Part shown: positions 1-64,000 of the stretch, piece after piece
Layout: the number at the start of each line of letters is the position of its first letter
Numbering within the stretch: the stretch's first letter is position 1
Assembly: GCA_025993795.1 (NCBI GenBank)
Contig: JAMQHL010000013.1
Location: 1-64,000 of the forward strand
Length of the DNA: 64,000 nt
Reading direction: 5' to 3'
From: Planctomycetota bacterium
Lineage (GTDB): Bacteria > Planctomycetota > UBA8742 > UBA2392
The notes under the pieces: generated by a model
Database searches by the model: none
Told to the model about the DNA's origin: nothing
The model's input: the letters and a program-made list of their open reading frames with translations, nothing else
Program-made: the position numbers and the translations under genes

Positions 1-38
1 TGCTCATCCGAAAGGTCGGTAGGGTAGTTGGTAGCCAT
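1..38 (-). CDS. IS5-type transposase, N-terminal 12 codons (cut by window edge)
   Basis: On the minus strand an ATG at 38 opens a frame that runs off the left edge of the window. Its first residues are MATNYPTDLSDE. IS4/IS5-type transposases commonly begin with a Y-P-[ST]-D-L-[ST]-D stretch before the first helix, and this fragment matches that start. A purine-rich GGGGTGG lies a few bases upstream. Only 12 codons are visible, so the catalytic DDE residues cannot be checked. The identification rests on this short but characteristic start and on the nearby element-end-like sequence. Confidence 0.5.
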   Translation of the reverse strand, partial: MATNYPTDLSDE

Positions 39-102
39 AACCACCCCATCGACAGAACCCGCCCGCAAACTACAGCTTTGTTAAACAAGCTCTTAGCTGC
101 GG
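1..102 (-). mobile_element. Partial IS5-like insertion sequence, one end
   Basis: The transposase start at 38 is followed outward by about 60 bases without coding capacity. These end in an AT-richer stretch (about 75-102, on the minus strand GAGCTTGTTTAACAAAG), which looks like a terminal inverted repeat. The other end lies outside the window, so the repeat and target duplication cannot be confirmed. The boundary near 102 is inferred. Confidence 0.35.
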
Positions 103-312
103 ATACGCACCATATGCGCGGGGCTTTCTGGCGTTTCACAAGCTTTCCGCCGGCGCGCTTCACCCGCATCTGGGAAATCGCGCCATCGCCATTGATTCGC
201 GGGGACCGTCCTCATTGCTTGCACCGGCGCAAGGCGCGCACAGGACAAACAGCCAAGGCAACGCGCCATGATTTCCCGCGTTTTGCTCTACATCTTCAGA
301 GATTGTGGGGGG
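103..312. other. Non-coding gap between the IS end and the Nudix gene
   Basis: I see no convincing gene, RNA or repeat here. An open frame across 78-473 on the plus strand is antisense to the Nudix gene and has no start signal. The stretch is probably the 3' flank of the Nudix gene plus the insertion site of the IS. Confidence 0.4.
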
Positions 313-828
313 CTATGCTTCGGGCCAGAACTGGATGTTGTTGTCTTTTGGTGGCGGGAAGTCGGCTAGCAGGGCCTGTTTTACCTGGGGCGGGTGAATC
401 TCTGCCCCGGCCAGTTCATCGCGTTTCATCCATACCAGGCCCGTCACCCCTGCGGCGTTGCGGTCGGGTGTGAAGCGTCCAAGTGCGGCAGGCTCGCGAC
501 CGGCATCTTGCCCCGTCACTTCACACAGGAATACCCCCGCGACCACGTGATGACTGACCGGCATGCCCTGCGTGCGCCGCTTGTGCCGTGCTGCGATAAA
601 TTCGCGCACATACAGCAGCTGGGTCGCACGCACATGCACGCCCGTCTCTTCCAGCACTTCGCGTTCGCACGCCGCCTGCATGGTTTCGCCATGACGCACG
701 CCGCCGCCGGGCAGAAAGTAATACGTACGTCCCGGCTCGTCACCGCGCAGCAGCAACACGTGCCCGCGATGCAGCACAATCGCGCGCGCGCCTACGCCGG
801 GTGGGCGATTGTCACGACTTTCCGCCAT
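313..828 (-). CDS. Nudix hydrolase
   Basis: This is a 171-residue single-domain Nudix protein. A perfect Nudix box (Gx5Ex7REUxEExGU) spans residues 42-64, from G42 through E48, R56-E57, E60-E61 and G63. It supplies the Mg-binding glutamates that hydrolyse nucleoside diphosphates linked to another moiety. Residues 35-41 (TYYFLPG) form the strand before the box. The substrate cannot be read from the sequence, and no extra domain is present. The start overlaps the 3' end of the upstream esterase gene by 17 bases, so the two are probably cotranscribed and translationally coupled on the minus strand. Confidence 0.9.
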   Translation of the reverse strand: MAESRDNRPPGVGARAIVLHRGHVLLLRGDEPGRTYYFLPGGGVRHGETMQAACEREVLEETGVHVRATQLLYVREFIAARHKRRTQGMPVSHHVVAGVFLCEVTGQDAGREPAALGRFTPDRNAAGVTGLVWMKRDELAGAEIHPPQVKQALLADFPPPKDNNIQFWPEA

Positions 829-1678
829 TTGCCTGCGCGTTCAACCAGTCCATCAGCCGGGGGTCTTCCACAGTACCGTGGCCCACGCCCGGCTGCACCA
901 GCCATTCGTGCTCGATGCCCGCCATCGCAAGCGTCTCATGCAGCATCAGGTTGTGCGGGTACAGGCCCAGTGTGTCTTTGTCGCCACAGGTCAGCAGCAG
1001 CTTGAACGGCGGCTTGAAGCCACTGCGGGCCAGGCTGAACGGGTCGTGGGCGCGGTATGTTTTCTCGTGGCGGAAGGCGTCGCCGACATTTTCGCGCCAG
1101 CGCCGGGTGAAGCGGCCACCGAATTTTTCGTCAAACGCAGCTTGCTCGGATTCGCTGTGCCACGGCGACGTGTCGTACAGAAACGGGCTGGCTGCAACGA
1201 CTGCGTCAAAGAGGTCCGGGTTGCGCATACTGACCATGAGCGCGCTGAGGCCGCCCATGCTGTGGCCAAACGCGACGGTCTTGCCGTTGACGCGATACTT
1301 CTTGCGCACGTCGGGCAGCACCTGGTCAACCAACATGCGCTCGTAGCTTTTCATGACAGGATCGAACAGGCCGGCGCTGGGGCTGACGACAATAAAGGGC
1401 TGCAGCTCGCCCCGGCGTACACGCCCGGCAACGATTTCGCCGATGCGGCCCTCGCGGCCCCACCCCCACCTGGTTTCACCGCCGCCGTGAAACCACACCA
1501 GCAGCGGGTAAGTGCGGGCGGTTTCTTTTTCATAACCGGCGGGCAGCCAGACGCGATATTCCATCTCGCGCCAGTCGTCCACGGCGCGGCCGCCTTCGCT
1601 GGTCATCAGTTCGCTGACGGGCGCGCGACAACCGGCAAGCATCAGCAGCAGGATCGGAATCAGCAGCAGTCGTTTCAC
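812..1678 (-). CDS. Alpha/beta-hydrolase (esterase) lipoprotein
   Basis: This 288-residue alpha/beta-hydrolase starts at GTG 1678, preceded by AAGGA. The N-terminus is a lipoprotein signal with lipobox LAGC (Cys17), so the enzyme is probably membrane-anchored outside the cytoplasm. HGGG at 64-67 forms the oxyanion hole. GHSMGG places the nucleophile at Ser140. An Asp in TCGDKDT (about 235) and His267 in GVGHG complete the triad. The layout resembles the putative esterase/feruloyl-esterase-like families (PF00756-like) rather than lipases. The substrate is unknown. It is the first gene of a two-gene unit with the Nudix hydrolase. Confidence 0.85.
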   Translation of the reverse strand: MKRLLLIPILLLMLAGCRAPVSELMTSEGGRAVDDWREMEYRVWLPAGYEKETARTYPLLVWFHGGGETRWGWGREGRIGEIVAGRVRRGELQPFIVVSPSAGLFDPVMKSYERMLVDQVLPDVRKKYRVNGKTVAFGHSMGGLSALMVSMRNPDLFDAVVAASPFLYDTSPWHSESEQAAFDEKFGGRFTRRWRENVGDAFRHEKTYRAHDPFSLARSGFKPPFKLLLTCGDKDTLGLYPHNLMLHETLAMAGIEHEWLVQPGVGHGTVEDPRLMDWLNAQANGGKS

Positions 1679-1741
1679 GTTACGTCCTTGGGCTCGTTGG
1701 TTTCGATGCTAAACAAACAACCCGGAAAAGCGGAGTGTTCC

Positions 1742-2608
1742 ATGCATGTTCTTGTGACCGGCGGGACCGGGTTCATCGGCAGCCGCCTGGTGCCGAACCT
1801 GCTGGCGGCTGGGCATGCGGTCACGGTAATGTCGCGATCCACGGCAAGCGTGGCGCGCGCATTTGGCGACAAAGTCAAGGCCTGCACGCTGGAAACGCCG
1901 CCCGAAGCCTTTGACGGCGTCATCAACCTTGCGGGCGCGTCGATTGACAAACGCTGGAATACAGCGCGCAAGCGCGAAATCCGCCAAAGCCGCGTCGAGT
2001 TCACACAGCGCATACGCCATGTCGCTGAAGATCGTGGCGCGAAGGCGCTGGTCAGTGGCAGCGCGATCGGCTGGTACCCCGACGGTGGCGACGAGCAGTT
2101 GACGGAAGACATGCCGGCGGCGGACAACTTTCTGGCAAAGCTGAGCATTGACTGGGAGGCTGCGGCGCAAAGCGATAAGTTGCGCGTGGCAATTGTGCGA
2201 ACGGGCCTGGTGCAGCATGCCAGCGGCGGCATGCTGAAGCAGATGCTGCTGCCTTTCAAGCTGGGCCTGGGCGGTCGCATCAGCCACGGGCGCTTCTGGT
2301 GGGCCTGGATTTCGCTGGACGACATTGCGGGAATTTTTCAATGGGCGCTCGAGAATGACGTCAACGGCGTGGTGAACGGCACGGCGCCAGACCCCGCGCG
2401 CAACCGCGCGTTCACGAAGGCGCTGGGTCATGCGCTTCACCGGCCGACCTGGTTTCCACTGCCAAAGTTCGTACTGCGGATCGCGATGGGCGAAATGGCC
2501 CCCTACGTGTGGATGAGCCAGCGGGTTGTGCCGCGGCGTACGCTTGAGCTCGGCTACAGGTTCAAGCACCCCGAGCTGGCGGAGGCGCTGAAGGCGGCGC
2601 TGGAATAG
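1742..2608 (+). CDS. TIGR01777-type NAD(P)-dependent epimerase (YfcH/SDR39U1 family)
   Basis: This is a 288-residue extended-SDR protein. The Rossmann glycine motif GGTGFIG is at residues 7-13. The middle shows INLAGASI, a hallmark of the TIGR01777 family, and SGSAIGWYPDGG, the substrate-side loop. The C-terminal part carries the family-specific domain (GMLKQMLLPFKLGLGG and ISLDDI). The frame is open far upstream to 809, but that stretch is antisense to the esterase. ATG 1742 has GGAG about 8 bases upstream and begins the Rossmann strand directly, so it is the real start. Members of this family are widespread but functionally obscure. The gene is divergent from the esterase unit. Confidence 0.9.
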   Translation: MHVLVTGGTGFIGSRLVPNLLAAGHAVTVMSRSTASVARAFGDKVKACTLETPPEAFDGVINLAGASIDKRWNTARKREIRQSRVEFTQRIRHVAEDRGAKALVSGSAIGWYPDGGDEQLTEDMPAADNFLAKLSIDWEAAAQSDKLRVAIVRTGLVQHASGGMLKQMLLPFKLGLGGRISHGRFWWAWISLDDIAGIFQWALENDVNGVVNGTAPDPARNRAFTKALGHALHRPTWFPLPKFVLRIAMGEMAPYVWMSQRVVPRRTLELGYRFKHPELAEALKAALE

Positions 2609-2642
2609 CAGCAATGCCGAGGTATCTTGACACGTAAAGAGT

Positions 2643-2730
2643 GGCCGCGTGGCGGAATGGCAGACGCTGGGGACTTAAAATCCCCTGAAGGGCAACCTTC
2701 GTGTGGGTTCGACCCCCACCGCGGCCACCA
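2643..2730 (+). tRNA. tRNA-Leu (anticodon UAA)
   Basis: The acceptor stem is GGCCGCG (2643-2649) paired with CGCGGCC (2720-2726). The discriminator is A2727, followed by an encoded CCA. The anticodon stem GGGGA/UCCCC encloses loop CUUAAAA, with anticodon TAA at 2676-2678. A long class II variable arm (GAAGG-GCAA-CCTTC) and a GTGGG/CCCAC T-stem confirm a leucine tRNA. It is 88 bases long. Confidence 0.97.
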
Positions 2731-2736
2731 GCAGTC

Positions 2737-3930
2737 TTACCAGTTGCCCCACCCGTTGATCCGCCCCCACTGCGCCACGACCTCGAGGCCGCCCTCCACC
2801 ACGTAAAAGCCCGGGTGCGCCGCAGCGGTCATGCAGATGTGGTTGGGCAGAACGCGCAGCCGCGTCCCGACCTTCAGCTTCTCAAACGGCAGCGGGTCGG
2901 CGGCCGTGATCTGGCCGTGTTCCTGGCTGGCAGCGAATACCCAGGCGTCTACGGGCTTGGTCACGGAGCCGGTGCGCGTTCCCTCAACGTGCACGATGCG
3001 GCGCAGCGGTTTGCCGTCGATGTCGAGCACCAGCCCGTAACCAATCTGCTCGCCGTGGCGTTGCGCACTGGCGTCTTTGCTGAGCGCAAGCCCGCCCGCA
3101 TCGACGATCAGCTTGTTCTGTTCGGGGTAGACGCCGATCACGCTGCATATCACCGTCGCGGCAACGCGCCCTGCAGGCAGTGATTCCAGGCCCACCTGGT
3201 CCAGGTCGCCGAGCATGTAGACGCCCGGGCGCATCTCGGAGCATCCGGCAAAGTCCTGCGCATGGGTGCACGTCGGCGTGCTGCCGACACTTATCGTTTC
3301 GCAGGGAAGACCGGCAGCCATCAGCCGTGCGGCGGCGCGGTTCACGCAGTCGCGCTCGTGCCGCGCGACAACCTGAATCTCCTCAATGCTCGTACAACGG
3401 TAGCTGTGGCCGCCATGGGTCAGAACGCCGGCCAGTCGCACACCGGGCTTGCCGTGCACGGCGCGCGCAATGGCCAGCAGTTCGTCGCCGGCTGGGTCAA
3501 CGCCGCCGCGATGGTCGCCGCAATCCACCTCAATCAGTACGCCAAGCTGCTGCGCTGCGGCATCACCAGCGCCCGTTGCGATCAGTTTCGCGGCAGCTTC
3601 GCTGTCCGTCAGGACTTGCAAAGCCGCGCCCTGGCGCACCAGCGCCAGCGCGCGCGGCAACCGGTCAGGAAGAAAGCCGACTGCAAGCGTGATGTCATTG
3701 AAACCGTGGGCAAAGAAGTACTCGGCTTCCGCCAGCGTCGAGACTGTGATGCCGCCGAACTGCCCGGCCGTGGCGACGCGGGCTACGTCGGCCGACTTGG
3801 CCGTTTTCATGTGCGGGCGCAAGCGCACCCCAAGCTGTTTCGCCCGGGCCGCCATGAACTCGCAGTTTGCCAGCAGGCGCGTTACATCCAGCACAAGGCT
3901 GGGGGTAGAGATGTCGTGCAGGGTTGTCAT
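2737..3930 (-). CDS. DSD1-family PLP enzyme (D-serine dehydratase / D-threonine aldolase-like)
   Basis: This is a 397-residue fold-type III PLP enzyme. The N-terminal alanine-racemase-like barrel carries PHMKTAK, with the PLP Schiff-base lysine at Lys42. The C-terminal beta domain has PNHICMTAAAH (362-372). The His and Cys in this motif are the metal ligands known from eukaryotic-type D-serine dehydratases and D-threonine aldolases. Substrates are therefore probably D-beta-hydroxy amino acids. Which one cannot be decided from sequence. The gene converges on tRNA-Leu, ending six bases after it. No strong ribosome-binding site precedes the ATG. Confidence 0.85.
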   Translation of the reverse strand: MTTLHDISTPSLVLDVTRLLANCEFMAARAKQLGVRLRPHMKTAKSADVARVATAGQFGGITVSTLAEAEYFFAHGFNDITLAVGFLPDRLPRALALVRQGAALQVLTDSEAAAKLIATGAGDAAAQQLGVLIEVDCGDHRGGVDPAGDELLAIARAVHGKPGVRLAGVLTHGGHSYRCTSIEEIQVVARHERDCVNRAAARLMAAGLPCETISVGSTPTCTHAQDFAGCSEMRPGVYMLGDLDQVGLESLPAGRVAATVICSVIGVYPEQNKLIVDAGGLALSKDASAQRHGEQIGYGLVLDIDGKPLRRIVHVEGTRTGSVTKPVDAWVFAASQEHGQITAADPLPFEKLKVGTRLRVLPNHICMTAAAHPGFYVVEGGLEVVAQWGRINGWGNW

Positions 3931-3986
3931 GGAAGTGCGCTGGTCCTGTCCGACGTTATCCTGTCGCCGCGTGGGGATACTAGCGT

Positions 3987-4634
3987 ATGGATTGGGAAAC
4001 GGTTCTCAATTACGTCGAGCAATACGGCTACCTTGCCGTTGCGCTGGGCACTCTGGCTGACCAGTCGGGCCTGCAGTCTTTTGTGATCGCGGGCGGTGTA
4101 CTGGCCGGCATACGCGACACGTTCAGCCTGTCCGGCGTCGCACTGGCCGGTGCGGCGGGCAGCTTGGTTTCAGACAGCATTTTCTTTGCCATCGGGCGCT
4201 GGCGCGCAAACTGGCTTGAGCGCATCGTGAAGTCCGAAAAGGGCCGCATGCGCCTTGAGGTGCTGCATGACGGCATGAGGCGCCGGGCGCTGCCGTTGCT
4301 GGTTCTGGGACGGTTTCTGCCGTGGATCGGGCGGTTTGTGCCTGCGGCTGCGGGCCTGCGCAAAGTGCCGGCGCTGCGCGCGCTGCTGTACTCGCTGTTG
4401 GGTTCGCTGTTTTCGGCGGTGCTGTATGCCCTGCTGGGGTACTACGCGGCCGAATCTGTGAAGTGGCTTGAAGAGTACGCAATAGTTGTCTGGGTCGGCG
4501 CGCTGGTGGTGAGTTTCCCGGCGGCGGGGCTCCTGCTGAAACGCATTGACAAGGTTGTCGTTGTCCGCATCGCGGAAAGGCGGGCAGCACAAGCGGCTGC
4601 CGCCGAACTTGAAGCACACGCACCCCTGCAGTAG
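3987..4634 (+). CDS. DedA-family (VTT domain) membrane protein
   Basis: This 215-residue polytopic protein has the DedA/SNARE-associated layout: a re-entrant N-terminal hydrophobic segment (about 20-60), then the arginine motif GRFLPWIGRFVPAAAG (about 108-123), then two C-terminal membrane helices. DedA proteins are inner-membrane proteins linked to phospholipid flipping and proton-motive-force homeostasis. The C-terminal tail is charged and alanine-rich. The start is divergent from the PLP-enzyme gene and has no Shine-Dalgarno. It converges on the TolC-like gene, with 7 bases between stop codons. Confidence 0.88.
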   Translation: MDWETVLNYVEQYGYLAVALGTLADQSGLQSFVIAGGVLAGIRDTFSLSGVALAGAAGSLVSDSIFFAIGRWRANWLERIVKSEKGRMRLEVLHDGMRRRALPLLVLGRFLPWIGRFVPAAAGLRKVPALRALLYSLLGSLFSAVLYALLGYYAAESVKWLEEYAIVVWVGALVVSFPAAGLLLKRIDKVVVVRIAERRAAQAAAAELEAHAPLQ

Positions 4635-4641
4635 GTTGCGC

Positions 4642-6222
4642 CTAGCGCCCCATGTCGCCCGTTGCCTTTTGAAGTTGCAGGCGCGAACGCTCCATGCCGA
4701 TGCGCGCCTTCACCACTTCAAGCTCTGCGTTCGTCAGGTCGTTGAGCGCCTGCTTGACTTCAAAGCTGGTTGCCAAGCCGGCCTTCTGGCGCTCCATTTC
4801 AGCGTCGTGGGTTTCATCCTGAAGCCGGAATGCCTCTTCGGCAGCATCCACAGCACGGCGCGCCGTGGTGATGTTGCGAACCGCCTGCGCCACCTCAAGA
4901 ATGATGGTCGTTTCGGTGTCGCGTGCTGAAAGGATGGCGCTGCGCTTGTTGATCTCGGCCTGGGTTAGGGCCGCGCGCGCCGCGCTGTTCTGGATCGGCA
5001 CGCTGAAGTTCAGGTTGAAACCGTAGTTCAGGTTCTTGAAGTCAAAAAAGCTCTCCCAGCTGTCATCAAAGGTGATGCCGCTGCCCTTGTTGCCAAAGCT
5101 GCCTTCCAGGTCGAGCATCGGCAGCAGGCCGTACTCGCCCATCTCAATGCGGATACCCGCGCTTTCGATGCGCTTGGCGGCTTGCCGAATCTCGGGGCGG
5201 CGGCGCAGCGCGGCCTTAACCTCGGCCATCAGGGTCGGCGCGTCGGCGTTGTTGCGCGACGAGTCAGACTTGGTCAGCGGCTGAATCACAACGCGGTAGT
5301 TTGAAAACAACGCGTAACCATGGATCAGGTCGGGGTGAATTGCGTACAGCAACTCGTCAGTGCGCTGGTCCACCAGGGCTTCGGCCCGGATGATGCTCAC
5401 CTGCGTGGCCTTGAGGTTGGCCTCTTGCGCCAGCACGTCCAGCCGCGTGCCGATCTCTGCCTCAAGGCGTGAGCGCGCCAGGCTGAGTGCGTCATTGGCA
5501 AGGTCAGCCTGGTTGCGAAACACCTGCAGCTCTTCCTCGGCTTCGACAAGGCTCCAGTATGCCATCGCGACGTTGAATGCCTGATCGTTGCGCGTGGCTT
5601 CAACTTGCCAGTTAGCGATCAGCTGGTCGTTCTCAGCGACCCAGGTGCCGCCCAGGTTCGGGGTCAAGCCGACACCGTTCAGCAGGTGCTGTGTGACCTT
5701 GACCGTAGAAGTCGGGAAGAACTCAAAGGTACTGAACGGGTTGTTGGTGTCGCGTCGCGCAAAGCCGGCACTGACGTCCAGCGTTGTACCGCTGGCAAAG
5801 GGCAGAACGGCACTTATTCCGTAGTTGGTTGTCGCGGTGATTTCCTTGGTGCGGGTGTCGCCGAAAAAGCGCGCGTCAATCTGGGCCTCTTCGCGGTGAT
5901 AGCCGACGTTGCCACCGACACGGAAATCGAGGTTGGCACGCGAACTGACCACGCTGGCAGCCGCAAGCTCAGCGTTCAGGCGCTCGAACAGGATGGCGCG
6001 GTTGTGGGCCATCGCCAGCTCAATGCAGTCATCCAGCGAGAGGCGCAGGATCACCGGCTCGCGGCGCCGCTCAAGGTCGTCGGCCTTTACCTTCATCGCG
6101 TTGGGCTGGCGCTCCATTACTTCTTCAAGCGCAGCCCGAAATGACTCTGAAGGCTCGACTTCCTTGATACTGGTGTGGCACGCGGCCAGCAGCAGCAATG
6201 TCAGCGGAAACAGACGTCTCAT
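4642..6222 (-). CDS. TolC-family outer-membrane efflux lipoprotein
   Basis: This 526-residue protein has two outer-membrane-efflux-protein repeats, each with a long coiled helical hairpin (about 130-250 and 330-500). The region near 50-110 (LSLDDCIELAMAHN) matches the canonical start of TolC/OprM domains. ATG 6222 is chosen because AAGGAGAG precedes it and because it places a lipobox (LLAAC) correctly. A longer frame to 6270 lacks these. TolC proteins form trimeric channels for tripartite exporters or type I secretion. No membrane-fusion or pump genes are adjacent, so its partner is elsewhere. Confidence 0.88.
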   Translation of the reverse strand: MRRLFPLTLLLLAACHTSIKEVEPSESFRAALEEVMERQPNAMKVKADDLERRREPVILRLSLDDCIELAMAHNRAILFERLNAELAAASVVSSRANLDFRVGGNVGYHREEAQIDARFFGDTRTKEITATTNYGISAVLPFASGTTLDVSAGFARRDTNNPFSTFEFFPTSTVKVTQHLLNGVGLTPNLGGTWVAENDQLIANWQVEATRNDQAFNVAMAYWSLVEAEEELQVFRNQADLANDALSLARSRLEAEIGTRLDVLAQEANLKATQVSIIRAEALVDQRTDELLYAIHPDLIHGYALFSNYRVVIQPLTKSDSSRNNADAPTLMAEVKAALRRRPEIRQAAKRIESAGIRIEMGEYGLLPMLDLEGSFGNKGSGITFDDSWESFFDFKNLNYGFNLNFSVPIQNSAARAALTQAEINKRSAILSARDTETTIILEVAQAVRNITTARRAVDAAEEAFRLQDETHDAEMERQKAGLATSFEVKQALNDLTNAELEVVKARIGMERSRLQLQKATGDMGR

Positions 6223-6401
6223 CAAGCTCTCCTTCGGCCGGAGTATGGTAGGCAATAGTGGCCTATGCAAGCGCCAGCGGCTTTACACTCGCGTTGGCCC
6301 CCGACTCCATCCGGCTTGCCCTTTCCAGCCCGCCCCCATCGCCTATACTCAGGGAAGACAATCGCCAAGGGGCGGCGTTAAGCCCCGCGGAGACCATGCT
6401 G

Positions 6402-7640
6402 ATGACCACGGCCACACCCGCCGAGAATGAACTGATCTACGACTGGAACAAGGTCGGCCATGACAACATTCAGGATCGCAGGAAACCGATCTCCTTTGAC
6501 GATGAAACCCTGCGCGACGGTTTGCAGAGCCCGTCAGCAATCAACCCAACAATCGAACAGAAGATTGAAATCCTGCGATTAATGGAAAACCTGGGCATCG
6601 ACCGCGTTGACCTGGGTCTCCCCGGCGCCGGCCCCCAGCACATCGAACACATCGAAGCGCTGCTCAAGACCATCGTTGACGACAAAATGCGCATCAAGCC
6701 CGGCTGTGCCGTGCGTACCGTGGTCGGCGACATTGAGCCGCTGGACGGCCTGCAACAGAAGTTCGGCATACCCATCCAGGCCAGCGCATTTCTTGGCACA
6801 AGCCCGATCCGCCAGTACGCCGAAGGCTGGACGCTGGCCAAGCTGATGGAAACGATGGAGACCGCCGTGGGCTGGGCCATCGCCCACAAGATCCCGGTCA
6901 TGTTCGTCACCGAAGACACAACCCGCAGCAAGCCCGAGGACGTGAAGGCCCTGTACAGCCGCGCCATCGAACTTGGCGCCTACGCCATCTGCGTCTGCGA
7001 CACCTGCGGCCACGTCACGCCCCACGGCGTGAAGCAGCTTGTGAAGTTTGTGTTTGACGAAATCGTCACGCCGGCCGGCAAGGGCACGCTGGTGAACTGG
7101 CACGGCCACGCCGACCGCGGCCTTGGCCTGATGAACGCGCTGGCGGCAGTCGAAGCCGGTGCCGACATCATTCACGCCACGGCGCTGGGGCTGGGCGAGC
7201 GCGTGGGCAACACGCAGATGGACCAGTTGCTCGTGAACCTGAAGCTGATGGGCTTGATCGACAACGACTTGAGCGCATTGGCTGAGTATGTGCGAAAAGC
7301 GCACCAGTACACGGGCGTGCCCCTGCCGCAGAACTACCCGGTGTTCGGCGAGGACGCCTTCGACACCGGCACCGGTGTGCACGCAGCCGCCGTGATCAAG
7401 GCCAAGAAGAAGGGCGAGAACTGGCTGGCCGACCGGGTGTATTCAGGCGTGCCGGCGGGCGAATTCGGCCTGGAACAACGCATCCGGGTAGGCCACATGA
7501 GCGGCAAGAGCAACGTGGTCTACTGGCTGAACAGCCACGGCTTCGAAGCCACAGACGAGCGTGTAAACAAGATTCTAGAAGCCGCCAAAGCCAGCAAAGC
7601 GCTGCTAAGCGACGCCGAACTAAAAGAGCTGGCGAAGTAG
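6402..7640 (+). CDS. DRE-TIM metallolyase, 2-isopropylmalate/homocitrate synthase-like
   Basis: This is an acyl-CoA-condensing TIM-barrel enzyme of 412 residues. DETLRDG at 34-40 contains the catalytic Arg38 and metal-binding Asp39. HGHAD (H234 and H236) supplies the metal-binding histidines, followed by GERVGNTQMD. These features define the LeuA/homocitrate synthase/citramalate synthase group. The C-terminal LeuA allosteric domain is absent or replaced by a short helical tail (about 315-412), so feedback by leucine is unlikely and the acceptor keto acid is uncertain. GGAG at 6389-6392 suits ATG 6402 (9-base spacing) better than ATG 6396 (3 bases). REP-like repeats start within four bases of the stop codon. 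Confidence 0.83.
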   Translation: MTTATPAENELIYDWNKVGHDNIQDRRKPISFDDETLRDGLQSPSAINPTIEQKIEILRLMENLGIDRVDLGLPGAGPQHIEHIEALLKTIVDDKMRIKPGCAVRTVVGDIEPLDGLQQKFGIPIQASAFLGTSPIRQYAEGWTLAKLMETMETAVGWAIAHKIPVMFVTEDTTRSKPEDVKALYSRAIELGAYAICVCDTCGHVTPHGVKQLVKFVFDEIVTPAGKGTLVNWHGHADRGLGLMNALAAVEAGADIIHATALGLGERVGNTQMDQLLVNLKLMGLIDNDLSALAEYVRKAHQYTGVPLPQNYPVFGEDAFDTGTGVHAAAVIKAKKKGENWLADRVYSGVPAGEFGLEQRIRVGHMSGKSNVVYWLNSHGFEATDERVNKILEAAKASKALLSDAELKELAK

Positions 7641-7651
7641 CGCATCAGCCC

Positions 7652-7790
7652 GGAGCGAAAGCGACGGGGTAGTTCAACCGGAGCGAAAGCGACGGGGTAG
7701 TTCAACCGGAGCGAAAGCGACGGGGTAGTTCAACCAGAGCGAAAGCGACGGGGTAGTTCAACCAGAGCGAAAGCGACGGGGTAGTTCACG
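7652..7790 (+). repeat. Five tandem 28-base REP-like repeats
   Basis: The unit GGAGCGAAAGCGACGGGGTA followed by GTTCAACC is repeated head-to-tail at 7652, 7680, 7708, 7736 and 7764. Copies 4 and 5 start with A instead of G. The last copy diverges after GTTCA. Near-identity suggests recent expansion. The array sits between the synthase stop codon and the transposase start. Confidence 0.92.
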
Positions 7791-7802
7791 CCAGACGCAC
7801 CC

Positions 7803-8291
7803 ATGGTCCTCGGCTACTTTGTAACCTTCACCTGTTACGGAACATGGCTCCACGGTGACGATCGCGGCTCATGGCGCCGCAACGCCAAATCTCTGCGTGA
7901 GTACTTCGTGCCGCCCGACCCAAAACTGGTCGAATCCATGCGCCATCGCATGAAGCATCCGGCCACCAGCTTGGACGGGCCCATGCGCAAATGCGTGCGC
8001 GAAGGCATCGAAGCGTACTGCAATTTCAAGAGTTGGGAGCTTCACGCGCTAGCCGTGCGCACCAATCACGTTCACGTTGTCCTTACCGCCCCGCTGAACA
8101 CGATTCAGCAGGTCATGGTAGCGGCGAAGGCGCGTGCAACATTTCTGCTTCGCGAGGCCGGACTTACTTCGCCAGATCAGCCCATGTGGACGGAAGGGGC
8201 AAGCAAGATAGTGCTCGATACTAATGCGAGCTTCGATGGGGCTGTGCATTACGTGTTGCACGAACAAGGACCGGAATTGCCGGATGATTGA
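7803..8291 (+). CDS. REP-associated tyrosine transposase (RAYT, Y1 HuH family)
   Basis: This 162-residue protein carries an HuH motif at residues 89-91 (NHVHVV). Tyr150 in HYVLHEQG is the candidate nucleophile that forms the 5'-phosphotyrosine with single-stranded DNA. The N-terminal YFVTFTCYGTWLHGD strand is typical of the Y1_Tnp/RAYT group. RAYTs are usually single-copy domesticated relatives of IS200/IS605 transposases that process REP hairpins. The protein is complete and in frame. Flanking repeats point inward from both sides, as expected. There is no clear Shine-Dalgarno. Confidence 0.88.
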   Translation: MVLGYFVTFTCYGTWLHGDDRGSWRRNAKSLREYFVPPDPKLVESMRHRMKHPATSLDGPMRKCVREGIEAYCNFKSWELHALAVRTNHVHVVLTAPLNTIQQVMVAAKARATFLLREAGLTSPDQPMWTEGASKIVLDTNASFDGAVHYVLHEQGPELPDD

Positions 8292-8300
8292 CGCGCCGCT

Positions 8301-8378
8301 GGCGCTTTCGCTTTGTTCGAACTACCCCGTCGCTTTCGCTTTGCTCGAACTTCCCCGTCGCTTTCGCTCCGGGCTGAT
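8301..8378 (-). repeat. Inverted REP-like array downstream of the RAYT
   Basis: Read on the minus strand, this contains three copies of the AGCGAAAGCG core. Two are followed by ACGGGG(T/A)AGTTCG and the third degenerates to CCAGCGGC. It is the mirror image of the array at 7652-7790, so the two could pair over the gene. Confidence 0.88.
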
Positions 8379-8481
8379 AGCTACGCCGGTTGTGCGGAAT
8401 AGGGTTGTGCGGTGCGGCGTTGGACCTTTGCGCAGACGGAACTTCATGCGGACTGTTGCACCAGTACCAACGGAGACCGCT

Positions 8482-8694
8482 ATGAGCACTTTCGGAATTC
8501 TGGTTCTACTAGCCGGCATCGGCATCCTGGGCTACGGCATCTGGCTGTACCACCAGGCCGCCAACTCGTTTGATTTTGCCTCCGCGCGCGCCGTGGTCGA
8601 AAACGGCGAAACCCCGATGGCCATCTGGATTGGCGGCGCCATGATCATCGGCGGCGCAGTCGCCATGATGGTCGGCCGCAACCGCAGGCGTTGA
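8482..8694 (+). CDS. Small two-helix membrane protein
   Basis: This is a 70-residue protein. Residues about 3-22 and 48-65 are hydrophobic helices separated by a short polar loop (SFDFASARAVVENGETP). The tail ends in RNRRR, which fits a cytoplasmic end by the positive-inside rule. ATG 8482 has GGAG six bases upstream; the longer frame to 8224 runs through the RAYT and its repeats. I do not recognise the family. It stands alone between the RAYT unit and the flavoprotein gene. Confidence 0.7.
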   Translation: MSTFGILVLLAGIGILGYGIWLYHQAANSFDFASARAVVENGETPMAIWIGGAMIIGGAVAMMVGRNRRR

Positions 8695-8711
8695 AAGGCT
8701 GACCCAGCACA

Positions 8712-8733
8712 CCGGCTGACTTCAATCAGCCGG
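8712..8733 (+). terminator. Hairpin between the small membrane protein and flavoprotein genes
   Basis: CCGGCTGA and TCAGCCGG pair over a six-base loop, 17 bases after the stop at 8694. There is no T-tract, so termination is possible but unproven. Confidence 0.4.
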
Positions 8734-8738
8734 CAAGC

Positions 8739-8744
8739 TAGGTT
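8739..8744 (+). promoter_or_regulatory. Candidate leaderless -10 box (TAGGTT)
   Basis: TAGGTT ends exactly six bases before ATG 8751, so transcription would begin at or next to the start codon. No Shine-Dalgarno is present. It belongs to the TANNNT-N6-ATG set listed in the findings. Confidence 0.45.
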
Positions 8745-8750
8745 GCAGCC

Positions 8751-9953
8751 ATGTCAAACCGCGTGGTAATCGTTGGTGGCGGCGCCGCTGGATTCTTTGC
8801 GGCGATTACGTGCGCCGAGGCCGGGGGCCATGTCACCATCCTCGAGAAGACCGGGCACTTTCTTTCGAAGGTCAAAATCTCCGGCGGCGGGCGCTGCAAC
8901 GTTACCCACGCCTGCTTTGACCCCCGCCAACTTGCCACGCACTTCCCGCGCGGCGAGCGGCCGCTGATCGGCCCACTTCAAGCCTTCCAGCCGCGCGACA
9001 CCATCGAGTGGTTCAAGCGCCGCGGGGTGCTCATGTACACGCAAGACGACGGCTGCCTGTTTCCGGTGAGCGATTCGTCGCAGACCATCATCGACTGTTT
9101 CATCGAATCCGCGGAAACCGCCGGCGTGAAGCTGCGCGTGAACGCCGGCGTCGAGTCCATTACCCGCGACGACACCGGCTTTACACTGACACTGCAAAGC
9201 GGCGAAACTCTGCAAGCCGACCGCGTCATGCTTGCCACGGGCGGCTGTCGCGTGCCGGCGATGGGCGCGCTTGCGGTATCACTGGGCCACACGCTTGAGC
9301 CGCCGGTGCCGTCGCTGTTCACGTTCCATGTGGATACCCCGTGGGTACATGAGCTGGCGGGCATTGTGATTGAGCCCGTAGAAGTCGCCGCCGCGGGCCT
9401 GCGCGAAACCGGCATCCTGCTGTTCACGCATTGGGGCGTCAGCGGGCCGGTGATCCTGCGACTTTCGGCCTGGGGCGCGCGCAAATTGGCTGGGCTGGAC
9501 TACACGTTTCCGCTGACGATCAACTGGCTGCCACGCCGCAACGCCGAAAACGAACTGGATGCGCGCCGCGCCGAAAACCCGGCTAAGCTGGTCGTCAACA
9601 CGCCGATCGCGCCGCTGACCGCACGGCTGTGGGAAGCGCTGGTTCTGGCGGCGGGCATCCCGCGCGGCACGCGCTGGTCAGAACTGTCGAAGGCGCTGCG
9701 CCACCGGCTGGTGCAGCAACTCGTGCGCACCGATTTGCCGGTGACGGGCAAGACGATGAACAAGGACGAGTTCGTAACCTGCGGCGGGGTACGCCTGTCG
9801 GAGCTCAACTTCAAGACGATGGAAAGCAAGCTGGTACCAGGCCTGTACTTCGGCGGCGAGTTGCTGGACATTGATGGCATCACGGGCGGCTTCAACTTTC
9901 AGAGTTGCTGGACGACGGGCTGGCTTGCCGGCAATGCCATGGCCAGCGCGTGA
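8751..9953 (+). CDS. BaiN/RdsA-type NAD(P)/FAD-dependent oxidoreductase (HI0933-like)
   Basis: This 400-residue flavoprotein starts with the dinucleotide-binding motif GGGAAG (residues 9-14). The family signature KISGGGRCNVT follows at about 42-52. The C-terminus has the second FAD-contacting stretch GELLDIDGITGGFNFQ, which is the closing motif of the HI0933/YhiN family. Members are soluble FAD proteins; some reduce bile-acid or other unsaturated substrates, but most have no known substrate. Length is normal. It stands alone on the plus strand. Confidence 0.9.
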   Translation: MSNRVVIVGGGAAGFFAAITCAEAGGHVTILEKTGHFLSKVKISGGGRCNVTHACFDPRQLATHFPRGERPLIGPLQAFQPRDTIEWFKRRGVLMYTQDDGCLFPVSDSSQTIIDCFIESAETAGVKLRVNAGVESITRDDTGFTLTLQSGETLQADRVMLATGGCRVPAMGALAVSLGHTLEPPVPSLFTFHVDTPWVHELAGIVIEPVEVAAAGLRETGILLFTHWGVSGPVILRLSAWGARKLAGLDYTFPLTINWLPRRNAENELDARRAENPAKLVVNTPIAPLTARLWEALVLAAGIPRGTRWSELSKALRHRLVQQLVRTDLPVTGKTMNKDEFVTCGGVRLSELNFKTMESKLVPGLYFGGELLDIDGITGGFNFQSCWTTGWLAGNAMASA

Positions 9954-10075
9954 ACACGAATCCGCGCCAAGATGGCAACCGCGTCCGAGAACCCACCGCT
10001 GCGCTGATCCCCGGTTGCTGCATTGCTTGGGCGCCGCGTACGATGCAGACTGGCAATCACAAACAGGGAGACGTC

Positions 10076-10501
10076 ATGGGCAAGCTCAGCATTCTGTTGT
10101 GCGTATTGTTGCTGATGGGCTGCGGCGCTGAAAACTCCGGCCCCGCCGGCGGCGGAAACGCTGCCTCTGCACCGGCATCCAGCAAAGAACCTGAGACGCC
10201 GCGTGAAGTCGTTGATGCGTTTGTAGTGGCCATGGATTCGCTCGATGCGCTCATCATCAGGCGCCTGTTCGGCAAAGGAGAACAGGAACGGATGGCCGAG
10301 CAGTTTGCGGAGCTCAAGAACGTAGTAGACAAGATCGTCATTACGGAGACTTCGTTCGAGCAGAGCGGCGAGTACTGGGTGTTCACCTATAGCCAGGTCG
10401 CGCACATGAAAGACGGCAAGACCGACGGTGATGATCGAAAGATTGTGTACGTCGTAAAGGAGGATGGCAAATGGCGACTGTCCGGATACAAACCCAGGTA
10501 G
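10076..10501 (+). CDS. Lipoprotein with DUF4878/NTF2-like domain
   Basis: This 141-residue protein has a lipoprotein signal with lipobox LMGC about 16 residues in, followed by a low-complexity Gly/Ala/Ser linker. Residues about 45-141 begin ETPREVVDAFVVAMDSLD and end with a strand containing DGKWRLSGYKP. That is the pattern of small NTF2-like lipoprotein domains such as DUF4878. The function is unknown. GGGAG lies five bases before the ATG. The 3' end overlaps the next lipoprotein gene by 31 bases, which implies coexpression. Confidence 0.75.
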   Translation: MGKLSILLCVLLLMGCGAENSGPAGGGNAASAPASSKEPETPREVVDAFVVAMDSLDALIIRRLFGKGEQERMAEQFAELKNVVDKIVITETSFEQSGEYWVFTYSQVAHMKDGKTDGDDRKIVYVVKEDGKWRLSGYKPR

Positions 10502-11112
10502 CGTTCCTGCTGGTCTTCCTTGCGGTGCTTGCCGGCTGTGCCTCGGGGCCGCCGGCTCGTGATGCTGCATGGTGGGAAGGCGAGATCAAGCGCGACCGGC
10601 CCACACCCGACGATGACGGCCAGTACCATCCACGCGGCAAGATGGACCGCATTCTCGAGCTCGACGCTGACGAGGCCCTTGAGCTCAAGTGGATCGAATT
10701 CATCGACTACAAGCCGCGCCGCGTCGTACACGTGCAGCCCGACGGCAGCGGCTACGTCATCATCGAGGAAACGTGGAAAGACGGCGAAGAAACCAAGAGC
10801 ATCATGCGGAAGCTTGAGTTCGAGCTCGATGAAGGCGACGTGCGCGAACTGCGCGGCATCGTGACCGCCAGCGGCGCGCTGCGCCTGAACCCTGAGTTCG
10901 CCGGCGAAGGCTCACGCGGCTGGAAGATCTACATGCGCTGCGGTGATGAGTTGCACAGCGTGTTTCTCGACAAGGGTTTCCCCAGCGAGGCGTCGCGCCT
11001 GGTGCAGGGCATGTACGACCTCGTGGTGCAGAAGCGCGCCGCCGAAATCGGCCGCGCGCCACGCTTTCGTGACGACCCCGAGACAGCCGACGAGTTCCTT
11101 GCGCTGCGCTAG
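10471..11112 (+). CDS. Hypothetical lipoprotein
   Basis: This is a 213-residue lipoprotein with a signal segment ending in LAGC (about residue 23). A near-perfect Shine-Dalgarno, AAAGGAGG at 10456-10463, lies inside the upstream gene and decides the start. After the anchor the protein is acidic. Several strands in the middle (VVHVQPDGSGYVIIEETW) resemble a small beta-sheet domain, followed by a helical tail. I do not recognise the family. It overlaps the preceding lipoprotein gene by 31 bases, and the two may act together at a membrane surface. Confidence 0.72.
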   Translation: MATVRIQTQVAFLLVFLAVLAGCASGPPARDAAWWEGEIKRDRPTPDDDGQYHPRGKMDRILELDADEALELKWIEFIDYKPRRVVHVQPDGSGYVIIEETWKDGEETKSIMRKLEFELDEGDVRELRGIVTASGALRLNPEFAGEGSRGWKIYMRCGDELHSVFLDKGFPSEASRLVQGMYDLVVQKRAAEIGRAPRFRDDPETADEFLALR

Positions 11113-11137
11113 CACTTTGATAAAGCACTTGCTTTAC

Positions 11138-11143
11138 TAAACT
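11138..11143 (+). promoter_or_regulatory. Candidate leaderless -10 box (TAAACT)
   Basis: TAAACT ends six bases before ATG 11150. A TTGATA-like -35 (11117-11122) lies 15 bases upstream. There is no Shine-Dalgarno. Confidence 0.45.
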
Positions 11144-11149
11144 GCGGTC

Positions 11150-12022
11150 ATGGCGAACGCAAATGCACGCCACGCAGCCAACGCCCCGGGCGACTTCTTC
11201 GTCGACACCACCTGCATTGACTGCGACACATGCCGCTGGCTGGCGCCGGAAACATTCCACGACATCGGCGACCAGTCGGCTGTTCACACGCAGCCCACCA
11301 GCCCTGCCGATCGGCTTGCGGCGTTGCAGGCACTGGTTTCGTGCCCGACAGCCAGCATCGGCGTGACTCAGGCCGGGTCTCGGGCGGCTTTGCGGGAAGT
11401 CAGTCCATCGTTTCCACTGCTGGTAGAAGACGACGTTTTCTACTGCGGCTATCACGCCGAAAGCAGCTTCGGCGCCGCCAGCTGGTTTATCCAGCGCGCG
11501 GACGGCAACGTGATGGTTGACTCGCCGCGCTTTGCCGCGCCGCTGGTCAAGCGCATCGCGGAGATGGGCGGCATACGCTGGCTTTATCTGACACACCGTG
11601 ATGACGTTGCTGACCACGCCAAGTGGGCCGGCAGGTTCGGCGCTGAGCGCGTGATTCATGCCGATGACGGGCGCGGTCTTGACGTCGAAACCAGGTTGAC
11701 GGGCAGCGCGCCGCACGAGCTTGCGCCGGGGCTGGCCATCTACCCGGTCCCCGGCCACACGCAAGGCAGCACAGTGCTGCACTACCACGACAAGTTTCTC
11801 TTTACCGGTGACCACCTGGCTTGGTCGAAGCGACTGGACAGCCTGTACGCATTCCGGTCGGCGTGCTGGTACTCGTGGGAACAGCAGATAAAGTCGATGG
11901 AAAGTTTGCTCCCGCTGAGGTTTGAGTGGGTGCTACCGGGGCACGGCTGGAAGTTCCGGGCCGGCGCCGCCGAAATGACGCGGCAGCTTCAGAAATGCGT
12001 AGACTGGATGCGCCGCAAGTAA
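11150..12022 (+). CDS. Ferredoxin/metallo-beta-lactamase fusion protein
   Basis: This 290-residue protein has two parts. Residues 15-72 form a ferredoxin-like segment with Cys22, Cys25, Cys28 and Cys65, which could bind one Fe-S cluster. Residues about 88-285 are a metallo-beta-lactamase fold. The metal motif is THRDDVADH (H149, D151, D152, H156), followed by VPGHTQGS, FTGDHL and LPGHG, which hold the other ligands. The first motif deviates from classic HxHxDH. The MBL part probably hydrolyses or oxidises a small substrate, with the Fe-S part delivering electrons or sensing redox. The substrate is unknown. Confidence 0.82.
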   Translation: MANANARHAANAPGDFFVDTTCIDCDTCRWLAPETFHDIGDQSAVHTQPTSPADRLAALQALVSCPTASIGVTQAGSRAALREVSPSFPLLVEDDVFYCGYHAESSFGAASWFIQRADGNVMVDSPRFAAPLVKRIAEMGGIRWLYLTHRDDVADHAKWAGRFGAERVIHADDGRGLDVETRLTGSAPHELAPGLAIYPVPGHTQGSTVLHYHDKFLFTGDHLAWSKRLDSLYAFRSACWYSWEQQIKSMESLLPLRFEWVLPGHGWKFRAGAAEMTRQLQKCVDWMRRK

Positions 12023-12056
12023 CCCGCTTTAGCGTATTCAAAACGGCCGGCATCTT

Positions 12057-12062
12057 TATAAT
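12057..12062 (+). promoter_or_regulatory. Candidate -10 box (TATAAT)
   Basis: A perfect TATAAT lies 115 bases upstream of the coiled-coil protein gene. The -35 position holds only a weak GTATTC with 17-base spacing. It would give a leader of about 105 bases. Confidence 0.35.
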
Positions 12063-12176
12063 GGCCGCCCTTACCGGAGACGGGTTACAGTCACGCCGTG
12101 GGATGAAACTTTCGAACCATGATCCGCAATCAGGGTAACCCAGGACCCTCAACCCCCTGGAGGGAAGGAGACTCGC

Positions 12177-13040
12177 ATGAAATGGGCAGTCATCGGACTT
12201 ATCGCAGTTGTAGTGCTCGGCGCGGGCGGCTATGCGATCTATCGCTGGACCGACGTACCGGAGCAGGCCAAGGAGTGGATGGACGAACAGGACCTGAAGA
12301 ACTTCCCTGCACAGGCGCAGCGTGAAGTCGACGGCCTGAAGAAGAACCTTGACGAGTACAAGGCCAGCCAGAAAGAGCTCAAGGTTGACATCGTCAAGCG
12401 TGAGGGTCGCGAGACCTGGACCGCCGCCGACAACGAAGGGACCGTGCTGGGTTACACCGCGCAGGTCAAGAAGTACGAAGACGCGATCAAGGACATCGTC
12501 AAGCAGGTCAAGGCCGAGCGTGAACAGCTCGTTGCCGCGGGCACCGTAGACGCCGACACCGGCAAGGTACCGGCCAGCCACGAATACTCGATCACGAATG
12601 CCTCCGGCAAGTCAATCAAGTGGACCGAAGCCCGCGCCCGCGAAGAGACGGACAAGATGGCGGCTGAGGTTGACAAGATCAACCGCAAGAAAGAGCGCCA
12701 GCAGCGCATCATCGACGCCAAGAAGCAGTATGTCGGCAAGCTGGACAACGCGGTGGAACGCCTGGCGAAGAAGATCGAAGAGATGGAAGAGTTCATTGAG
12801 GACATGAAGACTGAGCTTGAACTTCTGAAGATCGAAGAAGACATTGCCGCCATCAACGCCTCGATCAACGGCGAAGACGACAGCAACCGCTTCGGTGCTG
12901 CGGTGCGCAAGTTCCGCGACAAGAAGAAAGAGTTCATGGCCGAGCAGGAAGTCGCCGAGTCTGACAAACCCAAGGAAGACGGTTACTTCTCGGAAGACAC
13001 CAGCAAGCCCGCCGGCGGAAGCGCCAGCTACTGGAACTAG
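12177..13040 (+). CDS. Membrane-anchored coiled-coil protein
   Basis: This 287-residue protein starts with one membrane helix (residues about 4-22). The rest is highly charged heptad-rich helix, especially about 45-130 and 150-235, interrupted by a short segment (NASGKSIKWTEARARE). The tail is polar and Gly/Ser-rich. GGAAGGAG before the ATG supports the start. The architecture (one N-terminal helix, long charged coil outside or along the membrane) resembles the smaller coiled-coil protein at 31078-31683, though I see no clear sequence match. The family and role are unknown. A strong terminator follows. Confidence 0.75.
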   Translation: MKWAVIGLIAVVVLGAGGYAIYRWTDVPEQAKEWMDEQDLKNFPAQAQREVDGLKKNLDEYKASQKELKVDIVKREGRETWTAADNEGTVLGYTAQVKKYEDAIKDIVKQVKAEREQLVAAGTVDADTGKVPASHEYSITNASGKSIKWTEARAREETDKMAAEVDKINRKKERQQRIIDAKKQYVGKLDNAVERLAKKIEEMEEFIEDMKTELELLKIEEDIAAINASINGEDDSNRFGAAVRKFRDKKKEFMAEQEVAESDKPKEDGYFSEDTSKPAGGSASYWN

Positions 13041-13056
13041 TGATTCACGCAACACA

Positions 13057-13083
13057 CCGGGGCGGCTTTGCCGCCCCGGTTTT
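13057..13083 (+). terminator. Intrinsic terminator, probably bidirectional
   Basis: CCGGGGCGGC and GCCGCCCCGG form a perfect 10-base-pair stem with a three-base loop, followed by TTTT. It lies between convergent genes and could serve both. Confidence 0.85.
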
Positions 13084-13099
13084 CATTTGCCGAGGGCCG

Positions 13100-14068
13100 T
13101 CACATGGCGCTACCGTGAAGCAACCATCCCAGGTGTCTGTCGCGCAGCACAAAGTCTTCGCGGCTCAACTTTCGCAGGTTGAACTCCCCCACCAGCTCAT
13201 TGGCGGTTGCCGGTTCTGGTTTGTCGATCAACCCGGCGGACCATGCCAGAAAGCCGGTAACGCGCCGTGCGTCTGCGCCCTGCTCGCGCAACGACTTGAG
13301 CGACAGGTCGCCGTCACGCTTGGCCATGCGCCGGCCCATCGCATCCTGAATGAACGGGACGTGCGCCCACTGAGCCGGCGACGGCAGGCCCAGCGCACGC
13401 TGAATGGCAATCTGCCGCGCCGTGCTGAGCAACAGGTCACGCCCGCGCAGCACCTGCGTAATGCCCTGCAATGCGTCGTCCACGCCAACCGCAAGCTGAT
13501 AGCTCGGCAAGTCGTCGCGGCGCCACAAAACGAAATCACCAAGCGTTGACGGGTCAACAGTCAGGTGGCCCCGCAGCTCGTCGTGAAATACAACCGGCGG
13601 CCCCTGCCATAGAAAGCGCCAGGCTGGTTCGCGCCCGGTATTGGCCTTGGCGTGCATGGCGTCGCGCCACTTGCCGCGACAAGTACCGGGATAGATCGGG
13701 CCCTCATCAAAGTGGGGCGCGCTGGATGCCTCGTCAATGTCGCGGCGCGTGCATGTGCAGGGGTACGCCTGGCCCTGTTGTGCCAGTGACTCCAAGTGCT
13801 TGCGGTACAGATCGGTTCGGCTGCTTTGAATTGCGTCGTCCGGTAACCCGTCGTTTGCGCTCCGGGTTCTTGCTCTTTGCAGCGCAAGCCAATTCATGTC
13901 CTGCAGGGCTGCTTTCGTGAACTCGGGTTTGCAGCGCGGCTTGTCGATGTCTTCGATGCGCAGCAGCACGTTGCCCCGCGCCCACAGCCATGCCAGCAGA
14001 AAGCTGCGGGCGTTGCCCAGGTGCAGCATTCCTGAGGGCGTTGGCGCAAGTCTTCCAAGCGGCGTCAA
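13100..14068 (-). CDS. gluQ: Glutamyl-Q tRNA(Asp) synthetase
   Basis: This 322-residue protein is a truncated glutamyl-tRNA synthetase lacking the anticodon-binding domain. The HIGH-type motif is PSGMLHLGNAR (about 10-20). The KMSKS-type loop is RRMAKRDGD. A CTCTRRDID segment followed later by YPGTCRGKW gives the Cys/Tyr zinc site typical of GluQRS. The enzyme charges glutamate onto queuosine-34 of tRNA-Asp rather than onto a tRNA 3' end. The start overlaps the stop of the upstream dehydrogenase gene by four bases (ATGA), so translation is coupled. Confidence 0.93.
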   Translation of the reverse strand: MTPLGRLAPTPSGMLHLGNARSFLLAWLWARGNVLLRIEDIDKPRCKPEFTKAALQDMNWLALQRARTRSANDGLPDDAIQSSRTDLYRKHLESLAQQGQAYPCTCTRRDIDEASSAPHFDEGPIYPGTCRGKWRDAMHAKANTGREPAWRFLWQGPPVVFHDELRGHLTVDPSTLGDFVLWRRDDLPSYQLAVGVDDALQGITQVLRGRDLLLSTARQIAIQRALGLPSPAQWAHVPFIQDAMGRRMAKRDGDLSLKSLREQGADARRVTGFLAWSAGLIDKPEPATANELVGEFNLRKLSREDFVLRDRHLGWLLHGSAM

Positions 14069-15072
14069 CCCAGACGCTCCTGGGCGATTGCTTCGGCGAC
14101 TGCGTTGGTGGGTTTATGCTCTTTTTTGGCGCGCTGCAGCAGTTGCAGCGTTGTGTCGTAGATCTGGTCCACCACATCAAACCCGACTTCCTTGCCCTTC
14201 TCGTGCTCGCGCACGCCCTTGATCAAGGCGCCGGCGTTGGCCACGAAGTCAGGCACCCACGTCACGTCGGCTTTCATCAAGGCCCCGCCCGCGGCGGGCG
14301 TGGCAAGCTGGTTGTTCGCGCTGCCGGCAATGATGGTGCAGCGCAGGCTCTCGGCATTCTGGACCGTGAAGATGCTGCCCAGCGCGCACGGGCACAGCAC
14401 ATCAACATCGGCCGACAGCACGCGTGACGGGCTCAGCACTTCGCACTCCATGCGCTCGCCGACCTCATGGGCCAGCTTGGCATCGGTGTCGGCAACGAAC
14501 ACTTCTGCGCCTGCGGCGTGCAGCATGGTCACCAGCTCGGCCCCCACCGCACCCAGACCCTGCACGGCGACTCGGCGGTCTGTGACGTCATCCTTGCCGA
14601 ACCTGTGTTTGAGCGCAGCCTGGATCGCCGCCAACACACCGCGGGCGGTCGCTTTGCCGAAGTCGAGGTCGCGCGCAACGCTCTTGGTGTATTCGGCCAC
14701 GGCATACAGGTCGTCGCGCGAAGTACCCACGTCGAGGCCGGTGAAGTAGCTGCCGCCAAAGCGCTCAACGGCGCGGCCAAGCGCCTGAAACGCTTGCTTG
14801 CGCTTCATCTCTGGTGTGCTGATCACGACGGCTTTGCCGCCACCGGCGGGAAGGTCAGCCACAGCGGCCTTGAAACTCATGGCCTGGGCAAGCCGCACGG
14901 CATCCGTGACTGCGGCACTCTGGCTTCTGTAGCTCAACGTGCGAATGCCGCCGAATGCGGGCCCACGGCGCGTGTTGTGAATCGCAATCAATGCGTTCAA
15001 GCCGCTTTCGGCGTCGGCCACGAGCGTTAATGATTCACACCGGTACTCTTCGAGTATCTTGAACAGCGGCAT
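14065..15072 (-). CDS. Glu/Leu/Phe/Val dehydrogenase (leucine dehydrogenase-like)
   Basis: This 335-residue protein matches short-form branched-chain amino acid dehydrogenases. The substrate lysine lies in LPAGGGKAVV, and AIHNTRRGPAFGGIR is the N-terminal family signature. The Rossmann motif GLGAVGAEL follows in the second half. It would oxidatively deaminate leucine or a related amino acid with NAD. ATG 15072 is preferred because GAGG precedes it and because family members begin about ten residues before the first core helix; an in-frame codon at 15132 lacks such a signal. It is the first gene of a pair with gluQ. Confidence 0.88.
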   Translation of the reverse strand: MPLFKILEEYRCESLTLVADAESGLNALIAIHNTRRGPAFGGIRTLSYRSQSAAVTDAVRLAQAMSFKAAVADLPAGGGKAVVISTPEMKRKQAFQALGRAVERFGGSYFTGLDVGTSRDDLYAVAEYTKSVARDLDFGKATARGVLAAIQAALKHRFGKDDVTDRRVAVQGLGAVGAELVTMLHAAGAEVFVADTDAKLAHEVGERMECEVLSPSRVLSADVDVLCPCALGSIFTVQNAESLRCTIIAGSANNQLATPAAGGALMKADVTWVPDFVANAGALIKGVREHEKGKEVGFDVVDQIYDTTLQLLQRAKKEHKPTNAVAEAIAQERLG

Positions 15073-15206
15073 GCGTACCTCAGTTGCGGGCCCGCAGTTT
15101 AGTGTTTCATGCGGGCCATAGAACAGGGGCAATCACGATCTTCGCTGGCCGGTCACCTCGCGGTCATTGCGGTTTGCCCGTGAATCTTCGAACATCCGCA
15201 CCCACT

Positions 15207-16112
15207 ATGGGCCGCCTTCCGGCACTGGCACTGCTGATTGGAACACTTGCGGTCTCAACCGCGCCCCCGCTGATATTGCTGGCGGGCGTGCAGCCGTTTG
15301 CACTGGCAGCGTGGCGGCTGCTGGCCGTGGGCTTGATTCTGCTGCCATTGGCAGCGAGGCCACTGGCCCGCGACCTCAGGCAACTCAAGGGGCGAGAGTG
15401 CCTGTGGCTGGTGGCTTCCGGCGTCATGTACGGTCTGCATTTCGGCCTGTTCAACCTCGCTTTTTTCCACACCAGCAAAGAAAGCGTCGTGGTGCTTCTG
15501 GGCGTGCAGCCCCTCATGGCCGCAGGCATCGGCGCAGTCTGGTTGAAAGAAGAACTGACCCGCCGCATGCTGCTGGCCTCTTCCATCGCGATCGCCGGCC
15601 TTGCTGTCTTTGTCTGGTATGACTACACGTTTGACGCCTCACACCTGGTCGGCGACGCGCTGGTGCTGGCGTGCGGCCTGGCGATTGTCCTAAGTTACAG
15701 CACCGGGCGTCGGCTGCGGCCCCGCATGTCGCTGCTCGGCTACCTGGCGGTACTGTACTGGGTTGGGGGGCTTACCTGCCTGTGCATAGCAGTCCCCACC
15801 GGCAACCGGCTCTGGGGCTATTCGGGCGAGCAGTGGATGTGGCTGGGATTGGCCGTACTAATCCCAACCCTGGTGGGTCATTCGCTGTTTCACTATGTGG
15901 TCAAGTATGTGCCTGTCTTCTATGTCAACTTGACCATTCTGGGCGAGCCGATCTTGGCGCTGGTGATCATGTATCTGCTGCGAAACGAGTACTCGGTGTT
16001 TCGTGACAGCACGTTGACCACGCTGCAGTTGATCGGCGGTTCGCTGCTGATGCTGGGCGTGGTGTTCGGCATCTGGAAGCGGCGGCCAAAGCCGCTGGAG
16101 GTTGTGGCATGA
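15207..16112 (+). CDS. EamA-family (DMT) transporter
   Basis: This 301-residue protein has about ten membrane helices in two EamA repeats (about 1-130 and 140-290). Each repeat ends in the typical conserved helix, here LGVQPLMAAGIGAVWLKE and LGEPILALVIMY. These are drug/metabolite superfamily exporters of amino acids or other metabolites. The substrate is unknown. The exact start is uncertain: ATG 15207 begins the first helix, while an upstream GTG at 15180 is possible and neither has a good Shine-Dalgarno. The 3' end overlaps the next gene by four bases (ATGA). Confidence 0.85.
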   Translation: MGRLPALALLIGTLAVSTAPPLILLAGVQPFALAAWRLLAVGLILLPLAARPLARDLRQLKGRECLWLVASGVMYGLHFGLFNLAFFHTSKESVVVLLGVQPLMAAGIGAVWLKEELTRRMLLASSIAIAGLAVFVWYDYTFDASHLVGDALVLACGLAIVLSYSTGRRLRPRMSLLGYLAVLYWVGGLTCLCIAVPTGNRLWGYSGEQWMWLGLAVLIPTLVGHSLFHYVVKYVPVFYVNLTILGEPILALVIMYLLRNEYSVFRDSTLTTLQLIGGSLLMLGVVFGIWKRRPKPLEVVA

Positions 16113-17125
16113 ACCGGATACTCCTTCCTTTGATATTGCTGCTGGCGGCGCTCGTCCCGGCCACGGCACAAGAGCAGCCGCCGAAACCCGCGTTCGAGAA
16201 TGCACCGGTCACCGACGTGTTGATGTGGGCCCAGAAGTCGATCGGCTGCGGGTTCATCTATGAAGCCGAGGTGTTGCGCGACGCCGCCGGGCAAACCCGC
16301 AGGATTACGGCAACCCACGTTGAGCCCGCTTCACGGGCCGAGAAGACGCTGCTGCTGTTCGAATTGCTGCGCCGGTGCGGATTGGTGCCGTTTGAGGTGG
16401 GCGGCATGCCCGGCCCCACCTATCAGCTCTATGACGCCCCGGGCGCTGCACAAAGCGCGCCGCTTTTTGAGCACCCGGACGACATCAAGCCGCTGTTCGC
16501 GGCCCTGAGCATCCGGCTGCGCCGAGCCTCAGCCGCCGAGGTTGCCGCGCGCATCAAGCCCCGCCTTACCGAGGGCGTGGGGTCGGTTGAAGTGTTCAGC
16601 GATACCCACACGCTGATCGTGACCGATTATCGTGAGCGTCTGCTGGCTGCGTGGGAAGTTGCCGCCGCCGCCGATGTCGCAGGCGAGCGCGACGATGACC
16701 TGGTCGTGCGCGACTATTCGTTGCGCATTGTGCCCTCCGAGCGCGCGCTGGCTGCCCTTGAGCGGTTGCGCGAGCCCGGAGAAGCGTGGAAAGCCGCCGC
16801 CCACGAAACCGCCAATGTGCTGCTGTTCAGCGGTCGCCGCAACGAACTGGACCGCATCACTGAACGCGTGCGCATGCTTGACCGGCACGAAGAACGCCCG
16901 GAATTCGCCGAGACCACCCGCACCATCAAGCTGATTTACCTTACCCCGGCCCAGGCCGCCGCGACGTTGCGCGAGATGTTTGAGCCCGGCATCAAGGCCG
17001 GCAGCATCCAGGTCGGCGGGTTTGACCGCGACCGCAAGCTGGTTTTTCGCGGCAGCGAGTTCGACTACAGGCGGGCGACCGACACGCTGAAGGTGCTGGA
17101 CGTGAGCCCCGAAGAGAAGAAGTGA
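16109..17125 (+). CDS. Secretin N-domain-like periplasmic protein
   Basis: This 338-residue protein has a signal peptide ending near ALVPATAQ (residue 21). The remainder looks like three or four small alpha/beta repeats of the secretin short-domain type. Examples are ENAPVTDVLMWAQKSIGCGF (an N0/STN-like start) and IYLTPAQAAATLREMF near the C-terminus. The membrane-embedded beta-barrel secretin domain is missing, so it cannot form an outer-membrane pore. It may be a periplasmic adaptor or a standalone N-domain protein. It is translationally coupled to the EamA gene, which gives no obvious functional link. Confidence 0.65.
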   Translation: MNRILLPLILLLAALVPATAQEQPPKPAFENAPVTDVLMWAQKSIGCGFIYEAEVLRDAAGQTRRITATHVEPASRAEKTLLLFELLRRCGLVPFEVGGMPGPTYQLYDAPGAAQSAPLFEHPDDIKPLFAALSIRLRRASAAEVAARIKPRLTEGVGSVEVFSDTHTLIVTDYRERLLAAWEVAAAADVAGERDDDLVVRDYSLRIVPSERALAALERLREPGEAWKAAAHETANVLLFSGRRNELDRITERVRMLDRHEERPEFAETTRTIKLIYLTPAQAAATLREMFEPGIKAGSIQVGGFDRDRKLVFRGSEFDYRRATDTLKVLDVSPEEKK

Positions 17126-17190
17126 GGCGATCGCGGGCTGGGTTTGTCCATCTGTGCCCCGAAAGTTAGAGGTTTCGCGATGATTCGCGC

Positions 17191-17220
17191 TTAGCAGTTG
17201 GCCGGGGCTGTCGATAGAAT
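17191..17220 (+). promoter_or_regulatory. Candidate leaderless promoter (TTAGCA-N18-TAGAAT)
   Basis: The -10 TAGAAT (17215-17220) ends six bases before ATG 17227. A weak -35, TTAGCA, lies 18 bases further upstream. No Shine-Dalgarno is seen. Confidence 0.45.
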
Positions 17221-17226
17221 GCCGCG

Positions 17227-18336
17227 ATGAATTGGCGCTCATTGCCTCTCTTTCTACTGGTCGCGGCTGGTTGCAGCCGTGGTGTTGCAATCGATCCTCC
17301 ACCCGAGCCGACCGACACTGCCATCCAGCGTTATGACGGCACGCCCGTGACGCTTGAGGACCTGCGCGCAAGCCGCCCCGCTGCGCTGGCCGTGGCAGAT
17401 ACCGTAGCGCGCCTGGAGAAAGAGCTGCGCGAACCCTGGCAGGAAGCACGCTCAGGGCGCGAGCTGGTTGATGCGGTGACCAGCGCCTGGCCGGCTGACA
17501 CGCGCACGGCCGATTCCGCGTGGGCGAATGCCGAGCCCGCGGCGGCGCGCCCTGGCCGCCAACTGTTCCGCGAGTTCGGCGTGTACGCGATGCCATCAAG
17601 TCCCTATGCCATGGGCCCACGGGCCTCGCCCTCAACGATTGAAGAGTACGCCGCATTGCTGGCCGAAGCCCACGATGACTCCGACGATGCCGCGCTGCTG
17701 CGCGCCGCGTGGCGACACTTTTCGCCGGGCACCAGTGAGCGGCGCTCTGACTATCTGGCTGCCTACTGGTTGTTTGAGCTTGATTATCCCGGGGACATCC
17801 AGGTTGCGATTAGCGAAAGTCTTCTGGGCCCCCACCAGCGCAGCACCGTGGCGCGGGCGGGCAGCACTTCGTTTCGCGGGCCGACCGAGGCGCATGAGGG
17901 CTATATGTGCAGCGTCATTCTGATTGACCTGCTTTCGCCGGGCAAGAACTCGCCGGTGCTGCAGGTCATCGACACACTTCGGGCCGCTGTGCATGGGCAG
18001 GGGCCCCTTCCGCCCGGCATGCTCGCGGAGGGCCGCGCCGAGGTCCCTTCAGCTTACGATGGCGCATTCCTGCGCTCGGTGCTGAACGGCCTTTCACGGG
18101 GCTGCGCCGAATTGATCTGGCTGCCAGCCGCCACGACGCGTTTGACCGCACAGTTCTCATACCTCGTGGAAACCGGGGAAGCACGGGCAACACTTGGGTT
18201 GACACGCGTTCGAAATGGCTGGGTACTCGACGCCTTCATCTACCAGCCGGCCGGCGCCTCGCTCACGGGCAACGGCGGCGCGAGTCTGGACCTGATGCCC
18301 CTGCTGCGCGGCCTGCAGACCGGCAGCGGGAACTGA
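17227..18336 (+). CDS. Hypothetical lipoprotein (369 aa)
   Basis: The N-terminus MNWRSLPLFLLVAAGCSRG is a lipoprotein signal, with the Cys near residue 16. The mature part is mostly helical in the first half (about 40-190). It then has strands around 290-350 (TARFSYLVETGE-like pattern, GWVLDAFIYQP). A lone conserved-looking Cys sits in EGYMCSVILIDLL. I cannot assign a family. It is monocistronic: a non-coding repeat region follows, and the start has a leaderless-type promoter. Confidence 0.7.
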   Translation: MNWRSLPLFLLVAAGCSRGVAIDPPPEPTDTAIQRYDGTPVTLEDLRASRPAALAVADTVARLEKELREPWQEARSGRELVDAVTSAWPADTRTADSAWANAEPAAARPGRQLFREFGVYAMPSSPYAMGPRASPSTIEEYAALLAEAHDDSDDAALLRAAWRHFSPGTSERRSDYLAAYWLFELDYPGDIQVAISESLLGPHQRSTVARAGSTSFRGPTEAHEGYMCSVILIDLLSPGKNSPVLQVIDTLRAAVHGQGPLPPGMLAEGRAEVPSAYDGAFLRSVLNGLSRGCAELIWLPAATTRLTAQFSYLVETGEARATLGLTRVRNGWVLDAFIYQPAGASLTGNGGASLDLMPLLRGLQTGSGN

Positions 18337-18337
18337 G

Positions 18338-18918
18338 GAAGTGTCGAGGGGTCGCCGCCCCTGCTTCTGTCAGCGGCTTGTCTCAAGCCAGTGCGCCAGG
18401 AACGGCTTACTGCTTTTGCCCGCTGAGCCCACGAAGGGCCGCCAAGCCCCTGCCGCTCAATCGCCTTCTGGTTCTTCGCGCCTCTGCCTGGGACCGCAGT
18501 TGTCATTCAAGTTCAATTCGCGACAGAGAACTGCTTTTGGATACGGCAACTGCCACGGCATTTGAGCCACAGATTCACACAGATTGAGTTTGGTCCTCTG
18601 CATCTGTGTGAATCCGTGTTCATCTGTGGTTTCAAAGCCTTTTCCCTGCTTTTGCCTTTCTTTGCAGGCTCTTCGTTTCAGCCCTTTGCAGCGCTCTGCG
18701 TGAAACTGGGGGCGCGCGTGTCCGGGTTTGGTACACAGGAAGCGGCGGCCCCAGGTTTTGGCAGAAAGCCTTCGAAAATCTTGCCGGGGGCTTATCGCGT
18801 CATGCCCCCCGAACAATGTGCGGGGGTGGCGTTGGTGTCAGCCGCAGAAAAAGGCAAACCGCCGCAACCCCGCAGGTCTGCAACGGTTACAAACGCGACC
18901 GACGAGGACCCAAATGCA
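18338..18918. repeat. Non-coding region made of decayed intergenic repeats
   Basis: No credible gene lies in this 580-base stretch; its open frames are short and have no start signals. The centre (18567-18629) holds a REP-like inverted repeat: CCACAGATTCACACAGAT, then ATCTGTGTGAATCCGTG and CATCTGTGG. Around it are further degenerate fragments (for example GCGCTCTGCGTGAAAC at about 18690). The mosaic look suggests a sink for mobile REP-type sequences. Confidence 0.6.
18567..18629 (+). repeat. REP-like palindrome (ATCTGTGTGAATCYGTG family)
   Basis: The left arm CCACAGATTCACACAGAT is the reverse complement, with one mismatch, of ATCTGTGTGAATCCGTG in the right arm. A further partial copy, TTCATCTGTGG, follows. 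The arms flank a 15-base loop and could form a hairpin. Confidence 0.7.
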
Positions 18919-18946
18919 GACACGGCCGGGTCTCCCCGGCCGTGTC
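18919..18946 (-). terminator. Hairpin terminator of the secreted-protein cluster
   Basis: GACACGGCCGGG and CCCGGCCGTGTC form a perfect 12-base-pair stem with a four-base loop, 31 bases past the minus-strand stop at 18977. The following T-tract is weak. Confidence 0.6.
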
Positions 18947-18976
18947 TTGCTGCAGCTTGCGATTCGTCTTTTCCGG

Positions 18977-20251
18977 TTAGTCTTCGTTGAAGACCATCAA
19001 CAATTCGCGGCTAACCTTGTTGCTCTCAAGCAGGCGACCGAAGAACTTGCGGTGCGCCACGTCGTTGGCCGATGTGGCCTGGAAACGCTGGCGGATCTTG
19101 ATGTTGGTGTTGGTGCTGTCGATCATGCTGTAGGCAATCCAGGCGCGACGGGTAAGTTCCCAGCTGGTCTGGCACTGTTCTGTGGCAATGTAGGTTTCAA
19201 GCAACGCTTCGTTGTCGGCGCTATGCAGGCGGCGCAGGGCCTTGAGGGCGCCGCGAACCACGTCTTTGTTGAAGTCAGATGCATTCTGTTCACCAAGCAG
19301 CGCGGTGTGCACATACGGCAGAGCCGTCAGGTCACGCATGGCGGCCAGGGTCTGCAGCGCATTGACGCGTACCTGGGTGGGCTCGGACTGGGCGGCTGCC
19401 ATCTCGCCGATGGCTGCAATCACCGCTTCACGGTTTTCGACAGCGCTGAACAGGTTGGACAGCTTGCCGACGCACATCTGGGTGGTTTCTTCGCGCAGCA
19501 TGACCAGCTGCGTTGCAAGCGGCGGATGGGCGCTGAACTCGTTACGGATGATCTCGAGCATGTATGAGCGTTCAAGGCTGCCAATCTGCGAACCCTTCAC
19601 CAGGCTGCCGACGTACTGAATCTCTTCAACAGTCAGCGTGTTCCGGAACAACGCGTGGTCAATGAAAGCCTTGGCTGCGTCGCGTGCGGCCACGCTGCCC
19701 TTTGCGGACAACTGGCGCAGCAACTCAGCCTTCCATTCGTTGACCAGCGCCTTGTCGTACTCGCCCTCATACGCCAGTGTGCCGTACTCAAGGCGCTTGC
19801 GAAGTTCGCGCTCAATCACTGCCTGGTGCGGTGCATTGATGCTCACGAAGTTCTTGATCGCCGTTTCATTACGGTTCAAGCCGTCGGCGGCCTCGTCCGT
19901 ATCTTCAAAATAGAAGCTGCGCCACGAGTACGGGTGCAGATTGAAGTAGTACTTGCCGTTGATCAGGTTGAACCCGACGATCACGTCGCGGCCCAGTGCC
20001 TCATCTGCAGGTGCGGGCTCGAATGATTCCAGCACCAGCGTGGTGCCCGGCGCCAGGTCACCCTTGAGCAGGTTGTTGCAGCGCAACGTCAGGCGGTCAC
20101 CGCCGTTCGTGCGCTCAAGCTCGGTGAACTCGCCGCGGGCGACGTACATGGAGTCTTTGGCCAGGTCGAACAGCGTGAAAGCCGCGTTGGCAGACTGCGC
20201 GCACACTGTGATGGTGGCAGCTGCTGCGAGCGTTGCGAGAATCTTCTTCAT
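18977..20251 (-). CDS. Secreted helical-repeat protein
   Basis: This 424-residue protein has a signal peptide ending in SANA (about residue 23). Residues about 30-120 form a beta-rich domain with the phrase LLKGDLAPGTTLVLES. The rest (about 140-420) is a run of helical pairs resembling HEAT/armadillo-type repeats, such as EAVIAAIGEMAAAQSEPTQV and VRVNALQTLAAM. ATG 20251 follows GGAAGGA and starts the signal directly. It looks paralogous in plan to the neighbour at 20320-21639. A scaffold or binding role is plausible, but the function is unknown. Confidence 0.75.
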   Translation of the reverse strand: MKKILATLAAAATITVCAQSANAAFTLFDLAKDSMYVARGEFTELERTNGGDRLTLRCNNLLKGDLAPGTTLVLESFEPAPADEALGRDVIVGFNLINGKYYFNLHPYSWRSFYFEDTDEAADGLNRNETAIKNFVSINAPHQAVIERELRKRLEYGTLAYEGEYDKALVNEWKAELLRQLSAKGSVAARDAAKAFIDHALFRNTLTVEEIQYVGSLVKGSQIGSLERSYMLEIIRNEFSAHPPLATQLVMLREETTQMCVGKLSNLFSAVENREAVIAAIGEMAAAQSEPTQVRVNALQTLAAMRDLTALPYVHTALLGEQNASDFNKDVVRGALKALRRLHSADNEALLETYIATEQCQTSWELTRRAWIAYSMIDSTNTNIKIRQRFQATSANDVAHRKFFGRLLESNKVSRELLMVFNED

Positions 20252-20319
20252 GGCAGGCATCCTTCCGAAGTACGTTCCGAGATTCATTCTTTTCGGGTTC
20301 AGGGATATCCAGTCTCAAC

Positions 20320-21639
20320 CTAGTGGCCGCGGCCGTCAGCGCCCGCGATCAGTACTGTCCACGGAAACTCCAGCGCCGGCTTGATCACTTGTGCCAGCAC
20401 AGGTTCCGCAACAGCCAGGTCTTCCAGGTACTTCCGGGCGTACACCGCCTCGGCGATTCCGGTCTGCGTGATGATGGTCTTGCGGCAGGCTGCCAGGGCC
20501 ACGATCGCAGCCTTGATCTCTGCGTCGGTCAGGCCGTTGGTGTCGCGCTCGTCGATCAGCTTCTTGAGGGCCTCGACGTGTTCCTGCTCAGTGCGCAGAT
20601 CGCGGGATGCGATCAACGCCTCACGCAGCAGGTTCTTGTCGGTGCTGCCCTTGAGCAGGCCGCCCACCAGGTTCAGCGTGTCGGTGCGTACCTGTGCGCC
20701 ATCATGGCCGGCCTTGGGGCGAATCAGCCCCAGGCTGCGTACGATCACCATCTGGCGGCTCTTGTCAGAGGCCGCGTTCGGCCATTCGGCCAGCAGGCGG
20801 GCAATCGCCGCGCCGCGGTCGATTTCTTCAAGGGCCCAGCAGCCAAGGCTGGTGGTGCTCCAGTTGCTGTCGTTGAGCATGATGCTGAAAAGTCCGTCCA
20901 GGCCGCCTTCGGGCTTGTAGCGGCCGATGGCAGTGACCAGCTCGTTGCGCTCTGTGGAGCCGACGGGGCTGACCTGCGCCATGCTGAGGATGCGCTGGCG
21001 CTGGGTTTCAGTCATGGCGCCCTGGTAGCTCTCAAACTGCCACGAAAGCTCAAGGGCGCAGTCCACCGAAAGGCGACCGGCCTGGAAGTCAATCGCGTCC
21101 AGCATGTGGTCCACGGTGTTCTTGCCGGCAAGCTGATCGCGGACAAAGTCTGTCGCTGCGACGAAGTTGCCGTTGACGTCACTGGCGCTGACCGCCCCGC
21201 GCTCATCAACCAGCACCGTGATGCGGTTATCTTCAGGGCGCGAGTGCAGGAACCAGATGGCAGATTCAGTCTTCAGGTCAGCATCATAGTTGTCGAACTT
21301 GAGCTGGCGCACGCTCACGAAGTGAACCTCGGTGCCGACCGCAAGGTTGCCCTTGAGCACCTGCTCAACCTTGATGACACCATCGCGGCGGATGTTGTCC
21401 TGGCCGTCCTGGGACTTGCCATCGTGGCGCGAAGGCCAACGCTTGGCGTCAATCCCGACTTCCGCGAGTTGCACGTCCTCAACACGCTGCAGCTTGCCGA
21501 CCACGACGGCACCCGCTGCTTCCGACAGGCGCTGCACGGTGGTGCCGTGGGGCACATAGTTCTTGGCCTCGGCAGAAGCCTCCGCGGCAAGCGTGATCGC
21601 CATCAGGGCTACGGCGCAGAAGGTGATCTTGAGTTTCAT
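20320..21639 (-). CDS. Secreted helical-repeat protein, paralogue of downstream neighbour
   Basis: This 439-residue protein has a signal peptide ending at about residue 23 (EASAEA). A beta domain follows (about 30-140) with VVVGKLQRVEDV and later VLKGNLAVGTEVHFVSV, which match VARGEFTELERT and LLKGDLAPGTTLVLES of the next gene in order and spacing. The remainder is helical repeat. AAAGG sits about 8 bases before the ATG. It lies third in a run of four minus-strand genes for exported proteins, probably one operon. The function is unknown. Confidence 0.75.
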   Translation of the reverse strand: MKLKITFCAVALMAITLAAEASAEAKNYVPHGTTVQRLSEAAGAVVVGKLQRVEDVQLAEVGIDAKRWPSRHDGKSQDGQDNIRRDGVIKVEQVLKGNLAVGTEVHFVSVRQLKFDNYDADLKTESAIWFLHSRPEDNRITVLVDERGAVSASDVNGNFVAATDFVRDQLAGKNTVDHMLDAIDFQAGRLSVDCALELSWQFESYQGAMTETQRQRILSMAQVSPVGSTERNELVTAIGRYKPEGGLDGLFSIMLNDSNWSTTSLGCWALEEIDRGAAIARLLAEWPNAASDKSRQMVIVRSLGLIRPKAGHDGAQVRTDTLNLVGGLLKGSTDKNLLREALIASRDLRTEQEHVEALKKLIDERDTNGLTDAEIKAAIVALAACRKTIITQTGIAEAVYARKYLEDLAVAEPVLAQVIKPALEFPWTVLIAGADGRGH

Positions 21640-21705
21640 GGTTCAGCCTTTGTTCTTCTTAGAGTCAGGGCTAGAGTTCAGTGTTCTGCAGTTTCGGCAA
21701 TCAGT

Positions 21706-22845
21706 CTATGGCGCCGGCGGCGCCAGCGGGTCACGGTCCTTACCCGGCAAGTGCTTCGTGTTCAGCGCGTTCAGGTCGCCCTGATCGAACGTGTAGCCAA
21801 AGCCGTTCTGCCACACGACCTGGGCAGGGTCCGTCAGCGTCCCGGCTTTGCCCGAGTTCAAGCCGACCATCTGCACGATCAGGTTGGTGTGCAGGGCGCC
21901 CAGGTGACGCGCATACTCTACGCACGCTTCGATTTCGGTGTGGCCAGGCGTCGTCGGCTTGACCACCGGTGCATTCTTGAAGGCAATAGCGAACAGGTCG
22001 CCGAACACGCCAGTCGGGGACTGAACCGAGGTCCAGCCGCCGCCAAGTGCTGCGGGGATCGCGCCGGCATTCTCGACGTTCTCATTGGTGTCGTTGTCCG
22101 CCAGCGGCAGGCCCAGTGACTGGGTGAGCTGCGGGGCGCCGGCAGGCAGCAGCTTGGTCAACTGCACCAGACCGACTTCGCTGAACTGGCGGCTGAGGTA
22201 GCGGCTCTGCGGAGGCGGGAAATCGCCAGGCTGGTTGGCAGGCGGCGCTGTCCAGCCGGCAAGCACGCTGCCCGGCAAGCCTGACGGGTAGGTCAGGCGG
22301 TCCACCGAATAAACAAGGCGGGTGGGGTTGGTAGTGAAGTACGGCTCGACCGGCGCGGTGACGAAGTTGATGTCGAGGCTCTTGGCCGAGTAAATAAGGT
22401 AGCCGAACTGGTCAAGCTCACGAACGCGGCTGCCGTCGCCGTTGCGCCGGAACCACTGGCTCATGAACGAGAGCATCAGCGGGTACTGGAAGTTGACTTC
22501 AATGTGCAGCGGATCGCCGCGGTTGGTAAGGAAGCCCGAGAAGTTGGCCGTCTGCAGCGCCTGGATCGTGTCCGCCAGGATAATGATCTGGCCGGCAGGG
22601 CCGTCGTCCGCGTCGCGACCCGGATCAATGAACCAGACGTCGTTGTAGAAGCCTGTAACCTGCGGGTTCTCTGCGGCAAAGGTGAATGGCGTGACGCCGA
22701 ACAGCGGGTTCAGGCCTGGTGTGCCGATGGCAGAGCCACCCGGAGGGCCTGCAAACTTGCCGTCGCAGCCTGTGCCTGCAAGTCCGAATGCCGAGATGCC
22801 GGCTGCCAGTGCCAGGGCGGGGAAGAGTTTGGTCAGCTTGCGCAT
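21706..22845 (-). CDS. Exported protein of unknown function (379 aa)
   Basis: The N-terminus is a clear export signal of about 26 residues, with a Cys in AGTGCDG. It could be a lipoprotein, but the lipobox is poor. The mature part is Pro/Gly/Asn-rich with few long helices and looks beta-rich. It contains phrases such as FTFAAENPQVTGFYNDVWF and TPGHTEIEACVEYARHLG. AAGGAAG precedes the ATG. I do not recognise the family. Its composition resembles that of the upstream lipoprotein at 22928-24223, suggesting joint work at the cell surface. Confidence 0.7.
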   Translation of the reverse strand: MRKLTKLFPALALAAGISAFGLAGTGCDGKFAGPPGGSAIGTPGLNPLFGVTPFTFAAENPQVTGFYNDVWFIDPGRDADDGPAGQIIILADTIQALQTANFSGFLTNRGDPLHIEVNFQYPLMLSFMSQWFRRNGDGSRVRELDQFGYLIYSAKSLDINFVTAPVEPYFTTNPTRLVYSVDRLTYPSGLPGSVLAGWTAPPANQPGDFPPPQSRYLSRQFSEVGLVQLTKLLPAGAPQLTQSLGLPLADNDTNENVENAGAIPAALGGGWTSVQSPTGVFGDLFAIAFKNAPVVKPTTPGHTEIEACVEYARHLGALHTNLIVQMVGLNSGKAGTLTDPAQVVWQNGFGYTFDQGDLNALNTKHLPGKDRDPLAPPAP

Positions 22846-22927
22846 GGTCTGCTTCCTTTTCGTGGTGTTCGTGTTGCTGCGTTCTCTTTCGTGCGTTTCA
22901 GGCTATGCCTGCACAGTTTCACTCAAT

Positions 22928-24223
22928 CTAGCGGTCGCTACCTGGCAGCGTGCTCAACTGGCCAGGGGTCATCCAGTCACCGTTGACCACGTCCTGCATG
23001 CGCTGAAGGTCTTCGGTGACAATCTGGAACTCGCGCTCTGCGGCGATGAAGCCGGTCATGTCCAGGATTACGCTCAGGCTCATGATGTCTTCCTGGCCGT
23101 TTTGCACGCCGCCCGAGGCGAACGAGCTGTCCACCAGGCCGACGCCGTAACCCATCAGGTGACACCCGATCGTCGCGAAGTAATAGCAGAAGGTCAGGCC
23201 GTCATCCTTTGCTACGTTGCTGTTGCCGTCGGTCGTCTGCCACCACTGGTCGATGTAGCGAACGGAGAAGACACCGCCGCCGCCATTGACCGGGCCGCCG
23301 CCGCCGAAATAGTCGGGCACCGGCACGTTCTGCATCACCACTACCGTGTTGCCTGCAGGTGAGCCGCCGCCTGCAGTCTGGGTGTTCGTTTCAATGTGAA
23401 TGTTCTGCGCCGGCGCTTCACGCCAAGCCATGCCCAGCAATCCCGCCGGTGCAGACACGCCGTTGTAACCCCAGCAGACAGCGTTGTTGATCGGCGGCAT
23501 CACCCGCGCCTTGCCGTTGGCGCCCTGGGTAGCAGGGTTGCCCGTCTCCTGCTGGACCGCAGAAGGCGGACTGTTGGAAAGCTGCGGAGAGTAGCCTGAG
23601 CCTGCGGCTGCATGCTCATGGATCGAAATGGCCATGCTGGCAAAACCGACTGACTCAATCGTGACCGGCGGCGTGTTCGGCAGCGGGCTGGCAAGGGCCG
23701 CACCGTCCACGTCGCGCAGGTACCACTGGTTCATCATCGCAAGCGTCCATGCCGCGATGATCGGGCCACTGCCGCCGCCACCCGTCGCCATCTGGGGGTG
23801 CGGCCAACTGCCACCCGGCGGCCAGGTGACGCCGGAAAGTCCTGCGGCTTGATAACCGCCGTCGAACATGTACGGCCAATCGGGTACCTCTGTCATTGGG
23901 TTGCGGCACGGGGAAGGGTTGTCCGAGCAGTGATAGCTGTCGAGTGTGTGGGCCCACAGGTCGTGGCCAGGAGACGCGAGCTCAGTGAAGCTCGCTGAAG
24001 TGAGGTTCTGGAAGAAGGTGAAGTCCAGAGACGCGTCACCGGTGATCGGGTCAATGATCTCGGACGGCAGGTTGTAGTGAACAACCGGCGTGGTGCGAAT
24101 CGGGTACTGCTGCACCTGCGCCTGCCCGTTGAACACAATACCGTCTGAGCTGCAGCCCAGCAGAAGGGCAAACGTCCCTGCCGCGAAGAACGGGGCTACA
24201 CGTGTCATGCGTCGTACCTGCAT
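22928..24223 (-). CDS. Gly-rich lipoprotein of unknown function (431 aa)
   Basis: The signal ends in the lipobox LLGC (about residue 24 from ATG 24223). This start is chosen because GGAGAG lies six bases upstream. The mature protein is rich in Gly, Pro, Asn and Trp, and it has several paired Cys (for example SYHCSDNPSPCRNP, and CYYFATIGC), suggesting disulphides outside the cytoplasm. HEHAAAGSGY and a His-rich beginning of some loops hint at metal binding, but nothing is diagnostic. It appears to be the first gene of the four-gene secreted-protein cluster. Confidence 0.72.
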   Translation of the reverse strand: MQVRRMTRVAPFFAAGTFALLLGCSSDGIVFNGQAQVQQYPIRTTPVVHYNLPSEIIDPITGDASLDFTFFQNLTSASFTELASPGHDLWAHTLDSYHCSDNPSPCRNPMTEVPDWPYMFDGGYQAAGLSGVTWPPGGSWPHPQMATGGGGSGPIIAAWTLAMMNQWYLRDVDGAALASPLPNTPPVTIESVGFASMAISIHEHAAAGSGYSPQLSNSPPSAVQQETGNPATQGANGKARVMPPINNAVCWGYNGVSAPAGLLGMAWREAPAQNIHIETNTQTAGGGSPAGNTVVVMQNVPVPDYFGGGGPVNGGGGVFSVRYIDQWWQTTDGNSNVAKDDGLTFCYYFATIGCHLMGYGVGLVDSSFASGGVQNGQEDIMSLSVILDMTGFIAAEREFQIVTEDLQRMQDVVNGDWMTPGQLSTLPGSDR

Positions 24224-24640
24224 TGGTCTCTCCTGCATTCCGGCCTAAGCCGGGATCGGGGAACTGTAATTGCCGGTGAATCTGAATGAAGCTTAGCGAA
24301 CGCTGTGCCAATTATTTGTAACGCTGTAAACGGCTTTGTTGTCAGTGCTTGTGAATCCGCACCGGAACCTCGGTATCCAGCATGTGTGTAAAACATGCTC
24401 GCATTGCCTCGGCGCTAGTTCCGATGATTCCAGCGACTAGCCCGCGCATAACAACACGAGGGTTCAATACATCCGAGGGGATTCGTTTGGGGTTCACAAA
24501 TCGTACGCAAGGCAGCCCCGGAGTCAAGGTTGCGATCACCAGCCTGCGCAGATGCGCAAGGCCCAGCGATACGCCTTTCGCTCATTCCAATTGCGGCGTT
24601 GCTCGCTACAATTCGCCTCCTTTTCTGACACACCCTAACT
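24224..24640. other. Intergenic region between divergent lipoprotein and ribH genes
   Basis: This 417-base gap is visibly less GC-rich than its surroundings. It lacks the conserved stems of an FMN riboswitch, although ribH follows. TACAAT at about 24606-24611 is a possible -10 for ribH. A minus-strand frame from GTG 24539 to 24342 (65 codons) is open, but its third-position composition is unlike neighbouring genes and it has no ribosome-binding site. Confidence 0.4.
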
Positions 24641-25141
24641 ATGAACAAGCCTAAGCACGTTCTTGAAGGCGATCTGATTGCAGGCAACGCCCGCTTCGCG
24701 TTGGTCGCCGCCCGCTTCAACTCTTTCCTGGTCGATAAACTGGTTGAAGGCGCGCTTGACGCCATCCGGCGCCACGGCGGCAAACTTGACAACACCACGC
24801 TGGCCTGGGTCCCGGGCGCTTTTGAAATACCGGTCATGGCCCGCAAACTGGCTGAAACCGGCAACTACGACGCGATCATCTGCCTGGGTGCCGTCGTGCG
24901 CGGCTCAACCCCGCACTTCGATTACGTCGCCGGCGAAGCCGCCAAGGGCATCGCACAAGCGGGGCTGTTGACCGGCGTACCCTGTATCTTCGGCGTGGTC
25001 ACGACCGACAATCTCGAGCAGGCAATTGAACGCTGTGGCACCAAAGCCGGCAACAAAGGCTTCGACGCAGCCGTCACCGCCATCGAAATGGTCAACCTGC
25101 TGCGCAACGTCGATGGTTCCAGGAAGCATAAGGGCAAGTAG
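24641..25141 (+). CDS. ribH: 6,7-dimethyl-8-ribityllumazine synthase
   Basis: This 166-residue protein makes the riboflavin precursor from 5-amino-6-ribitylaminouracil and dihydroxybutanone phosphate. Family signatures are all present: [15 protein letters not shown] near the N-terminus, VPGAFEIP (58-65), then [15 protein letters not shown] with catalytic His92. [18 protein letters not shown] is the conserved C-terminal stretch. Length is normal. As in many bacteria, nusB follows on the same strand. No other rib gene is in the window. Confidence 0.97.
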
Positions 25142-25234
25142 CAACGCACCGGCCCGTGCCCAGCCGAATCTGAACACTACCGGATTCATGCCGCGGCTTT
25201 GCCGATTGGCTGCATCGGTGTATACAGGCCCCGC

Positions 25235-25684
25235 ATGGACGTGACACCTCCTGAAGATGTACGCACCCAAGCCCGCGAACTGGCGCTGAAGCTGCTGTAC
25301 GCGCTGGATGTTTCGCGCCCGGGCGCCGCACCCGAGTCAGCAGAGGCCGAAGTGCGCAAGGTGCTTGAGGTTGAGCACCAGTCGGCGGCCGTGAGTGACT
25401 TTGCGAAACTGTTGACCGACGGCGTGCGCGAACAGCAGGCGGCGCTCGACAAGGCAATCCAGGACGCGGCTGTGAACTGGCAGGTTTCGCGCATGCCCTA
25501 TGTGGACCGCGCCATCCTGCGCATGGGCGTGTTTGAGCTGCTGCACATGTTCGACGTGCCGCCCAAGGTAACGATCAACGAAGCCGTGGACCTGGCCAAG
25601 AAATACTCAACCGAAAAGTCCGGAGCCTTCGTTAACGGGGTGCTGGACAAAGTGTTCCAGACCCACTGCCCCCAAAAGGTGTAG
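25235..25684 (+). CDS. nusB: Transcription antitermination factor NusB
   Basis: This 149-residue all-helical protein starts RTQARELALKLLYALDVSRPG, the RNA-binding arginine-rich helix of NusB. It ends with INEAVDLAKKYSTEKSGAFVNGVLD, a strong family signature. NusB pairs with S10 (NusE) on boxA RNA during rRNA transcription. ATG 25235 is preferred over the upstream in-frame ATG at 25199 on family alignment; neither has a good Shine-Dalgarno. The ribH-nusB order is common in bacteria. Confidence 0.95.
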   Translation: MDVTPPEDVRTQARELALKLLYALDVSRPGAAPESAEAEVRKVLEVEHQSAAVSDFAKLLTDGVREQQAALDKAIQDAAVNWQVSRMPYVDRAILRMGVFELLHMFDVPPKVTINEAVDLAKKYSTEKSGAFVNGVLDKVFQTHCPQKV

Positions 25685-25707
25685 GCCGCGAAGCAAGAAA
25701 ACAAGAG

Positions 25708-25727
25708 CCCCGAGCGCCAGCGACGGG
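25708..25727 (+). repeat. Solitary REP-like sequence related to the RAYT-flanking repeat
   Basis: CCCGAGCGCCAGCGACGGGC in the nusB-ftsY gap resembles the AGCGAAAGCGACGGGG core at 7652-8378. It is a candidate dispersed copy. Confidence 0.5.
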
Positions 25728-25752
25728 CACACTCGCAACTAAAGGCAATCCC

Positions 25753-26790
25753 GTGGGCCTGTTCAGCAAGAAGCAGAAGCCAAAAGAGTCGCCCGCCACG
25801 GACGAGCCGGCGTTGCCACCAGCCGAACCACCAGAACCCGCAGCCGAAAAAAAGGGCATGCTCGCCAAGCTCACGCGCGCGATCAGCAAGACGCGCATGG
25901 TGCTGAACCGCCGCGTGCTGGGCGTGATCGGGCTGGGCCAGAAGATCAACGACGACATTCTTGAGAAGCTCGAAGAGGCAATGATCGAAGCCGACTTCGG
26001 CGTCGAGACCACCGACTTTCTCATGGATGTCGTCCGCAGCGCCTGGAAGAACGGCAACATTGAGCAGACCACAGACATTCTGCCGTTCCTGCGCAAAGAC
26101 CTGAAACAGCGCCTGACGCACCGCGGCAACGAACTGCATTTTGCGCCCAAGAAACCCACCGTCATTCTCGTCGTCGGCATCAATGGCGCCGGCAAGACCA
26201 CCAGCATCGCCAAGCTGGCATGGTGGCTTGAAAGCTCAGGCCGCCACGTGGTTCTGGCCGCAGCCGACACGTTTCGCGCGGCGGCTGTGCAGCAGCTCAA
26301 GACATGGTCTGAGCGCATCGGGTGCGAGATCGTCACCGGCGCCGAACACGCGGACCCGGCCAGTGTCGCCCACCGTGCCGCTGAGCGCGCCCTGGAAGTC
26401 GGCGCCGATATCCTGCTGGTAGACACGGCGGGCCGGCTGCACACACAGAAGAACCTGATGGATGAGCTGCGCAAAATCAGCAACGCCTGCGCCGCCAAAA
26501 AGATTGAGGGCGCGCCGCACGAGACCATCCTGGTGCTCGACTCAACCACGGGCCAGAACGCGGTCACGCAAGCCGAAATGTTCAAGCAATCGGCCAATGT
26601 CACCGGCCTTTTCCTGGCTAAACTGGATGGCACAGCCAAGGGCGGCGCGGTCCTTACAATCAACGAAAAGGTCGAAGTACCGGTGAAGTTCGTCGGCCTG
26701 GGTGAGAAACTCGAAGACATGCAGCCGTTTGACGCGGACCGTTTCGTAGAAGCACTGTTCGACCTGGAAGGACTTACCGAAGCCGAATGA
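25753..26790 (+). CDS. ftsY: Signal recognition particle receptor FtsY
   Basis: This 345-residue protein is a complete FtsY. A short Pro/Glu/Ala-rich acidic A-region (about 10-35) precedes the helical N domain. The G domain shows P-loop GINGAGKT (142-149), DTFRAAAVQQL, DTAGR (224-228) and AKLDGTAKGG. It docks SRP-ribosome complexes at the membrane and hydrolyses GTP with Ffh. The start is GTG 25753. Its stop overlaps the start of the giant regulator gene by four bases (ATGA), which links the two translationally. Confidence 0.97.
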   Translation: MGLFSKKQKPKESPATDEPALPPAEPPEPAAEKKGMLAKLTRAISKTRMVLNRRVLGVIGLGQKINDDILEKLEEAMIEADFGVETTDFLMDVVRSAWKNGNIEQTTDILPFLRKDLKQRLTHRGNELHFAPKKPTVILVVGINGAGKTTSIAKLAWWLESSGRHVVLAAADTFRAAAVQQLKTWSERIGCEIVTGAEHADPASVAHRAAERALEVGADILLVDTAGRLHTQKNLMDELRKISNACAAKKIEGAPHETILVLDSTTGQNAVTQAEMFKQSANVTGLFLAKLDGTAKGGAVLTINEKVEVPVKFVGLGEKLEDMQPFDADRFVEALFDLEGLTEAE

Positions 26791-29700
26791 GCCAAGCCGT
26801 CACGGACATCAAAGACCTGCTTGCCGGCGCGCCCGGCAGCGTCAACCGCCTGATCCGGCGTTACGGCAAGGCCGTGGTCGATTACTGCACCGCGCTGATG
26901 CCTGACCGGGACAGCCGCTTTGAGCGCATGGTCGAAGATGTGCTGGTTGACATTCTGGCGCAGTCGCGCGCGGCAGTACGCAGCAGCAGCGACGACGAGG
27001 TGTTCGAGTTTGCCATGCAGGCGGCGACACAGACCGTTCGCGCGCGCTATCGTGATGTGCTCGAAAGCGATGCGCAGCCGCGCAAGGCAACCACAAGTTT
27101 TACGTTCGACGAGGTTGTGGCGCGTACCGGCATGTCGCGCGAACAGCTTACGCAGGGCATCAGTGAAGGCCGCGTGCGGGCCATCCGCGCCGACGACCAG
27201 TTGAAGATCAAGGCCGAAAGCGTCCCTGGCCTGCGCGAGCGCAAGCACCTGAGGGCGTATCACGTCACTGCGGCGGAGCGCGAACTGCTGTGCCTGCACT
27301 TCAGGCTGGGATTCAGCCCGGCGACAATCGGGCGCTGGGCCGGTGAGTCACCCGCGCACATTGAAGCCTTGATCGACGTCGCCGCGCGCAAGCTGGCGGC
27401 AGGCGTGAAGTCGCGCGAATCCGGGGCGAAACACGAAGACACCGAAATGCGCCGATACATTGATGGGCGCCTCGACGAAGACGAAACGGCAAAATTTGAA
27501 CGCAAGATCATCAAGGACAAGATCGGCCAGCAGCGGCTCGACGAATTGCGCGGGCAATCTGAGGCCATCCGCGAGATGTTCGACAGCCCTGAGTTCGACT
27601 TCTCGCGTGTCTCAATCCATGTGCGTGCACGCAACCCCCACCACGCGCTCAGCCTGCCGCCCTCTGCGGCACTTTGGGTCCAGGTGGTCGGCATTGTCGG
27701 CATGATGCTGATGTTCCACCGTGTCGGCGCCTACGTTGCGCCGCCTGAAGTCAACATCCGCGTGCTTACCGGCCGGGTTGAAATGCCGCCCGATGGCCGC
27801 ATGCGCGTCGGCGACAGCGCAGCCACTGGCCCCGGCGCACAGGCGCAGATTACCCTCGATGGCAGCAACCGCGTGCTTATGGCCGGCAATTCGAAGCTTG
27901 AGTTGCTGCGGCCCCGCGAGGATGCCCGCCAGGTGATGCGCCTGCACCAGGGCGAAATCTGGGGCCGCTTCACGGCCGCCGGCCACGCATTCGCCATTGC
28001 AATCAACGAATCCGAGCTTGGCAGTGACAGCGGTGCTGATTTCGACGTTGCCGCCGGCAAGGCCGCGCAACCCATGCTGCCTGACAACCTGCACACCGAG
28101 CGACTCCGGCTGCTCGCAGCGCGCTTCAAGTCTGTAGCAGACGGTCTGGAGTGCACCGCGCCGCTGCGCCAGTGGGCCGGATTCATCGCAGAGACCGACG
28201 AAGAAGGGCAAGGCCTGAAGCAGGGCGACCTCGTCACCGACATCGCCGGCCAGTCCGCGCCCGACATCGAACGCCTGATGCAACGTGCCGCGCTGCTTAT
28301 GCCCGGCGACGCTATGGCTGTTACGGTCAGGCGCGGAAGCGAGGAGTTTCCGGCAGCGATCCGGCTTCAAGACCTTGAGGTGTCGGCCGTGGTGCGCGTG
28401 TTCCAGGGGGCTGTGATTCTTTCGGGCGCTGGTGGCGAGGCTGCGGTAAACCGGGGGCAGTGGGCACTGATGTTTGACACGGCGCCGCCGATTGTGGGCC
28501 GTGAGTATGAAAACTTTCGCGACCTGCGCATCAGCGCATCCATGCGCTTCAAAGAGACGCTGCACTGGCTGAACACCGAGAGCTATCCGCTGCGGGCAGA
28601 ACAAAGCCTGCTTGCCGTTGACCGGCCCCTGCGGGTACTGGCGCAGGGACTCGAGAATTTGCGCGGCGAAGAGGTGCGGCGCAAGGCACGACCGGAGATC
28701 ATTGAGTTCGAGCGCCAGTTGCAGGAAACATTGGATGCCGCCCGCGCCCGCGTCGAACGCGGCCAGGGCAACCCGCGGGGCGATGGTGCCGCCGCACTGA
28801 GCGACGACGAGCTACTCAGAGTCGAAAGCGAAATCATGGGCGTAGTCGCCCACTGGCGCCGCCAGAGCGGCACCGGCATTTACGGCACCTTGGGCGAAGC
28901 CGCCAAGACCCTTCACTCGGACATATCCCGCGGCAACGATGAGCTGGGCACCCGCGACAAGCAACTGGGCGAGGCGGCTGCGTTGCGCAAGCGGCTTGCG
29001 GAAACGATCGATGCAATCGCGCTGCAGGATGCCGAGATTGCCAAGCTCCTGGCGAGCGATTTCTACGATGCCGACGGCAGCAAACGCGAAGCCTTGAGCA
29101 ACCAAGTCGCCGACTTGAACGCCCGCGTCCGCGCGGGCCAGCAGGCAAGCGGACGCCTGGACCTGCTGAAGCTGAAACTGAACGAGCTGGATGCCAAGAT
29201 CGACGACCAGCGCCGCCTGCTGCCAGACCTCACGCGCAGCGTAGAAGACGCCGAAGCCGCCTTTGCCGAAATTGAAAAGAAGCTCGCCGCGAACCTGTAC
29301 ACACCCGCCAAACTCGAGGCCGCAGTTGCCGCCAGGATTGCCGCCGACAAGGCATTGACCGACGCGCAAGAGGCGCTGGCAGCACTTAATGCAGTCCATG
29401 CGTCCGCCGCAGCAGCACTCAAAGATGCCGAAGCGGCTGTACTGAAAGCAGACGAAGCCAGACGCCCCCTTCAGGACGCCAAGGACGCCGCATCGGATAC
29501 GCTGCTCGACGCTCTGGCCGCCCGCAAAGCCGCCCTGGATGAGCAGTCAACCCGCCAAGCCGAGGTTGATCAGGCGCAGACCGCGCTGGACGCACTGCCC
29601 GAAAACGACCCTGCACGCCCGGCCGCTGAGAAGAAGCTGCAAGAGGCGCAGGCGGCGCTGAACACCGCAACCACGACGCTGGACCAGGCCAAGGCGACGG

Positions 29701-30701
29701 CCGGCGCCGCTGAAAAGAAGCTGGGCGAAGCAGACGCGAACCTCGCGGCAGCAAGCAAGAAGGCAGCCGATGCGGCAAGCGCCCGCGACGCCGCCAGGAC
29801 TGCGGCAGACAACGCCGCAGCCAGCGCAACCCGGCAGTCAGCAGCCACTGAAGCCGCCAGGGCATCCGCAGAACGGGCCCAGACACAAGTGGCCGTGCTG
29901 GAAGACGCCAAGGCTGAACGGGTGATGCTCGACACACGACGGGCCGAGGCCGAAGCAACCCGCACAGCGGCGCACGACGCACTGGAGCAGGTGGAAGACC
30001 GCCTGGCTGCCCTTGAAGCCGATGCCGCGCCGCGACGCGACGAGTTCAAGAAGGAAGTCGCAATCGTTGAGGCGGGCGACGCAGCAAAGGAGGCGCTGGT
30101 TGAAGTCAAGCGCGAACGTGAGCGCTACCAGGCCGTGACCGACGAGATTGAACTGCGCGGCAAAGACCGCAAAGCGCTTGAAGAAGAGCGAGACCGCCTC
30201 GCCAACGCCGACGCCGTAAAGTTCTACGACCGCCTGATCGAAGAGTACGCCCAACTGCAGGCCCGTGTCCGCGCCCACGAGTACCTTCGCGCACGAGCAT
30301 TGCTTGAAGACGGCAACTTCGCCCACCGCCAGCAACTGGCACTCGACCGCTTCCGCGAAGCGGCCGACAAGGCCCGCGAAGAGGCCGTCGCGCTGTTGAC
30401 CAGCTTCTGCCCCGAGTATGAAGCGAAAGGATACGACGCCGCAAGAATGGCGGAGCTGCGCCCGGCTGTGCTGTCTGCCCTGTGGTCGCTTTACTACGAC
30501 GCGGCGATTGAGCGCTCTGACGTCGGGGGCAGCGTATGCTATTATGTGATCATCCAGTCGGGGGCGCAGGCGACTGCGCTGCAGGCACTGGAAGACCGCT
30601 GGCGCGCGTACCTGACAAGCGCGCTGGGCAAGGAGACATACGAAACCGTGAGCGCGCTGACCGCCGAGCAGTTGAAACCGCCCGCCCCGGAGGGCGAATA
30701 A
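26787..30701 (+). CDS. Sigma-like / FecR-like / PDZ-like / coiled-coil membrane protein (1304 aa)
   Basis: Domains I infer from sequence patterns, in order: a sigma region 2-like helical segment (about 1-95); a MerR/excisionase-type helix-turn-helix (about 105-146, DEVVARTGMSREQLTQG); a sigma region 4-like helix-turn-helix (about 155-206, TAAERELLCLHFRLGFSPATI); an anti-sigma-like acidic helix MRRYIDGRLDEDETAKFE (221-238); one membrane helix (about 294-317); a FecR-like beta domain (about 321-421, VLTGRVEMPPDGRMRVGD); a PDZ-like domain (about 460-528, GLKQGDLVTDIAGQ); and a very long Ala/Glu/Lys coiled coil (about 700-1190) with a helical cap. This would put transcription-factor-like modules inside the cell and the sensor and coil outside. 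It is coupled to ftsY upstream and to the small gene downstream. The modules are recognised by pattern only. Confidence 0.7.
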   Translation: MSQAVTDIKDLLAGAPGSVNRLIRRYGKAVVDYCTALMPDRDSRFERMVEDVLVDILAQSRAAVRSSSDDEVFEFAMQAATQTVRARYRDVLESDAQPRKATTSFTFDEVVARTGMSREQLTQGISEGRVRAIRADDQLKIKAESVPGLRERKHLRAYHVTAAERELLCLHFRLGFSPATIGRWAGESPAHIEALIDVAARKLAAGVKSRESGAKHEDTEMRRYIDGRLDEDETAKFERKIIKDKIGQQRLDELRGQSEAIREMFDSPEFDFSRVSIHVRARNPHHALSLPPSAALWVQVVGIVGMMLMFHRVGAYVAPPEVNIRVLTGRVEMPPDGRMRVGDSAATGPGAQAQITLDGSNRVLMAGNSKLELLRPREDARQVMRLHQGEIWGRFTAAGHAFAIAINESELGSDSGADFDVAAGKAAQPMLPDNLHTERLRLLAARFKSVADGLECTAPLRQWAGFIAETDEEGQGLKQGDLVTDIAGQSAPDIERLMQRAALLMPGDAMAVTVRRGSEEFPAAIRLQDLEVSAVVRVFQGAVILSGAGGEAAVNRGQWALMFDTAPPIVGREYENFRDLRISASMRFKETLHWLNTESYPLRAEQSLLAVDRPLRVLAQGLENLRGEEVRRKARPEIIEFERQLQETLDAARARVERGQGNPRGDGAAALSDDELLRVESEIMGVVAHWRRQSGTGIYGTLGEAAKTLHSDISRGNDELGTRDKQLGEAAALRKRLAETIDAIALQDAEIAKLLASDFYDADGSKREALSNQVADLNARVRAGQQASGRLDLLKLKLNELDAKIDDQRRLLPDLTRSVEDAEAAFAEIEKKLAANLYTPAKLEAAVAARIAADKALTDAQEALAALNAVHASAAAALKDAEAAVLKADEARRPLQDAKDAASDTLLDALAARKAALDEQSTRQAEVDQAQTALDALPENDPARPAAEKKLQEAQAALNTATTTLDQAKATAGAAEKKLGEADANLAAASKKAADAASARDAARTAADNAAASATRQSAATEAARASAERAQTQVAVLEDAKAERVMLDTRRAEAEATRTAAHDALEQVEDRLAALEADAAPRRDEFKKEVAIVEAGDAAKEALVEVKRERERYQAVTDEIELRGKDRKALEEERDRLANADAVKFYDRLIEEYAQLQARVRAHEYLRARALLEDGNFAHRQQLALDRFREAADKAREEAVALLTSFCPEYEAKGYDAARMAELRPAVLSALWSLYYDAAIERSDVGGSVCYYVIIQSGAQATALQALEDRWRAYLTSALGKETYETVSALTAEQLKPPAPEGE

Positions 30702-31057
30702 TGTCCAAAGACAGCATCTTGTGTTGCAAGCGCAGCAAGGTCTGGTTGCCCGACGAGTATCTCACGACCATCGTAGGCGACTGTGACCGTGGCAAGTTCA
30801 AGGTAACACGGCCGTTCACGTTTCCGTGTATGCTGATGCCCAACGGCAACCTTTACATTGAAGAACAGGAAGGCGTTGAGATCGAGTTTGCAAACATTGA
30901 CCTCGCCCAGATCAAGTGCGGAAGCTGCACCGGCGAAGTTGAAATCAGGCAGATCGACATGCGCGAGATTCTTGACCGCCTGCGCCAGCAGGAAATCAGC
31001 ATGAAAGAGCGCCGCAGGCAGCGCGACTCGGCCAAACAGCCCAAGCCCGGCAAGTAG
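30701..31057 (+). CDS. Small Cys-containing protein, unknown
   Basis: This 118-residue protein has no signal peptide. Cysteines occur as a CC pair at 8-9, then singly, and as CGSC at about 73-76. That pattern could bind zinc or an Fe-S cluster or form a redox pair. The C-terminal 35 residues are a charged helix (LRQQEISMKERRRQRDSA). The start codon shares one base with the stop of the 1304-residue protein (TAATG), so expression is tightly coupled. I do not recognise the family. A cytoplasmic partner of the giant regulator is a reasonable guess. Confidence 0.65.
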   Translation: MSKDSILCCKRSKVWLPDEYLTTIVGDCDRGKFKVTRPFTFPCMLMPNGNLYIEEQEGVEIEFANIDLAQIKCGSCTGEVEIRQIDMREILDRLRQQEISMKERRRQRDSAKQPKPGK

Positions 31058-31077
31058 ACGACCGCACGGAGACCCAC

Positions 31078-31683
31078 ATGAGCAACGTTCGCATCCTGAC
31101 AGGCGGCTTGGTGCTGATCGTCCTGGCGTTGGCCGGCGGCACCGGTTACCTGATTTACGAGCGCATCCAGAACGAGGTCGGCCCGCAGGAAAAAGCCACC
31201 AAACAGGAAGTCGAAGAAATCCGCACCGACGTCACCACACTCAAGGACAACGACAAGGTCCAGAGCGGCAAGATTGCCGTGCTTGAAGACGAAATGATCG
31301 CGGCCAAGGGGCGCCTCACCGACGCCGAGGGCAAGCTCGACCTGCACAATAAGCTGATCGCGAAACTGGAAAAGGACGTAGACGGCAACAAGGCCGAAAT
31401 CGCCGAGGCAAAGAAAGAGCGCGATCGCCTTGAGAAGGCAATGCAGGCTGATCGCAAGCGCCTCGATGACGTGGAAAGCCAGCTCGCCACGGCCAAGAAA
31501 GAGCGCGAAGAAATCCGCAAGCAACTCCAGGCCCAGGGCGAGCGCATCGACGAGCAGGAAAAACGCCTGGAAAAAATGGAAAAGAAGGGCGACGAACGAG
31601 ACGCCGAAGTGGCCGAGCTGAAACGCCAGCTGGCTGAGCTTCGCAAGCAGCTAGGCCTCGAAAAAGACCCACCAACCAGCTGA
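31078..31683 (+). CDS. Membrane-anchored coiled-coil protein
   Basis: This 201-residue protein has one N-terminal membrane helix (about 7-26). It is then an almost uninterrupted charged coiled coil (about 40-195) rich in Glu, Lys, Asp and Gln, with heptad spacing. GGAG lies upstream of the ATG. It is third in the run after ftsY and the giant coiled-coil protein, so the two coiled coils could assemble with each other. No enzymatic motif is visible. Confidence 0.72.
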   Translation: MSNVRILTGGLVLIVLALAGGTGYLIYERIQNEVGPQEKATKQEVEEIRTDVTTLKDNDKVQSGKIAVLEDEMIAAKGRLTDAEGKLDLHNKLIAKLEKDVDGNKAEIAEAKKERDRLEKAMQADRKRLDDVESQLATAKKEREEIRKQLQAQGERIDEQEKRLEKMEKKGDERDAEVAELKRQLAELRKQLGLEKDPPTS

Positions 31684-31696
31684 CAAGTCGGCAATG

Positions 31697-32653
31697 CTAC
31701 CCAAGGGCCTTCTGCACGTTGTCGGCCAGCATGCGGATGAACGCCGGGTGAGTGTTCACTGCCTGCGCGGCCACGAACGGCACACCCAGCTTCTTCGCGT
31801 GCTGATGGCCTTCGATGCCCAGGTCGTACAGAACTTCCACGTTGTCGCACAGGAAGCCGATTGGTGCGGCAACGATTTTCGTCGCCCCCGCTTCGTGCAA
31901 CTGGTCCATGGCTTTGGTGAGATAGGGCGTTGTCCACTCGATCTTGCTGTCTGAGGGCGCACTCTGGTAGCCAACGATCCAGTTGCTCGCCCGCACTTTC
32001 TCGGCCACCAGTTGCGCCGTTTCTTTGATCTGCTCGACGTACTTGCTGGTGCGCACAATCGGCATCGGCACTGCGTGCGCCGTCAACAGCAGGCCGGTCG
32101 TGCTGTTGGTCAGATCCGCGCCCAGCTTGCCCGCCGCTTCGCGCACGCGCTCTGCCAGCGCGTCGATGAACCCCAGCTTGTTCCAGATCGGGTCGCACAC
32201 CCCCGCCCACTTGGGCCGCTTGTCGTCGAGCAGCCGATCAAGACCCTCGCTTACGCGCCGCAGGTAGCTGTCCCAACTGACCGAACTCTGATGCGGCGTC
32301 ATCACCAGCGTGATGAACTCGCGCACGCCATCGCGGGCAAGCTGGACCACCTGGTCGGCGATGTGCGGCATCCAGTGGTCGTAACCGACACTGATCTTCA
32401 GCTTGATGCCGCGCCTCGCAAGCTCGTCGCCAACCGCAGCAGCTTGTGCCTCGGTGATTTCATTGAAGCGAGAGAAGCCCCCCAGCTCTTTGTAGTGCGC
32501 GACAACCTCGGTCACGCGGGCCTGGCGCGCCGGGTTGTCGCCGAAGATGCCTGAAACGAAGCAAGTTGCCTCACCGGGGCAGGTCTCAAACCGCTTGCAG
32601 CAGCCGGGCGTCGGCCCTCCGAATGCCAGTACCAGCAGGTGTTCAGCCGCCAT
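31697..32653 (-). CDS. hemH: Ferrochelatase
   Basis: This 318-residue enzyme inserts iron into a porphyrin in haem synthesis. The catalytic His is in LLTAHAVPM and the partner Glu in DNVEVLYDLG. GYQSAPSDSKIEW and PIGFLCDNVE match the family. Four cysteines in the first 31 residues (18, 19, 25, 31) are unusual for a bacterial ferrochelatase and could hold an Fe-S cluster or metal. ATG 32653 follows GAGGAAG; an in-frame codon at 32683 is less likely. The start overlaps the preceding gene by 11 bases. Whether the substrate is protoporphyrin or coproporphyrin cannot be read here. Confidence 0.9.
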   Translation of the reverse strand: MAAEHLLVLAFGGPTPGCCKRFETCPGEATCFVSGIFGDNPARQARVTEVVAHYKELGGFSRFNEITEAQAAAVGDELARRGIKLKISVGYDHWMPHIADQVVQLARDGVREFITLVMTPHQSSVSWDSYLRRVSEGLDRLLDDKRPKWAGVCDPIWNKLGFIDALAERVREAAGKLGADLTNSTTGLLLTAHAVPMPIVRTSKYVEQIKETAQLVAEKVRASNWIVGYQSAPSDSKIEWTTPYLTKAMDQLHEAGATKIVAAPIGFLCDNVEVLYDLGIEGHQHAKKLGVPFVAAQAVNTHPAFIRMLADNVQKALG

Positions 32654-33554
32654 GGTGCGCTTCCTCGATGAGCATGGGTTCAATTCGCCACAGTTTGCGC
32701 AGCTCGCGCAACGTAAGCTGGCCGGTTTCGTTGGTGGCGCCGGCGCCCGGCGGCAGGTTCTTTCTCGTCGCGCCGCTGGTGACTTTGTCGGTTACTCCCC
32801 ACCAGAAACGTTCGCGCGCATCCAGGCTCAGCAATGCGCCGCGGCGAATCTGTGCGCGCTGTTCGTCGGTCGCGCAGTAGCTGACCAATGCTTCTTCCAG
32901 CCATGCGCCGTGGTCCTGGTCCTGGTCGATGTGCATAGTCCAGTACTCGATTTCGTTCTCGGCAAAGCCGGCTTTGCGCAGGCCGGCGACCGCAAGTGCA
33001 AACATGGCAGGAATGCTCCACTCATGGCCGGGGCCAAGGGCGCCTAAACCCACCAGAAACGGCTCTTCAATGCAGATGCGGTAGTGCTCGCGAATGAAGT
33101 GGATGACTTCGGGATGCAGCTTGACGTTGTCCTCTTCGCCGGGCGCGTGCCCCGCCGCGTGCATGAACTTGCGGTAATGCTCGCTGTGATCCTGCCCCTG
33201 GCTGCGTTGTCCATATTCGTCTACCAGCACCTTGGCCAGCCAGCACTTGGCTTCGCTGCCGGGCGCGCGCAGCAGCAGCAGTTCCATGTACCGCGTGAAG
33301 TTGCCCACCAGCGGAAAGTGCTGGCCTGCCAGCACCATGAAGTCAAAGCGTGTGCGCGGGTCGCTCTTCATGCGGCCCAGAATCGAATGCCCGACGCCGG
33401 CGTGGCTGCGGATCTCCTCGCGCAAGGCGGCCAGGAACAGACGGGCATCGGTTTCAGCTTCGACGGTCAAGCAGGCAATCTCCGGGTCACGCACGCACGC
33501 TAGTTCAACCCGCCCTCGGCTGCCAGACGCCAGTGCATGCACGGTGAATGTCAT
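32643..33554 (-). CDS. Haem-oxygenase-like iron-containing enzyme (HDO/PqqC-like fold)
   Basis: This 303-residue protein has the all-helical core of the iron-containing redox enzyme family (haem-oxygenase-like diiron oxidases such as CADD). Likely ligands are Glu and His in VDEYGQ and HSEHYRKFMHAAGH, Glu/His in HEWSIPAMFALA, and His/Asp/His in EYWTMHIDQDQDHG. These enzymes use O2 at a diiron site, or in PqqC bind PQQ without metal. The C-terminal tail about 250-303 is extra. It is upstream of and overlaps hemH, so it probably acts on a haem-pathway or iron-related substrate. The start at 33554 is set by family alignment. Confidence 0.75.
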   Translation of the reverse strand: MTFTVHALASGSRGRVELACVRDPEIACLTVEAETDARLFLAALREEIRSHAGVGHSILGRMKSDPRTRFDFMVLAGQHFPLVGNFTRYMELLLLRAPGSEAKCWLAKVLVDEYGQRSQGQDHSEHYRKFMHAAGHAPGEEDNVKLHPEVIHFIREHYRICIEEPFLVGLGALGPGHEWSIPAMFALAVAGLRKAGFAENEIEYWTMHIDQDQDHGAWLEEALVSYCATDEQRAQIRRGALLSLDARERFWWGVTDKVTSGATRKNLPPGAGATNETGQLTLRELRKLWRIEPMLIEEAHHGG

Positions 33555-33657
33555 TTTCCGCACTGCAGCATTCGCCCGCCGCGACCACGAAGGCGCGGGC
33601 GCACAAGTCATTCTTCAAAGTGTTCGGCCCGGTCCTGCTTTCGGGGGCTGTGCTTTG

Positions 33658-34446
33658 TCAGCTCAGGGCAGCCACGGCAGACTCCTGCACAGTTTCATCG
33701 GCGGACATCAGGAACGGCGCGACAATCCAGAAGATACCGATCAAGATGCAGGCAACGGCCGCGACATACATGCTGCCCTTCAGCAAGGCGGGCGACCGTG
33801 AACCCAGCCGTGAGGTGACAGCGCCAAAAGCGCCGGCAAACAACCCCATGCTCAGGATTGAACCTGCCGCGAACCCGGCCAGATAGGCAAAACTCACCGT
33901 CAGGGTCGGCGCCAGAAGCGCGGGAATCACGCCCAGCAGGTGCGCCATGCCGGCAAGGCCGTGCAATGTGCCGGCCCCGATCGCTGCGTGTTTGTGCAGG
34001 TGCGAGTGCCAAGAGGCCTTGTCGGAAGGGTCATGGGCGTCATCGGTATGGGCGTGCAGGTGCGCATGGGTGTCGGCGTCGTGTGTGTGCTCATGCACAT
34101 GCAGGTTCTGACGCATCGCGGACCGGACACCCCACAGACCCAGGGCAATCAGCATGACGCCAACCATGCGCTCGCCCCACTCCTCGACAGGGCCGAGGTC
34201 CAGGGATTCGCGGCCAGCCAGCAGGATGACCGCCACGATGACGACGCCAAGGCTGTGGCCTGCCCCCCAGCGAACGCCCAGCCATGCTGCTTTGAATTTT
34301 CGGTTCACGGACAGCGGCAGCAACGCCGCCAGATGGTCGGCGCCCAGAAACGTGTGTGCCATACCGGCCAGCAACCCGCTCCACAAGGCCAGATGAACCG
34401 TATCCACGGGGATCGCACCGGCGCCACTGGCAAGTACATTGAACAT
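33658..34446 (-). CDS. NiCoT/UreH-like nickel or cobalt transporter
   Basis: This 262-residue polytopic protein has about six membrane helices. The second helix carries HTFLGADHLAALL, a variant of the HX4DH signature of nickel/cobalt permeases. A cytoplasmic-type loop (about 117-156) is extremely His/Asp-rich (HVHEHTHDADTHAHLHAH), suitable for metal capture. LHGLAGMAHLLG at the next helix is a second His-containing motif. Nickel or cobalt is likely, but export rather than import cannot be excluded. ATG 34446 is chosen at the first helix; upstream codons have no signal. It is divergent from the membrane spermidine-synthase-like gene. Confidence 0.75.
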   Translation of the reverse strand: MFNVLASGAGAIPVDTVHLALWSGLLAGMAHTFLGADHLAALLPLSVNRKFKAAWLGVRWGAGHSLGVVIVAVILLAGRESLDLGPVEEWGERMVGVMLIALGLWGVRSAMRQNLHVHEHTHDADTHAHLHAHTDDAHDPSDKASWHSHLHKHAAIGAGTLHGLAGMAHLLGVIPALLAPTLTVSFAYLAGFAAGSILSMGLFAGAFGAVTSRLGSRSPALLKGSMYVAAVACILIGIFWIVAPFLMSADETVQESAVAALS

Positions 34447-34581
34447 CTGCCACGAATCCTTCACCCTGACCAGACCCACCACGCTGAATGATAGTACGCG
34501 GCTGCACGCGGCGCACGTCACGAATCCTGACTCTGAGCATCCCCTTTACGACGTGCTTCAGGCCCGGCATTGTGCGCCACC

Positions 34582-36783
34582 ATGAATCTGCAAGGCCCTT
34601 CCAAAGCCTCGCCGCTGGCTGCCATAAGCGCCATCTTCTTCGTGTCGGGCTTCCCGGCGCTGGTCTACCAGCTTGTGTGGCAACGCGCCCTCTTTGCGAT
34701 TTACGGCATCAACGTCGAAAGCGTTACGGTCGTGGTAACGGCCTTCATGCTCGGCCTTGGCCTTGGCAGCCTTGCGGGCGGCGTACTTTCGCGGCAGCAG
34801 AAACTTCCCTTGCTGTTTGTCTTTGCGGCCATTGAGCTGGGCATCGGCTTGTTCGGCTGGGTCTCGCTGGATCTGTTCGAGATGGTCGGACACGCCACGC
34901 TGGGGGCATCCACGGCGGTCACGGGTGCGTTGACCTTTGCGATGGTGCTGTTTCCGACCCTGCTGATGGGCGCGACGCTGCCCGTGCTCACCACCCACCT
35001 TGTGCGGCAGACGCAGAATGTCGGCCGCTCCGTCGGGTTGCTCTACTTTGTGAACACCCTGGGTTCGGCGGTCGCCTGTTTCGCTGTGGCGCTGTTCCTG
35101 ATGGTGACGTTCGGGATGCGCGGCGCAGTCTCTGTGGCTGTGCTGATGAACCTGCTGGTCGCCTCGGGCGCCGTGGTCCTGGACATGTCGATCCGGCGCA
35201 GCGACCGCGCCGCCCCTGAGCCTCTGGCAGCAGCCAGCCGCCGGGACGCGCGCTTCTGGGTCTCGGCGCTGCTGGTCGCGCTGACGGGCTTTGTCGCACT
35301 GAGCTATGAGATTCTGTGGTTTCGCGTGCATTCGTTTGTCACCGGCAGCAGCGCAATGGCATTTGCCGCTATGCTGGGCGCATACTTGCTGGGCATCGCT
35401 CTGGGCTCCCTGTCGGTGCGCCGTTTCTGCCGCGGCGGACCCGGCCCGCGCTCGTTGGCTGCGCTGTCGGTATTCGTTCTTACCGCCAATGCCGCCGGGT
35501 TTCTGGTTGCGCCCTTTTCGGCACGCCTGGCGCCCGTGTTGCCCTACCCCGCACTTTTGCCGCTGATTGTCTTCGCAGCCGGGTTGCTGGGCGCGACCTT
35601 TCCGCTGATCTGCCATTACGGCGTCAAGCCGGACGCTCGCGCCGGTGCGGGCCTGAGCTACCTTTACCTCTTCAACATCATCGGCTCGGCGGGCGGCAGC
35701 CTGATTACGGGCTTCGTGCTGATGGACTTCATGACAACTGCGCAGATCAACCTTGCGCTGGCGCTGCTTGGGGTGGCACTGGCAGCCGTAATCGCGGGGT
35801 TGGCGCGGCAGGGCGTGGCTGCGCGCCTGGTTGTGTGCGCGGTGGTGGCGCTGGTCGCCGTGGCGGGAACTGGAATCGGTTTTGATCGCTTCTACGAGCG
35901 ACTGCAGTTCAAGGACTCGTTTGAAGGCGAGCAGTTCGCCGAAGTTGTCGAGAACCGGCACGGCGTAATCACGGTGTCGCAAGGCGGGGCCGTGTACGGC
36001 GGCGGAATGTACGACGGCGTGTTCAATGTCAATTTGATGGACGACACGAACATGATTGTGCGGGCATTTTCGGTCGGTGCGTTTCATGCCTCTCCGCGGC
36101 GTGTGCTGATGATCGGCCTGGCAAGCGGGTCGTGGGCGCAGGTACTGGCACATCACCCGCGCCTGGAAGAAATGACGATCATTGAGATCAATCCCGGCTA
36201 CCTTGAGCTGATCCCCAAGCACCCGGAAGTCGCATCTGTGCTCTCTAATCCCAAGGTCTCTGTGGTGGTCGACGACGGTCGCCGCTGGCTGAACCGCAAC
36301 CCACAACAGAAGTTTGACGCCATCGTCATGAACACGACGTTCAACTGGCGCGCGCACTCGACGAACCTGCTGTCGGCCGAGTTTCTCGAGATCCTGCGTG
36401 CGCATCTGCTGCCGGGCGGTGTCGCCCTGTACAACACGACGGAATCGCCTGAGGTGCAGCGCACGGCGTGCCTGGCGTTTCCGCATGTCGTGCGCGTGAT
36501 TAACAACGTTGTCGTCAGCGATTCGCCACTGATGCCCGACAAAGAACGCTGGCGCACCCTGCTGGTGAATTACCGCATTGATGGCCGACCGGTGATTGAC
36601 CAGTCTCGCGCAGAACACCTTCAGCAGCTTGAGAAGATCCTGGGCATGGTGGACACACTCGCCGACCCCGAATACCGGTACTACGCCATGGAAGTGCGCA
36701 GCAGCATCCTGGCCCGGACCGAAGGCAAACGCATCGTCACCGACGACAACATGGGCACCGAATGGGACATACGCTGGAAGTAG
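34582..36783 (+). CDS. Polytopic membrane protein with spermidine synthase-like domain
   Basis: This 733-residue protein has an N-terminal membrane part (about 1-440) with roughly twelve hydrophobic helices, starting AAISAIFFVSGFPALVYQLV. A C-terminal Rossmann methyltransferase-like domain follows (about 450-733). VLMIGLASGSWAQVLAHHP is the nucleotide-binding loop and IIEINPGYLELIPKHP the acidic strand end. This combination is the fused spermidine-synthase-like family found in many bacteria. Members may aminopropylate or modify membrane substrates, and few are characterised. The start has no Shine-Dalgarno. Confidence 0.82.
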   Translation: MNLQGPSKASPLAAISAIFFVSGFPALVYQLVWQRALFAIYGINVESVTVVVTAFMLGLGLGSLAGGVLSRQQKLPLLFVFAAIELGIGLFGWVSLDLFEMVGHATLGASTAVTGALTFAMVLFPTLLMGATLPVLTTHLVRQTQNVGRSVGLLYFVNTLGSAVACFAVALFLMVTFGMRGAVSVAVLMNLLVASGAVVLDMSIRRSDRAAPEPLAAASRRDARFWVSALLVALTGFVALSYEILWFRVHSFVTGSSAMAFAAMLGAYLLGIALGSLSVRRFCRGGPGPRSLAALSVFVLTANAAGFLVAPFSARLAPVLPYPALLPLIVFAAGLLGATFPLICHYGVKPDARAGAGLSYLYLFNIIGSAGGSLITGFVLMDFMTTAQINLALALLGVALAAVIAGLARQGVAARLVVCAVVALVAVAGTGIGFDRFYERLQFKDSFEGEQFAEVVENRHGVITVSQGGAVYGGGMYDGVFNVNLMDDTNMIVRAFSVGAFHASPRRVLMIGLASGSWAQVLAHHPRLEEMTIIEINPGYLELIPKHPEVASVLSNPKVSVVVDDGRRWLNRNPQQKFDAIVMNTTFNWRAHSTNLLSAEFLEILRAHLLPGGVALYNTTESPEVQRTACLAFPHVVRVINNVVVSDSPLMPDKERWRTLLVNYRIDGRPVIDQSRAEHLQQLEKILGMVDTLADPEYRYYAMEVRSSILARTEGKRIVTDDNMGTEWDIRWK

Positions 36784-36858
36784 ACCCCGCTTGGCGGGCA
36801 TGATCCGGCCGCTATGCTGGATGCCTGGCGGCGACGGGGTGGGACTGCGCGGCCTGCA

Positions 36859-39800
36859 ATGAACCGAGTTACGGGAAAGCTTGTCGGGAAAGAGCCTTCT
36901 TTCCTCAGCGCAATCGAAGCCGCCGAGAATGCGGCTGCTCGAGATGTGCCGGTGCTGGTCTATGGTGAAACCGGCTCAGGCAAGGGCCGCGTGGCTGAAC
37001 TGATTCACCGGGCAAGCAATCGGCGCGGCAGGTTTGTGTCGCTGAACTGCGCCACGTTTCAGGCCAACCTGTTTGAAAGCGAACTGTTCGGGTACATGAA
37101 GGGTGCCTTCACGGGCGCGGACAAAGATACGCCGGGCCTGTTTGAAACCGCCGCCGGCGGAACGCTGTTCCTTGATGAGATTGGCGACACGCCGCTTGAA
37201 ATCCAGCCCAAGCTGCTGCGCGCGCTTGAGGAAGGCGTTGTGCGCCGTGTAGGCGGACGCAGCGAGATTGAGGTCAAAGTGCGCCTTGTGTGCGCAACGA
37301 ACCGCGACCTTTCTGAGCTGATCAAAGAAGGCAAGTTCCGCGCCGACCTTTACTATCGCATCAACTCATTCGTCGTTGAGGTGCCGCCGCTGCGCAAGCG
37401 GCGCGCCGACATACCTGACCTGGCCGAGCACTTCCTGCGCGAAATTGTCGGCGATGGGCCCGGGGCCAAGCGCCTCAGCAAAGCCGCCAGGGATGCCATG
37501 CTCGCCTACTCGTGGCCCGGTAACGTGCGCGAGCTGCGATCTGCCCTGGCATTCGCTTGCGCCAACTGCGGCGAACGCGAAGTGCTCGAACCCGGGGACT
37601 TGCCCGAGGCTGTCCAGCGCGGCCAGGAACCTGCCGGCGTCGCAGGCAAATCGCACCTGGACCTGTTCAATGAGCTGTACCTGCGCGGCGCCAGTGACCG
37701 GGTGCTATGGGCGAAGTTCCTGCTGGCACTGAACCGGCATCTCGGTACCAACAAGTTCGCGCGCGGCGACATGCTTGAGTGCATTCGCCACGCCCGCGGC
37801 AGCGAGCCGACCAACAACGCCCTCGTGAATGAATGGCAACGCCACATCAAGCCGGTGCCCCTGCGCCTGGGCCTGATCTCTGAGGAGGGCAAGAAGCTTC
37901 GCATGAACCTCGCGGCCTGCAACGCGCTGCTGCAGGACACCAGCGCAGAGGTCCAGGTACCTGTACCCGACGCGCCGCCGCCGCTGGTTGCGCTGCCAGC
38001 CGTCCATCGCCGCACCAACCTGGCAAGTTCGCGCACCACCTTCATCGGGCGCAGCCGCGAACTAGCCGAACTGACCGACATGATGAAGCAGGGCGCCGCC
38101 AACCTGATCTCGATCACCGGGCCCGGCGGCACAGGAAAAACGCGCCTGTCGCAAGAGATCGTGCGCCGCATGGCCGATGAGCTGGCCGGCGGTGCCTGGT
38201 TTGCCGACCTGACAGAATCGCGCAACATCGAGGGTGTTGCTTACGCCGTGGCGAACGCGCTGGGGTTGCCACTGACGACCAACCAGCCGCCGGAGCTGCT
38301 GGTCGGCAGCATGCTGGAATCGCGGCCACCGACGCTGCTTGTGCTGGATAACTTCGAACAGGTTGTGGAAGTCGCAGCGCCCGTGCTTGGCGAATGGGCA
38401 CGCCGTGCGCCATCGGTCCGGTTTGTGGTGACGACCCGGGCGCTGCTGGGCCTGGAAGGCGAGCGCGAATTTGAGCTGTCTCCGCTGGGGCTGCCCGACC
38501 CGGCCGCCGCCCCCGAAGACATTGCCGCCAGCGACGCGGTGCGTCTGTTTGCCGAGCGCGCCCGCCTGCAACACATATCGTTCGCACTGACCACCGAGAA
38601 CGCGGGGGCCGTCGCCGCGCTTTGCAAGCGCCTTGAGGGCATGCCGCTGGCCATTGAGCTTGCGGCCGCCCGCACCGTCATCATGCAGCCCGAGCAGATT
38701 CTGGGCAGGCTGGAAAAGTCTTTCGCATTGCTCAAATCCACGCGGCGCGACCTGGCGCCGCGCCAGCGCAGCCTTGAGGCAACGATTGACTGGAGTTTTG
38801 ACCTGCTGTCTGAGGCCGAACAGGTGGCCTTTGCGCAACTGAGCGTATTTCGCGGCGGCTTCTTTCTCGGGGCGGCAGAGCGCGTGCTCGACCTTTCCGG
38901 CCTGCCCTCGGCACCTGAGCCGATCGACGTAATCCAGAGCCTGCGGGAAAAGAGCCTGCTGCGCGCCCAGGAAACGCCCTACGAAACGCGCTTTGCGATG
39001 TACATCGCGATTCGAGAATACGCCGCTGCCAGGTGGCAACAGCTGTCGTCACCAGAGCAACGAGAAGCACTGGACGCGCGGCACTCACGATGGCTGCGCG
39101 AATATGCCATGCGCTGGGACGCCCGCGCCTATACCCGCGACGCCGTCGAGGCCTTCGATCGGATGGACTATGAGCGCAGCAATCTCAAGGCCGCCATGGC
39201 CCGCAGCCGCGCAAGGGCTACGCCATCAAGCCACCGCCTGTTCCGCGAACTGGCCAAGGTCAGCTCGACGTTACTGAAAACTCGGGGCCCCGCAAAGTTG
39301 CGGGCACCGGTCTTGCGTGACGCGCTTGCGATGGCAGAGCCGGGTGACAGCGCTGAACGGGCCGGCCTGTTGTTGCTGCTGGCACAAGCTGAGTCAGAAG
39401 CCGGAGACCCCGCAGCCGTTGACGACCTGATCCGGCAGGGCAGCGACATGGCGCAACGCCTTGGCGACCAGAGGCTGATCGCGCTGGCCAAGTTCCGCCA
39501 CGCCGGCCAGCTGCTGGGCGCCAGGAAGCTTGAAGAGTCGCTGGCCGAGCACGCAGCCGCCATCAGCGCATTCGAGGCCGTCGGCGACCGGAACAACGCC
39601 GCGCGCACGCGGGGCCGCATGGCGCTGGCGCTGGTGAACCTGGGGCGATTCGATGAGGCCCAGAAACTCGCGCGCGAATCAGAAAGAGACCTGCGAGAGC
39701 TTGGCGACCTGGCCGGTGTCGCGTCGGCGATTTCCAACCGGGGCACCGTTCACTTTCATGCAACGCAGCATGAGCCGGCCCTTGCCGCCTACCGCGAAGC

Positions 39801-40494
39801 CTACGACATCTATACGAAGCTGGCAGACAAACGGCTGGCGATGCTGATGCAGGGCAACATCGCGCTGATCGCGCGACAGCAGCGGCGCCTGGATGATGCC
39901 GTTGCGATGATGGAAGAAACCGGCCGCATGGCCGCCGAGCAGGGCGACCTGCCCTCTCTGGCGATCAATCACATGAACCTTGGGCTGGCATATCTGGACC
40001 TGGCCCGGTACGACGCTGCGGCTGCTGCGTTCACGAAGGGTCGAGACCTGTTTGAACGCCTTGAGCGGCGCGGCCACAAGGCAGTCTGCATCGAAAACCT
40101 TGCAATCATCGCTGCCCGGAACGGCGACATGAAAGCCGCCAACCAGTTGCTTGCGGAAGCACTGAGCCTCGTGGATCAGGGCGAGAACACGCTTTGGGCA
40201 GGCGTGCAGGTCACGCGCAGCGAGTTGCTCCTGCAGCAGGGCGACGCCAAACAGGCCCTTGAAGCCGCCCGCCAGTCACGCGCCACGCTGGAAGAGGCAG
40301 GCCTGCGCCGAAGCCGCGACTATTACAGGGCCATCACCGCCCACGCCTGCGCCCTTTCTGAACTCAAGCACAAGGATGCTGCGGAAGTGGCAAAGACCGC
40401 GCTGCTGACCGCAGAGTTGTTGGGGTATACGGCGGCAGACCCGTCGCCGAAAGTGCGCGAAGACTTGCAGACGTTGGCAGGCATTGCGGGCTGA
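36859..40494 (+). CDS. Sigma54-activator AAA+ / STAND NTPase / TPR fusion (1211 aa)
   Basis: Residues about 7-235 are an enhancer-binding-protein AAA+ domain: Walker A GETGSGKG (36-43), the sigma54-contacting GAFTGA loop (82-87), [10 protein letters not shown] (Walker B) and SWPGNVREL (218-226). Residues about 395-700 form a second, STAND/NB-ARC-type NTPase with Walker A GPGGTGKT (421-428), Walker B LLVLDN and [13 protein letters not shown]. The rest (about 830-1190) is TPR-like helical repeats. There is no receiver domain and no C-terminal Fis-type DNA-binding helix-turn-helix. Residues 290-350 may hold a winged helix. ATG 36859 is preferred; ATG 36814 is possible. It is a likely sigma54 activator controlled by a STAND-TPR sensor. 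Confidence 0.85.
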
Positions 40495-40915
40495 TGCGGC
40501 TTGCGCAGTCGGCTGGCTTCCAGTGTTTCTCGCGGTACTTGGCCGTCTCTTTCCAGTTGGCCTTCCACAAGCCGCCCTCCTGCACGAAGACAATCGGCTG
40601 TTCGCCGGCGGGTTTGTTGTCGCGGAAATACAGCAGCATGCCGACGGTGAACCCGGGAACCTGACTCACCTTGCCGGCCCTGGTGGTGATCGCGGCGTCG
40701 CCGAGGGTACTTTTCAGCTCGGCTTGTTCTGCCGCCACAAAGCACTCGGCGTAGGCCTTGCCATCGCCGGCGTTCTCGGCGCGCACCAGGTTGGCAAGCG
40801 CCTTTTCTGGGGTGCTGTAGTCAGGTTGGTCGCCGCCGCCGCAAGCGGCTGCGAACAAAGCCACCAGCAAGATGACCAGGGCAAAGCGCCGGCTGGAAGT
40901 CAGGACTGTAGTCAC
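40364..40915 (-). CDS. Hypothetical lipoprotein overlapping the STAND regulator
   Basis: This 183-residue frame starts with a lipoprotein signal ending AAAC, then GGGDQ. Residues about 30-125 resemble the NTF2-like/DUF4878 lipoprotein at 10076 (STPEKALANLVRAENAGDGK, and EGGLWKANWKE near the end). From about residue 140 the frame runs antisense to the 3' end of the STAND regulator gene for 131 bases, and that tail (Ser/Pro/Leu-rich) looks non-native. Either the tail is real and the genes overlap, or a frameshift removed the true stop. The first 140 residues are reliable. Confidence 0.65.
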   Translation of the reverse strand: MTTVLTSSRRFALVILLVALFAAACGGGDQPDYSTPEKALANLVRAENAGDGKAYAECFVAAEQAELKSTLGDAAITTRAGKVSQVPGFTVGMLLYFRDNKPAGEQPIVFVQEGGLWKANWKETAKYREKHWKPADCASRISPQCLPTSASLRALSATGLPPYTPTTLRSAARSLPLPQHPCA

Positions 40916-40981
40916 GAGTGCCTCCGGATAGCGGCAAGAACCTGAGTCGCGCCAGCTTCAAACCAGGAGATCAAAGTGGCA

Positions 40982-41018
40982 ATTACAAACGGGCCCAAAA
41001 AGAGGGCCCGTTTGTAAT
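40982..41018 (-). terminator. Perfect 15-bp hairpin next to the tRNA-Pro fragment
   Basis: ATTACAAACGGGCCC (40982-40996) pairs exactly with GGGCCCGTTTGTAAT (41004-41018) over a seven-base loop. Read on the minus strand it directly follows the duplicated tRNA-Pro 3' end, ending in a TTTTT-containing loop. It may be the original terminator of the tRNA gene. Confidence 0.7.
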
Positions 41019-41039
41019 GGTCGGGGCGAGAGGATTCGA
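41018..41039 (-). repeat. att-like direct repeat, distal copy
   Basis: This is identical over 22 bases to the tRNA-Pro 3' end (42712-42733); it starts TGGTCGGGGCGAGAGGATTC. The match stops one base either side. Confidence 0.9.
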
Positions 41040-41041
41040 TT

Positions 41042-41830
41042 CTACGGCTGCGCGTATGCAATCTCGATTTTCGGATGCCTGCGTTGCAACTCCACAACTT
41101 CCTCCGGCGTGACACCAGTCGCGTAATGAAACCACAACTGTCGCAACGTCGGAATTGCGCAAATTGAATCCAGCACCCTCAGCGACACCGTTGCAGACCC
41201 CAGATCGATGTGCTGCAGCGATTGCGACCCGGCGAGCAAAGCGAAGTCCCCTTCACCAACGCCGGTGCATTGTGTCAGGTCCAGACTGCGAACAGTTGGA
41301 TGGGCCGCACACCTCGCAAGCAACCGCCGATTGATGTGGCAACCGCCCACGTCGAGACTCCACAAGTCTTCGTTGCTTTCGAACACTTCATCAGACAGCT
41401 CGTGGATCTGTGTGCTCTCAAGATCGAGCCGCTCGATATGGTGAAGCTTAGCGAGAGGCACCGAAATTGTGTCGTCTACCGGATGCCTCGCCACATCAAG
41501 TACCGATAGCCCGCAACTGTGCTCCAGCCCAACCAGTCCCTTGGAGGTAATCTTCTCGCAACGGACCAGCCTTAGCTCCGAAATCGAGTTGCTTTGCAGA
41601 AAGGCAGACAGTTGCTCGTCGGTAAGTTCAGGATCGGAAATCCAGACGGTGTTCTCGTACCATGGCACCGTCGCCAATTCGTCAGCGCTAGAAACGGTGT
41701 AAAACCCTTTCCCAGACCGGTTCAACTCAGTTAGCCACGGGCGGAGCATCAGCAGGAGCGCAAGCACCACCAGTGCCGCTACAACGGCAACAATACGACG
41801 CCACTTCCGGGACTTCTGCTTGGCATCCAT
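41042..41830 (-). CDS. Membrane-anchored leucine-rich-repeat protein
   Basis: This 262-residue protein has a positively charged N-terminus, one membrane helix (about 13-31) and five or more degenerate leucine-rich repeats (LRLVRCEKITSKGLVGLE, LSVLDVARHP, IERLDLESTQIHELSDEVF, LWSLDVGGCHINRRLLARC, VRSLDLTQCTGV). It probably binds proteins outside the membrane. Its lower GC and codon use differ from the flanking genes. The stop lies two bases from the att-like repeat. Its promoter is the TAGAAT box six bases before the ATG. It has no close enzyme motif. Confidence 0.75.
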   Translation of the reverse strand: MDAKQKSRKWRRIVAVVAALVVLALLLMLRPWLTELNRSGKGFYTVSSADELATVPWYENTVWISDPELTDEQLSAFLQSNSISELRLVRCEKITSKGLVGLEHSCGLSVLDVARHPVDDTISVPLAKLHHIERLDLESTQIHELSDEVFESNEDLWSLDVGGCHINRRLLARCAAHPTVRSLDLTQCTGVGEGDFALLAGSQSLQHIDLGSATVSLRVLDSICAIPTLRQLWFHYATGVTPEEVVELQRRHPKIEIAYAQP

Positions 41831-41836
41831 ACCCGG

Positions 41837-41842
41837 ATTCTA
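41837..41842 (-). promoter_or_regulatory. Candidate leaderless -10 box (TAGAAT)
   Basis: On the minus strand TAGAAT ends six bases before the LRR-protein ATG at 41830; there is no Shine-Dalgarno. Confidence 0.45.
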
Positions 41843-41908
41843 CCCCGGCACCCACCCAGCCCGAAGGAAATTGGTGCGGCTCGGTTGCCGGGTTGGTGAT
41901 GTACACGC

Positions 41909-42448
41909 TTAGTCCTCCACGGATCGAAGGACTATGCTGAGTCCCTCCGACCTCTCGATTGTCAGACTGCTAGCTGCGGCCAACCAAGCTGCCTCGTAAC
42001 CTGCCAATTCCTGCCGCTCGAGAAACTCACGAAGACTGATGTTGCCGGTCGGCGTATGTACTTGCTTGCGCCCGAACCAACGTAACGATCTCGGCTCGCC
42101 TGCATCAGCTAGAACACACAGCGTCCACACGTATTCGTGCTCCACACCGCGAGGAGGGGCCCAGCTAATGAGAAGGCCCGCCGTGTTGTCCCACTCGGCA
42201 GGATTGTCGAGTAGGTCGAGACGCAACTTTCGGAACTCGCTAGATGCTTCAGCAGGACGTCGCTCGATTGCATAAATGGCGTCGATCAGCACTAACAGCG
42301 AGTGACCCGCGTCTGAATTGGATGGTGGCGCCCTGTCAGCGCATTGTCCGCACTGGTTGTTTGCGGGCGCCGTGGAAGCCTCACCACCGCACGCGCCGAC
42401 CAACGTCAATCCGTAAACTGCCGCGACCAGAGGCAGCACGCTTCGCAT
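41909..42448 (-). CDS. Hypothetical lipoprotein within the tRNA-Pro cassette
   Basis: This 179-residue protein has a lipoprotein signal with VGAC about 19 residues in. The mature part starts Ala/Asn/Cys-rich ([12 protein letters not shown]) and is otherwise an ordinary mixed fold with [15 protein letters not shown] and IVLRS near the end. I do not recognise the family. Longer frames run upstream across the tRNA terminator and are unlikely. ATG 42448 is chosen because a TAGAAT box lies seven bases before it; ATG 42457 is an alternative inside that box. Composition is unlike the flanking chromosome. Confidence 0.62.
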
Positions 42449-42455
42449 GCCAGCC

Positions 42456-42461
42456 ATTCTA
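42456..42461 (-). promoter_or_regulatory. Candidate leaderless -10 box (TAGAAT)
   Basis: On the minus strand TAGAAT is followed by seven bases and then ATG 42448. It is the second such promoter in the cassette. Confidence 0.42.
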
Positions 42462-42676
42462 CCCCAACGCCCGCGCACTCCGAAGGCAAATGGGAAGTAG
42501 CGGGGTAACCACACGCGCCGAGGCGCTACGGCGCGAAGAACTACAAAAAAGAAGGCAATTCTTCGCGGCCTTCGCCAACTTCGCCTCTTCGCGTCAGGTA
42601 GTTCATGGAAACTGCAGCCAGGCTGAACCAACTCGAATCGGTCAGAGTCGAAGTGCTTGGACGGATGCCGCCAAAG

Positions 42677-42703
42677 AAAAAAAGGCCTCCCTCGCGGAAG
42701 GCC
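42677..42703 (-). terminator. Intrinsic terminator of tRNA-Pro
   Basis: On the minus strand GGCCTTCC pairs with GGGAGGCC (one G-U) over a GCGA loop, followed by TTTTTTT. It starts nine bases past the tRNA CCA. Confidence 0.88.
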
Positions 42704-42711
42704 CATTTCTG

Positions 42712-42733
42712 TGGTCGGGGCGAGAGGATTCGA
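42712..42733 (-). repeat. att-like direct repeat, tRNA copy
   Basis: These are the 3'-terminal 22 bases of tRNA-Pro, duplicated exactly at 41018-41039. Confidence 0.9.
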
Positions 42734-42788
42734 ACCTCCGGCCTCTTCGTCCCGAACGAAGCGCTCTACCAGGCTGAGCTACGCCCCG
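42712..42788 (-). tRNA. tRNA-Pro (anticodon CGG)
   Basis: The acceptor stem is CGGGGCG with CGCCCCG, discriminator A and an encoded CCA. The anticodon stem CTTCG/CGAAG encloses loop TTCGGGA, with anticodon CGG. The T-arm is GGAGG-TTCGAAT-CCTCT. C1-G72 pairing is typical of proline tRNA. Its 3' end is the integration site of the adjacent cassette. Confidence 0.97.
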
Positions 42789-42933
42789 ACTGAATCGTTC
42801 GGTGCGCGGAAGTGTAGCAATCAGCGTATCCCGCGGAAGTCTCCGGCAGGCGGCCAATTTCTGCGGCGCTGTTCCAAGTGCTTCGACGGAAATCCTGAAC
42901 ATTGACCAGTCAATAACCAGACGAACGGCATGC

Positions 42934-42994
42934 GCCGCGAAAACGCGAAAGCGCCAAAGAATGGCCCTGCTTCGCGTTTTAGCGCTTTCGCGGC
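42934..42994. repeat. Palindromic REP-like element
   Basis: GCCGCGAAAACGCGAAAGCG and, reading back, TTCGCGTTTTAGCGCTTTCGCGGC form an imperfect palindrome around a short loop. A similar TTCGCGGCCTTCGC...CTTCGCGT mosaic lies at about 42555-42600. These look like dispersed intergenic repeats. Confidence 0.55.
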
Positions 42995-43041
42995 TGGCAG
43001 TAGAGTCTGGTTGTCATCGAACAGAATTTGTGTCGCTTCGC

Positions 43042-43401
43042 TTAGCGCGTGGCTTGGCCGAAGCTCCAGTGGTAGCCGTCGGGGTCATCGAAGTAGAATT
43101 GCCGCTCGCCCCACGGCTGGTTCAACATCTCGCCCACCTCTTCGCCGCGGCTCTTCAGTTCGGCTTGTGCCTTCTCGACATCTTCCACCTGCACCGCAGC
43201 CCACATTCCGCCGCCGTAGCTGCGTTCGGCTTCCGGGCGCGTGTCGGCGTGAATCACCAGGTAGCCGGTGCCAAAGGCAAAGCCGGCGACATCTCTTTCG
43301 TTCGTGCCGATCGTCCATCCCAGAGTTTCGCCGTAAAAGCGTTTGCTGCGCTCAAGGTCGCGAACGTAGAGAAACAGGTAGAAGACGCCCTTTTCGTTCA
43401 C
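43042..43401 (-). CDS. VOC (glyoxalase/bleomycin-resistance) family protein
   Basis: This 119-residue protein has the two beta-alpha-beta-beta-beta modules of the vicinal-oxygen-chelate fold. It begins FYLFLYVRDLERSKRFYGETLGW and ends FYFDDPDGYHWSFGQ, both classic for the family. Possible metal ligands are His51 (YLVIHAD) and the Asp/His of DDPDGYHW. The substrate is unknown. The start overlaps the ubiX stop by four bases, so it is cotranscribed with ubiX. Confidence 0.9.
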   Translation of the reverse strand: MNEKGVFYLFLYVRDLERSKRFYGETLGWTIGTNERDVAGFAFGTGYLVIHADTRPEAERSYGGGMWAAVQVEDVEKAQAELKSRGEEVGEMLNQPWGERQFYFDDPDGYHWSFGQATR

Positions 43402-43994
43402 GTCCTCTCTCCCCAGCGCTTGCTGAGTTGGTGGGGAATGCCCAGTTGGTCCAGCACTCGCGCCACCACGAAATCGACCATGTCCTGCACGCTCTGGGGT
43501 CTGGTGTAAAAGCCGGGGTTGGCGTCAATGATGGTGCCGCCCGCTTCGGTTACCGTGACCATGTTGCGCAGCGCAATCAGCGACAGGGGCGTGTCGCGTG
43601 TGACCAGCAGGAGTTTGCGGCGCTCTTTCAGTGTCACTTCGGCGGCGCGGCCGATCAGCTTGTCGCCGGTGCCGCCGGCAATCGCCCCCAGCGTGCTCAT
43701 GGTGCATGGGCAAACCACCATGCCCTGGTGCCGAAAGCTGCCACTGGCAATCGGCGCGCCGATCTGGCTGTTTCTGTATAGAAAGAACTTGCCGGGGCCG
43801 GCGAATGCGTTCAGGTCCGGTTTCTCGGGGCTGCAAGGCAGGTCCAACTCGGTGCGCCAGACGTCAAAGGCCGCCTCGCTGAACACGACATGAGTCTCAA
43901 GTCCATTGGCACCAATAGTTTGCAGCAACCTCTGAGCGTACTGAATGCCCGAGGCCCCGGTGATTGCCACGACTACGCGCTCTGGCGACTGCAC
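43398..43994 (-). CDS. ubiX: Flavin prenyltransferase UbiX
   Basis: This 198-residue flavoprotein makes prenylated FMN for UbiD-type decarboxylases. The signature VVVAITGASGIQYAQRLLQ is at the N-terminus. Family motifs GSFRHQGMVVCPCTMSTLGAIAGG and RRKLLLVTRDTPLSLIALRNM follow. The start is GTG 43994, divergent from the TetR gene with 87 bases between, in which a TetR-type operator lies. No ubiD is in the window. It is the first gene of a unit with the VOC protein. Confidence 0.95.
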   Translation of the reverse strand: MQSPERVVVAITGASGIQYAQRLLQTIGANGLETHVVFSEAAFDVWRTELDLPCSPEKPDLNAFAGPGKFFLYRNSQIGAPIASGSFRHQGMVVCPCTMSTLGAIAGGTGDKLIGRAAEVTLKERRKLLLVTRDTPLSLIALRNMVTVTEAGGTIIDANPGFYTRPQSVQDMVDFVVARVLDQLGIPHQLSKRWGERT

Positions 43995-44045
43995 TGAACC
44001 ATCCCGTCTGTATATTGGGCCTGCTCAACTTCCTGAAGAAAACAC

Positions 44046-44075
44046 TTGTAGACAGACTTGTCTAGTTGGTATATT
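44046..44075 (+). promoter_or_regulatory. Promoter of the TetR gene with operator in the spacer
   Basis: TTGTAG (44046-44051), an 18-base spacer and TATATT (44070-44075) form a promoter. The -10 ends six bases before ATG 44082, so the mRNA would be leaderless. The spacer contains the operator palindrome. Confidence 0.6.
44049..44064. promoter_or_regulatory. TetR-type operator 1 (TAGACA-N4-TGTCTA)
   Basis: This is a perfect six-base inverted repeat with a core AGAC-TT-GTCT. It sits between the divergent ubiX and TetR genes, inside the TetR promoter, so autoregulation and control of ubiX are likely. Confidence 0.65.
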
Positions 44076-44081
44076 GCGCCC

Positions 44082-44672
44082 ATGAAGACCGCCGTTGAAA
44101 AGCTCAGTGTCCGCAACCGCCTGCTCGAAACCGCAAACCGACTGTTCTACGAGCATGGGTACAACGCCACGGGCATCAACGAGGTCATCAAGGAAGCCGG
44201 CATTGCCAAGGCCAGTTTTTATCACCACTTCAAGACCAAAGAAGACCTGTTGATCGTGACGCTGGAGCAACGACACGATCGCATGATGACAGAAGTACGC
44301 GCCGTGACCAGTGGCGGGAATACCCCTGGGCAGAAGATCGCCCGGATGTTTGAGTGGCTTGGAACCCAGTGTTCATGCGGTTCCAAGGCCAAGGGCTGCG
44401 CCTACCTGAACATGGTAAGCGAGTTCCGTGACGCGGGGTGCAAGGTGCGCGAGGTGGTTCGCTGGCACAAGAACACGTTTCGCAAGTACCTGCAGGAATT
44501 GATCACCGCCCACTACCGTGGCACGGGCAAGCCTGAGGAAGAGCTGGAGTGCACGGCAGACGAGCTTTACCTGTTGGTAGAGGCTATTTTTGCGGCTTCG
44601 CCGGTGCATCAGTGTACGTGGGTGGCCGAGGCAGCATTTCGGATTGCAAATGACCGGTTCAAGTTGGTTTAG
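44082..44672 (+). CDS. TetR/AcrR-family transcriptional regulator
   Basis: This is a 196-residue repressor. Residues about 12-58 are the TetR helix-turn-helix (RNRLLETANRLFYEHGYNAT, then INEVIKEAGIAKASFYHHFK). The ligand domain has three Cys close together (TQCSCGSKAKGC, about 96-107) that might respond to oxidants or metal. A dimeric repressor of its own promoter and of neighbours is expected. ATG 44082 is chosen because the -10 box lies six bases upstream; ATG 44058 falls within the operator. Confidence 0.92.
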   Translation: MKTAVEKLSVRNRLLETANRLFYEHGYNATGINEVIKEAGIAKASFYHHFKTKEDLLIVTLEQRHDRMMTEVRAVTSGGNTPGQKIARMFEWLGTQCSCGSKAKGCAYLNMVSEFRDAGCKVREVVRWHKNTFRKYLQELITAHYRGTGKPEEELECTADELYLLVEAIFAASPVHQCTWVAEAAFRIANDRFKLV

Positions 44673-44695
44673 ATTGTTTTTTTAGTACTGACAAA

Positions 44696-44709
44696 ACAGA
44701 CCAGTCTGT
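44696..44709. promoter_or_regulatory. TetR-type operator 2 (ACAGAC-CA-GTCTGT)
   Basis: This perfect 14-base palindrome lies in front of the ECF sigma gene. It shares the AGAC-N2-GTCT core and flanking AC with operator 1, so the same TetR protein probably binds here. Confidence 0.6.
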
Positions 44710-44790
44710 CCAAATCGCACAGAGATAATGAGCCAGACTTTCGCAACAAGAGGAGCGGGAAGTCCCGCAATTCGAGAAAAGGGGAGAGCC

Positions 44791-45366
44791 ATGGCAGCGC
44801 ATAACGAGCTCAGGCAGCGCTTCGAGACGGAAGCTCTTCCGCTCATGCAGGAGATGTTCGCACAGGCCTACCACCTCACGCGCAACCGCGCCGACGCGGA
44901 AGACCTGGTGCAGGAGACCTACATTCGGGGGTTGCGCAAGTTCACGCAGTACCAGCAGGGCACGAACCTGAAAGCCTGGCTGGGGCGAATTCTGTTCAAC
45001 CAGTTCATCAACGAGTACCGACGCAAGAAGCGTCGCGTGAAGTCGGTCTTCGTCGAAGGCGTCGAGAACATGGCCGGCGTGATGGATGTGCCGGAGAATG
45101 ACGACCGCCTGCCCGGTATGAGTGCGACAGTCATCGCCCGGGACGAGCGCTTTCTCGAAAACCTCGACCAGGACCTGAAAGCCGGCCTGCAGGAAATGGA
45201 CGAGCGCTACCGTGATGTGCTGCTGCTCAACACTGTCGGCGAGCTCAGTTACAAAGACATCGCCAGCCGCCTGAAGCTGCCGATCGGGACCGTCATGAGC
45301 CGGCTGCACCGGGCCAAGGCATTCCTGCGCGGCAAGTTCGGTGCCGTGACGCGCCAGACGGCATAA
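44791..45366 (+). CDS. ECF-type RNA polymerase sigma factor
   Basis: This 191-residue protein has region 2 (about 10-85: FAQAYHLTRNRADAEDLVQETY, which binds core and -10 DNA). It has region 4 (about 125-180: YRDVLLLNTVGELSYKDIASRLKLPIGTVMSRLHRAK, the -35-binding helix-turn-helix). Regions 1 and 3 are absent, as in ECF factors. No adjacent anti-sigma gene is seen. ATG 44791 has GGGGAGAG upstream and is preferred over ATG 44728. Expression is probably controlled by the TetR protein through operator 2. Confidence 0.92.
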   Translation: MAAHNELRQRFETEALPLMQEMFAQAYHLTRNRADAEDLVQETYIRGLRKFTQYQQGTNLKAWLGRILFNQFINEYRRKKRRVKSVFVEGVENMAGVMDVPENDDRLPGMSATVIARDERFLENLDQDLKAGLQEMDERYRDVLLLNTVGELSYKDIASRLKLPIGTVMSRLHRAKAFLRGKFGAVTRQTA

Positions 45367-45398
45367 CCAGCGCCGGTGGCCCCCACCAGTCTCACCAG

Positions 45399-45424
45399 CC
45401 ACCCCGACCGCCAGGTCGGGGTGG
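45399..45424 (+). terminator. Intrinsic terminator after the ECF sigma gene
   Basis: CCACCCCGACC pairs with GGTCGGGGTGG (11 base pairs) over a GCCA loop, followed by TCTCCTTT. It separates the sigma gene from glmU. Confidence 0.75.
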
Positions 45425-45495
45425 TCTCCTTTGCTGCGGGGTTGCCCCGCATGCCTGTACGGATATGCTCGCAGGGCATCCTACCCGAGGCCGCC

Positions 45496-46764
45496 ATGCC
45501 GCAGCGTCCGCTGAAAGTCGTGATCCTTGCCGCGGGCAAGAGCACACGGATGAAGTCGGATACACCCAAGGTACTGCACAAGCTCGCGGGCGTGCCGATG
45601 CTTCAATGGGTCCTCGACCAGGCCGCGGCCCTCAACACTGTCGAAACGATGGTCGTCGTCGGTTTTGGCGGCGAGCAGGTCAAGGAACAGTTCAGCCACC
45701 ACCGCGCGCTCAAGTGGGTCACGCAAGAGCCGCAGCTTGGTACCGGCCACGCCGTCATGCAGTGCCGAGAACTGCTGGCTGATCACAAGGGTGACGTGGC
45801 AATCCTGTGCGGCGATGTGCCGTTGCTGCGCGCGCGCACGCTGAACGACCTGCGCGAAACCCACGCCGTGAAGAAGTCCGCCTGCACCGTGATGACCGCG
45901 CGCGTGCCTGACCCGCGCGGCTACGGCCGCATCCAGCGCGACAAGAAGGGCCACGTCACCCGCATCGTCGAGCAGAAGGACCTGCAGCCCGCTGAAGACA
46001 CCAACGAAATCAATACCGGCACCTACATCTTTGACGCGCCGGAGCTGTTGAAGCGGCTTGACCGGCTGAAAGCCGACAACGCGCAATCCGAGTACTACCT
46101 GACCGACGTGGTGCAGATGCTCGTGGCGGCGGGCAAGAAGGTCCGGGCCAGCGTGGTGGCCGACCATGCCGAAACACTTGGCATCAACGACCGCAAACAG
46201 CTCGCAATTGCCGAGCGTCGGGCACGCCGCCGCATCTGCGAGTTCCTGATGGTCGAGATGGGCGTGACGATTACCGACCCGCGCACCACCTACATTGAAG
46301 CCGGCGTGCAGATCGGCCGCGACACGGTGATTTACCCGTGCAGTGTGATCCGCACCGGCGTCGAAATCGGCAAGCGCTGTGAAATCGGCCCGTTTGCCCA
46401 TATCCGGGGCGGGACGCGGCTGTTCGACGGCTGCAAGGTCGGCGCATTTGTCGAAACCAAGAACGCGGTGTTCGACGAAGGCGCCAAGGCAGGCCACCTG
46501 GCCTACCTGGGCGACGTGAGCATCGGCAAGAAGGCCAACATCGGCGCGGGCACGATTGTCGCGAACTATGACGGCGAAGAAAAGCACCACACCAGCATCG
46601 GCGACAACGCGTTTATCGGGTGCGGCACTGTGCTGGTGGCGCCGGTGCGCGTGGGCAAGAACGCCCAGACCGGGGCCAACACCGTCGTGCCCAAGGGCAA
46701 AGACGTTCCGGAAAACACAGTGGTCGTGGGCGCCCCCGCCCGCGAGTTGAAGAAGAGGGGCTGA
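45496..46764 (+). CDS. glmU: Bifunctional UDP-GlcNAc pyrophosphorylase / GlcN-1-P acetyltransferase
   Basis: This 422-residue enzyme makes UDP-GlcNAc for peptidoglycan. The uridyltransferase half shows LAAGKSTRMKSDTPKVLH, GTGHAV and CGDVPLL. The acetyltransferase half is a left-handed beta helix of hexapeptide repeats, including NAVFDEGAKAGHLAYLGD and NIGAGTIVANYDG. It is shorter than typical GlmU (about 455), mainly at the C-terminus. GAGG lies six bases before ATG 45496. prs follows four bases after the stop, a common pairing. Confidence 0.95.
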   Translation: MPQRPLKVVILAAGKSTRMKSDTPKVLHKLAGVPMLQWVLDQAAALNTVETMVVVGFGGEQVKEQFSHHRALKWVTQEPQLGTGHAVMQCRELLADHKGDVAILCGDVPLLRARTLNDLRETHAVKKSACTVMTARVPDPRGYGRIQRDKKGHVTRIVEQKDLQPAEDTNEINTGTYIFDAPELLKRLDRLKADNAQSEYYLTDVVQMLVAAGKKVRASVVADHAETLGINDRKQLAIAERRARRRICEFLMVEMGVTITDPRTTYIEAGVQIGRDTVIYPCSVIRTGVEIGKRCEIGPFAHIRGGTRLFDGCKVGAFVETKNAVFDEGAKAGHLAYLGDVSIGKKANIGAGTIVANYDGEEKHHTSIGDNAFIGCGTVLVAPVRVGKNAQTGANTVVPKGKDVPENTVVVGAPARELKKRG

Positions 46765-46767
46765 CCC

Positions 46768-47721
46768 ATGCGCACCAAGGGCTTGAAGATCTTTGCAGGC
46801 AACAGCAACCGCAAACTGGCCGAGTCGATCAGCAAGATCCTCGAAGTGCCGCTGGGGCATGCGCGCATCGAAAAGTTTCCTGACGGTGAAGTGGACGTAA
46901 AGATCGAAGAAGACATCCGCGGCGTTGATTGCTTTTTCGTCCAGAGCACCAGCCCGCCGGTCAACGACAACCTGGTCGAGATGCTGCTGTTCGCCGACGC
47001 AGCCAAGCGCGCCAGTGCTGACCGCATCACCGCCGTGGTCCCCTACTACGGTTACGCCCGCAAAGACCGCAAAGACGAAGGCCGGGTGCCGATCAGCGCC
47101 AAGCTGGTCGCCAACTGCATCGTGACGGCGGGCTATGACCGCGTGCTGACCATGGACCTGCACGCTGCACAGATCCAAGGCTTCTTTGACATCCCGGTCG
47201 ATCACCTGTACGCGGCGCCGATCATCAACGAGTACTTCCAGAACCTGAAGAACCGGCTGAACATCCAGAACCTCACGATCGTGGCACCCGACGTCGGCCG
47301 CTCAAAGGTCGCGCGCGGGTACAGCAAGCGCCTGAACGCGGGGCTGGCCATCGTGGACAAGCGGCGCGTCTCGGGCGAAGAAACCGAAGTGCTCGACATG
47401 ATCGGCAAAGTGGACGGCCAGGTCTGCGTGCTGATTGACGACATGATCGCCACCGGCGGCAGCATCGTTGACGCCGCAAAGGCCTGTCTCAAGTTCGGTG
47501 CCAAAGAGGTCTATACCAGCTGCACACACGCCCTGTTCTGCGGCCCAGCCGTTGACCGCCTGCGCAAGGCGCCGATCAAGGAGTGCGTGGTGACCGACAC
47601 CGTGCCTGTGGACGGCAAGGAGTTCGAGCAGTTGAAGGTACTCAGCGTCGCGGACCTGCTGGCCAAGGCCATCCGCAACATCCACTTCAATGAATCGGTA
47701 AGCCTGCTGTTCAGGGGCTGA
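46768..47721 (+). CDS. prs: Ribose-phosphate pyrophosphokinase
   Basis: This 317-residue enzyme makes PRPP from ribose 5-phosphate and ATP. It starts KIFAGNSNRKLAESISKIL, the class I signature. DLHAAQIQGFFDIPVDHL and VAPDVGRSKVARGYSKRL follow. The PRPP/ribose loop is DDMIATGGSI. The C-terminus SRNIHFNESVSLLFRG-like tail (IRNIHFNESVSLLFRG) is normal. It is in a cluster with glmU and, further on, rplY. Confidence 0.97.
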   Translation: MRTKGLKIFAGNSNRKLAESISKILEVPLGHARIEKFPDGEVDVKIEEDIRGVDCFFVQSTSPPVNDNLVEMLLFADAAKRASADRITAVVPYYGYARKDRKDEGRVPISAKLVANCIVTAGYDRVLTMDLHAAQIQGFFDIPVDHLYAAPIINEYFQNLKNRLNIQNLTIVAPDVGRSKVARGYSKRLNAGLAIVDKRRVSGEETEVLDMIGKVDGQVCVLIDDMIATGGSIVDAAKACLKFGAKEVYTSCTHALFCGPAVDRLRKAPIKECVVTDTVPVDGKEFEQLKVLSVADLLAKAIRNIHFNESVSLLFRG

Positions 47722-47763
47722 CCAGCCAGACTGGCCGCCTGCAGCAGGCTCAGCTCTACTCGG

Positions 47764-48041
47764 GGCTGGGCGACATTCGAGGTCCGCTTCAGCGCCCAGT
47801 CGGCGGGCCTGTGGCTGCCGCGATCACCTTCAGCCACACCGACTCAGCCACCGCAGACCCGTTCGTCATCAACGTCACCGGCGTTTCCGCGGGAACGAAC
47901 CAGGCAGGTTCAGGGGCGGGCAACACCGCCCGGGGCGGCGGCTGCGCCACACTTGCAGGCACCGGGGGAATGTGGCTGCTGGCCTTGCCCGCGATGAACT
48001 GGCTGCGACGCAGGCGGGGGACTCGCGCAAACCAGGCATAG
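47764..48041 (+). pseudogene. Remnant of an ASH/HYDIN-like surface protein with C-terminal sorting signal
   Basis: The frame at 47773 reads TFEVRFSAQSAGL; the next frame at 47811 continues VAAAITFSHTDSATADPFVI then NVTGV. Joined, these make a typical ASH/choice-of-anchor-like beta-sandwich ending, split by a one-base deletion near 47810. The tail has GGGC, a hydrophobic helix (MWLLALPAMNWL) and an Arg cluster (RRRR). This looks like a MYXO-CTERM-type anchoring signal. Nothing upstream encodes the rest, so it is a decayed 3' fragment. Confidence 0.6.
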
Positions 48042-48155
48042 GCCGCGCAGGCAAAACCCGCTTTCTACCGTGAGTCACGATCGAATCGGCGTACTAGAAG
48101 TGGGCTTGCTGCCCGCCGGTTCTATATTGGCGGGCCCTTTTCCGGAGACCTGCAG

Positions 48156-49889
48156 ATGAACCGACTAATCGCGTTGCTTGCCGTTCTGGCACTGGTTGCC
48201 ACCGCCTTGGTCACCGCGCAGGACGGCGGCAAGACCAGCTCAGATGCGCCGGCGCCTTGTGACTACCTGATCATTTGCGCGGACGGCCTGAAGGCCTCGG
48301 CCGATGACTGGGCCGCGTACCGCAAGGCCAACGGCCGCAACCCCAAGGTCGTCACATTAACGGAAATCGCCAAAGCTGCCGAGGTCGATAAGGCCGGCAT
48401 GGTCGAGATCAAGCAGCACATTGAGACGGCCGCAAAGGCCACCAGCGACCCCATGACCGGTTTTCAAGTGCTGCTGATCGGCGACTGCCCGAATGAAGAT
48501 GCCACAAGCCACGATGCGAAGACCGAGATTCCGTGGTTCCTGACGCGCCAGATGGACTCCAACCCGACCGAGCAGCGCCGCAAGCGTGTCCCCACCGACA
48601 ACTTCTACGCCGATATCGACAACGACGAGAACAACCTGCCCGAGTTCGCCATCGGCCGCATCCCCGCCCGCACCAACGAACAGGTGCAATTGGCGCTGAA
48701 GAAGGTCAAGGCGTACGAAACATCGGGCGAAGGCGAATGGCTGCGCAACCTGACGTTCTTTGCCGGGGAAGGGCGCTTTGGCGAACAGGTAGACCGCATG
48801 CTTGAGGGCCTGTTCACGAAGTTTGCCGAGCAGACGATCGACCCCAAATACACAGTGCGCATGACATACGCCAACATCAACAGCAGCTATGCCTACGTGC
48901 CTCGTCTGTTCAGCGACAAGGTCATCGAGGAAGCCAACGCCGGCGCGCTGATGCTGGTGTACATAGGCCACGGCAGCTACGACCGCCTCGACAACATGTA
49001 CGTCGAAAAGACGCGCTACCCGATCCTGCTGGGCGAAGACGTTGCCAAGTTCAACATTCCTGACGGAAAACTGCCGGTCATGCTGATCGTCGCCTGCCAG
49101 ACCGGGTACATGGACCACCCGCAGGGCAGCCTGTGCGAGCGCATCTGTTTTGCCGAAAAGGCGCCCGTGGCCGTGGTCGCCAGCAGCCGCGACAGTCACC
49201 CCTACAGCAACACCCTGCTGCAGAAGGCGATGGTCGGCGAGATTATTGCCAATCGCCGCGGAACACTGGGCGAGGCCCTCATGCGCGCCAAGCGCGAGTT
49301 GATCCTGGCCGAAGACCCCGACCGCGGCCAGCTTGAGTTCATGGCGCGCTTTATCATACCGAAGAAGGATGAGCGCGACGCGTTGAACCGCAGCCACATC
49401 AGCATGTACAACCTGACCGGCGACCCCGGCCTGCGCCTGCGCTACCCCAGCCTGCAAGCCGAAAAGCTGTCGGACGCAACCTGGAACGCCGAGAAGGGGT
49501 TCGCGCACATCAAGGTGCACGCCCCGCAGTTCGGGGCAGACAACAAGGAGCTCGTGTGGGAATGCAGCGTTGAAGTGCTGCGCAGCAAGATCCCCGGCGA
49601 GTTGAAGACCTTCGATGCCGCTGACCTGGCATCTGGCGATGCCAAGAAGGTCAAAGCCGCAGAAGAAGCAATTGCCGCCAACCACGCGATCAGCAACAAC
49701 AAGCGCGTAGCAGCGATGAAGCTGACCCACATCGGCGTTTCCAAGGGCAGCGGAATCGTTGAGCAACATTTCGAGGGAAAACCCGAGCCAGCCCTTGCAC
49801 CCGGTGATTACATTCTCAAACTCTCCGCCCGCGATTCGGAAGGCAAGGCCTACGGCTTCACCTCTCTGGCGCTGACGGTTAAGAAGTAG
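48156..49889 (+). CDS. Gingipain-like C25-family cysteine peptidase (exported)
   Basis: This 577-residue protein has a signal peptide ending near VTAQ (residue 22). The catalytic core (about 100-420) has YIGHGS with His272 and IVACQTG with Cys314, the His-Cys dyad spacing of the caspase/gingipain clan. Context phrases match family C25, such as RVPTDNFYADIDND (about 144-157). The C-terminal part (about 430-577) is a beta-sandwich-like tail ending in TSLALTVKK. It lacks the large haemagglutinin repeats and T9SS tail of Porphyromonas gingipains. GGAG precedes the ATG. It interrupts the prs-rplY housekeeping string. Confidence 0.8.
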   Translation: MNRLIALLAVLALVATALVTAQDGGKTSSDAPAPCDYLIICADGLKASADDWAAYRKANGRNPKVVTLTEIAKAAEVDKAGMVEIKQHIETAAKATSDPMTGFQVLLIGDCPNEDATSHDAKTEIPWFLTRQMDSNPTEQRRKRVPTDNFYADIDNDENNLPEFAIGRIPARTNEQVQLALKKVKAYETSGEGEWLRNLTFFAGEGRFGEQVDRMLEGLFTKFAEQTIDPKYTVRMTYANINSSYAYVPRLFSDKVIEEANAGALMLVYIGHGSYDRLDNMYVEKTRYPILLGEDVAKFNIPDGKLPVMLIVACQTGYMDHPQGSLCERICFAEKAPVAVVASSRDSHPYSNTLLQKAMVGEIIANRRGTLGEALMRAKRELILAEDPDRGQLEFMARFIIPKKDERDALNRSHISMYNLTGDPGLRLRYPSLQAEKLSDATWNAEKGFAHIKVHAPQFGADNKELVWECSVEVLRSKIPGELKTFDAADLASGDAKKVKAAEEAIAANHAISNNKRVAAMKLTHIGVSKGSGIVEQHFEGKPEPALAPGDYILKLSARDSEGKAYGFTSLALTVKK

Positions 49890-49912
49890 CAACGCAAAAG
49901 ACAACTATGAAA

Positions 49913-49929
49913 CCCCGGCATCACCGGGG
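49913..49929 (+). terminator. Hairpin downstream of the peptidase gene
   Basis: CCCCGG pairs with CCGGGG over a five-base loop, 24 bases past the peptidase stop. No T-tract follows, so it may be a weak terminator or part of the rplY leader. Confidence 0.35.
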
Positions 49930-50009
49930 CACAGGGAACGAACCCAGGGGCAGGCCAAGCCGGCGCGTGATCCGGTCCGCAGGCCCGGGGGTCCAATACC
50001 GAGGACACC

Positions 50010-50693
50010 ATGAAGATCCCGGCTTTGAAGGCCGAACGCCGCGCTGTCAGCGGCACAAAGGCCATGCGCAAGGCGCGCACAGAAGGACGGATGCCCGGCG
50101 TGCTGTATGGCCGCGGCAAAGAGAACCAGAACCTTCTGTTTTCATCCAAGGACATCCAGTTGCTGGTCCATGATGCGGCCCACGTCGTGAAGCTCGAGAT
50201 GGGCGGTGAAGAGCAGTACGCGCTGATGCGCGCGCTGCAACGCGACTTTCTGGGCGACGAAATCCAGCACATCGACTTTGTGCGCATCGAGCTTTCCGAC
50301 AAGGTTCGCCTGCGCATTCCGCTGACTTTCCGGGGCACGCCCAAGGGCGCAACCCACGGCGGCATGCTTGAAGTCAGCCATGGCGACGTCGAAGTACACT
50401 GCCCCGCCGACCGCATTCCCAAAGACATCGAAGTCGAGGTCACGAACCTGGACGTCGGCGACGCGGTCCACTTTGGTGAACTGAAGCTGCCCGAAGGTGC
50501 AGAGCTTGTGCCGAAGGCGACGCTGGTTGTCGTCAAGTGCGCACACGCCCGCCGCGCCGAGGAAGACCTGGTGCCGGCAGTCGGTGCTGCGGCAGCAGTG
50601 CCGTCGGCCACAGGTGCACCGGCCGCAGCGGCAGCAGCACCCGCAGCAGGCAAGGAAGCTGCCAAGGGCGGTGGCAAGGAAGCCAAGAAGTAA
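50010..50693 (+). CDS. rplY: Large-subunit ribosomal protein bL25 (CTC form)
   Basis: This 227-residue protein is the long CTC form. It has an N-terminal 5S rRNA-binding L25 domain (about 1-95, with AMRKARTEGRMPGVLYGRGKE) and a C-terminal TL5-type beta domain (about 100-185, RIPLTFRGTPKGATHGGMLE). The tail (about 190-227) is low-complexity Ala/Gly/Lys, ending GGKEAKK. GAGG before the ATG fits. Order rplY-rpsF-ssb-rpsR-rplI is conserved, but pth, often next to rplY, is absent. Confidence 0.95.
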   Translation: MKIPALKAERRAVSGTKAMRKARTEGRMPGVLYGRGKENQNLLFSSKDIQLLVHDAAHVVKLEMGGEEQYALMRALQRDFLGDEIQHIDFVRIELSDKVRLRIPLTFRGTPKGATHGGMLEVSHGDVEVHCPADRIPKDIEVEVTNLDVGDAVHFGELKLPEGAELVPKATLVVVKCAHARRAEEDLVPAVGAAAAVPSATGAPAAAAAAPAAGKEAAKGGGKEAKK

Positions 50694-50779
50694 CTTACGA
50701 AACCCCTCCCGGCGTGCACCCCGGGTGCGCTGGGCGTTCAGACCGAGGGGGTATCTTTTCTTCCGGACAAGGAACTGAC

Positions 50780-51211
50780 ATGGCATCTGAGACAGGACAG
50801 AGCCTCTATGAGGGGCTGTTCATCGTGGACCCCGGGTTCGCGAACAAAGACACTGAGGGCGCAATCGAGCTGTGCAGCTCGGTGCTTGCCAAGCACAAGG
50901 CCACGGTCATCCGTGCCGAGCTTTGGGCAGAGCAGCGCCTGGCCTACGAGGTGCGCAAGAACAAACGCGGCGCCTACATACTGGTCGCGTTCAAGGTTGA
51001 CTCGCTGAAGATGCAGGAGATTGAGCTGGAGTGCCGCCTGACAGAGCGCATCCTGCGCTACCTGTTTGTCAACCGCGACGGCGTTCCGATTGAGAAGTGG
51101 TTCAACCGGTACGAGACCCCAAAGGGCGGGCGCAAAGAAGCAGAAGCAGAGATCGAGATCGAGGTCGATGCGGACGGCGTAGAGGAAAAGGCCGGCGCTC
51201 GCGGCAAGTAG
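50780..51211 (+). CDS. rpsF: Small-subunit ribosomal protein bS6
   Basis: This 143-residue protein has the ferredoxin-like S6 fold. YEGLFIVDPGFANK opens it, LAYEVRKNKRGAYILVAFKV is the central strand pair and RLTERILRYLFVN the last helix. The C-terminal extension (about 115-143) is acidic, rich in Glu, a feature of many S6 proteins. AAGGA precedes ATG 50780; the longer frame overlaps rplY and is not used. S6 pairs with S18, encoded two genes downstream. Confidence 0.95.
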   Translation: MASETGQSLYEGLFIVDPGFANKDTEGAIELCSSVLAKHKATVIRAELWAEQRLAYEVRKNKRGAYILVAFKVDSLKMQEIELECRLTERILRYLFVNRDGVPIEKWFNRYETPKGGRKEAEAEIEIEVDADGVEEKAGARGK

Positions 51212-51256
51212 CAACTGGCAGAGACGCCGCCATGCGGCAAACGACGGACGGGCAAC

Positions 51257-51742
51257 ATGATCACACTGAACAAGGTTTTTCTCGTGGGCAACCTCGCCCG
51301 CGATCCGGACTTGCGCCACACGCCTTCCGGCACCCCGGTGACGGAGTTTCGGCTTGCGGTGAGCGACAGCTACACCACAAGTGCCGGGGACAAGCACGAC
51401 CGCACCTGCTTCATCGATGTGGTGAGCTGGCGCAAACTGGCCGAGAGCTGTGCCGAGTACCTGAAAAAGGGCTCGCCGGTTTTCGTGGAAGGCCGTCTTG
51501 AGCAGGACACCTGGACGACCGGCGAGGGACAGCGCCGCTCTCGCATTCGCGTGGTGGCCTATTCCGTCCAGTTCATCCGTCGTGAAGTCGAACGCAGCGC
51601 CTCGGGCCGCCACATCCATGTCGTGGAAAAGGGCGGAAACACCATCCGCGACATTGACGACGGCGACGACCTGGCGGAGCCGCCGGTGCGCGAAGACACC
51701 GGCCATAACGTTGAAGACGTTGGCGACGACGTGACCCTTTAG
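51257..51742 (+). CDS. ssb: Single-stranded DNA-binding protein
   Basis: This 161-residue protein starts with an OB fold (about 1-110: NKVFLVGNLARDPDLRHTPSGTPVTEFRLAVSD, then WRKLAESCAEYLKKGSPVFVEGRL). The tail is acidic (DDGDDLAEPPVREDTG). The extreme C-terminus ends VGDDVTL rather than the usual DDDIPF, so the partner-docking phenylalanine is missing. It protects single-stranded DNA in replication and repair. It lies between rpsF and rpsR, the common position. Confidence 0.93.
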   Translation: MITLNKVFLVGNLARDPDLRHTPSGTPVTEFRLAVSDSYTTSAGDKHDRTCFIDVVSWRKLAESCAEYLKKGSPVFVEGRLEQDTWTTGEGQRRSRIRVVAYSVQFIRREVERSASGRHIHVVEKGGNTIRDIDDGDDLAEPPVREDTGHNVEDVGDDVTL

Positions 51743-51782
51743 AGAACACAACCGCGGGCATTGGCCCGCTTAAGGAACGACC

Positions 51783-52049
51783 ATGGGAAAGATCCGCATC
51801 AACAAGACCAAGCTGAAAAAGAAAAAGAAGAAGTCGCGCAACATCACACCCTCGCAAAGCAAGCTCACCAAAGACCAGAAGATCTTTCTGGACTACAAAG
51901 ACGTCGACACGCTCAGCAAGTTCGTGTCGGGCATGGGCAAGATCCTGCCGCGCAAGCGTACAGGCGCCACCCACGCCGAGCAGGGCCTGATTCGCGATGC
52001 CGTGAAACTCGCCCGCTTCATGGCCCTGTTGCCCTTCGTGAGCAAGTAA
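51783..52049 (+). CDS. rpsR: Small-subunit ribosomal protein bS18
   Basis: This 88-residue protein has a very basic N-terminus (a run of six lysines at 12-17 after KTK). The S18 core follows: DQKIFLDYKDVDTLSKFVS, then ILPRKRTGATHAEQGLIRDAVKLARFMALLPFV. The TGxxxxxQ and ARxMALLPF motifs are diagnostic. AAGGA precedes the ATG. It binds S6 in the small-subunit platform. It is complete despite its small size. Confidence 0.95.
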   Translation: MGKIRINKTKLKKKKKKSRNITPSQSKLTKDQKIFLDYKDVDTLSKFVSGMGKILPRKRTGATHAEQGLIRDAVKLARFMALLPFVSK

Positions 52050-52101
52050 AACCGCCTTCGCGCCGGGTCACGTTCCGGCTGCGTCGGCAAGGAGAGAGAA
52101 C

Positions 52102-52554
52102 ATGAAACTGCTGCTACGAGAATCCATCCGCGGCGTAGGTAAGCGCGGCGAGGTTGTTGAAGTTGCCGAAGGCTACGCCCGCAATTACCTGTTGCCAAAG
52201 AACCTGGCGTTGCCCGCCAGTGATGAGAACCTGCGACGCCTCGCCGGCGAAAAACGCGCCTACGAGTCCCGCCAGATCCGTGAAAAGGAGACCGCCCAGG
52301 AGATTGCCGACGCCATCACCAAGGTCCAGCTGACAGTGCCGATGCGCGCCAGCCCTGAGGGTCACCTCTTCGGCAGCGTTTCGCCCAAGGTCATTGCGGA
52401 CGCTTTCAAGTCTGAGGGCATCAACCTCAAGGCCTCACAGGTCGAGCTTGAGGCCGACCACATCCGCGAACTGGGCACTTACAGCTTCAACATCCGGTTG
52501 CATGACGAGGTCGAAGTTCAAAGCCGCGTGTGGGTAGTCGCCGCACAGGAGTAA
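52102..52554 (+). CDS. rplI: Large-subunit ribosomal protein bL9
   Basis: This 150-residue protein has the N-terminal rRNA-binding domain with VGKRGEVVEVAEGYARNYLLP and a short connecting helix. The C-terminal domain follows (FGSVSPKVIADAFKSEGINL). AAGGAGAGAG precedes the ATG. It ends the ribosomal run, with a strong terminator 32 bases past the stop. Confidence 0.96.
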   Translation: MKLLLRESIRGVGKRGEVVEVAEGYARNYLLPKNLALPASDENLRRLAGEKRAYESRQIREKETAQEIADAITKVQLTVPMRASPEGHLFGSVSPKVIADAFKSEGINLKASQVELEADHIRELGTYSFNIRLHDEVEVQSRVWVVAAQE

Positions 52555-52585
52555 GCAGAAACATAATTGTCACACAGGGCAATGG

Positions 52586-52611
52586 GCTCCTGCCGTCTGG
52601 CAGGAGCTTTT
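52586..52611 (+). terminator. Intrinsic terminator of the ribosomal protein operon
   Basis: GCTCCTGCC pairs with GGCAGGAGC (nine base pairs) over a GTCT loop, followed by TTTT, 32 bases after the rplI stop. Confidence 0.88.
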
Positions 52612-52641
52612 GCATGCCGGTGTGCTGGATGCATGCCGTAG

Positions 52642-52681
52642 GAAAAGGAAGGAGCCTCCCCGTTGGCGGACGGAGAGGCTC
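52642..52681 (-). terminator. Terminator of the lysine-rich mini-protein unit
   Basis: On the minus strand GAGCCTCTCCG and CGGGGAGGCTC pair (ten of eleven) over an eight-base loop. A T-rich tail, CTTCCTTTTCC, follows. It lies about 135 bases beyond the mini-gene stop. Confidence 0.55.
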
Positions 52682-52817
52682 AAGAGTGTGTGCAGTTACT
52701 GAAAGTTGGTCTGTCTTTGCTGCATTTGTGGCGTTTGAATCAGAGGTGTTGCTTGTGCCGAGTCATTGCTTGGTGTGACTAGGTTCTGTCTTGGCCTTCA
52801 CCCAGGCCGCAGGGTAA

Positions 52818-52901
52818 CTACTTCTTCTTCTTCTTGGCGGTCTTCTTCTTTGCGGCCTTCTTAGCGGGTTTCTTTGCCTTTTTCTTCGCGGTAGCTGCCA
52901 T
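52818..52901 (-). CDS. 27-residue lysine-rich mini-protein (histone H1-tail-like)
   Basis: This minus-strand gene of 28 codons encodes MAATAKKKAKKPAKKAA followed by KKKTAKKKKK. It has 15 Lys, 8 Ala and one Pro, with no acidic residues. The Shine-Dalgarno AAGGAGG lies six bases before the ATG, a consensus promoter lies 39 bases before, and a T-tailed hairpin follows. The composition matches the Lys/Ala/Pro tails of histone H1-like and HU-tail proteins, so nucleic-acid binding is likely. It is too short for standard gene calling. The known family is unclear. Confidence 0.7.
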   Translation of the reverse strand: MAATAKKKAKKPAKKAAKKKTAKKKKK

Positions 52902-52946
52902 GCTCCCCTCCTTAGTTTTTCACGAGGCACACACTCATTGGTATGA

Positions 52947-52975
52947 AAAGTATCCTGTACTGACACACCCGTCAA
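52947..52975 (-). promoter_or_regulatory. Sigma70-type promoter of the mini-protein gene
   Basis: On the minus strand TTGACG (52975-52970), a 17-base spacer and TACTTT (52952-52947) form a near-consensus promoter. It gives a leader of about 40 bases that contains the Shine-Dalgarno. Confidence 0.6.
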
Positions 52976-53002
52976 AAGAAAATCATGCACGATCTTTTAC
53001 CA

Positions 53003-53067
53003 CTTGACACGTCAATAGCTCCCAGCGGGGTCCCGACCGGCCCATTTCTTGACGCGTCAATAGCCCC
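53003..53067. promoter_or_regulatory. Pair of TTGACRCGTCAA palindromes (putative operators)
   Basis: TTGACACGTCAA at 53004-53015 and TTGACGCGTCAA at 53049-53060 are 45 bases apart. Each lies in a 20-base direct repeat continuing ATAGCYCC. The second is a perfect palindrome. They lie between the mini-protein promoter and the lipoprotein gene at 53080 and look like repressor or activator sites. Confidence 0.55.
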
Positions 53068-53079
53068 GAGGGCACGTCC

Positions 53080-53703
53080 ATGAGGTACTTGACCGCCTTG
53101 CTTGCCTTGTCCAGCGCGGCTTTGCTGGCATCGTCCTGCGCTTCGTCGCAGAAACCCGTGCTCAGTCAACCTGAGGTCGCGGTGACCACCATACGCCAGG
53201 CATTCGACAAAGACGATGTTGGACTTTTTCTCCACACTCTGGGCAGACCAGTGTTGAAAGAATACAGCGAGCACATTATTCGCATCGGCTGGAGCGACAT
53301 CCGCCCCCACGTCGGCAGCTTTGTACAGTCTGCAAAAGTTGTGGAGGTGGCTGACCATGCCCGTGAAAAACCCGCCGGGTCACCGCAGGGCTTTGTGTGG
53401 CCCAACGAGGGCGCCAGGCTCAAGCGTGCCCGCCTCTCTGTCGACGGCACTACCGAAGACTTCCTGTTTGAGCTTGAGGTGGACGACGCGCCCGAGACTG
53501 CAAAGCAGGCACGCGGGTTCTGGATCGGCGACCGCTACTATGTAAAGACCGAGCACGATTCACCCGAAACCTATCTGGTCGATGACTCACCCGAAGCCGA
53601 CCGCACCCACTGGCGCCTCGTGTTCCCTTACTACCCCTTCCAGCGCGACGGCCAGCTTACGCGCAAACTGCAGGACCAGCTCGCCGCTGAAAAGAACGGC
53701 TAG
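53080..53703 (+). CDS. Hypothetical lipoprotein (207 aa)
   Basis: The lipoprotein signal ends LLASSC (Cys20). The mature part begins with a helix typical of NTF2-like lipoproteins (PEVAVTTIRQAFDKDDVGLFLHTL). Strands follow through GFVWPNEGARLKRARLSVDG and FWIGDRYYVKTEHDSPETY. It ends with a charged helix. A DUF4878-like fold is possible but unproven. It is preceded by two TTGACRCGTCAA palindromes and is probably controlled by them. GAGGG lies upstream of the ATG. The ccmE gene follows on the same strand after a gap of about 100 bases. Confidence 0.72.
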   Translation: MRYLTALLALSSAALLASSCASSQKPVLSQPEVAVTTIRQAFDKDDVGLFLHTLGRPVLKEYSEHIIRIGWSDIRPHVGSFVQSAKVVEVADHAREKPAGSPQGFVWPNEGARLKRARLSVDGTTEDFLFELEVDDAPETAKQARGFWIGDRYYVKTEHDSPETYLVDDSPEADRTHWRLVFPYYPFQRDGQLTRKLQDQLAAEKNG

Positions 53704-53801
53704 CCCGGGTGTTGCATCACGACCGCCTTTGCTTGTGGCCGTTTCGCTGTCTGTTATAAACATGGATGAAGCAAAGACGCCGCTGCGTTGCTAAGGAAGC
53801 C

Positions 53802-54230
53802 ATGAGCGCCAAGGTAATCACCATCATCCTGCTGTTTGCCGTCGCTGTCTCCGGCGCCGTCACCCTTGCCCTGTATGAAGGCGGCGTCGAGTATCGCTCG
53901 GTGGTCCAGCTTACCGCCGACAGCTATGGCGGCGAACGTGTCAAGGTAAAGGCGCAGGTACTTCAGATCAGCAGTGCCTTCAAACCTACTGTCTTCACAT
54001 GCGCGGATATCCCCGCCGAAGGCCAGCCACTTGGGGCTGACGCGCGCGTCATGACCGTAATCTACGAGGGCGACGACGTACCCCAGAACCTGAAGAAAGC
54101 CGCACACGTAACGCTTGAGGGCCGCTACGACCACAAGCGCGCCGCTTTTGTGGCCACCATGATCCAGACGCAGTGCCCGTCGCGATACGAAGGCCAGGAA
54201 CTGACGCCACCTGAGCCAGCCCAACCGTAA
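53802..54230 (+). CDS. ccmE: CcmE-type haem chaperone, CxxxY variant
   Basis: This 142-residue protein has one N-terminal membrane anchor (about 5-25). A small beta-barrel (OB-type) domain follows (about 30-122). The haem-binding motif is CPSRY (Cys125, Tyr129) in place of the classical HxxxY. CxxxY-type CcmE proteins are known from some bacteria and archaea and bind haem covalently through Cys. AAGGAAG precedes ATG 53802; an in-frame ATG at 53766 is less likely. It is the first gene of the ccm run, which lacks ccmB, ccmC, ccmD and ccmG in the window. Confidence 0.85.
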   Translation: MSAKVITIILLFAVAVSGAVTLALYEGGVEYRSVVQLTADSYGGERVKVKAQVLQISSAFKPTVFTCADIPAEGQPLGADARVMTVIYEGDDVPQNLKKAAHVTLEGRYDHKRAAFVATMIQTQCPSRYEGQELTPPEPAQP

Positions 54231-54254
54231 CGGCAGGCAGTTGCTGAGACGCCT

Positions 54255-57200
54255 ATGCTTGCCCGCATTGAGACAATCAGCGAGTTCGAAACCGCAGTCA
54301 GCCTGATGCAGACCGGCAACGCCGCGCTGTACATGGGCATGTTCCTGACGGTTGCGCTGGCAGCCATGGCCGGGCTCTCGGCATGGCTGAAAGACGAGCG
54401 CCTGACCCATGCCGCCCGTCGCGGCCAGTACGCGCTGTTTCTGGTCACTGCCTTCTGCTGCCTGCTGCTCTATGTGGGCATCTTTGAGGGCTACTACTTC
54501 GTCAACTACATTGAGCGCGTCACCGAGAACAACGAAGAGCTGACGTTCAAGATAGCCGCGCTGTGGGCAAGCCAGCAGGGCAGCCTGCTGTTCTGGTGCT
54601 TCATACTTACCGGCTTTGGCGCCATGTTCTCCTGGACGCAGCGCCACAACCGCACCGACCGGCGCCTGCCTTACACGCTGATTGCGCTGGCCGTTGTCCA
54701 GTTCTTCTTCTTCTTCATTATCACCTCCCCCACCGACGCCGAGGCCGCCCAGCGCTCCAGCCCGTTCTCAATGATGTACCACTGGATTGAGATCGCCGGC
54801 ATCGGCGGCAAGACGGTGGAACAGGCGCTGACCGACGGGGCCATGCGGGCGCCGCAACACGGGTGGGACCTGCTGCGTTCGATGCACGCCGCTGGCGCGG
54901 GCCAGATGAAGCTGGCGGCGTTGAACGAGATGATCCTGAACCGGCCCGGCGACCTGCCCGCCGACACACAGGCGCTGATGCTGGAACAGATCAGCGACGG
55001 CAACGGCATGAACCCGGCACTGCACAACTACTGGGTCGCGATTCACCCGCCCATGCTCTACTTGGGGTTCATCGGCTTCACGATTCCGTTCTGTTACGCC
55101 GTCGGCAGCCTGCTTTCCGGCGAAGTCGGAGAAGGCTGGCTCAAGCCGATCCGCCTGTGGACCATGGTTTCATGGGGTTTCCTGACGGTGGGCATCGCGC
55201 TCGGCGGCTTGTGGGCCTACGAGATCCTGGGTTGGGGCGGCTATTGGGCCTGGGACCCGGTGGAAAACGCCAGCCTGATCCCCTGGCTGACGGGCACGGC
55301 GTTCATCCACAGCATTATCGTGACTGAGCGGCGCGGCATGCTGCGCATGTGGAGCTTCGCCCTGATTGTCATCACCTACTGCATGACCGTGATCGGCACT
55401 TTCCTGGTGCGCAGCGGCATTATCAACAGCGTGCATGCCTTTGGCGCAACCGGCGACGTGGACGCGTGGTTCTGGGGCTTCCTGGTCGTTGTGTTCATGG
55501 GCCCGCTGCTCGTGATTGTCTGGCGCAAGCCGCTGCTGGCGCCGGACCGCAAGCTGGACAGCGTGGTATCGCGCGAGGGCGGCTTTCTGTTCAACAACCT
55601 GATCTTCCTGGCAATCGCCCTGGTCACGCTGATCGTCACGGCGTGGCCGCTGATCACCGAGAAGCTCTACGGCGAAAACGGCAAGCAGGAGCTGGGCCAG
55701 GACGCATACGTCATGATCAACGTGCCGTTGCTGTTGATCGTGCTGGTGCTGATGGGCATCGGCCCCGCGCTGGCATGGCAGCGCAACACCTGGCGCCAGA
55801 TGGCCCGCTCATTCGCTGCGCCCATGGCAGCCGGATTGGTTGTCGGGCTGATCAACTTCATTTGGCTGCTAAGCAACGACCTGCTGATCGACACTGCGCG
55901 TGCCGACCGCATAGGGACCATCGCGGCCTGGGTGCGGCTGACGGTGCAGGTAACGCTCTGGCCGATCAGCGCGTTTACGCTGGTCTGCATCCTGATGGAG
56001 TTCGCGGCCGGGGCCCGCGCGCGCATGCGCTCAACGGGCGAGAACTTTCTGGCAGCACTTGCCCGCGTCTCGCTGGGCAACCGGCGGCGCTACGGCGGGT
56101 ACATCGTGCACATCGGCATTCTGCTGATCGCCCTGGGCATCTACTACTCCAGCTTTTACGAAAGCGAAGGCACGGTGATCGCCCAGCCGGGCGGTTACGC
56201 CGTCATCGAAAACAGGCTCACCAAGGAAAAGCTGCTGGTGGTGTATGAGCGCAACACGCGCACGGAAAGCTGGGACTTCATGCAGCTGAGCTTCGGCGAC
56301 GAGGAAAAGGCGCAGACATACGCCAACATGCTGCGCTATGTGCGCATGAACCCTGACAAGAGCGCACAAGAGATCGTTGAGCAGGTCACGTCGGATCTCA
56401 GGCGCCAGGGCGGCGGCGAGTTGCCGCCGATGATGCAGCAGGCCCTGCCGCGCATGCAGGCCGCGATTGCCTGGGGCATTGAGCAGCGCAAGCGCCAGGT
56501 GGTCTACGAGAGCTTTGAAACCACGCTGCGCATCTACCCGTACACCGCCCCGACCTCACTGGACGTGCAGCCGTACATGGATGCCCATGAGCGAACCCTG
56601 CGCCACCTGCATGAGCGCGCCGAAACCGTGGACGACCGTGAAGTCGGCCGCATGCTGCTGGAAATGCTGGTTCGCAGCCTGCTGGATCAGGGGCCGGCCT
56701 TTCGCCAGTCCATCAACACAGCACGCCGCAACCTGAACTCGGTCAGCGCCATGGAGTTTGCCGAAAGTGCCGGCCTTGCTTCGATGAACACGGGCATGGA
56801 TGAAGCTTCTGCCGCCCGCGTACGCAGCATGCTGAACCGGTCGCTTGACGAGTTTGACCGCCTGCTTGACGCCCAGGCCAGCCAGGCCGTGCTGCTGGGC
56901 GCGGAACTGCCGTGGCTTCATAGCCGACTGCGACATGAGCTGAGCGAACTGGATGCGTCTGACTTTGCCGCCAAGTTCGGTATCCGTGCCGACGCGCCTG
57001 ACCTTGCCGCCCAGCGCTTCAACCGCCTGCAAGAGCTTGAGCTGTATCACGAGGTAGTGGAAGCGGTAACGGTTGCGCGTCGCAACGAGATTGTGAAGGC
57101 ACTGGCCCTGAAGCTGCCAGACGCGCAGGCAGGCGAGGCACTCGCAAACATGCGCCCCCTGACACTCGGTGGATTGCACCTGGCACTGGAACGAGCCGAG

Positions 57201-57530
57201 GGCAAGAACCGGGATGCCATCACGCTTGAGCTGGGCGAAGCCACTAAGGGTGCGTCAACCGTGCACCCGCGCATGCGCATATTCTACGACAAGCGCACCG
57301 GTGTGCCCCGCACGGCAGAGGCGCTGAAAGACCCTCAGTACGACCGCACGCTCGGGCGCGACGCATACTTTATTCTGCAGGACGCGAAGCAGGACGGCAC
57401 CGGTACATTTCGGTTCTTTGTGAAGCCGCAGATGGTGCTGGGCCTTGCGGGACTTGCCATCGTGACGATGGGTACGGTAATGGCATTCCTGCCCAGTGTG
57501 CGCAGGCGGCGCAAGGCGGTGGCGGCATGA
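54255..57530 (+). CDS. ccmF: CcmF-type haem lyase with large extracytoplasmic insertions (1091 aa)
   Basis: The membrane core carries the WWD haem motif WGGYWAWDPVENASL (327-341), and AIHPPMLYLGF (262-272) upstream, both typical of CcmF. The closing segment has RIFYDKRTGVPRTAEALKD, RDAYFILQDAK and a last helix. CcmF is usually about 650 residues. Extra sequence is at about 165-250 and especially about 665-1000, which is helical, soluble and lies between the last two membrane helices, hence in the periplasm. The protein attaches haem to apocytochrome c. The stop overlaps ccmH by four bases. Confidence 0.88.
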   Translation: MLARIETISEFETAVSLMQTGNAALYMGMFLTVALAAMAGLSAWLKDERLTHAARRGQYALFLVTAFCCLLLYVGIFEGYYFVNYIERVTENNEELTFKIAALWASQQGSLLFWCFILTGFGAMFSWTQRHNRTDRRLPYTLIALAVVQFFFFFIITSPTDAEAAQRSSPFSMMYHWIEIAGIGGKTVEQALTDGAMRAPQHGWDLLRSMHAAGAGQMKLAALNEMILNRPGDLPADTQALMLEQISDGNGMNPALHNYWVAIHPPMLYLGFIGFTIPFCYAVGSLLSGEVGEGWLKPIRLWTMVSWGFLTVGIALGGLWAYEILGWGGYWAWDPVENASLIPWLTGTAFIHSIIVTERRGMLRMWSFALIVITYCMTVIGTFLVRSGIINSVHAFGATGDVDAWFWGFLVVVFMGPLLVIVWRKPLLAPDRKLDSVVSREGGFLFNNLIFLAIALVTLIVTAWPLITEKLYGENGKQELGQDAYVMINVPLLLIVLVLMGIGPALAWQRNTWRQMARSFAAPMAAGLVVGLINFIWLLSNDLLIDTARADRIGTIAAWVRLTVQVTLWPISAFTLVCILMEFAAGARARMRSTGENFLAALARVSLGNRRRYGGYIVHIGILLIALGIYYSSFYESEGTVIAQPGGYAVIENRLTKEKLLVVYERNTRTESWDFMQLSFGDEEKAQTYANMLRYVRMNPDKSAQEIVEQVTSDLRRQGGGELPPMMQQALPRMQAAIAWGIEQRKRQVVYESFETTLRIYPYTAPTSLDVQPYMDAHERTLRHLHERAETVDDREVGRMLLEMLVRSLLDQGPAFRQSINTARRNLNSVSAMEFAESAGLASMNTGMDEASAARVRSMLNRSLDEFDRLLDAQASQAVLLGAELPWLHSRLRHELSELDASDFAAKFGIRADAPDLAAQRFNRLQELELYHEVVEAVTVARRNEIVKALALKLPDAQAGEALANMRPLTLGGLHLALERAEGKNRDAITLELGEATKGASTVHPRMRIFYDKRTGVPRTAEALKDPQYDRTLGRDAYFILQDAKQDGTGTFRFFVKPQMVLGLAGLAIVTMGTVMAFLPSVRRRRKAVAA

Positions 57531-57985
57531 AGGTACTTGCTGTACTGCTGCTCTTGCTGTTGTTCTCGGCACCGCTTTCGGCCCGCACACCCGAAGAAGC
57601 CGACATGCTGTACCACGACATCGGCGACCAGATGTTCTGCATCTGCGGCGGGTGCCGCGACGCGCTGCTGGAATGCAGCATGAACAATTGCAGCTCCAAG
57701 GTCATGCAACGCGACTTTCTGCGCGCGCTGTGCGCCGACGAGAAGCTCGACGCTGCCGGCATCAAGGCGGGCATGGTCAAGCGCTTCGGCCCCAAGGTGC
57801 TGCAAGTGCCTGAGGAAAGCTCGCTGTTCCCGATCCTGGGGGTTGCCGTTCTGCTGCTGTCGGCTGCGTTCGGGTTCGGTTTCTGGGCGGTGACGCGCAG
57901 GGGCGCAGCACCTCAGCCGGCACCGGCAACGCTCACCGACGACATGGACTCGCGCATTGAGCGCGACATCAAGGAGCTTGAGTGA
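57527..57985 (+). CDS. ccmH: CcmH-type cytochrome c biogenesis protein
   Basis: This 152-residue protein has a signal peptide (about 1-19), a Cys-rich domain and a C-terminal membrane helix (about 101-123). Cysteines at 38, 40, 43, 50 and 55 include CICGGC in place of the usual LRCxxC. The helical context (GGCRDALLECSMNNC then FLRALCADEKLD) resembles CcmH/CycL thiol reductases that reduce apocytochrome c. It overlaps ccmF by four bases, and the next gene by four bases at its stop. Confidence 0.82.
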   Translation: MKVLAVLLLLLLFSAPLSARTPEEADMLYHDIGDQMFCICGGCRDALLECSMNNCSSKVMQRDFLRALCADEKLDAAGIKAGMVKRFGPKVLQVPEESSLFPILGVAVLLLSAAFGFGFWAVTRRGAAPQPAPATLTDDMDSRIERDIKELE

Positions 57986-58365
57986 ACCGCAAACTGACCG
58001 GCATCCTTCTGGCAGGTGCCGCTTGCGGCGCGTTGTCGGCTGCGTTTGCGCCCGCAATCGCGCCTGTGGTGTTTGTGGTGGCGGTAATCACGCTTTCGCC
58101 GTTTGCACGGGCGAAACGCCTGTGGTTCGTGGGCGACGTGGAAAGCGAATTCCGGATTGTCTCGCGGCGCCGCGCCGAAGCCCTGCGCGCGATGAAAGAC
58201 CTCGACGATGACAAGCTGGCCGGCAAGGTAACACAGGACGAGGTCGCCAGTCTGCGCCCCGCGCTGTTGCAGGCCGCCAAGGACCTGACGACCCAACTGG
58301 ATCGCCTGCAGACCCGCCGGGCGGCGATACGCAAGAAAATCGAGGGCGAGCTTGCATCCAAGTAA
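57982..58365 (+). CDS. CcmI-like membrane protein, N-terminal part
   Basis: This 127-residue protein starts at GTG 57982 with AAGGAG five bases upstream. Two hydrophobic helices (about 7-45) are followed by a soluble helical part with EAVE-like spacing (RRRAEALRAMKDLDDDKLAGKVTQDEV). That resembles the first cytoplasmic region of CcmI, which begins with membrane helices and a leucine-zipper-like loop, but the TPR part is missing. Position in the ccm run supports this. The link is inference; it could also be an unrelated small membrane protein. Confidence 0.6.
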   Translation: MNRKLTGILLAGAACGALSAAFAPAIAPVVFVVAVITLSPFARAKRLWFVGDVESEFRIVSRRRAEALRAMKDLDDDKLAGKVTQDEVASLRPALLQAAKDLTTQLDRLQTRRAAIRKKIEGELASK

Positions 58366-58381
58366 GGGCCGGCCCGAAAGC

Positions 58382-59977
58382 ATGCGCGTTACCGACTGTG
58401 GACTGCGATCGCGTGGGCGCTGGTTTGTGGTGCTGGCGCTGCTTTCGCTGTCTGGGCCGCTTGCAGCGCAGGGCACAATCACCGGCACGCTCAAGGATAT
58501 CGCGGGCACGACAACGTGGTTTTCTGAGCCGATCTCGGTGGGTGCGGTTGTGCTGCCCGACGAGTCTCACCCGTTCAATGAAATCTGCGCCGGCGCCTGG
58601 CAGGAAGCCATGGATGCGCTGTCACAGGGCCGCAAGCCTGAGACACCATTTGGCGGCCTGGCGGGTGGCGTGAACCCGATTGCGACCAGCTTCGTCATCA
58701 GCGACGCCGATGGCCGTTTTCGCATCGAGAACCTGCCGCTTGAGCGCCGCGTTGCGCTGGCCGCAAAAGTCGATGGCCTGTGGTGGCCCCTTGAGCGCGA
58801 ACAATGGCTGACCCAAGCCGCGCCGTCAGCCCAGGTTGAGCTTCCGTTCTTTTCACTCGACCAGAACACGTTGCCGACGCTGCGCGAGCACAGGCTGGAA
58901 GTTCACCTGACGCTGCGGCCTGACCTGAAGTACGCGGGCCTGACAATCGACGAGACGATCCTCGTCGAGAACACTGATCCCAGCCGCGGCGTCATGCTTG
59001 AGATCAGCCTCGACGTTGCCATGGCCCCCGACATCCTGGCGCGGCACCTGCCCTCGCTGTATGGCTCGCAACTGTTCTATTTGCAGGGCACCGGTTCGTT
59101 GCCTGCCGAGAACGCTTCGGAGGCGTCTGCCCTGGCGCGGCAGGCGTGGCGATTCGGCGGCGTTGACGTGATGCACGGCGCGCAGGCGGTTTACAACAAG
59201 GGCCCCCAGTTCAGCGCCGACAACTGGCACCCGATGAACACGGAAGGACTGCACATGCTGGCGGCTGGCGACACCCGCTATGTGGAGACGCCTTCGCCTT
59301 CGGCACGCAAGGGCACGATCGTGTTTCGGCGCCCTGTGCCGCCCGCGCTGAACGGCAAGCCGGGGTCCTTGCAGCTGCGCCTTCTGCATCGTGCCGGTGT
59401 GCCGTTGGACAACCCCGCAGCAAAGGTTGCGCTGGCGCGTGTGTTTCCGCTTGAACTGCTGTCCGCCAGCGCAACCGCGCACTCCGGCGTGGTGCTTCAG
59501 GCGCTGGTCAAGGATGGTCATCGACGCCTGTATGAAACCCAGGTCGCGGGTGACCCGGCCCGTATGGCTTCGACCCGCAATCCGGCATTGACTGCCCGTG
59601 AAGAGGTGCAGTTTGTACTGGGCCTGGATGAAGAAACGCAGGCTGAACTCAAGGCGCTGTCCGAGTCCGGGGGCACGACCCCGGCGCAGGAAGACAAAGA
59701 GCGCAATCCGTTTCGATGGGACATGCTGTTCAAAGCGCTGGCTGTGATGTTCGGGCTGGCCTTTGTCGGTGCGCTGGTCGCCAGCGTACGCTGGTCGCGC
59801 GAAAAGCAGCTTGAGCGAATGGCCAAACTGCCCGCTTCACGGGCCGAAGTTGTCGCCGCACTGAAGAGCCTGGAAGCCGACTACGAGGCTGGGCGTCTGC
59901 CCGCGGCAGCCTACATTGAGCAGCGCCAGCGTCTGCTGAACCGCCTGATCGAGTTTGACGCAAAGGACGACGGCTGA
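58382..59977 (+). CDS. Exported ccm-cluster protein of unknown function (531 aa)
   Basis: The start is ATG 58382 with an N-terminal signal (about 20-32, ending LAAQ). Residues about 40-400 are beta-rich and probably periplasmic: an Ig-like or carboxypeptidase-regulatory-like stretch (ISDADGRFRIENLPLERRV) followed by a larger domain. One membrane helix (about 452-472) leads to a cytoplasmic tail (SRAEVVAALKSLEADYEAGRLPAAAYIEQRQRL), similar to short helical tails in ccm proteins. The family is not recognised. It lies between ccmH/ccmI-like and ccmA and probably takes part in cytochrome assembly. Confidence 0.65.
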   Translation: MRVTDCGLRSRGRWFVVLALLSLSGPLAAQGTITGTLKDIAGTTTWFSEPISVGAVVLPDESHPFNEICAGAWQEAMDALSQGRKPETPFGGLAGGVNPIATSFVISDADGRFRIENLPLERRVALAAKVDGLWWPLEREQWLTQAAPSAQVELPFFSLDQNTLPTLREHRLEVHLTLRPDLKYAGLTIDETILVENTDPSRGVMLEISLDVAMAPDILARHLPSLYGSQLFYLQGTGSLPAENASEASALARQAWRFGGVDVMHGAQAVYNKGPQFSADNWHPMNTEGLHMLAAGDTRYVETPSPSARKGTIVFRRPVPPALNGKPGSLQLRLLHRAGVPLDNPAAKVALARVFPLELLSASATAHSGVVLQALVKDGHRRLYETQVAGDPARMASTRNPALTAREEVQFVLGLDEETQAELKALSESGGTTPAQEDKERNPFRWDMLFKALAVMFGLAFVGALVASVRWSREKQLERMAKLPASRAEVVAALKSLEADYEAGRLPAAAYIEQRQRLLNRLIEFDAKDDG

Positions 59978-60023
59978 TTCAGGCTGGATGCAACAAGCTC
60001 CGGAAAACAAGATCAGGTCTGCC

Positions 60024-60659
60024 ATGCAGCTCACGTGCAAGAATCTGACCCGCAACTTCGGCGCCACGCGCGCCCTGCGCGGCGTTGACTTCGCGGCTGC
60101 CCCCGGCGACATCGTCGCCGTGATCGGCGCCAACGGCGCCGGCAAGAGCACGCTGGTGCGCATACTGGCAACGCTGCTTAAGCCTGACAACGGCGGGTTT
60201 TCCCTGGGTGAACTTGACGCGCAGCGTGACACAATCCGGTTGCGCCGCCATGTTGGCTACCTCGGACATGAAAGCATGCTGGATGCCGCGCTGACCGGAC
60301 GCGAGAATCTGCGGCTCTTCGCGCGCCTGTACGGCATGCCCGAACGCCGGGGCAATGAGCTGATTGAGCGCTTTGAAGCGAGCTACGCCGATTCCCCGGT
60401 GTCTGAGCTTTCACGCGGCCAGGAGCAGACCATCGGGCTGTGTCGCGCGGTCCTGCACGACCCGGCACTGCTGCTGCTTGACGAGCCGTCAACCGGACTC
60501 GATGCAGCCGCCCAGGCACGCCTGTGGCAAGCCGCCAAAGACCATGCCGGCGCCGGGCGAATAGTGATCTTTACCACACACGATCACACAGCGGCACAAG
60601 GGGTCGCGCAACGGACTCTTGAGTTAAAGGAAGGAAGTGTGATCGGGCAACGCGGGTGA
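60024..60659 (+). CDS. ccmA: ABC transporter ATPase, CcmA-like
   Basis: This 211-residue ATPase has Walker A GANGAGKST (35-43), signature LSRGQ (129-133) and Walker B LLLLDEPS (149-156). A Q-loop and an H-loop (FTTHDHT) are present. It is the size of CcmA, the ATPase that with CcmB drives release of holo-CcmE. No ccmB follows, so the permease is elsewhere or the ATPase has been recruited. ATG 60024 is chosen over an earlier in-frame codon because the ABC domain starts there. It ends the ccm run. Confidence 0.8.
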   Translation: MQLTCKNLTRNFGATRALRGVDFAAAPGDIVAVIGANGAGKSTLVRILATLLKPDNGGFSLGELDAQRDTIRLRRHVGYLGHESMLDAALTGRENLRLFARLYGMPERRGNELIERFEASYADSPVSELSRGQEQTIGLCRAVLHDPALLLLDEPSTGLDAAAQARLWQAAKDHAGAGRIVIFTTHDHTAAQGVAQRTLELKEGSVIGQRG

Positions 60660-60686
60660 CACCCGGTTACCGACCCGATACCGCGC

Positions 60687-60714
60687 TTGCACCTGAACCG
60701 AAGTGCGATAGCAT
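60687..60714 (+). promoter_or_regulatory. Candidate promoter of the pseudopilin cluster
   Basis: TTGCAC (60687-60692) and TAGCAT (60709-60714) are separated by 16 bases. They lie about 130 bases before the first pseudopilin start. Support is moderate only. Confidence 0.35.
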
Positions 60715-60841
60715 AAATGCCCCCACGGAATTGCATGGAACCTGCGCAGTGGCTGGCACTTGCGACGATTGTTCGCGGCCCTCGCAGATAAATGGCGTAA
60801 CCTTTGCGAGGCATGTTTCTTAGACAGGCGCTGGAGGTGCA

Positions 60842-61381
60842 ATGATATCCGCACGAAGGTCGGGTTTTACCCTGATCGAGATTCTGATTGTCGTCGGCAT
60901 CATCGGTCTGCTTGTGACCGTGCTGCTGGCTGTGCTGCTTGGTGCCGTAGGCAAAGGCGACGAGCACATGGCCAAGGACTTCGTGAACAACCGCATTCCG
61001 ACTGCCATGACCACCTGGCAGCAGAAGAACGGCATGGGCAGCAGCGATTTTCCGCGCAGCCCGAACATGAAGGACGGCAAGGACTACATCGACGGCAACA
61101 TCGAGCTTTACCTTGAACTGATCAAGAAGCCGGTGGACGGCGGCGAAATGCCGTACGTTGAAGACAGCGGCTACACCAAGGGTGACCACAACGGAAAGCC
61201 GATCTTTCTCGACCCCTGGGGCAACCCGTACATCTACCGCAACTACTCGCAGAAGCGCAGCAAGAGCGGCAACGACACGCAAACGCGCATCAAGACGAAG
61301 TACTCTGAGGCATACGACGTGATCTCGATGGGGCCTGACGGCCTGTACGAGACCGACGACGACATCGCCAAGGGGAAATAA
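60842..61381 (+). CDS. GspG-like major pseudopilin
   Basis: This 179-residue prepilin-type protein has the peptidase site G8/F9 and Glu at +5 of FTLIEILIV. A hydrophobic helix follows (about 9-36). The globular part has DPWGNPYIYR and SMGPDGLYETDDD, the GspG hallmarks that bind calcium and shape the pseudopilus. It is first in a run of five prepilin genes. GGAGG precedes the ATG. It belongs to a type II secretion-like or pseudopilus system; the ATPase and secretin are outside the window. Confidence 0.88.
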   Translation: MISARRSGFTLIEILIVVGIIGLLVTVLLAVLLGAVGKGDEHMAKDFVNNRIPTAMTTWQQKNGMGSSDFPRSPNMKDGKDYIDGNIELYLELIKKPVDGGEMPYVEDSGYTKGDHNGKPIFLDPWGNPYIYRNYSQKRSKSGNDTQTRIKTKYSEAYDVISMGPDGLYETDDDIAKGK

Positions 61382-61959
61382 TGAGACCGCCCGCGCGAAG
61401 CAACAAGGGTTTCACGCTGATCGAGTTGATGATCGTGATCGGCATCATCGCCGTGCTGGTGGTGGTGCTGGCGATTGCGATTCTGCCGTGGCTTTCCAAG
61501 TCCGACGAGAACAACACGAAGACGCTGCTGCAAAGTGTTCACGCCGCAGTCAGCGGCAACAAGAGTGTGCTGACGATTGAGAAGTTCAAGAAAGACGCCG
61601 GCAGCATGGCCGTCAAGATTGACAGCAACGACGACATCGCACTGGCGCAGATGCTGCTGTTCTACATCGCGCCCAGCAAGGAAGTCTGGGACAACTCGGC
61701 GCTTTACAAGGGCACCAACTACAACCCAACGAACCGCCCCGAAGAGTTTGCCGAGTTCACGAACAGCGACAACGCTAGCCGCCTGCCGTATCTCGTGGAC
61801 GCGTGGGGCAACCCGCTGGTGTACAGCTACGACAAGGTCGCCAAGAACGTCTACATTTACTCGCGCGGCCCGGACGGCAAGGAAAAGACAGACGACGACG
61901 TGATCCTCGACACCAGTTCAGGCACGATCAAGTTGCGTTCAGAGTTCTCAAAGAAGTAG
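61381..61959 (+). CDS. Second GspG-like pseudopilin
   Basis: This 192-residue prepilin-type protein has the cleavage site G10/F11 (KGFTLIELMIV). It contains DAWGNPLVYSY and SRGPDGKEKTDDDVILD, the GspG-type calcium loop. It is the second of two GspG-like genes in a row, joined to the first by a one-base stop/start overlap (TAATG). The middle part is Asn/Ser-rich and differs from the first copy, so it may have its own role in the fibre. Confidence 0.84.
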   Translation: MRPPARSNKGFTLIELMIVIGIIAVLVVVLAIAILPWLSKSDENNTKTLLQSVHAAVSGNKSVLTIEKFKKDAGSMAVKIDSNDDIALAQMLLFYIAPSKEVWDNSALYKGTNYNPTNRPEEFAEFTNSDNASRLPYLVDAWGNPLVYSYDKVAKNVYIYSRGPDGKEKTDDDVILDTSSGTIKLRSEFSKK

Positions 61960-61977
61960 GCAACACGGAGCATACGC

Positions 61978-62652
61978 ATGTACAGGAACCCAAGACGCGC
62001 GTTCACCCTGATGGAACTGCTGGTGGTGGTCGCGTTGATTGCCCTGCTGGTGACCGTGATGGTTCCGGTCATGCTGGGATTCATGAAGGGCCGCGGCCTG
62101 GGCATGATCGGCAACAACTTCGCAGGCTTTGTCGCATACGCCCGCACCGAGGCCATGAACACCCGCCAGACACACGTGATCGTCACGTACTTCGAGCCCG
62201 AAACCATCCCCACGGGCGGCGAGTTCGACCGCGAAGCCGGCCCCAGCGTCGTGCTGTACCGCATCAACACGCGGCCGGGCCCCGACGAACAACGCATCAA
62301 CTACGTCAAGCAGCTTGACTTCTCGGGCGGCATCGGCGGGTCAGTGGACTTTGCGTACTCATGGAAGTCGCGCGCGCCGCTGGGCCCCAGCCTTCTGTTG
62401 CCGGACGACGCCAACCAGCGCTTTTCGGGCAAGTACAAGCTGGTGCTGCTGCCGGATGGCCGTATTGAGGTGCCCGACGACCGGCCCGGCTATGTGCTGG
62501 ACACGGGCGAAGTCAGGGGCATCAAGACCGACATGGTACTGACCGACGGCGACCGCTATGTATTCGTGGACATCAATGCCGCGACCGGCGCGCTGAAGCG
62601 CTCAAACATCGTGAACCAGGAAGACTGCGACGAGATTGCCGTCGCGCCGTAG
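61978..62652 (+). CDS. GspH-like minor pseudopilin
   Basis: This 224-residue protein has the prepilin site RRAFTLMELLVVV; the residue before the cleavage is Ala instead of the usual Gly, which may slow processing. The middle (FAGFVAYARTEAMNTRQTHVIV) is the GspH/FimT-type signature. The remainder is beta-rich. It occupies the usual GspH position after GspG. The gap to the previous gene is 18 bases. Confidence 0.78.
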   Translation: MYRNPRRAFTLMELLVVVALIALLVTVMVPVMLGFMKGRGLGMIGNNFAGFVAYARTEAMNTRQTHVIVTYFEPETIPTGGEFDREAGPSVVLYRINTRPGPDEQRINYVKQLDFSGGIGGSVDFAYSWKSRAPLGPSLLLPDDANQRFSGKYKLVLLPDGRIEVPDDRPGYVLDTGEVRGIKTDMVLTDGDRYVFVDINAATGALKRSNIVNQEDCDEIAVAP

Positions 62653-62669
62653 TGCCAGGAGTGCCTGAC

Positions 62670-63437
62670 ATGCAAAGAACCATCAAACGCAGGGGCTTTA
62701 CGCTGACAGAAATCCTGGTGGCGCTGGCGATCTTTGCGCTGGGCGGCACCGCGATCATGGCGTTGTTCATCACGAACATCCGCCTGTCGCGACAGGCCAT
62801 GGACTACACCCGCGCCGCCGAAATCACCCGCAATGCCCGCTCATTGATGACGCAGGCGGTCAGCCGCCCGATCGTGCTGGGCGACGAAGACCGGATTTAC
62901 CAGTTCAGCTATCCCGGCACGTCACTGACGCTTGAGCCCAAGAAGTATCGCGAACAGCACGAACAAAGCACGACCAGCACCGGCGGCGCCACCGAGGAAT
63001 CCATGGGCGGAACCGCCGTGGACAACAGCGTGTTTTTCCGGCTGCCGAAAGTGATGTTCAACGCCGCAGCGGCCGGCAGCGACAATGACCTGATGATCAC
63101 CGACATCCCCAGCGACGGCTTGCAGGGCAATGGCGCCGGACGCAACTGGGAGAATGGAGACCCGATGGTGTTCCGGTTCAAGCCCGACATGATGCGCCGC
63201 TCAGGCGTGATCGACGGCATGGACCCCGACGACCGCATGGCCTACCAGTTCGACCTGCAGATCCGGCGCAGCGTGCTGCGCAGCGGCGTCAAGGATGCCA
63301 AGGGTGTTGGCGGCATGCAGCCGCTGGATGACCTGTTTGTGGTGCACATCCGCATTTACAAAGGTTTTGAGTTCGACCCCGGAGTGCAGAACGACCCCTT
63401 CTTTGAGTGGGACTTTTACGTCAGCGCCACCCGCTAA
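62670..63437 (+). CDS. GspI/PilV-like minor pseudopilin
   Basis: This 255-residue protein has the prepilin site RRGFTLTEILVALAIFALGG; the second half of that string is the GspI/PilV-type helix. A long globular part follows with acidic loops. AGGAG before ATG 62670 sets the start; an in-frame codon at 62652 is rejected. It belongs to the tip complex in type II systems. Beyond the helix it has little recognisable similarity. Confidence 0.78.
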   Translation: MQRTIKRRGFTLTEILVALAIFALGGTAIMALFITNIRLSRQAMDYTRAAEITRNARSLMTQAVSRPIVLGDEDRIYQFSYPGTSLTLEPKKYREQHEQSTTSTGGATEESMGGTAVDNSVFFRLPKVMFNAAAAGSDNDLMITDIPSDGLQGNGAGRNWENGDPMVFRFKPDMMRRSGVIDGMDPDDRMAYQFDLQIRRSVLRSGVKDAKGVGGMQPLDDLFVVHIRIYKGFEFDPGVQNDPFFEWDFYVSATR

Positions 63438-63448
63438 CGGAGCACACC

Positions 63449-64000
63449 ATGAGGCAATTCAAGAAGGGCTTCACACTGCTTGAGCTGATGATCGCCATCA
63501 CGCTGATGCTGGTGGTGATGCTCATGCTGAATTCAATGTTCCGCAACGCCCAGGAAATGTACCTGCGCGCTGCGCGCCGCGTTGACGTCTACAGCCAGGC
63601 GCGCGCATCACTGGACATGATTGAGCAGGACATGCTGAAGATGAAGACCGGCGAGGCCAAAGAGTCGGTACACATGCGCAGCCTGACGCCCGCAGACTGG
63701 CGCGACCCCAACAGTGCCCGCGAAGGCCAGATGTACACCACCATGACGGACTGGGTGGCGCCCGATGAAAACCAGTCACGCAACATCCGTGAGTTCCTGT
63801 CGTTCTATGGCACCAACACTTGGTGGGACGCAACCCAGCGCAAGTACGTCACCGGCGAAGCGCTGGTTGTCTACTACCTGCGCCGACGCCCCGACATCAA
63901 GGACTTCCAGGAAGAAGGGGCCTACCTGGTGCGCCGGCTGATCCCGCAACGCAGCCTGGCTGAGATTGCGGCCATCGGCAGAGGCGCCAAATCCGTCACG
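63449..64000 (+). CDS. GspJ/PilW-like minor pseudopilin, truncated by window end
   Basis: From ATG 63449 the frame runs open to the window end (184 codons). It has the prepilin site KKGFTLLELMIAITLMLVVM and a helix typical of GspJ/PilW (RRVDVYSQARASLDMIEQDM). The rest is a long globular domain with YYLRRRPDIKDFQ. It completes the G-G-H-I-J order of a pseudopilin operon. The C-terminus is missing. Confidence 0.78.
   Translation, partial: MRQFKKGFTLLELMIAITLMLVVMLMLNSMFRNAQEMYLRAARRVDVYSQARASLDMIEQDMLKMKTGEAKESVHMRSLTPADWRDPNSAREGQMYTTMTDWVAPDENQSRNIREFLSFYGTNTWWDATQRKYVTGEALVVYYLRRRPDIKDFQEEGAYLVRRLIPQRSLAEIAAIGRGAKSVT

Follow-up and report, generated by a model that had tools for sequence, protein, structure and literature searches.

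A transposase gene lying between inward-facing arrays of short repeats raises the question of whether the locus is an active RAYT element whose REP-like repeats have recently expanded and dispersed, as was originally predicted from the DNA alone, or a unit of another kind. We addressed this question for the window, meaning the whole stretch of 64,000 nucleotides from a Planctomycetota bacterium, by analysis of its repeats and transposase together with related loci in other genomes.

Organization of the locus

The locus follows an HMGL-like gene whose stop codon (TAG) is at positions 7638-7640, with the transposase ORF starting 162 nt downstream. That ORF encodes a 162-residue HUH/Y1 protein and sits between two 32-nt ends which, as had been claimed, are inverted copies of each other with one mismatch; both arrays are likewise oriented inward, toward the Y1 transposase gene (Table 1). 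The left array has the predicted five tandem 28-nt units (140 bp in total, starts at 7650, 7678, 7706, 7734 and 7762), which are 99% matching, whereas the three near-identical units proposed for the right side proved to be two full inverted units and a degenerate partial third (AGCGAAAGCGCCAGCG, 8297-8312, 3 mismatches), or 2.4 copies according to TRF. The array 16-mer has seven exact copies in the window, and ten matches were found with up to 3 mismatches (1.29 expected, maximum of 5 in 100 shuffles).

Foot and clamp are intact in the two outermost units only. TCAACC replaces TCAGCC in left units 2-5, which read TCAACC(G/A)GAG, a G>A change in the clamp is common to left units 4 and 5, and CAAAGC is present in right units 2 and 3. 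The sharing of variants by neighboring units fits stepwise tandem duplication, and the homogeneity of the left array suggests that duplication was recent, which agrees with the expansion originally read from it. Two more short tandem repeats in the window (52826-52862 and 61239-61295, periods 15 and 30) appeared unrelated in sequence by eye, and a small ORF at 8483-8694 had matches at none of the 12 other HMGL loci (13 compared, with only the self match).

Table 1. Repeat and gene features of the window.
Feature	Position	Strand	Remarks
Left terminal unit	7644-7675	+	Read inward: foot ATCAG, 4-bp clamp CCCG/CGGG, tandem GA/GA mismatch, GC-GAAA-GC mini-hairpin, tail GTAGTTC; inverted copy of 8347-8378
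Left array, five 28-nt units	7650-7789	+	
Class 3-like HUH/Y1 transposase, 162 aa	7803-8291	+	H89-V-H91, W129, Y150, Q155; PF01797, alignment and structure model
Right array, third unit	8297-8318	-	Partial, degenerate
Right array, second unit	8319-8346	-	Clamp lost (CAAAGC)
Right terminal unit	8347-8378	-	Foot and clamp intact
Sister-family repeat copy	13847-13868	-	Inside ORF 13100-14068 (-), in frame
Sister-family repeat copy	25706-25727	+	Between ORFs 25199-25684 and 25753-26790; 2 mismatches to sister consensus

The transposase

The protein matched PF01797 of the Y1_Tnp superfamily with 25.4 bits, above the gathering cut-off of 23, and fell under the curated cut-offs of both the RAYT model NF047646 (24.1 bits, cut-off 80) and the IS200/IS605 TnpA model NF033573 (25.7 bits, cut-off 55). 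In an alignment of thirty proteins H89, H91 and W129 are invariant, Q155 is present in most complete rows, and the N-terminal residues Y12, G13 and R21 are conserved. Y150, the residue originally picked for a Y150F control, falls in a near-invariant tyrosine column. The nearest folds to an AF2 model of the protein (pLDDT 78, pTM 0.74, residues 17-39 poor) are IS200/IS605 TnpA structures (Z 14.5 and below) followed by the RAYT structure 4ER8 (Z 10.4). Foldseek agrees with this ranking (20 matches at E <= 0.001), and a sequence profile also recovers these solved structures weakly (best E 0.00098). Compared with its 73%-identical relative in a genome of a sister genus (G006) the gene has a dN/dS of 0.14, at a dS of 1.44 that is near saturation, and each of the two genomes has one gene copy of this lineage.

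Class 3 TnpA_Y1 enzymes, described in 2018, are rare, occur mainly in Planctomycetes, Acidobacteria and Proteobacteria, and are marked by NHVH, W[TA] and Y----Q, with a core profile of 155 residues that has a conserved N-terminus (PMC6006769). All three signatures are present here, as N88-H89-V90-H91, W129-T130 and Y150-VLHE-Q155, the last differing from the printed class 3 motif YV[VI][AENY]EQ at two positions (L and H). The RAYT identity originally assigned to the protein did not hold: its RAYT model score is far too low, YIxxNP is absent from its 162 residues, and no GT[AG]G lies 0-2 nt 5' of the window's hairpin, where the rule for class 2 RAYTs places it (PMC6006769). On its motifs, the protein fits a class 3-like TnpA_Y1 rather than a RAYT in the strict sense. 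We use only the label class 3-like because the foot of the hairpin deviates and the assignment was made by protein motifs, not by a class profile.

The hairpin and a loop rule

The fold of the terminal unit listed in Table 1 is given by the ViennaRNA DNA model, albeit weakly (-3.6 kcal/mol, z -0.87). The mini-hairpin core d(GCGAAAGC) is, to our knowledge, given no special treatment in this model. This core is contained in the window's unit and is a known ultra-stable DNA mini-hairpin. A paper from 1989 reportedly deals with exactly this oligonucleotide. Extraordinary stability is described for mini-hairpins whose loop is GNA or GNNA and which have two or more G-C pairs (PMC4686876).

A GNNA loop recurs beside the genes of the same family. 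Among perfect hairpins (stem of at least 7, loop of 4, within 300 nt) at 44 loci of the window's family, a count that excludes the window's own hairpin with its interrupted stem, 75 of 79 have GNNA loops versus 28 of 241 (12%) over 100 shuffles, which yielded 2.4 perfect hairpins each versus the 79 real ones. Of the GNNA hairpins 55 face the gene. There are 32 distinct stems, and thus the stems vary while the loop class is constant. At distances above 400 nt from the genes, the loop is GNNA in 10 of 21 hairpins; dispersed repeats probably contribute to that count, and the shuffles are the cleaner null. Outside the family the loop was found in none of six near hairpins. This GNNA regularity beside same-family genes is new in this analysis.

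By eye, GNNA hairpins were also seen on both sides of another Y1 gene of the window's genome, which has a Y---Q--HH motif (L008, G000:C46:20668-21097). This motif belongs to subclass 1.2, which is described as generally lacking terminal structures (PMC6006769). L008 is of a different Y1 type, and class 3 is therefore not alone in showing such loops.

Layout in related loci

The gene family is present in 18 of 60 genomes, the window's own included, with 55 match rows; 50 loci were examined, with L176 and L047, which represent one contig, counted once, and five rows, which are fragments in G009, G012 and G057, were left out. Named relatives are Planctomycetota at three of three loci. Inverted flank repeats (score of at least 18, within 400 nt) were found at 22 of 31 first loci versus 33 of 930 mismatched flank pairs, and these control matches mostly pair related elements, the top one being L015 with L037, whose flanks share the end of one HMGL-like gene. 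Overall, 34 of the 50 loci have such repeats and 16 are without a strong flank repeat. Five copies on one side were found only at the window locus and L038 among those 34, with spacing that is regular in the window (28 four times) and irregular in L038. In a tree that leaves out four broken or short proteins, the window's lineage forms a separate supported clade.

Several neighborhoods were noted in passing. Two distant class 3-like genes from two genera (L033 in G014, L041 in G001) occupy the same gap between genes that resemble nuoF and nuoG by eye. In G006, the orthologue of the window's HMGL-like gene is directly followed by a different class 3-like gene (L098/L037, G006:C23), and a hairpin starts a few bases past the stop codon of that orthologue, as it does in the window.

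Dispersal of the array repeat and a sister repeat

The simple form of dispersal originally envisaged, by the exact array repeat in the window's genome, fails. A count across that 3.29 Mb genome (84.94% complete) gave no exact copy of the array 16-mer beyond the locus, which holds all seven, and none of 59 other genomes has one. A diverged relic of the same repeat type is present in the window's genome at C71:42322-42349. What does stand is dispersal of the cognate repeat in G006, the genome of the 73%-identical relative. A search of 17 genomes with the terminal-unit pattern (up to 3 mismatches, controls 0) gave 19 matches in G006, representing the element's two ends and 17 further sites, and many of these dispersed copies keep an identical foot and tail (TTTCAG...GTAGTT). 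The five matches in the window's genome (G000) are the two ends, one relic and two copies of a sister family; G009 has three, G001 two and G002 one, with none in the remaining 12 of the 17 genomes.

The site at 25708-25727 that had been cited for dispersal is real and related, but is a member of the sister family (Table 1) and not a copy of the array's own repeat. The sister repeat, AACARGAGCCCGGAGCGCAAGCGACGGG, has a GCAA or GCCA loop and AACARGAG on its 5' side. Its 22-nt core has 31 matches in G000 (control 0), counting both window ends and a hairpin next to another Y1 gene, L082; 28-29 of the matches are elsewhere. A longer pattern of the sister repeat is found in 9 of the 17 genomes. In G006 inward-facing copies of the sister repeat lie on both sides of another class 3-like gene, L180, and in a further lineage (L188, L190) the repeat lies nearby without an inward pair; the tree requires at least two changes for this association. 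The ORF with an in-frame sister repeat (13100-14068) resembles glutamyl-Q tRNA synthetase by eye. An inverted pair of terminal-type repeats also surrounds a frame that by eye looks like an ABC-type ATPase (L127, G006:C30:87379-88716), with one copy translated in frame, and three tandem sister-type repeats with 42-nt spacing are present in a genome of the same class (G019:C466:70-181).

The genomic site

The HMGL-like and HI0933-like genes that border the unit occur in the same order, without the transposase unit, in the congener G002 and in G008, where the intervals contain other DNA (other genes in G002). Similarity to G002 ends near the ends of the two genes. A clean empty site was sought via the upstream and downstream genes; the filled intervals in G002 and G008 establish absence only. 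Homology to the G006 element is continuous from repeat through gene to repeat, which marks the boundaries of the unit, and the G006 unit lies beside other genes ~7 kb before the orthologue of the HI0933-like gene downstream in the window. Being absent in two relatives and differently placed in a third, the unit is variable at this place; relocation of the unit is not proven.

Discussion

We consider it likely that the locus is a REPtron-like unit whose enzyme, a class 3 TnpA_Y1, would cleave and move its repeats. In favor of this reading, the HUH/Y1 gene is intact and has inverted copies of its own hairpin on either side, relatives share this layout with hairpins of their own and the hairpin of the nearest relative is dispersed, and two relatives lack the unit between the corresponding genes. 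Weighing against this reading are the undispersed exact repeat, a foot that is ATCAG and not CnGA, the lack of a clean empty site, the position of the G006 unit ~7 kb from the downstream orthologue, a dS near saturation, the 16 loci without a strong flank repeat and the weak predicted fold. The locus was also originally said to look active, but no cleavage or movement was observed.

Potentially, each repeat, once single-stranded, folds into a GNNA mini-hairpin, which in the window is d(GCGAAAGC) enclosed by the tandem G.A mismatch and GC clamp. TnpA would bind this mini-hairpin, cut beside the foot via Y150 with formation of a 5'-phosphotyrosine, and rejoin the DNA, with the outcome that repeat units, and on rare occasions the entire element, are moved or copied. 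The working ends would be the two outermost units, as no others retain both foot and clamp, and the inner units would be by-products of tandem duplication through replication slippage or unequal exchange. For the window's enzyme we infer hairpin binding, cutting by Y150 and rejoining from its family. Cleavage, dependence on the Tyr and a guide function have been published for GTAG REPs (PMC8266576). Among open-licence PMC papers we found no experimental test of any class 3 enzyme. A bolder proposal, which we hold to be rather unlikely, is that class 3 enzymes of this family read DNA shape (a GNNA mini-hairpin with a sheared G.A loop and free stems), that head-to-tail arrays arise when the enzyme itself joins cut units, and that lineages can switch repeats, the same 22-nt core lying beside three transposase lineages. 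Array growth by slippage is a simpler reading than growth built by the enzyme.

The most serious alternative, somewhat doubtful in our view yet a substantial possibility, is a domesticated gene with passive repeats, in which TnpA moves nothing and the 28-nt array is a slippage minisatellite that at most affects expression of the transposase or the upstream HMGL-like gene. The single gene copy, purifying selection, absence of dispersed exact copies, exact 28-nt spacing and variants common to neighboring units all speak for such a locus; against it stand ends kept identical save one base over 32 nt, intact catalytic residues, a cognate dispersed in G006 and the missing unit at this site in the congener. 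It is improbable that the locus is a true IS200/IS605-type insertion sequence moving whole, with arrays that are subterminal hairpins. The unit is discrete, its nearest solved folds are IS200/IS605 TnpA, and its Y----Q motif resembles class 1 (PMC6006769), but the score for NF033573 is under half its cut-off, G000 and G006 each have one copy of the lineage, the repeats and not the gene multiply, and the ends are inverted and multi-copy.

A canonical RAYT (class 2, groups 1-5) with GTAG REPs, the GTAG of each unit being the guide, is highly improbable. Each left unit has a GTAG that precedes the following hairpin inward by 5 nt; against this reading stand the NF047646 score, the missing YIxxNP, outermost units without GTAG at the hairpin foot, and a foot shared with G006 (ATCAG/TTTCAG) with the GTAG 3' of the hairpin. 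Tandem repeats assemble poorly, and the genome is incomplete and probably metagenome-assembled, but an assembly artefact in the array is barely credible given the ordered differences between units, the dissimilarity of the two sides, a left array as short as 140 bp and the same kind of terminal unit in a relative.

The window locus and its G006 relative form a compact test pair, with the same enzyme lineage and a near-identical terminal hairpin that is dispersed in G006 and locally amplified in the window's genome. IS200/IS605 transposases and RAYTs may be connected through class 3, as proposed by authors who urge experiments (PMC6006769). If the enzyme recognizes the loop, the GNNA rule would be a simple code separating this group from GTAG-footed REPs. 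The locus is a little-studied relative of the REP/RAYT systems of many bacteria. Its general outline is ordinary and its class rare, and it has a well-marked array and a loop rule worth testing.

Comparison with known systems

The locus most resembles class 3 TnpA_Y1 (PMC6006769) in its Y----Q, NHVH and W[TA] motifs, Planctomycetes host, several flanking hairpins and copies elsewhere in host genomes. That class was defined by protein clustering; its genes are described as flanked by atypical hairpins that can be multi-copy, and a 5' CnGA foot is reported for few of the sequences (PMC6006769). The foot here is ATCAG/TTTCAG and not CnGA; among 55 inward perfect hairpins from relatives, 10 agree with a loose CnGA pattern, and the window's foot does not. 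The five-unit tandem array is a further difference, and no mention of a GNNA loop rule was met in main-text passages of PMC6006769. With the RAYT/REPtron system (E. coli TnpAREP, 4ER8) the locus shares a single HUH/Y1 gene between inverted REP hairpins, and repeat specificity, and departs from it in lacking the GT[AG]G foot and YIxxNP and in scoring far under the RAYT model cut-off. The TnpA proteins of IS200/IS605 elements (IS608, ISDra2) have the same fold, HUH/Y1 core and hairpin ends, but the protein here is below the family cut-off, no tnpB lies between the ends, and the repeats rather than the gene are multi-copy. Lastly, TIRYT/TIRtron units also have a Y1 gene between inverted repeats, and GGGGWSAS is the motif of their TIRs (PMC3733652), whereas here the inverted repeats are themselves hairpins.

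Follow-up and report, generated by a model that had tools for sequence, protein, structure and literature searches.

The window, a stretch of 64,000 nucleotides from a Planctomycetota bacterium, contains a gene for a Lys-rich mini-protein. Judging from comparison of related genomes, the gene is real, belongs to one Planctomycetota family and had not been called before. Most likely, it encodes a stand-alone nucleic-acid-binding mini-protein resembling the tail of histone H1, which is produced from an end-closed and probably long-lived mRNA. We place the probability that the function of the mini-protein is nucleic-acid binding at about 0.6. Planctomycetota are noted for unusual nucleoids. In Gemmata, a 2012 review of the evidence found no histone homologue and only HU proteins (PMC3440768).

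The gene lies on the minus strand. Its promoter, TTTGACG-N14-GGATACTTTT (52946..52976), includes a −35 element TTGACG (52975-52970) separated by a 17-nt spacer from a −10 element TACTTT (52952-52947), as read from the sequence. The ribosome binding site AAGGAGG (52907..52913) precedes the ATG at 52901 by 5 nt, and a GGAG-type site is found at a similar distance from the ATG in all 13 relatives. The frame (52818..52901, including the stop codon TAG at 52818) encodes MAATAKKKAKKPAKKAAKKKTAKKKKK, a peptide of 27 residues with 15 Lys and no acidic residue. It is followed by an intrinsic terminator hairpin (52652..52681), recognized by a hairpin scan and by alignment, with a 12-bp covarying stem, the loop CCGCCA and a T-rich tail (52651-52641); this hairpin is the strongest among eight terminator-like sites in the 6 kb scanned. 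Thus, the promoter, ribosome binding site, 28-codon Lys-rich frame and terminator of the original prediction are all in place on the minus strand with correct spacing. The span given to them, 52642-52975, holds these signals and falls short of the full extent, as the conserved unit reaches upstream to two dyads at 53060-53004. A generic sigma-70 scan, the filter of which is stricter than this site, left the promoter of the window out of its list, and therefore support for the promoter comes from its conservation in the family.

The family sample consists of 16 genomes (G000-G015) from genera labelled g1, g3, g5, g6 and so on. In 13 of them the promoter pattern matches once and only once per genome, and the reversed control has no match. 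All 13 matches precede a Lys-rich frame, including those in two g6 genomes, in which the frame is not directly beside rplI. In a 14th genome, the 3′ end of the gene is visible where the contig stops (L006; JAGQRI010000045.1), and the remaining two, G003 and G007, which gave no gene match, are drafts of 87-88% completeness. A search beside rplI in other genomes, as had been suggested, was made on rplI neighbourhoods taken from named Planctomycetota MAGs and relatives found by whole-genome search, and it gave a Lys-rich frame in the same orientation in 11 family genomes. The original prediction would have fallen with a lack of conservation in close relatives; instead, the presence of the gene in 13 of the 16 family genomes backs the proposal of a stand-alone Lys/Ala/Pro mini-gene that has a promoter and a terminator of its own. 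A polycation of 22-28 residues is encoded by a complete, conserved gene that, as had been claimed, sits below gene-calling limits and has been overlooked across a bacterial family.

It might be argued that such a frame arises by chance or as an assembly artefact without function, since slippage can create low-complexity codon repeats. Such an origin is scarcely conceivable in the face of the comparative data: the gene is conserved in five genera, its base changes are biased to third positions and its promoter match is unique in each genome. Moreover, when the 64-kb window was simulated 150 times with an order-3 Markov model, no frame of 20-130 residues reached 40% Lys (maximum 26%), whereas the real window has exactly one, at 56%. 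A leader peptide or attenuator has been ruled out, as the terminator is directly downstream and the next gene, rplI, is convergent. A hydrophobic frame on the opposite strand has also been ruled out as the true gene, as its start is not conserved among relatives; the frame stays open since, read in that register, the complements of Lys/Ala/Pro codons give no stop. A search for RNA families of the Rfam type gave none at gathering score and one weak sub-threshold match on the other strand.

The 13 members have lengths of 22, 24, 24, 25, 26, 27, 28, 35, 40, 45, 57, 66 and 111 residues and contain 12 to 52 Lys each. Overall, Lys makes up 49% of the residues, Ala 31%, Pro 9% and Thr 6%. Only M, A, K, P, T, G and S are used, besides one C, and neither Asp/Glu nor an aromatic residue occurs in any member. 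The predicted composition of a histone H1 tail, Lys/Ala/Pro-rich and devoid of acidic residues, therefore holds throughout the family. Length changes are due to gain or loss of (P)AAKKK-type units, always in whole codons. In seven member pairs, 44 codon differences are synonymous and five non-synonymous, and 47 of the 55 base changes are at third positions. This pattern, as far as it can be read from the codons, is that of purifying selection on a simple polycation combined with expansion and contraction of (P)AAKKK units. A ribosomal or other known protein has been ruled out: no Pfam or NCBIfam family matches the mini-protein, and its top match in the PDB is no better than chance. The NCBIfam H1-like model NF038053 gives 15.4 bits against a cut-off of 80, with the 111-residue member only. 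In the genome of the window, the RNase E/G (L002 1417-1596; G000:C9) ends in a tail of the Lys/Ala/Pro type (AKKPAKKAAKK...).

On these grounds the locus would be a monocistronic gene, and its product a mini-protein that is intrinsically disordered and strongly cationic. This mini-protein would work like a free tail of the histone H1 type: irrespective of sequence, it would bind to the backbone of DNA, of structured RNA or of both, and once bound would help to compact or neutralize the nucleic acid. Its length may be tuned through gain or loss of (P)AAKKK units. Binding by so short a peptide may be weak and salt-sensitive. The likely targets, DNA or RNA, are directly testable, and the family offers a natural length series of free H1-type tails, from 22 to 111 residues, for studying the effects of tail length on DNA and RNA compaction.

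Ordinary similarity searches miss the mini-gene. A profile search of the phylum found it in one of 199 genomes and missed the window itself; being too insensitive, it was replaced by a DNA pattern for the start of the gene, ATGGCNRSNAMNRCNAARAARAAR. Among 392 Planctomycetota genomes, this pattern, which misses two known members (G005 and G010), occurs once each in 11 family genomes and in six others. None of the six non-family matches is a stand-alone version of the gene, and the sole one in the same order belongs to an N-terminal extension of a DksA/TraR zinc-finger protein. Within the limits of the start pattern, the stand-alone gene thus looks family-specific. The DksA/TraR protein (L239 1501-2172; G016) has a Lys/Ala/Pro start like that of the mini-protein, MATKAKKKASASKPKKRPAKKPAAKK....

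The mini-gene had been described as lying next to the ribosomal protein operon. In the window rplI does adjoin it, as a convergent neighbour outside its own unit; the linkage itself is not conserved. In G012, the mini-gene is on a different contig from rplI and is accompanied there by its lipoprotein neighbour. The latter, a divergent gene for a 207-residue lipoprotein (53080..53703, plus strand), is found beside the mini-gene by tblastn in 13 of 13 genomes with 50-100% identity; it has no Pfam or NCBIfam family and is followed in the window by ccmE and ccmF. Because G012 separates the gene from rplI and the lipoprotein neighbour is kept in all 13 genomes, the link with the ribosomal protein operon is, on genomic arrangement, incidental.

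The predicted mRNA has a structural feature of its own. The two ends appear to pair with each other, GAGUGUGUGC at the 5′ end with a segment close to the terminator on its upstream side: the 5′ strand GAGTGTGTGC (52927..52936, minus strand), located 3-5 nt from the predicted transcription start, has its exact reverse complement in GCACACACTC (52693-52684, minus strand), just upstream of the terminator. The minimum-free-energy fold of the mRNA holds this end helix in all 11 members outside g6, and in the same 11 of the 13 genomes no other window of the mRNA is as good a partner for the 5′ end as the segment before the terminator. Three compensatory changes are found: GAGTATGTGC with GCACATACTC in G004, GAGCGTG with CACGCTC in G005 and an outer pair changed from C-G to T-A in G006. 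In an alignment of nine distinct rows, two of the rows having been put in register by hand in a way that leans towards the structure, the end helix has three pairs changed on both sides (reached by 2 of 500 shuffles) and 91% paired cells; together with the terminator, nine pairs are changed on both sides (0 of 500 shuffles) and 94% of cells are paired. Slid versions of the alignment have only 23-57% paired cells. When partners were shuffled between genomes, equally strong duplexes arose in 4 of 2000 trials. Counting against the end pairing are the hand-set rows, the weakness or absence of the helix in g6 genomes and the GU/AC-rich strands, which pair partly through composition alone. On balance, pairing of the mRNA ends and the terminator is well supported by the aligned sequences.

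What would such a closure do? Removal of the 3′ end changes the predicted unpaired probability of the ribosome binding site little and with no consistent sign. As the site is about as accessible with the 3′ end as without it, protection of the 5′ end is the preferred reading: transcript ends would pair beside the terminator hairpin, leaving the ribosome binding site accessible, and the closure most likely protects the message from 5′-end-dependent decay and so would keep expression high. The same layout could instead be that of a type I toxin-like or end-gated message, in which end pairing keeps the full-length mRNA inert until 3′ trimming frees translation, as in hok and aapA. A small frame of 22-28 codons for amino acids in most genera, a long 3′ UTR and 5′-3′ pairing beside the terminator are indeed the arrangement described for AapA1/AapA3 and hok (PMC6733600). 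However, the helix uses the extreme 5′ end rather than the ribosome binding site, which is not hidden, the peptide has no hydrophobic stretch, and the lack of conservation of the 3′ UTR between the stop codon and the end helix speaks against an antisense partner. A toxin-like message is thus very unlikely, and protection of the 5′ end remains the favoured role of the helix.

The terminator raises the question of whether the RNA itself acts. While the stem swaps base pairs freely, the loop CCGCCA (52664-52669 in the window) is the same in 10 genomes, and an eleventh has CCGCTA instead. In 2.6 Mb of fetched sequence (strand-counted), 9 of the 13 distinct hairpins with a CCGCCA loop and a stem of at least 7 bp are this terminator element, and of the ten copies of GTCCGCCAAC in the genome of the window only that of the mini-gene is in such a hairpin. 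These properties would suit a bifunctional transcript that acts through its nearly invariant loop, with the peptide as a second product. Such a dual role is nevertheless quite unlikely: the two g6 genomes have a different terminator, conservation of the frame alone explains most of the constraint, and no complementary target has been identified.

Transcription would start from the dedicated promoter, and a dyad upstream of it is presumably a regulator site. The 12-bp dyad, TTGACRYGTCAA, has a fixed place before the promoter. The proximal copy TTGACGTGTCAA (53004..53015, minus strand), about 70 bp upstream of the predicted transcription start, is at −39 or −38 from TTTGACG in 13 of 13 genomes; in g1 and g3 genomes, a second copy, which in the window is the perfect palindrome TTGACGCGTCAA (53049..53060, minus strand), is 45 bp further upstream, at −84. 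By pattern counts and fetched stretches, on which the dyad statistics rest, 15 of the 16 family genomes carry 30-158 copies of TTGACRYGTCAA each and G005 carries five (reversed control 0-2), and four further genomes of the class have 0-1 copies each. In the genome of the window, 49 copies are found against about one expected from Markov models of orders 2-5, an approximately 50-fold over-representation; for TTGACNNGTCAA, the numbers are 97 and about 3-4. A global regulator or a nucleoid protein may bind the dyad, whose tie to the mini-gene is its fixed position only. An ordinary local operator has been set aside as too simple, since most copies are inside genes (41 of the 49 TTGACRYGTCAA copies in the genome of the window are inside open frames, according to a crude ORF finder).

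Several observations concern the other copies. TTGACNNGTCAA, with RY as the best centre, is enriched 30-50 times, an excess confined to this family; most of its copies lie within genes, and a preceding T and a following A are avoided. The copies in the window are at 53004-53015, 53049-53060, 42902-42913 and 13546-13557, and one copy is about 110 bp upstream of the tRNA-Pro of the window. Tandem dyads 20 bp apart stand before a tRNA cluster of 12-13 genes in three genomes of two genera, g1 and g5 (L253 3139-3170 in G000:C9, L251 2055-2086 and L252 2007-2038), and other dyads stand before tRNA-Arg and tRNA-Leu genes. Three tRNA loci among 47 have a binomial chance of about 0.001, assuming 50 tRNA units with 300 bp upstream each. 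Another dyad is about 20 bp upstream of a c-di-AMP riboswitch (L202 3614-3781 in G000:C25; Rfam RF00379, 86 bits) and may overlap the promoter of the riboswitch.

Dyads of the same type before the tRNA cluster in two genera, tRNA-Arg and tRNA-Leu hint at co-regulation with translation, and AlgP, which has a similar tail, associates with polyphosphate granules (PMC9239181). From these points, the main target of the peptide might be ribosomes or rRNA, or else polyphosphate, instead of the nucleoid. We consider this unlikely, as the mini-protein has no similarity to any ribosomal protein family and the linkage to rplI is not conserved, while the position of most dyads inside genes makes the tRNA link suggestive only. 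An H1-tail-like binder of nucleic acids remains the preferred reading. A broader scheme, which we offer as speculative and rather improbable, is that of a system specific to this family. Its free H1-tail-like peptide would come from an mRNA that a covarying helix closes end to end and an invariant loop marks. Expression would be under a regulator that recognizes the TTGACNNGTCAA palindrome at about 100 chromosomal copies, some of them at tRNA promoters and others within genes, and the packing of the chromosome might in this way be set jointly with the output of stable RNA.

Lys/Ala/Pro tails of the H1-like kind are already known from Hc2, BpH1 and AlgP; what is new here is the size, the arrangement and the RNA form. 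Also new are the pairing of the 5′ end with the segment before the terminator, the covarying terminator stem with a nearly invariant loop, and the fixed, genome-wide enriched dyad. A bacterial mRNA that does not encode a toxin, with end pairing supported by covariation, also makes the role of closure in stability testable.

The longer relatives of the mini-protein resemble the repeat tails of Hc2, BpH1 or AlgP, a type of tail known to bind DNA (PMC2848022, PMC9239181). Like the mini-protein, Hc2 (HctB) of Chlamydia and BpH1 of Bordetella and relatives consist of short Lys/Ala-rich repeats with in-frame gain or loss of units, the number of repeats in the Lys/Ala/Pro tail of Hc2 being variable (PMC2848022). 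They are, however, about 150-237 residues long, whereas the mini-protein has 22-111 residues, is Arg-free and is built of PAAKKK units; it shares the composition and the variation in repeat number of H1-like proteins and not a significant match to their curated model. The C-terminal KPAA tails of AlgP and PhaF in Pseudomonas have similar Lys-Pro-Ala repeats, an H1-like composition and predicted disorder. In AlgP, the repeat number varies and KPAA peptides bind DNA (PMC9239181). The tails of AlgP and PhaF are joined to a folded N-terminal domain, whereas in the mini-protein the tail is the whole protein. As for the RNA, hok and aapA mRNAs likewise have a small frame and paired 5′ and 3′ ends (PMC6733600), but there the pairing hides the ribosome binding site and the peptide is a toxin, whereas in the mini-gene mRNA the pairing does not specifically conceal this site, and the encoded product is a polycation. 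In icaR mRNA of Staphylococcus aureus, the 5′ and 3′ UTRs also pair within one mRNA (PMC3868564); there the partner of the 3′ UTR is the Shine-Dalgarno region, and translation is blocked by the pairing, whereas in the mini-gene mRNA it is the first transcribed nucleotides that would pair beside the terminator.
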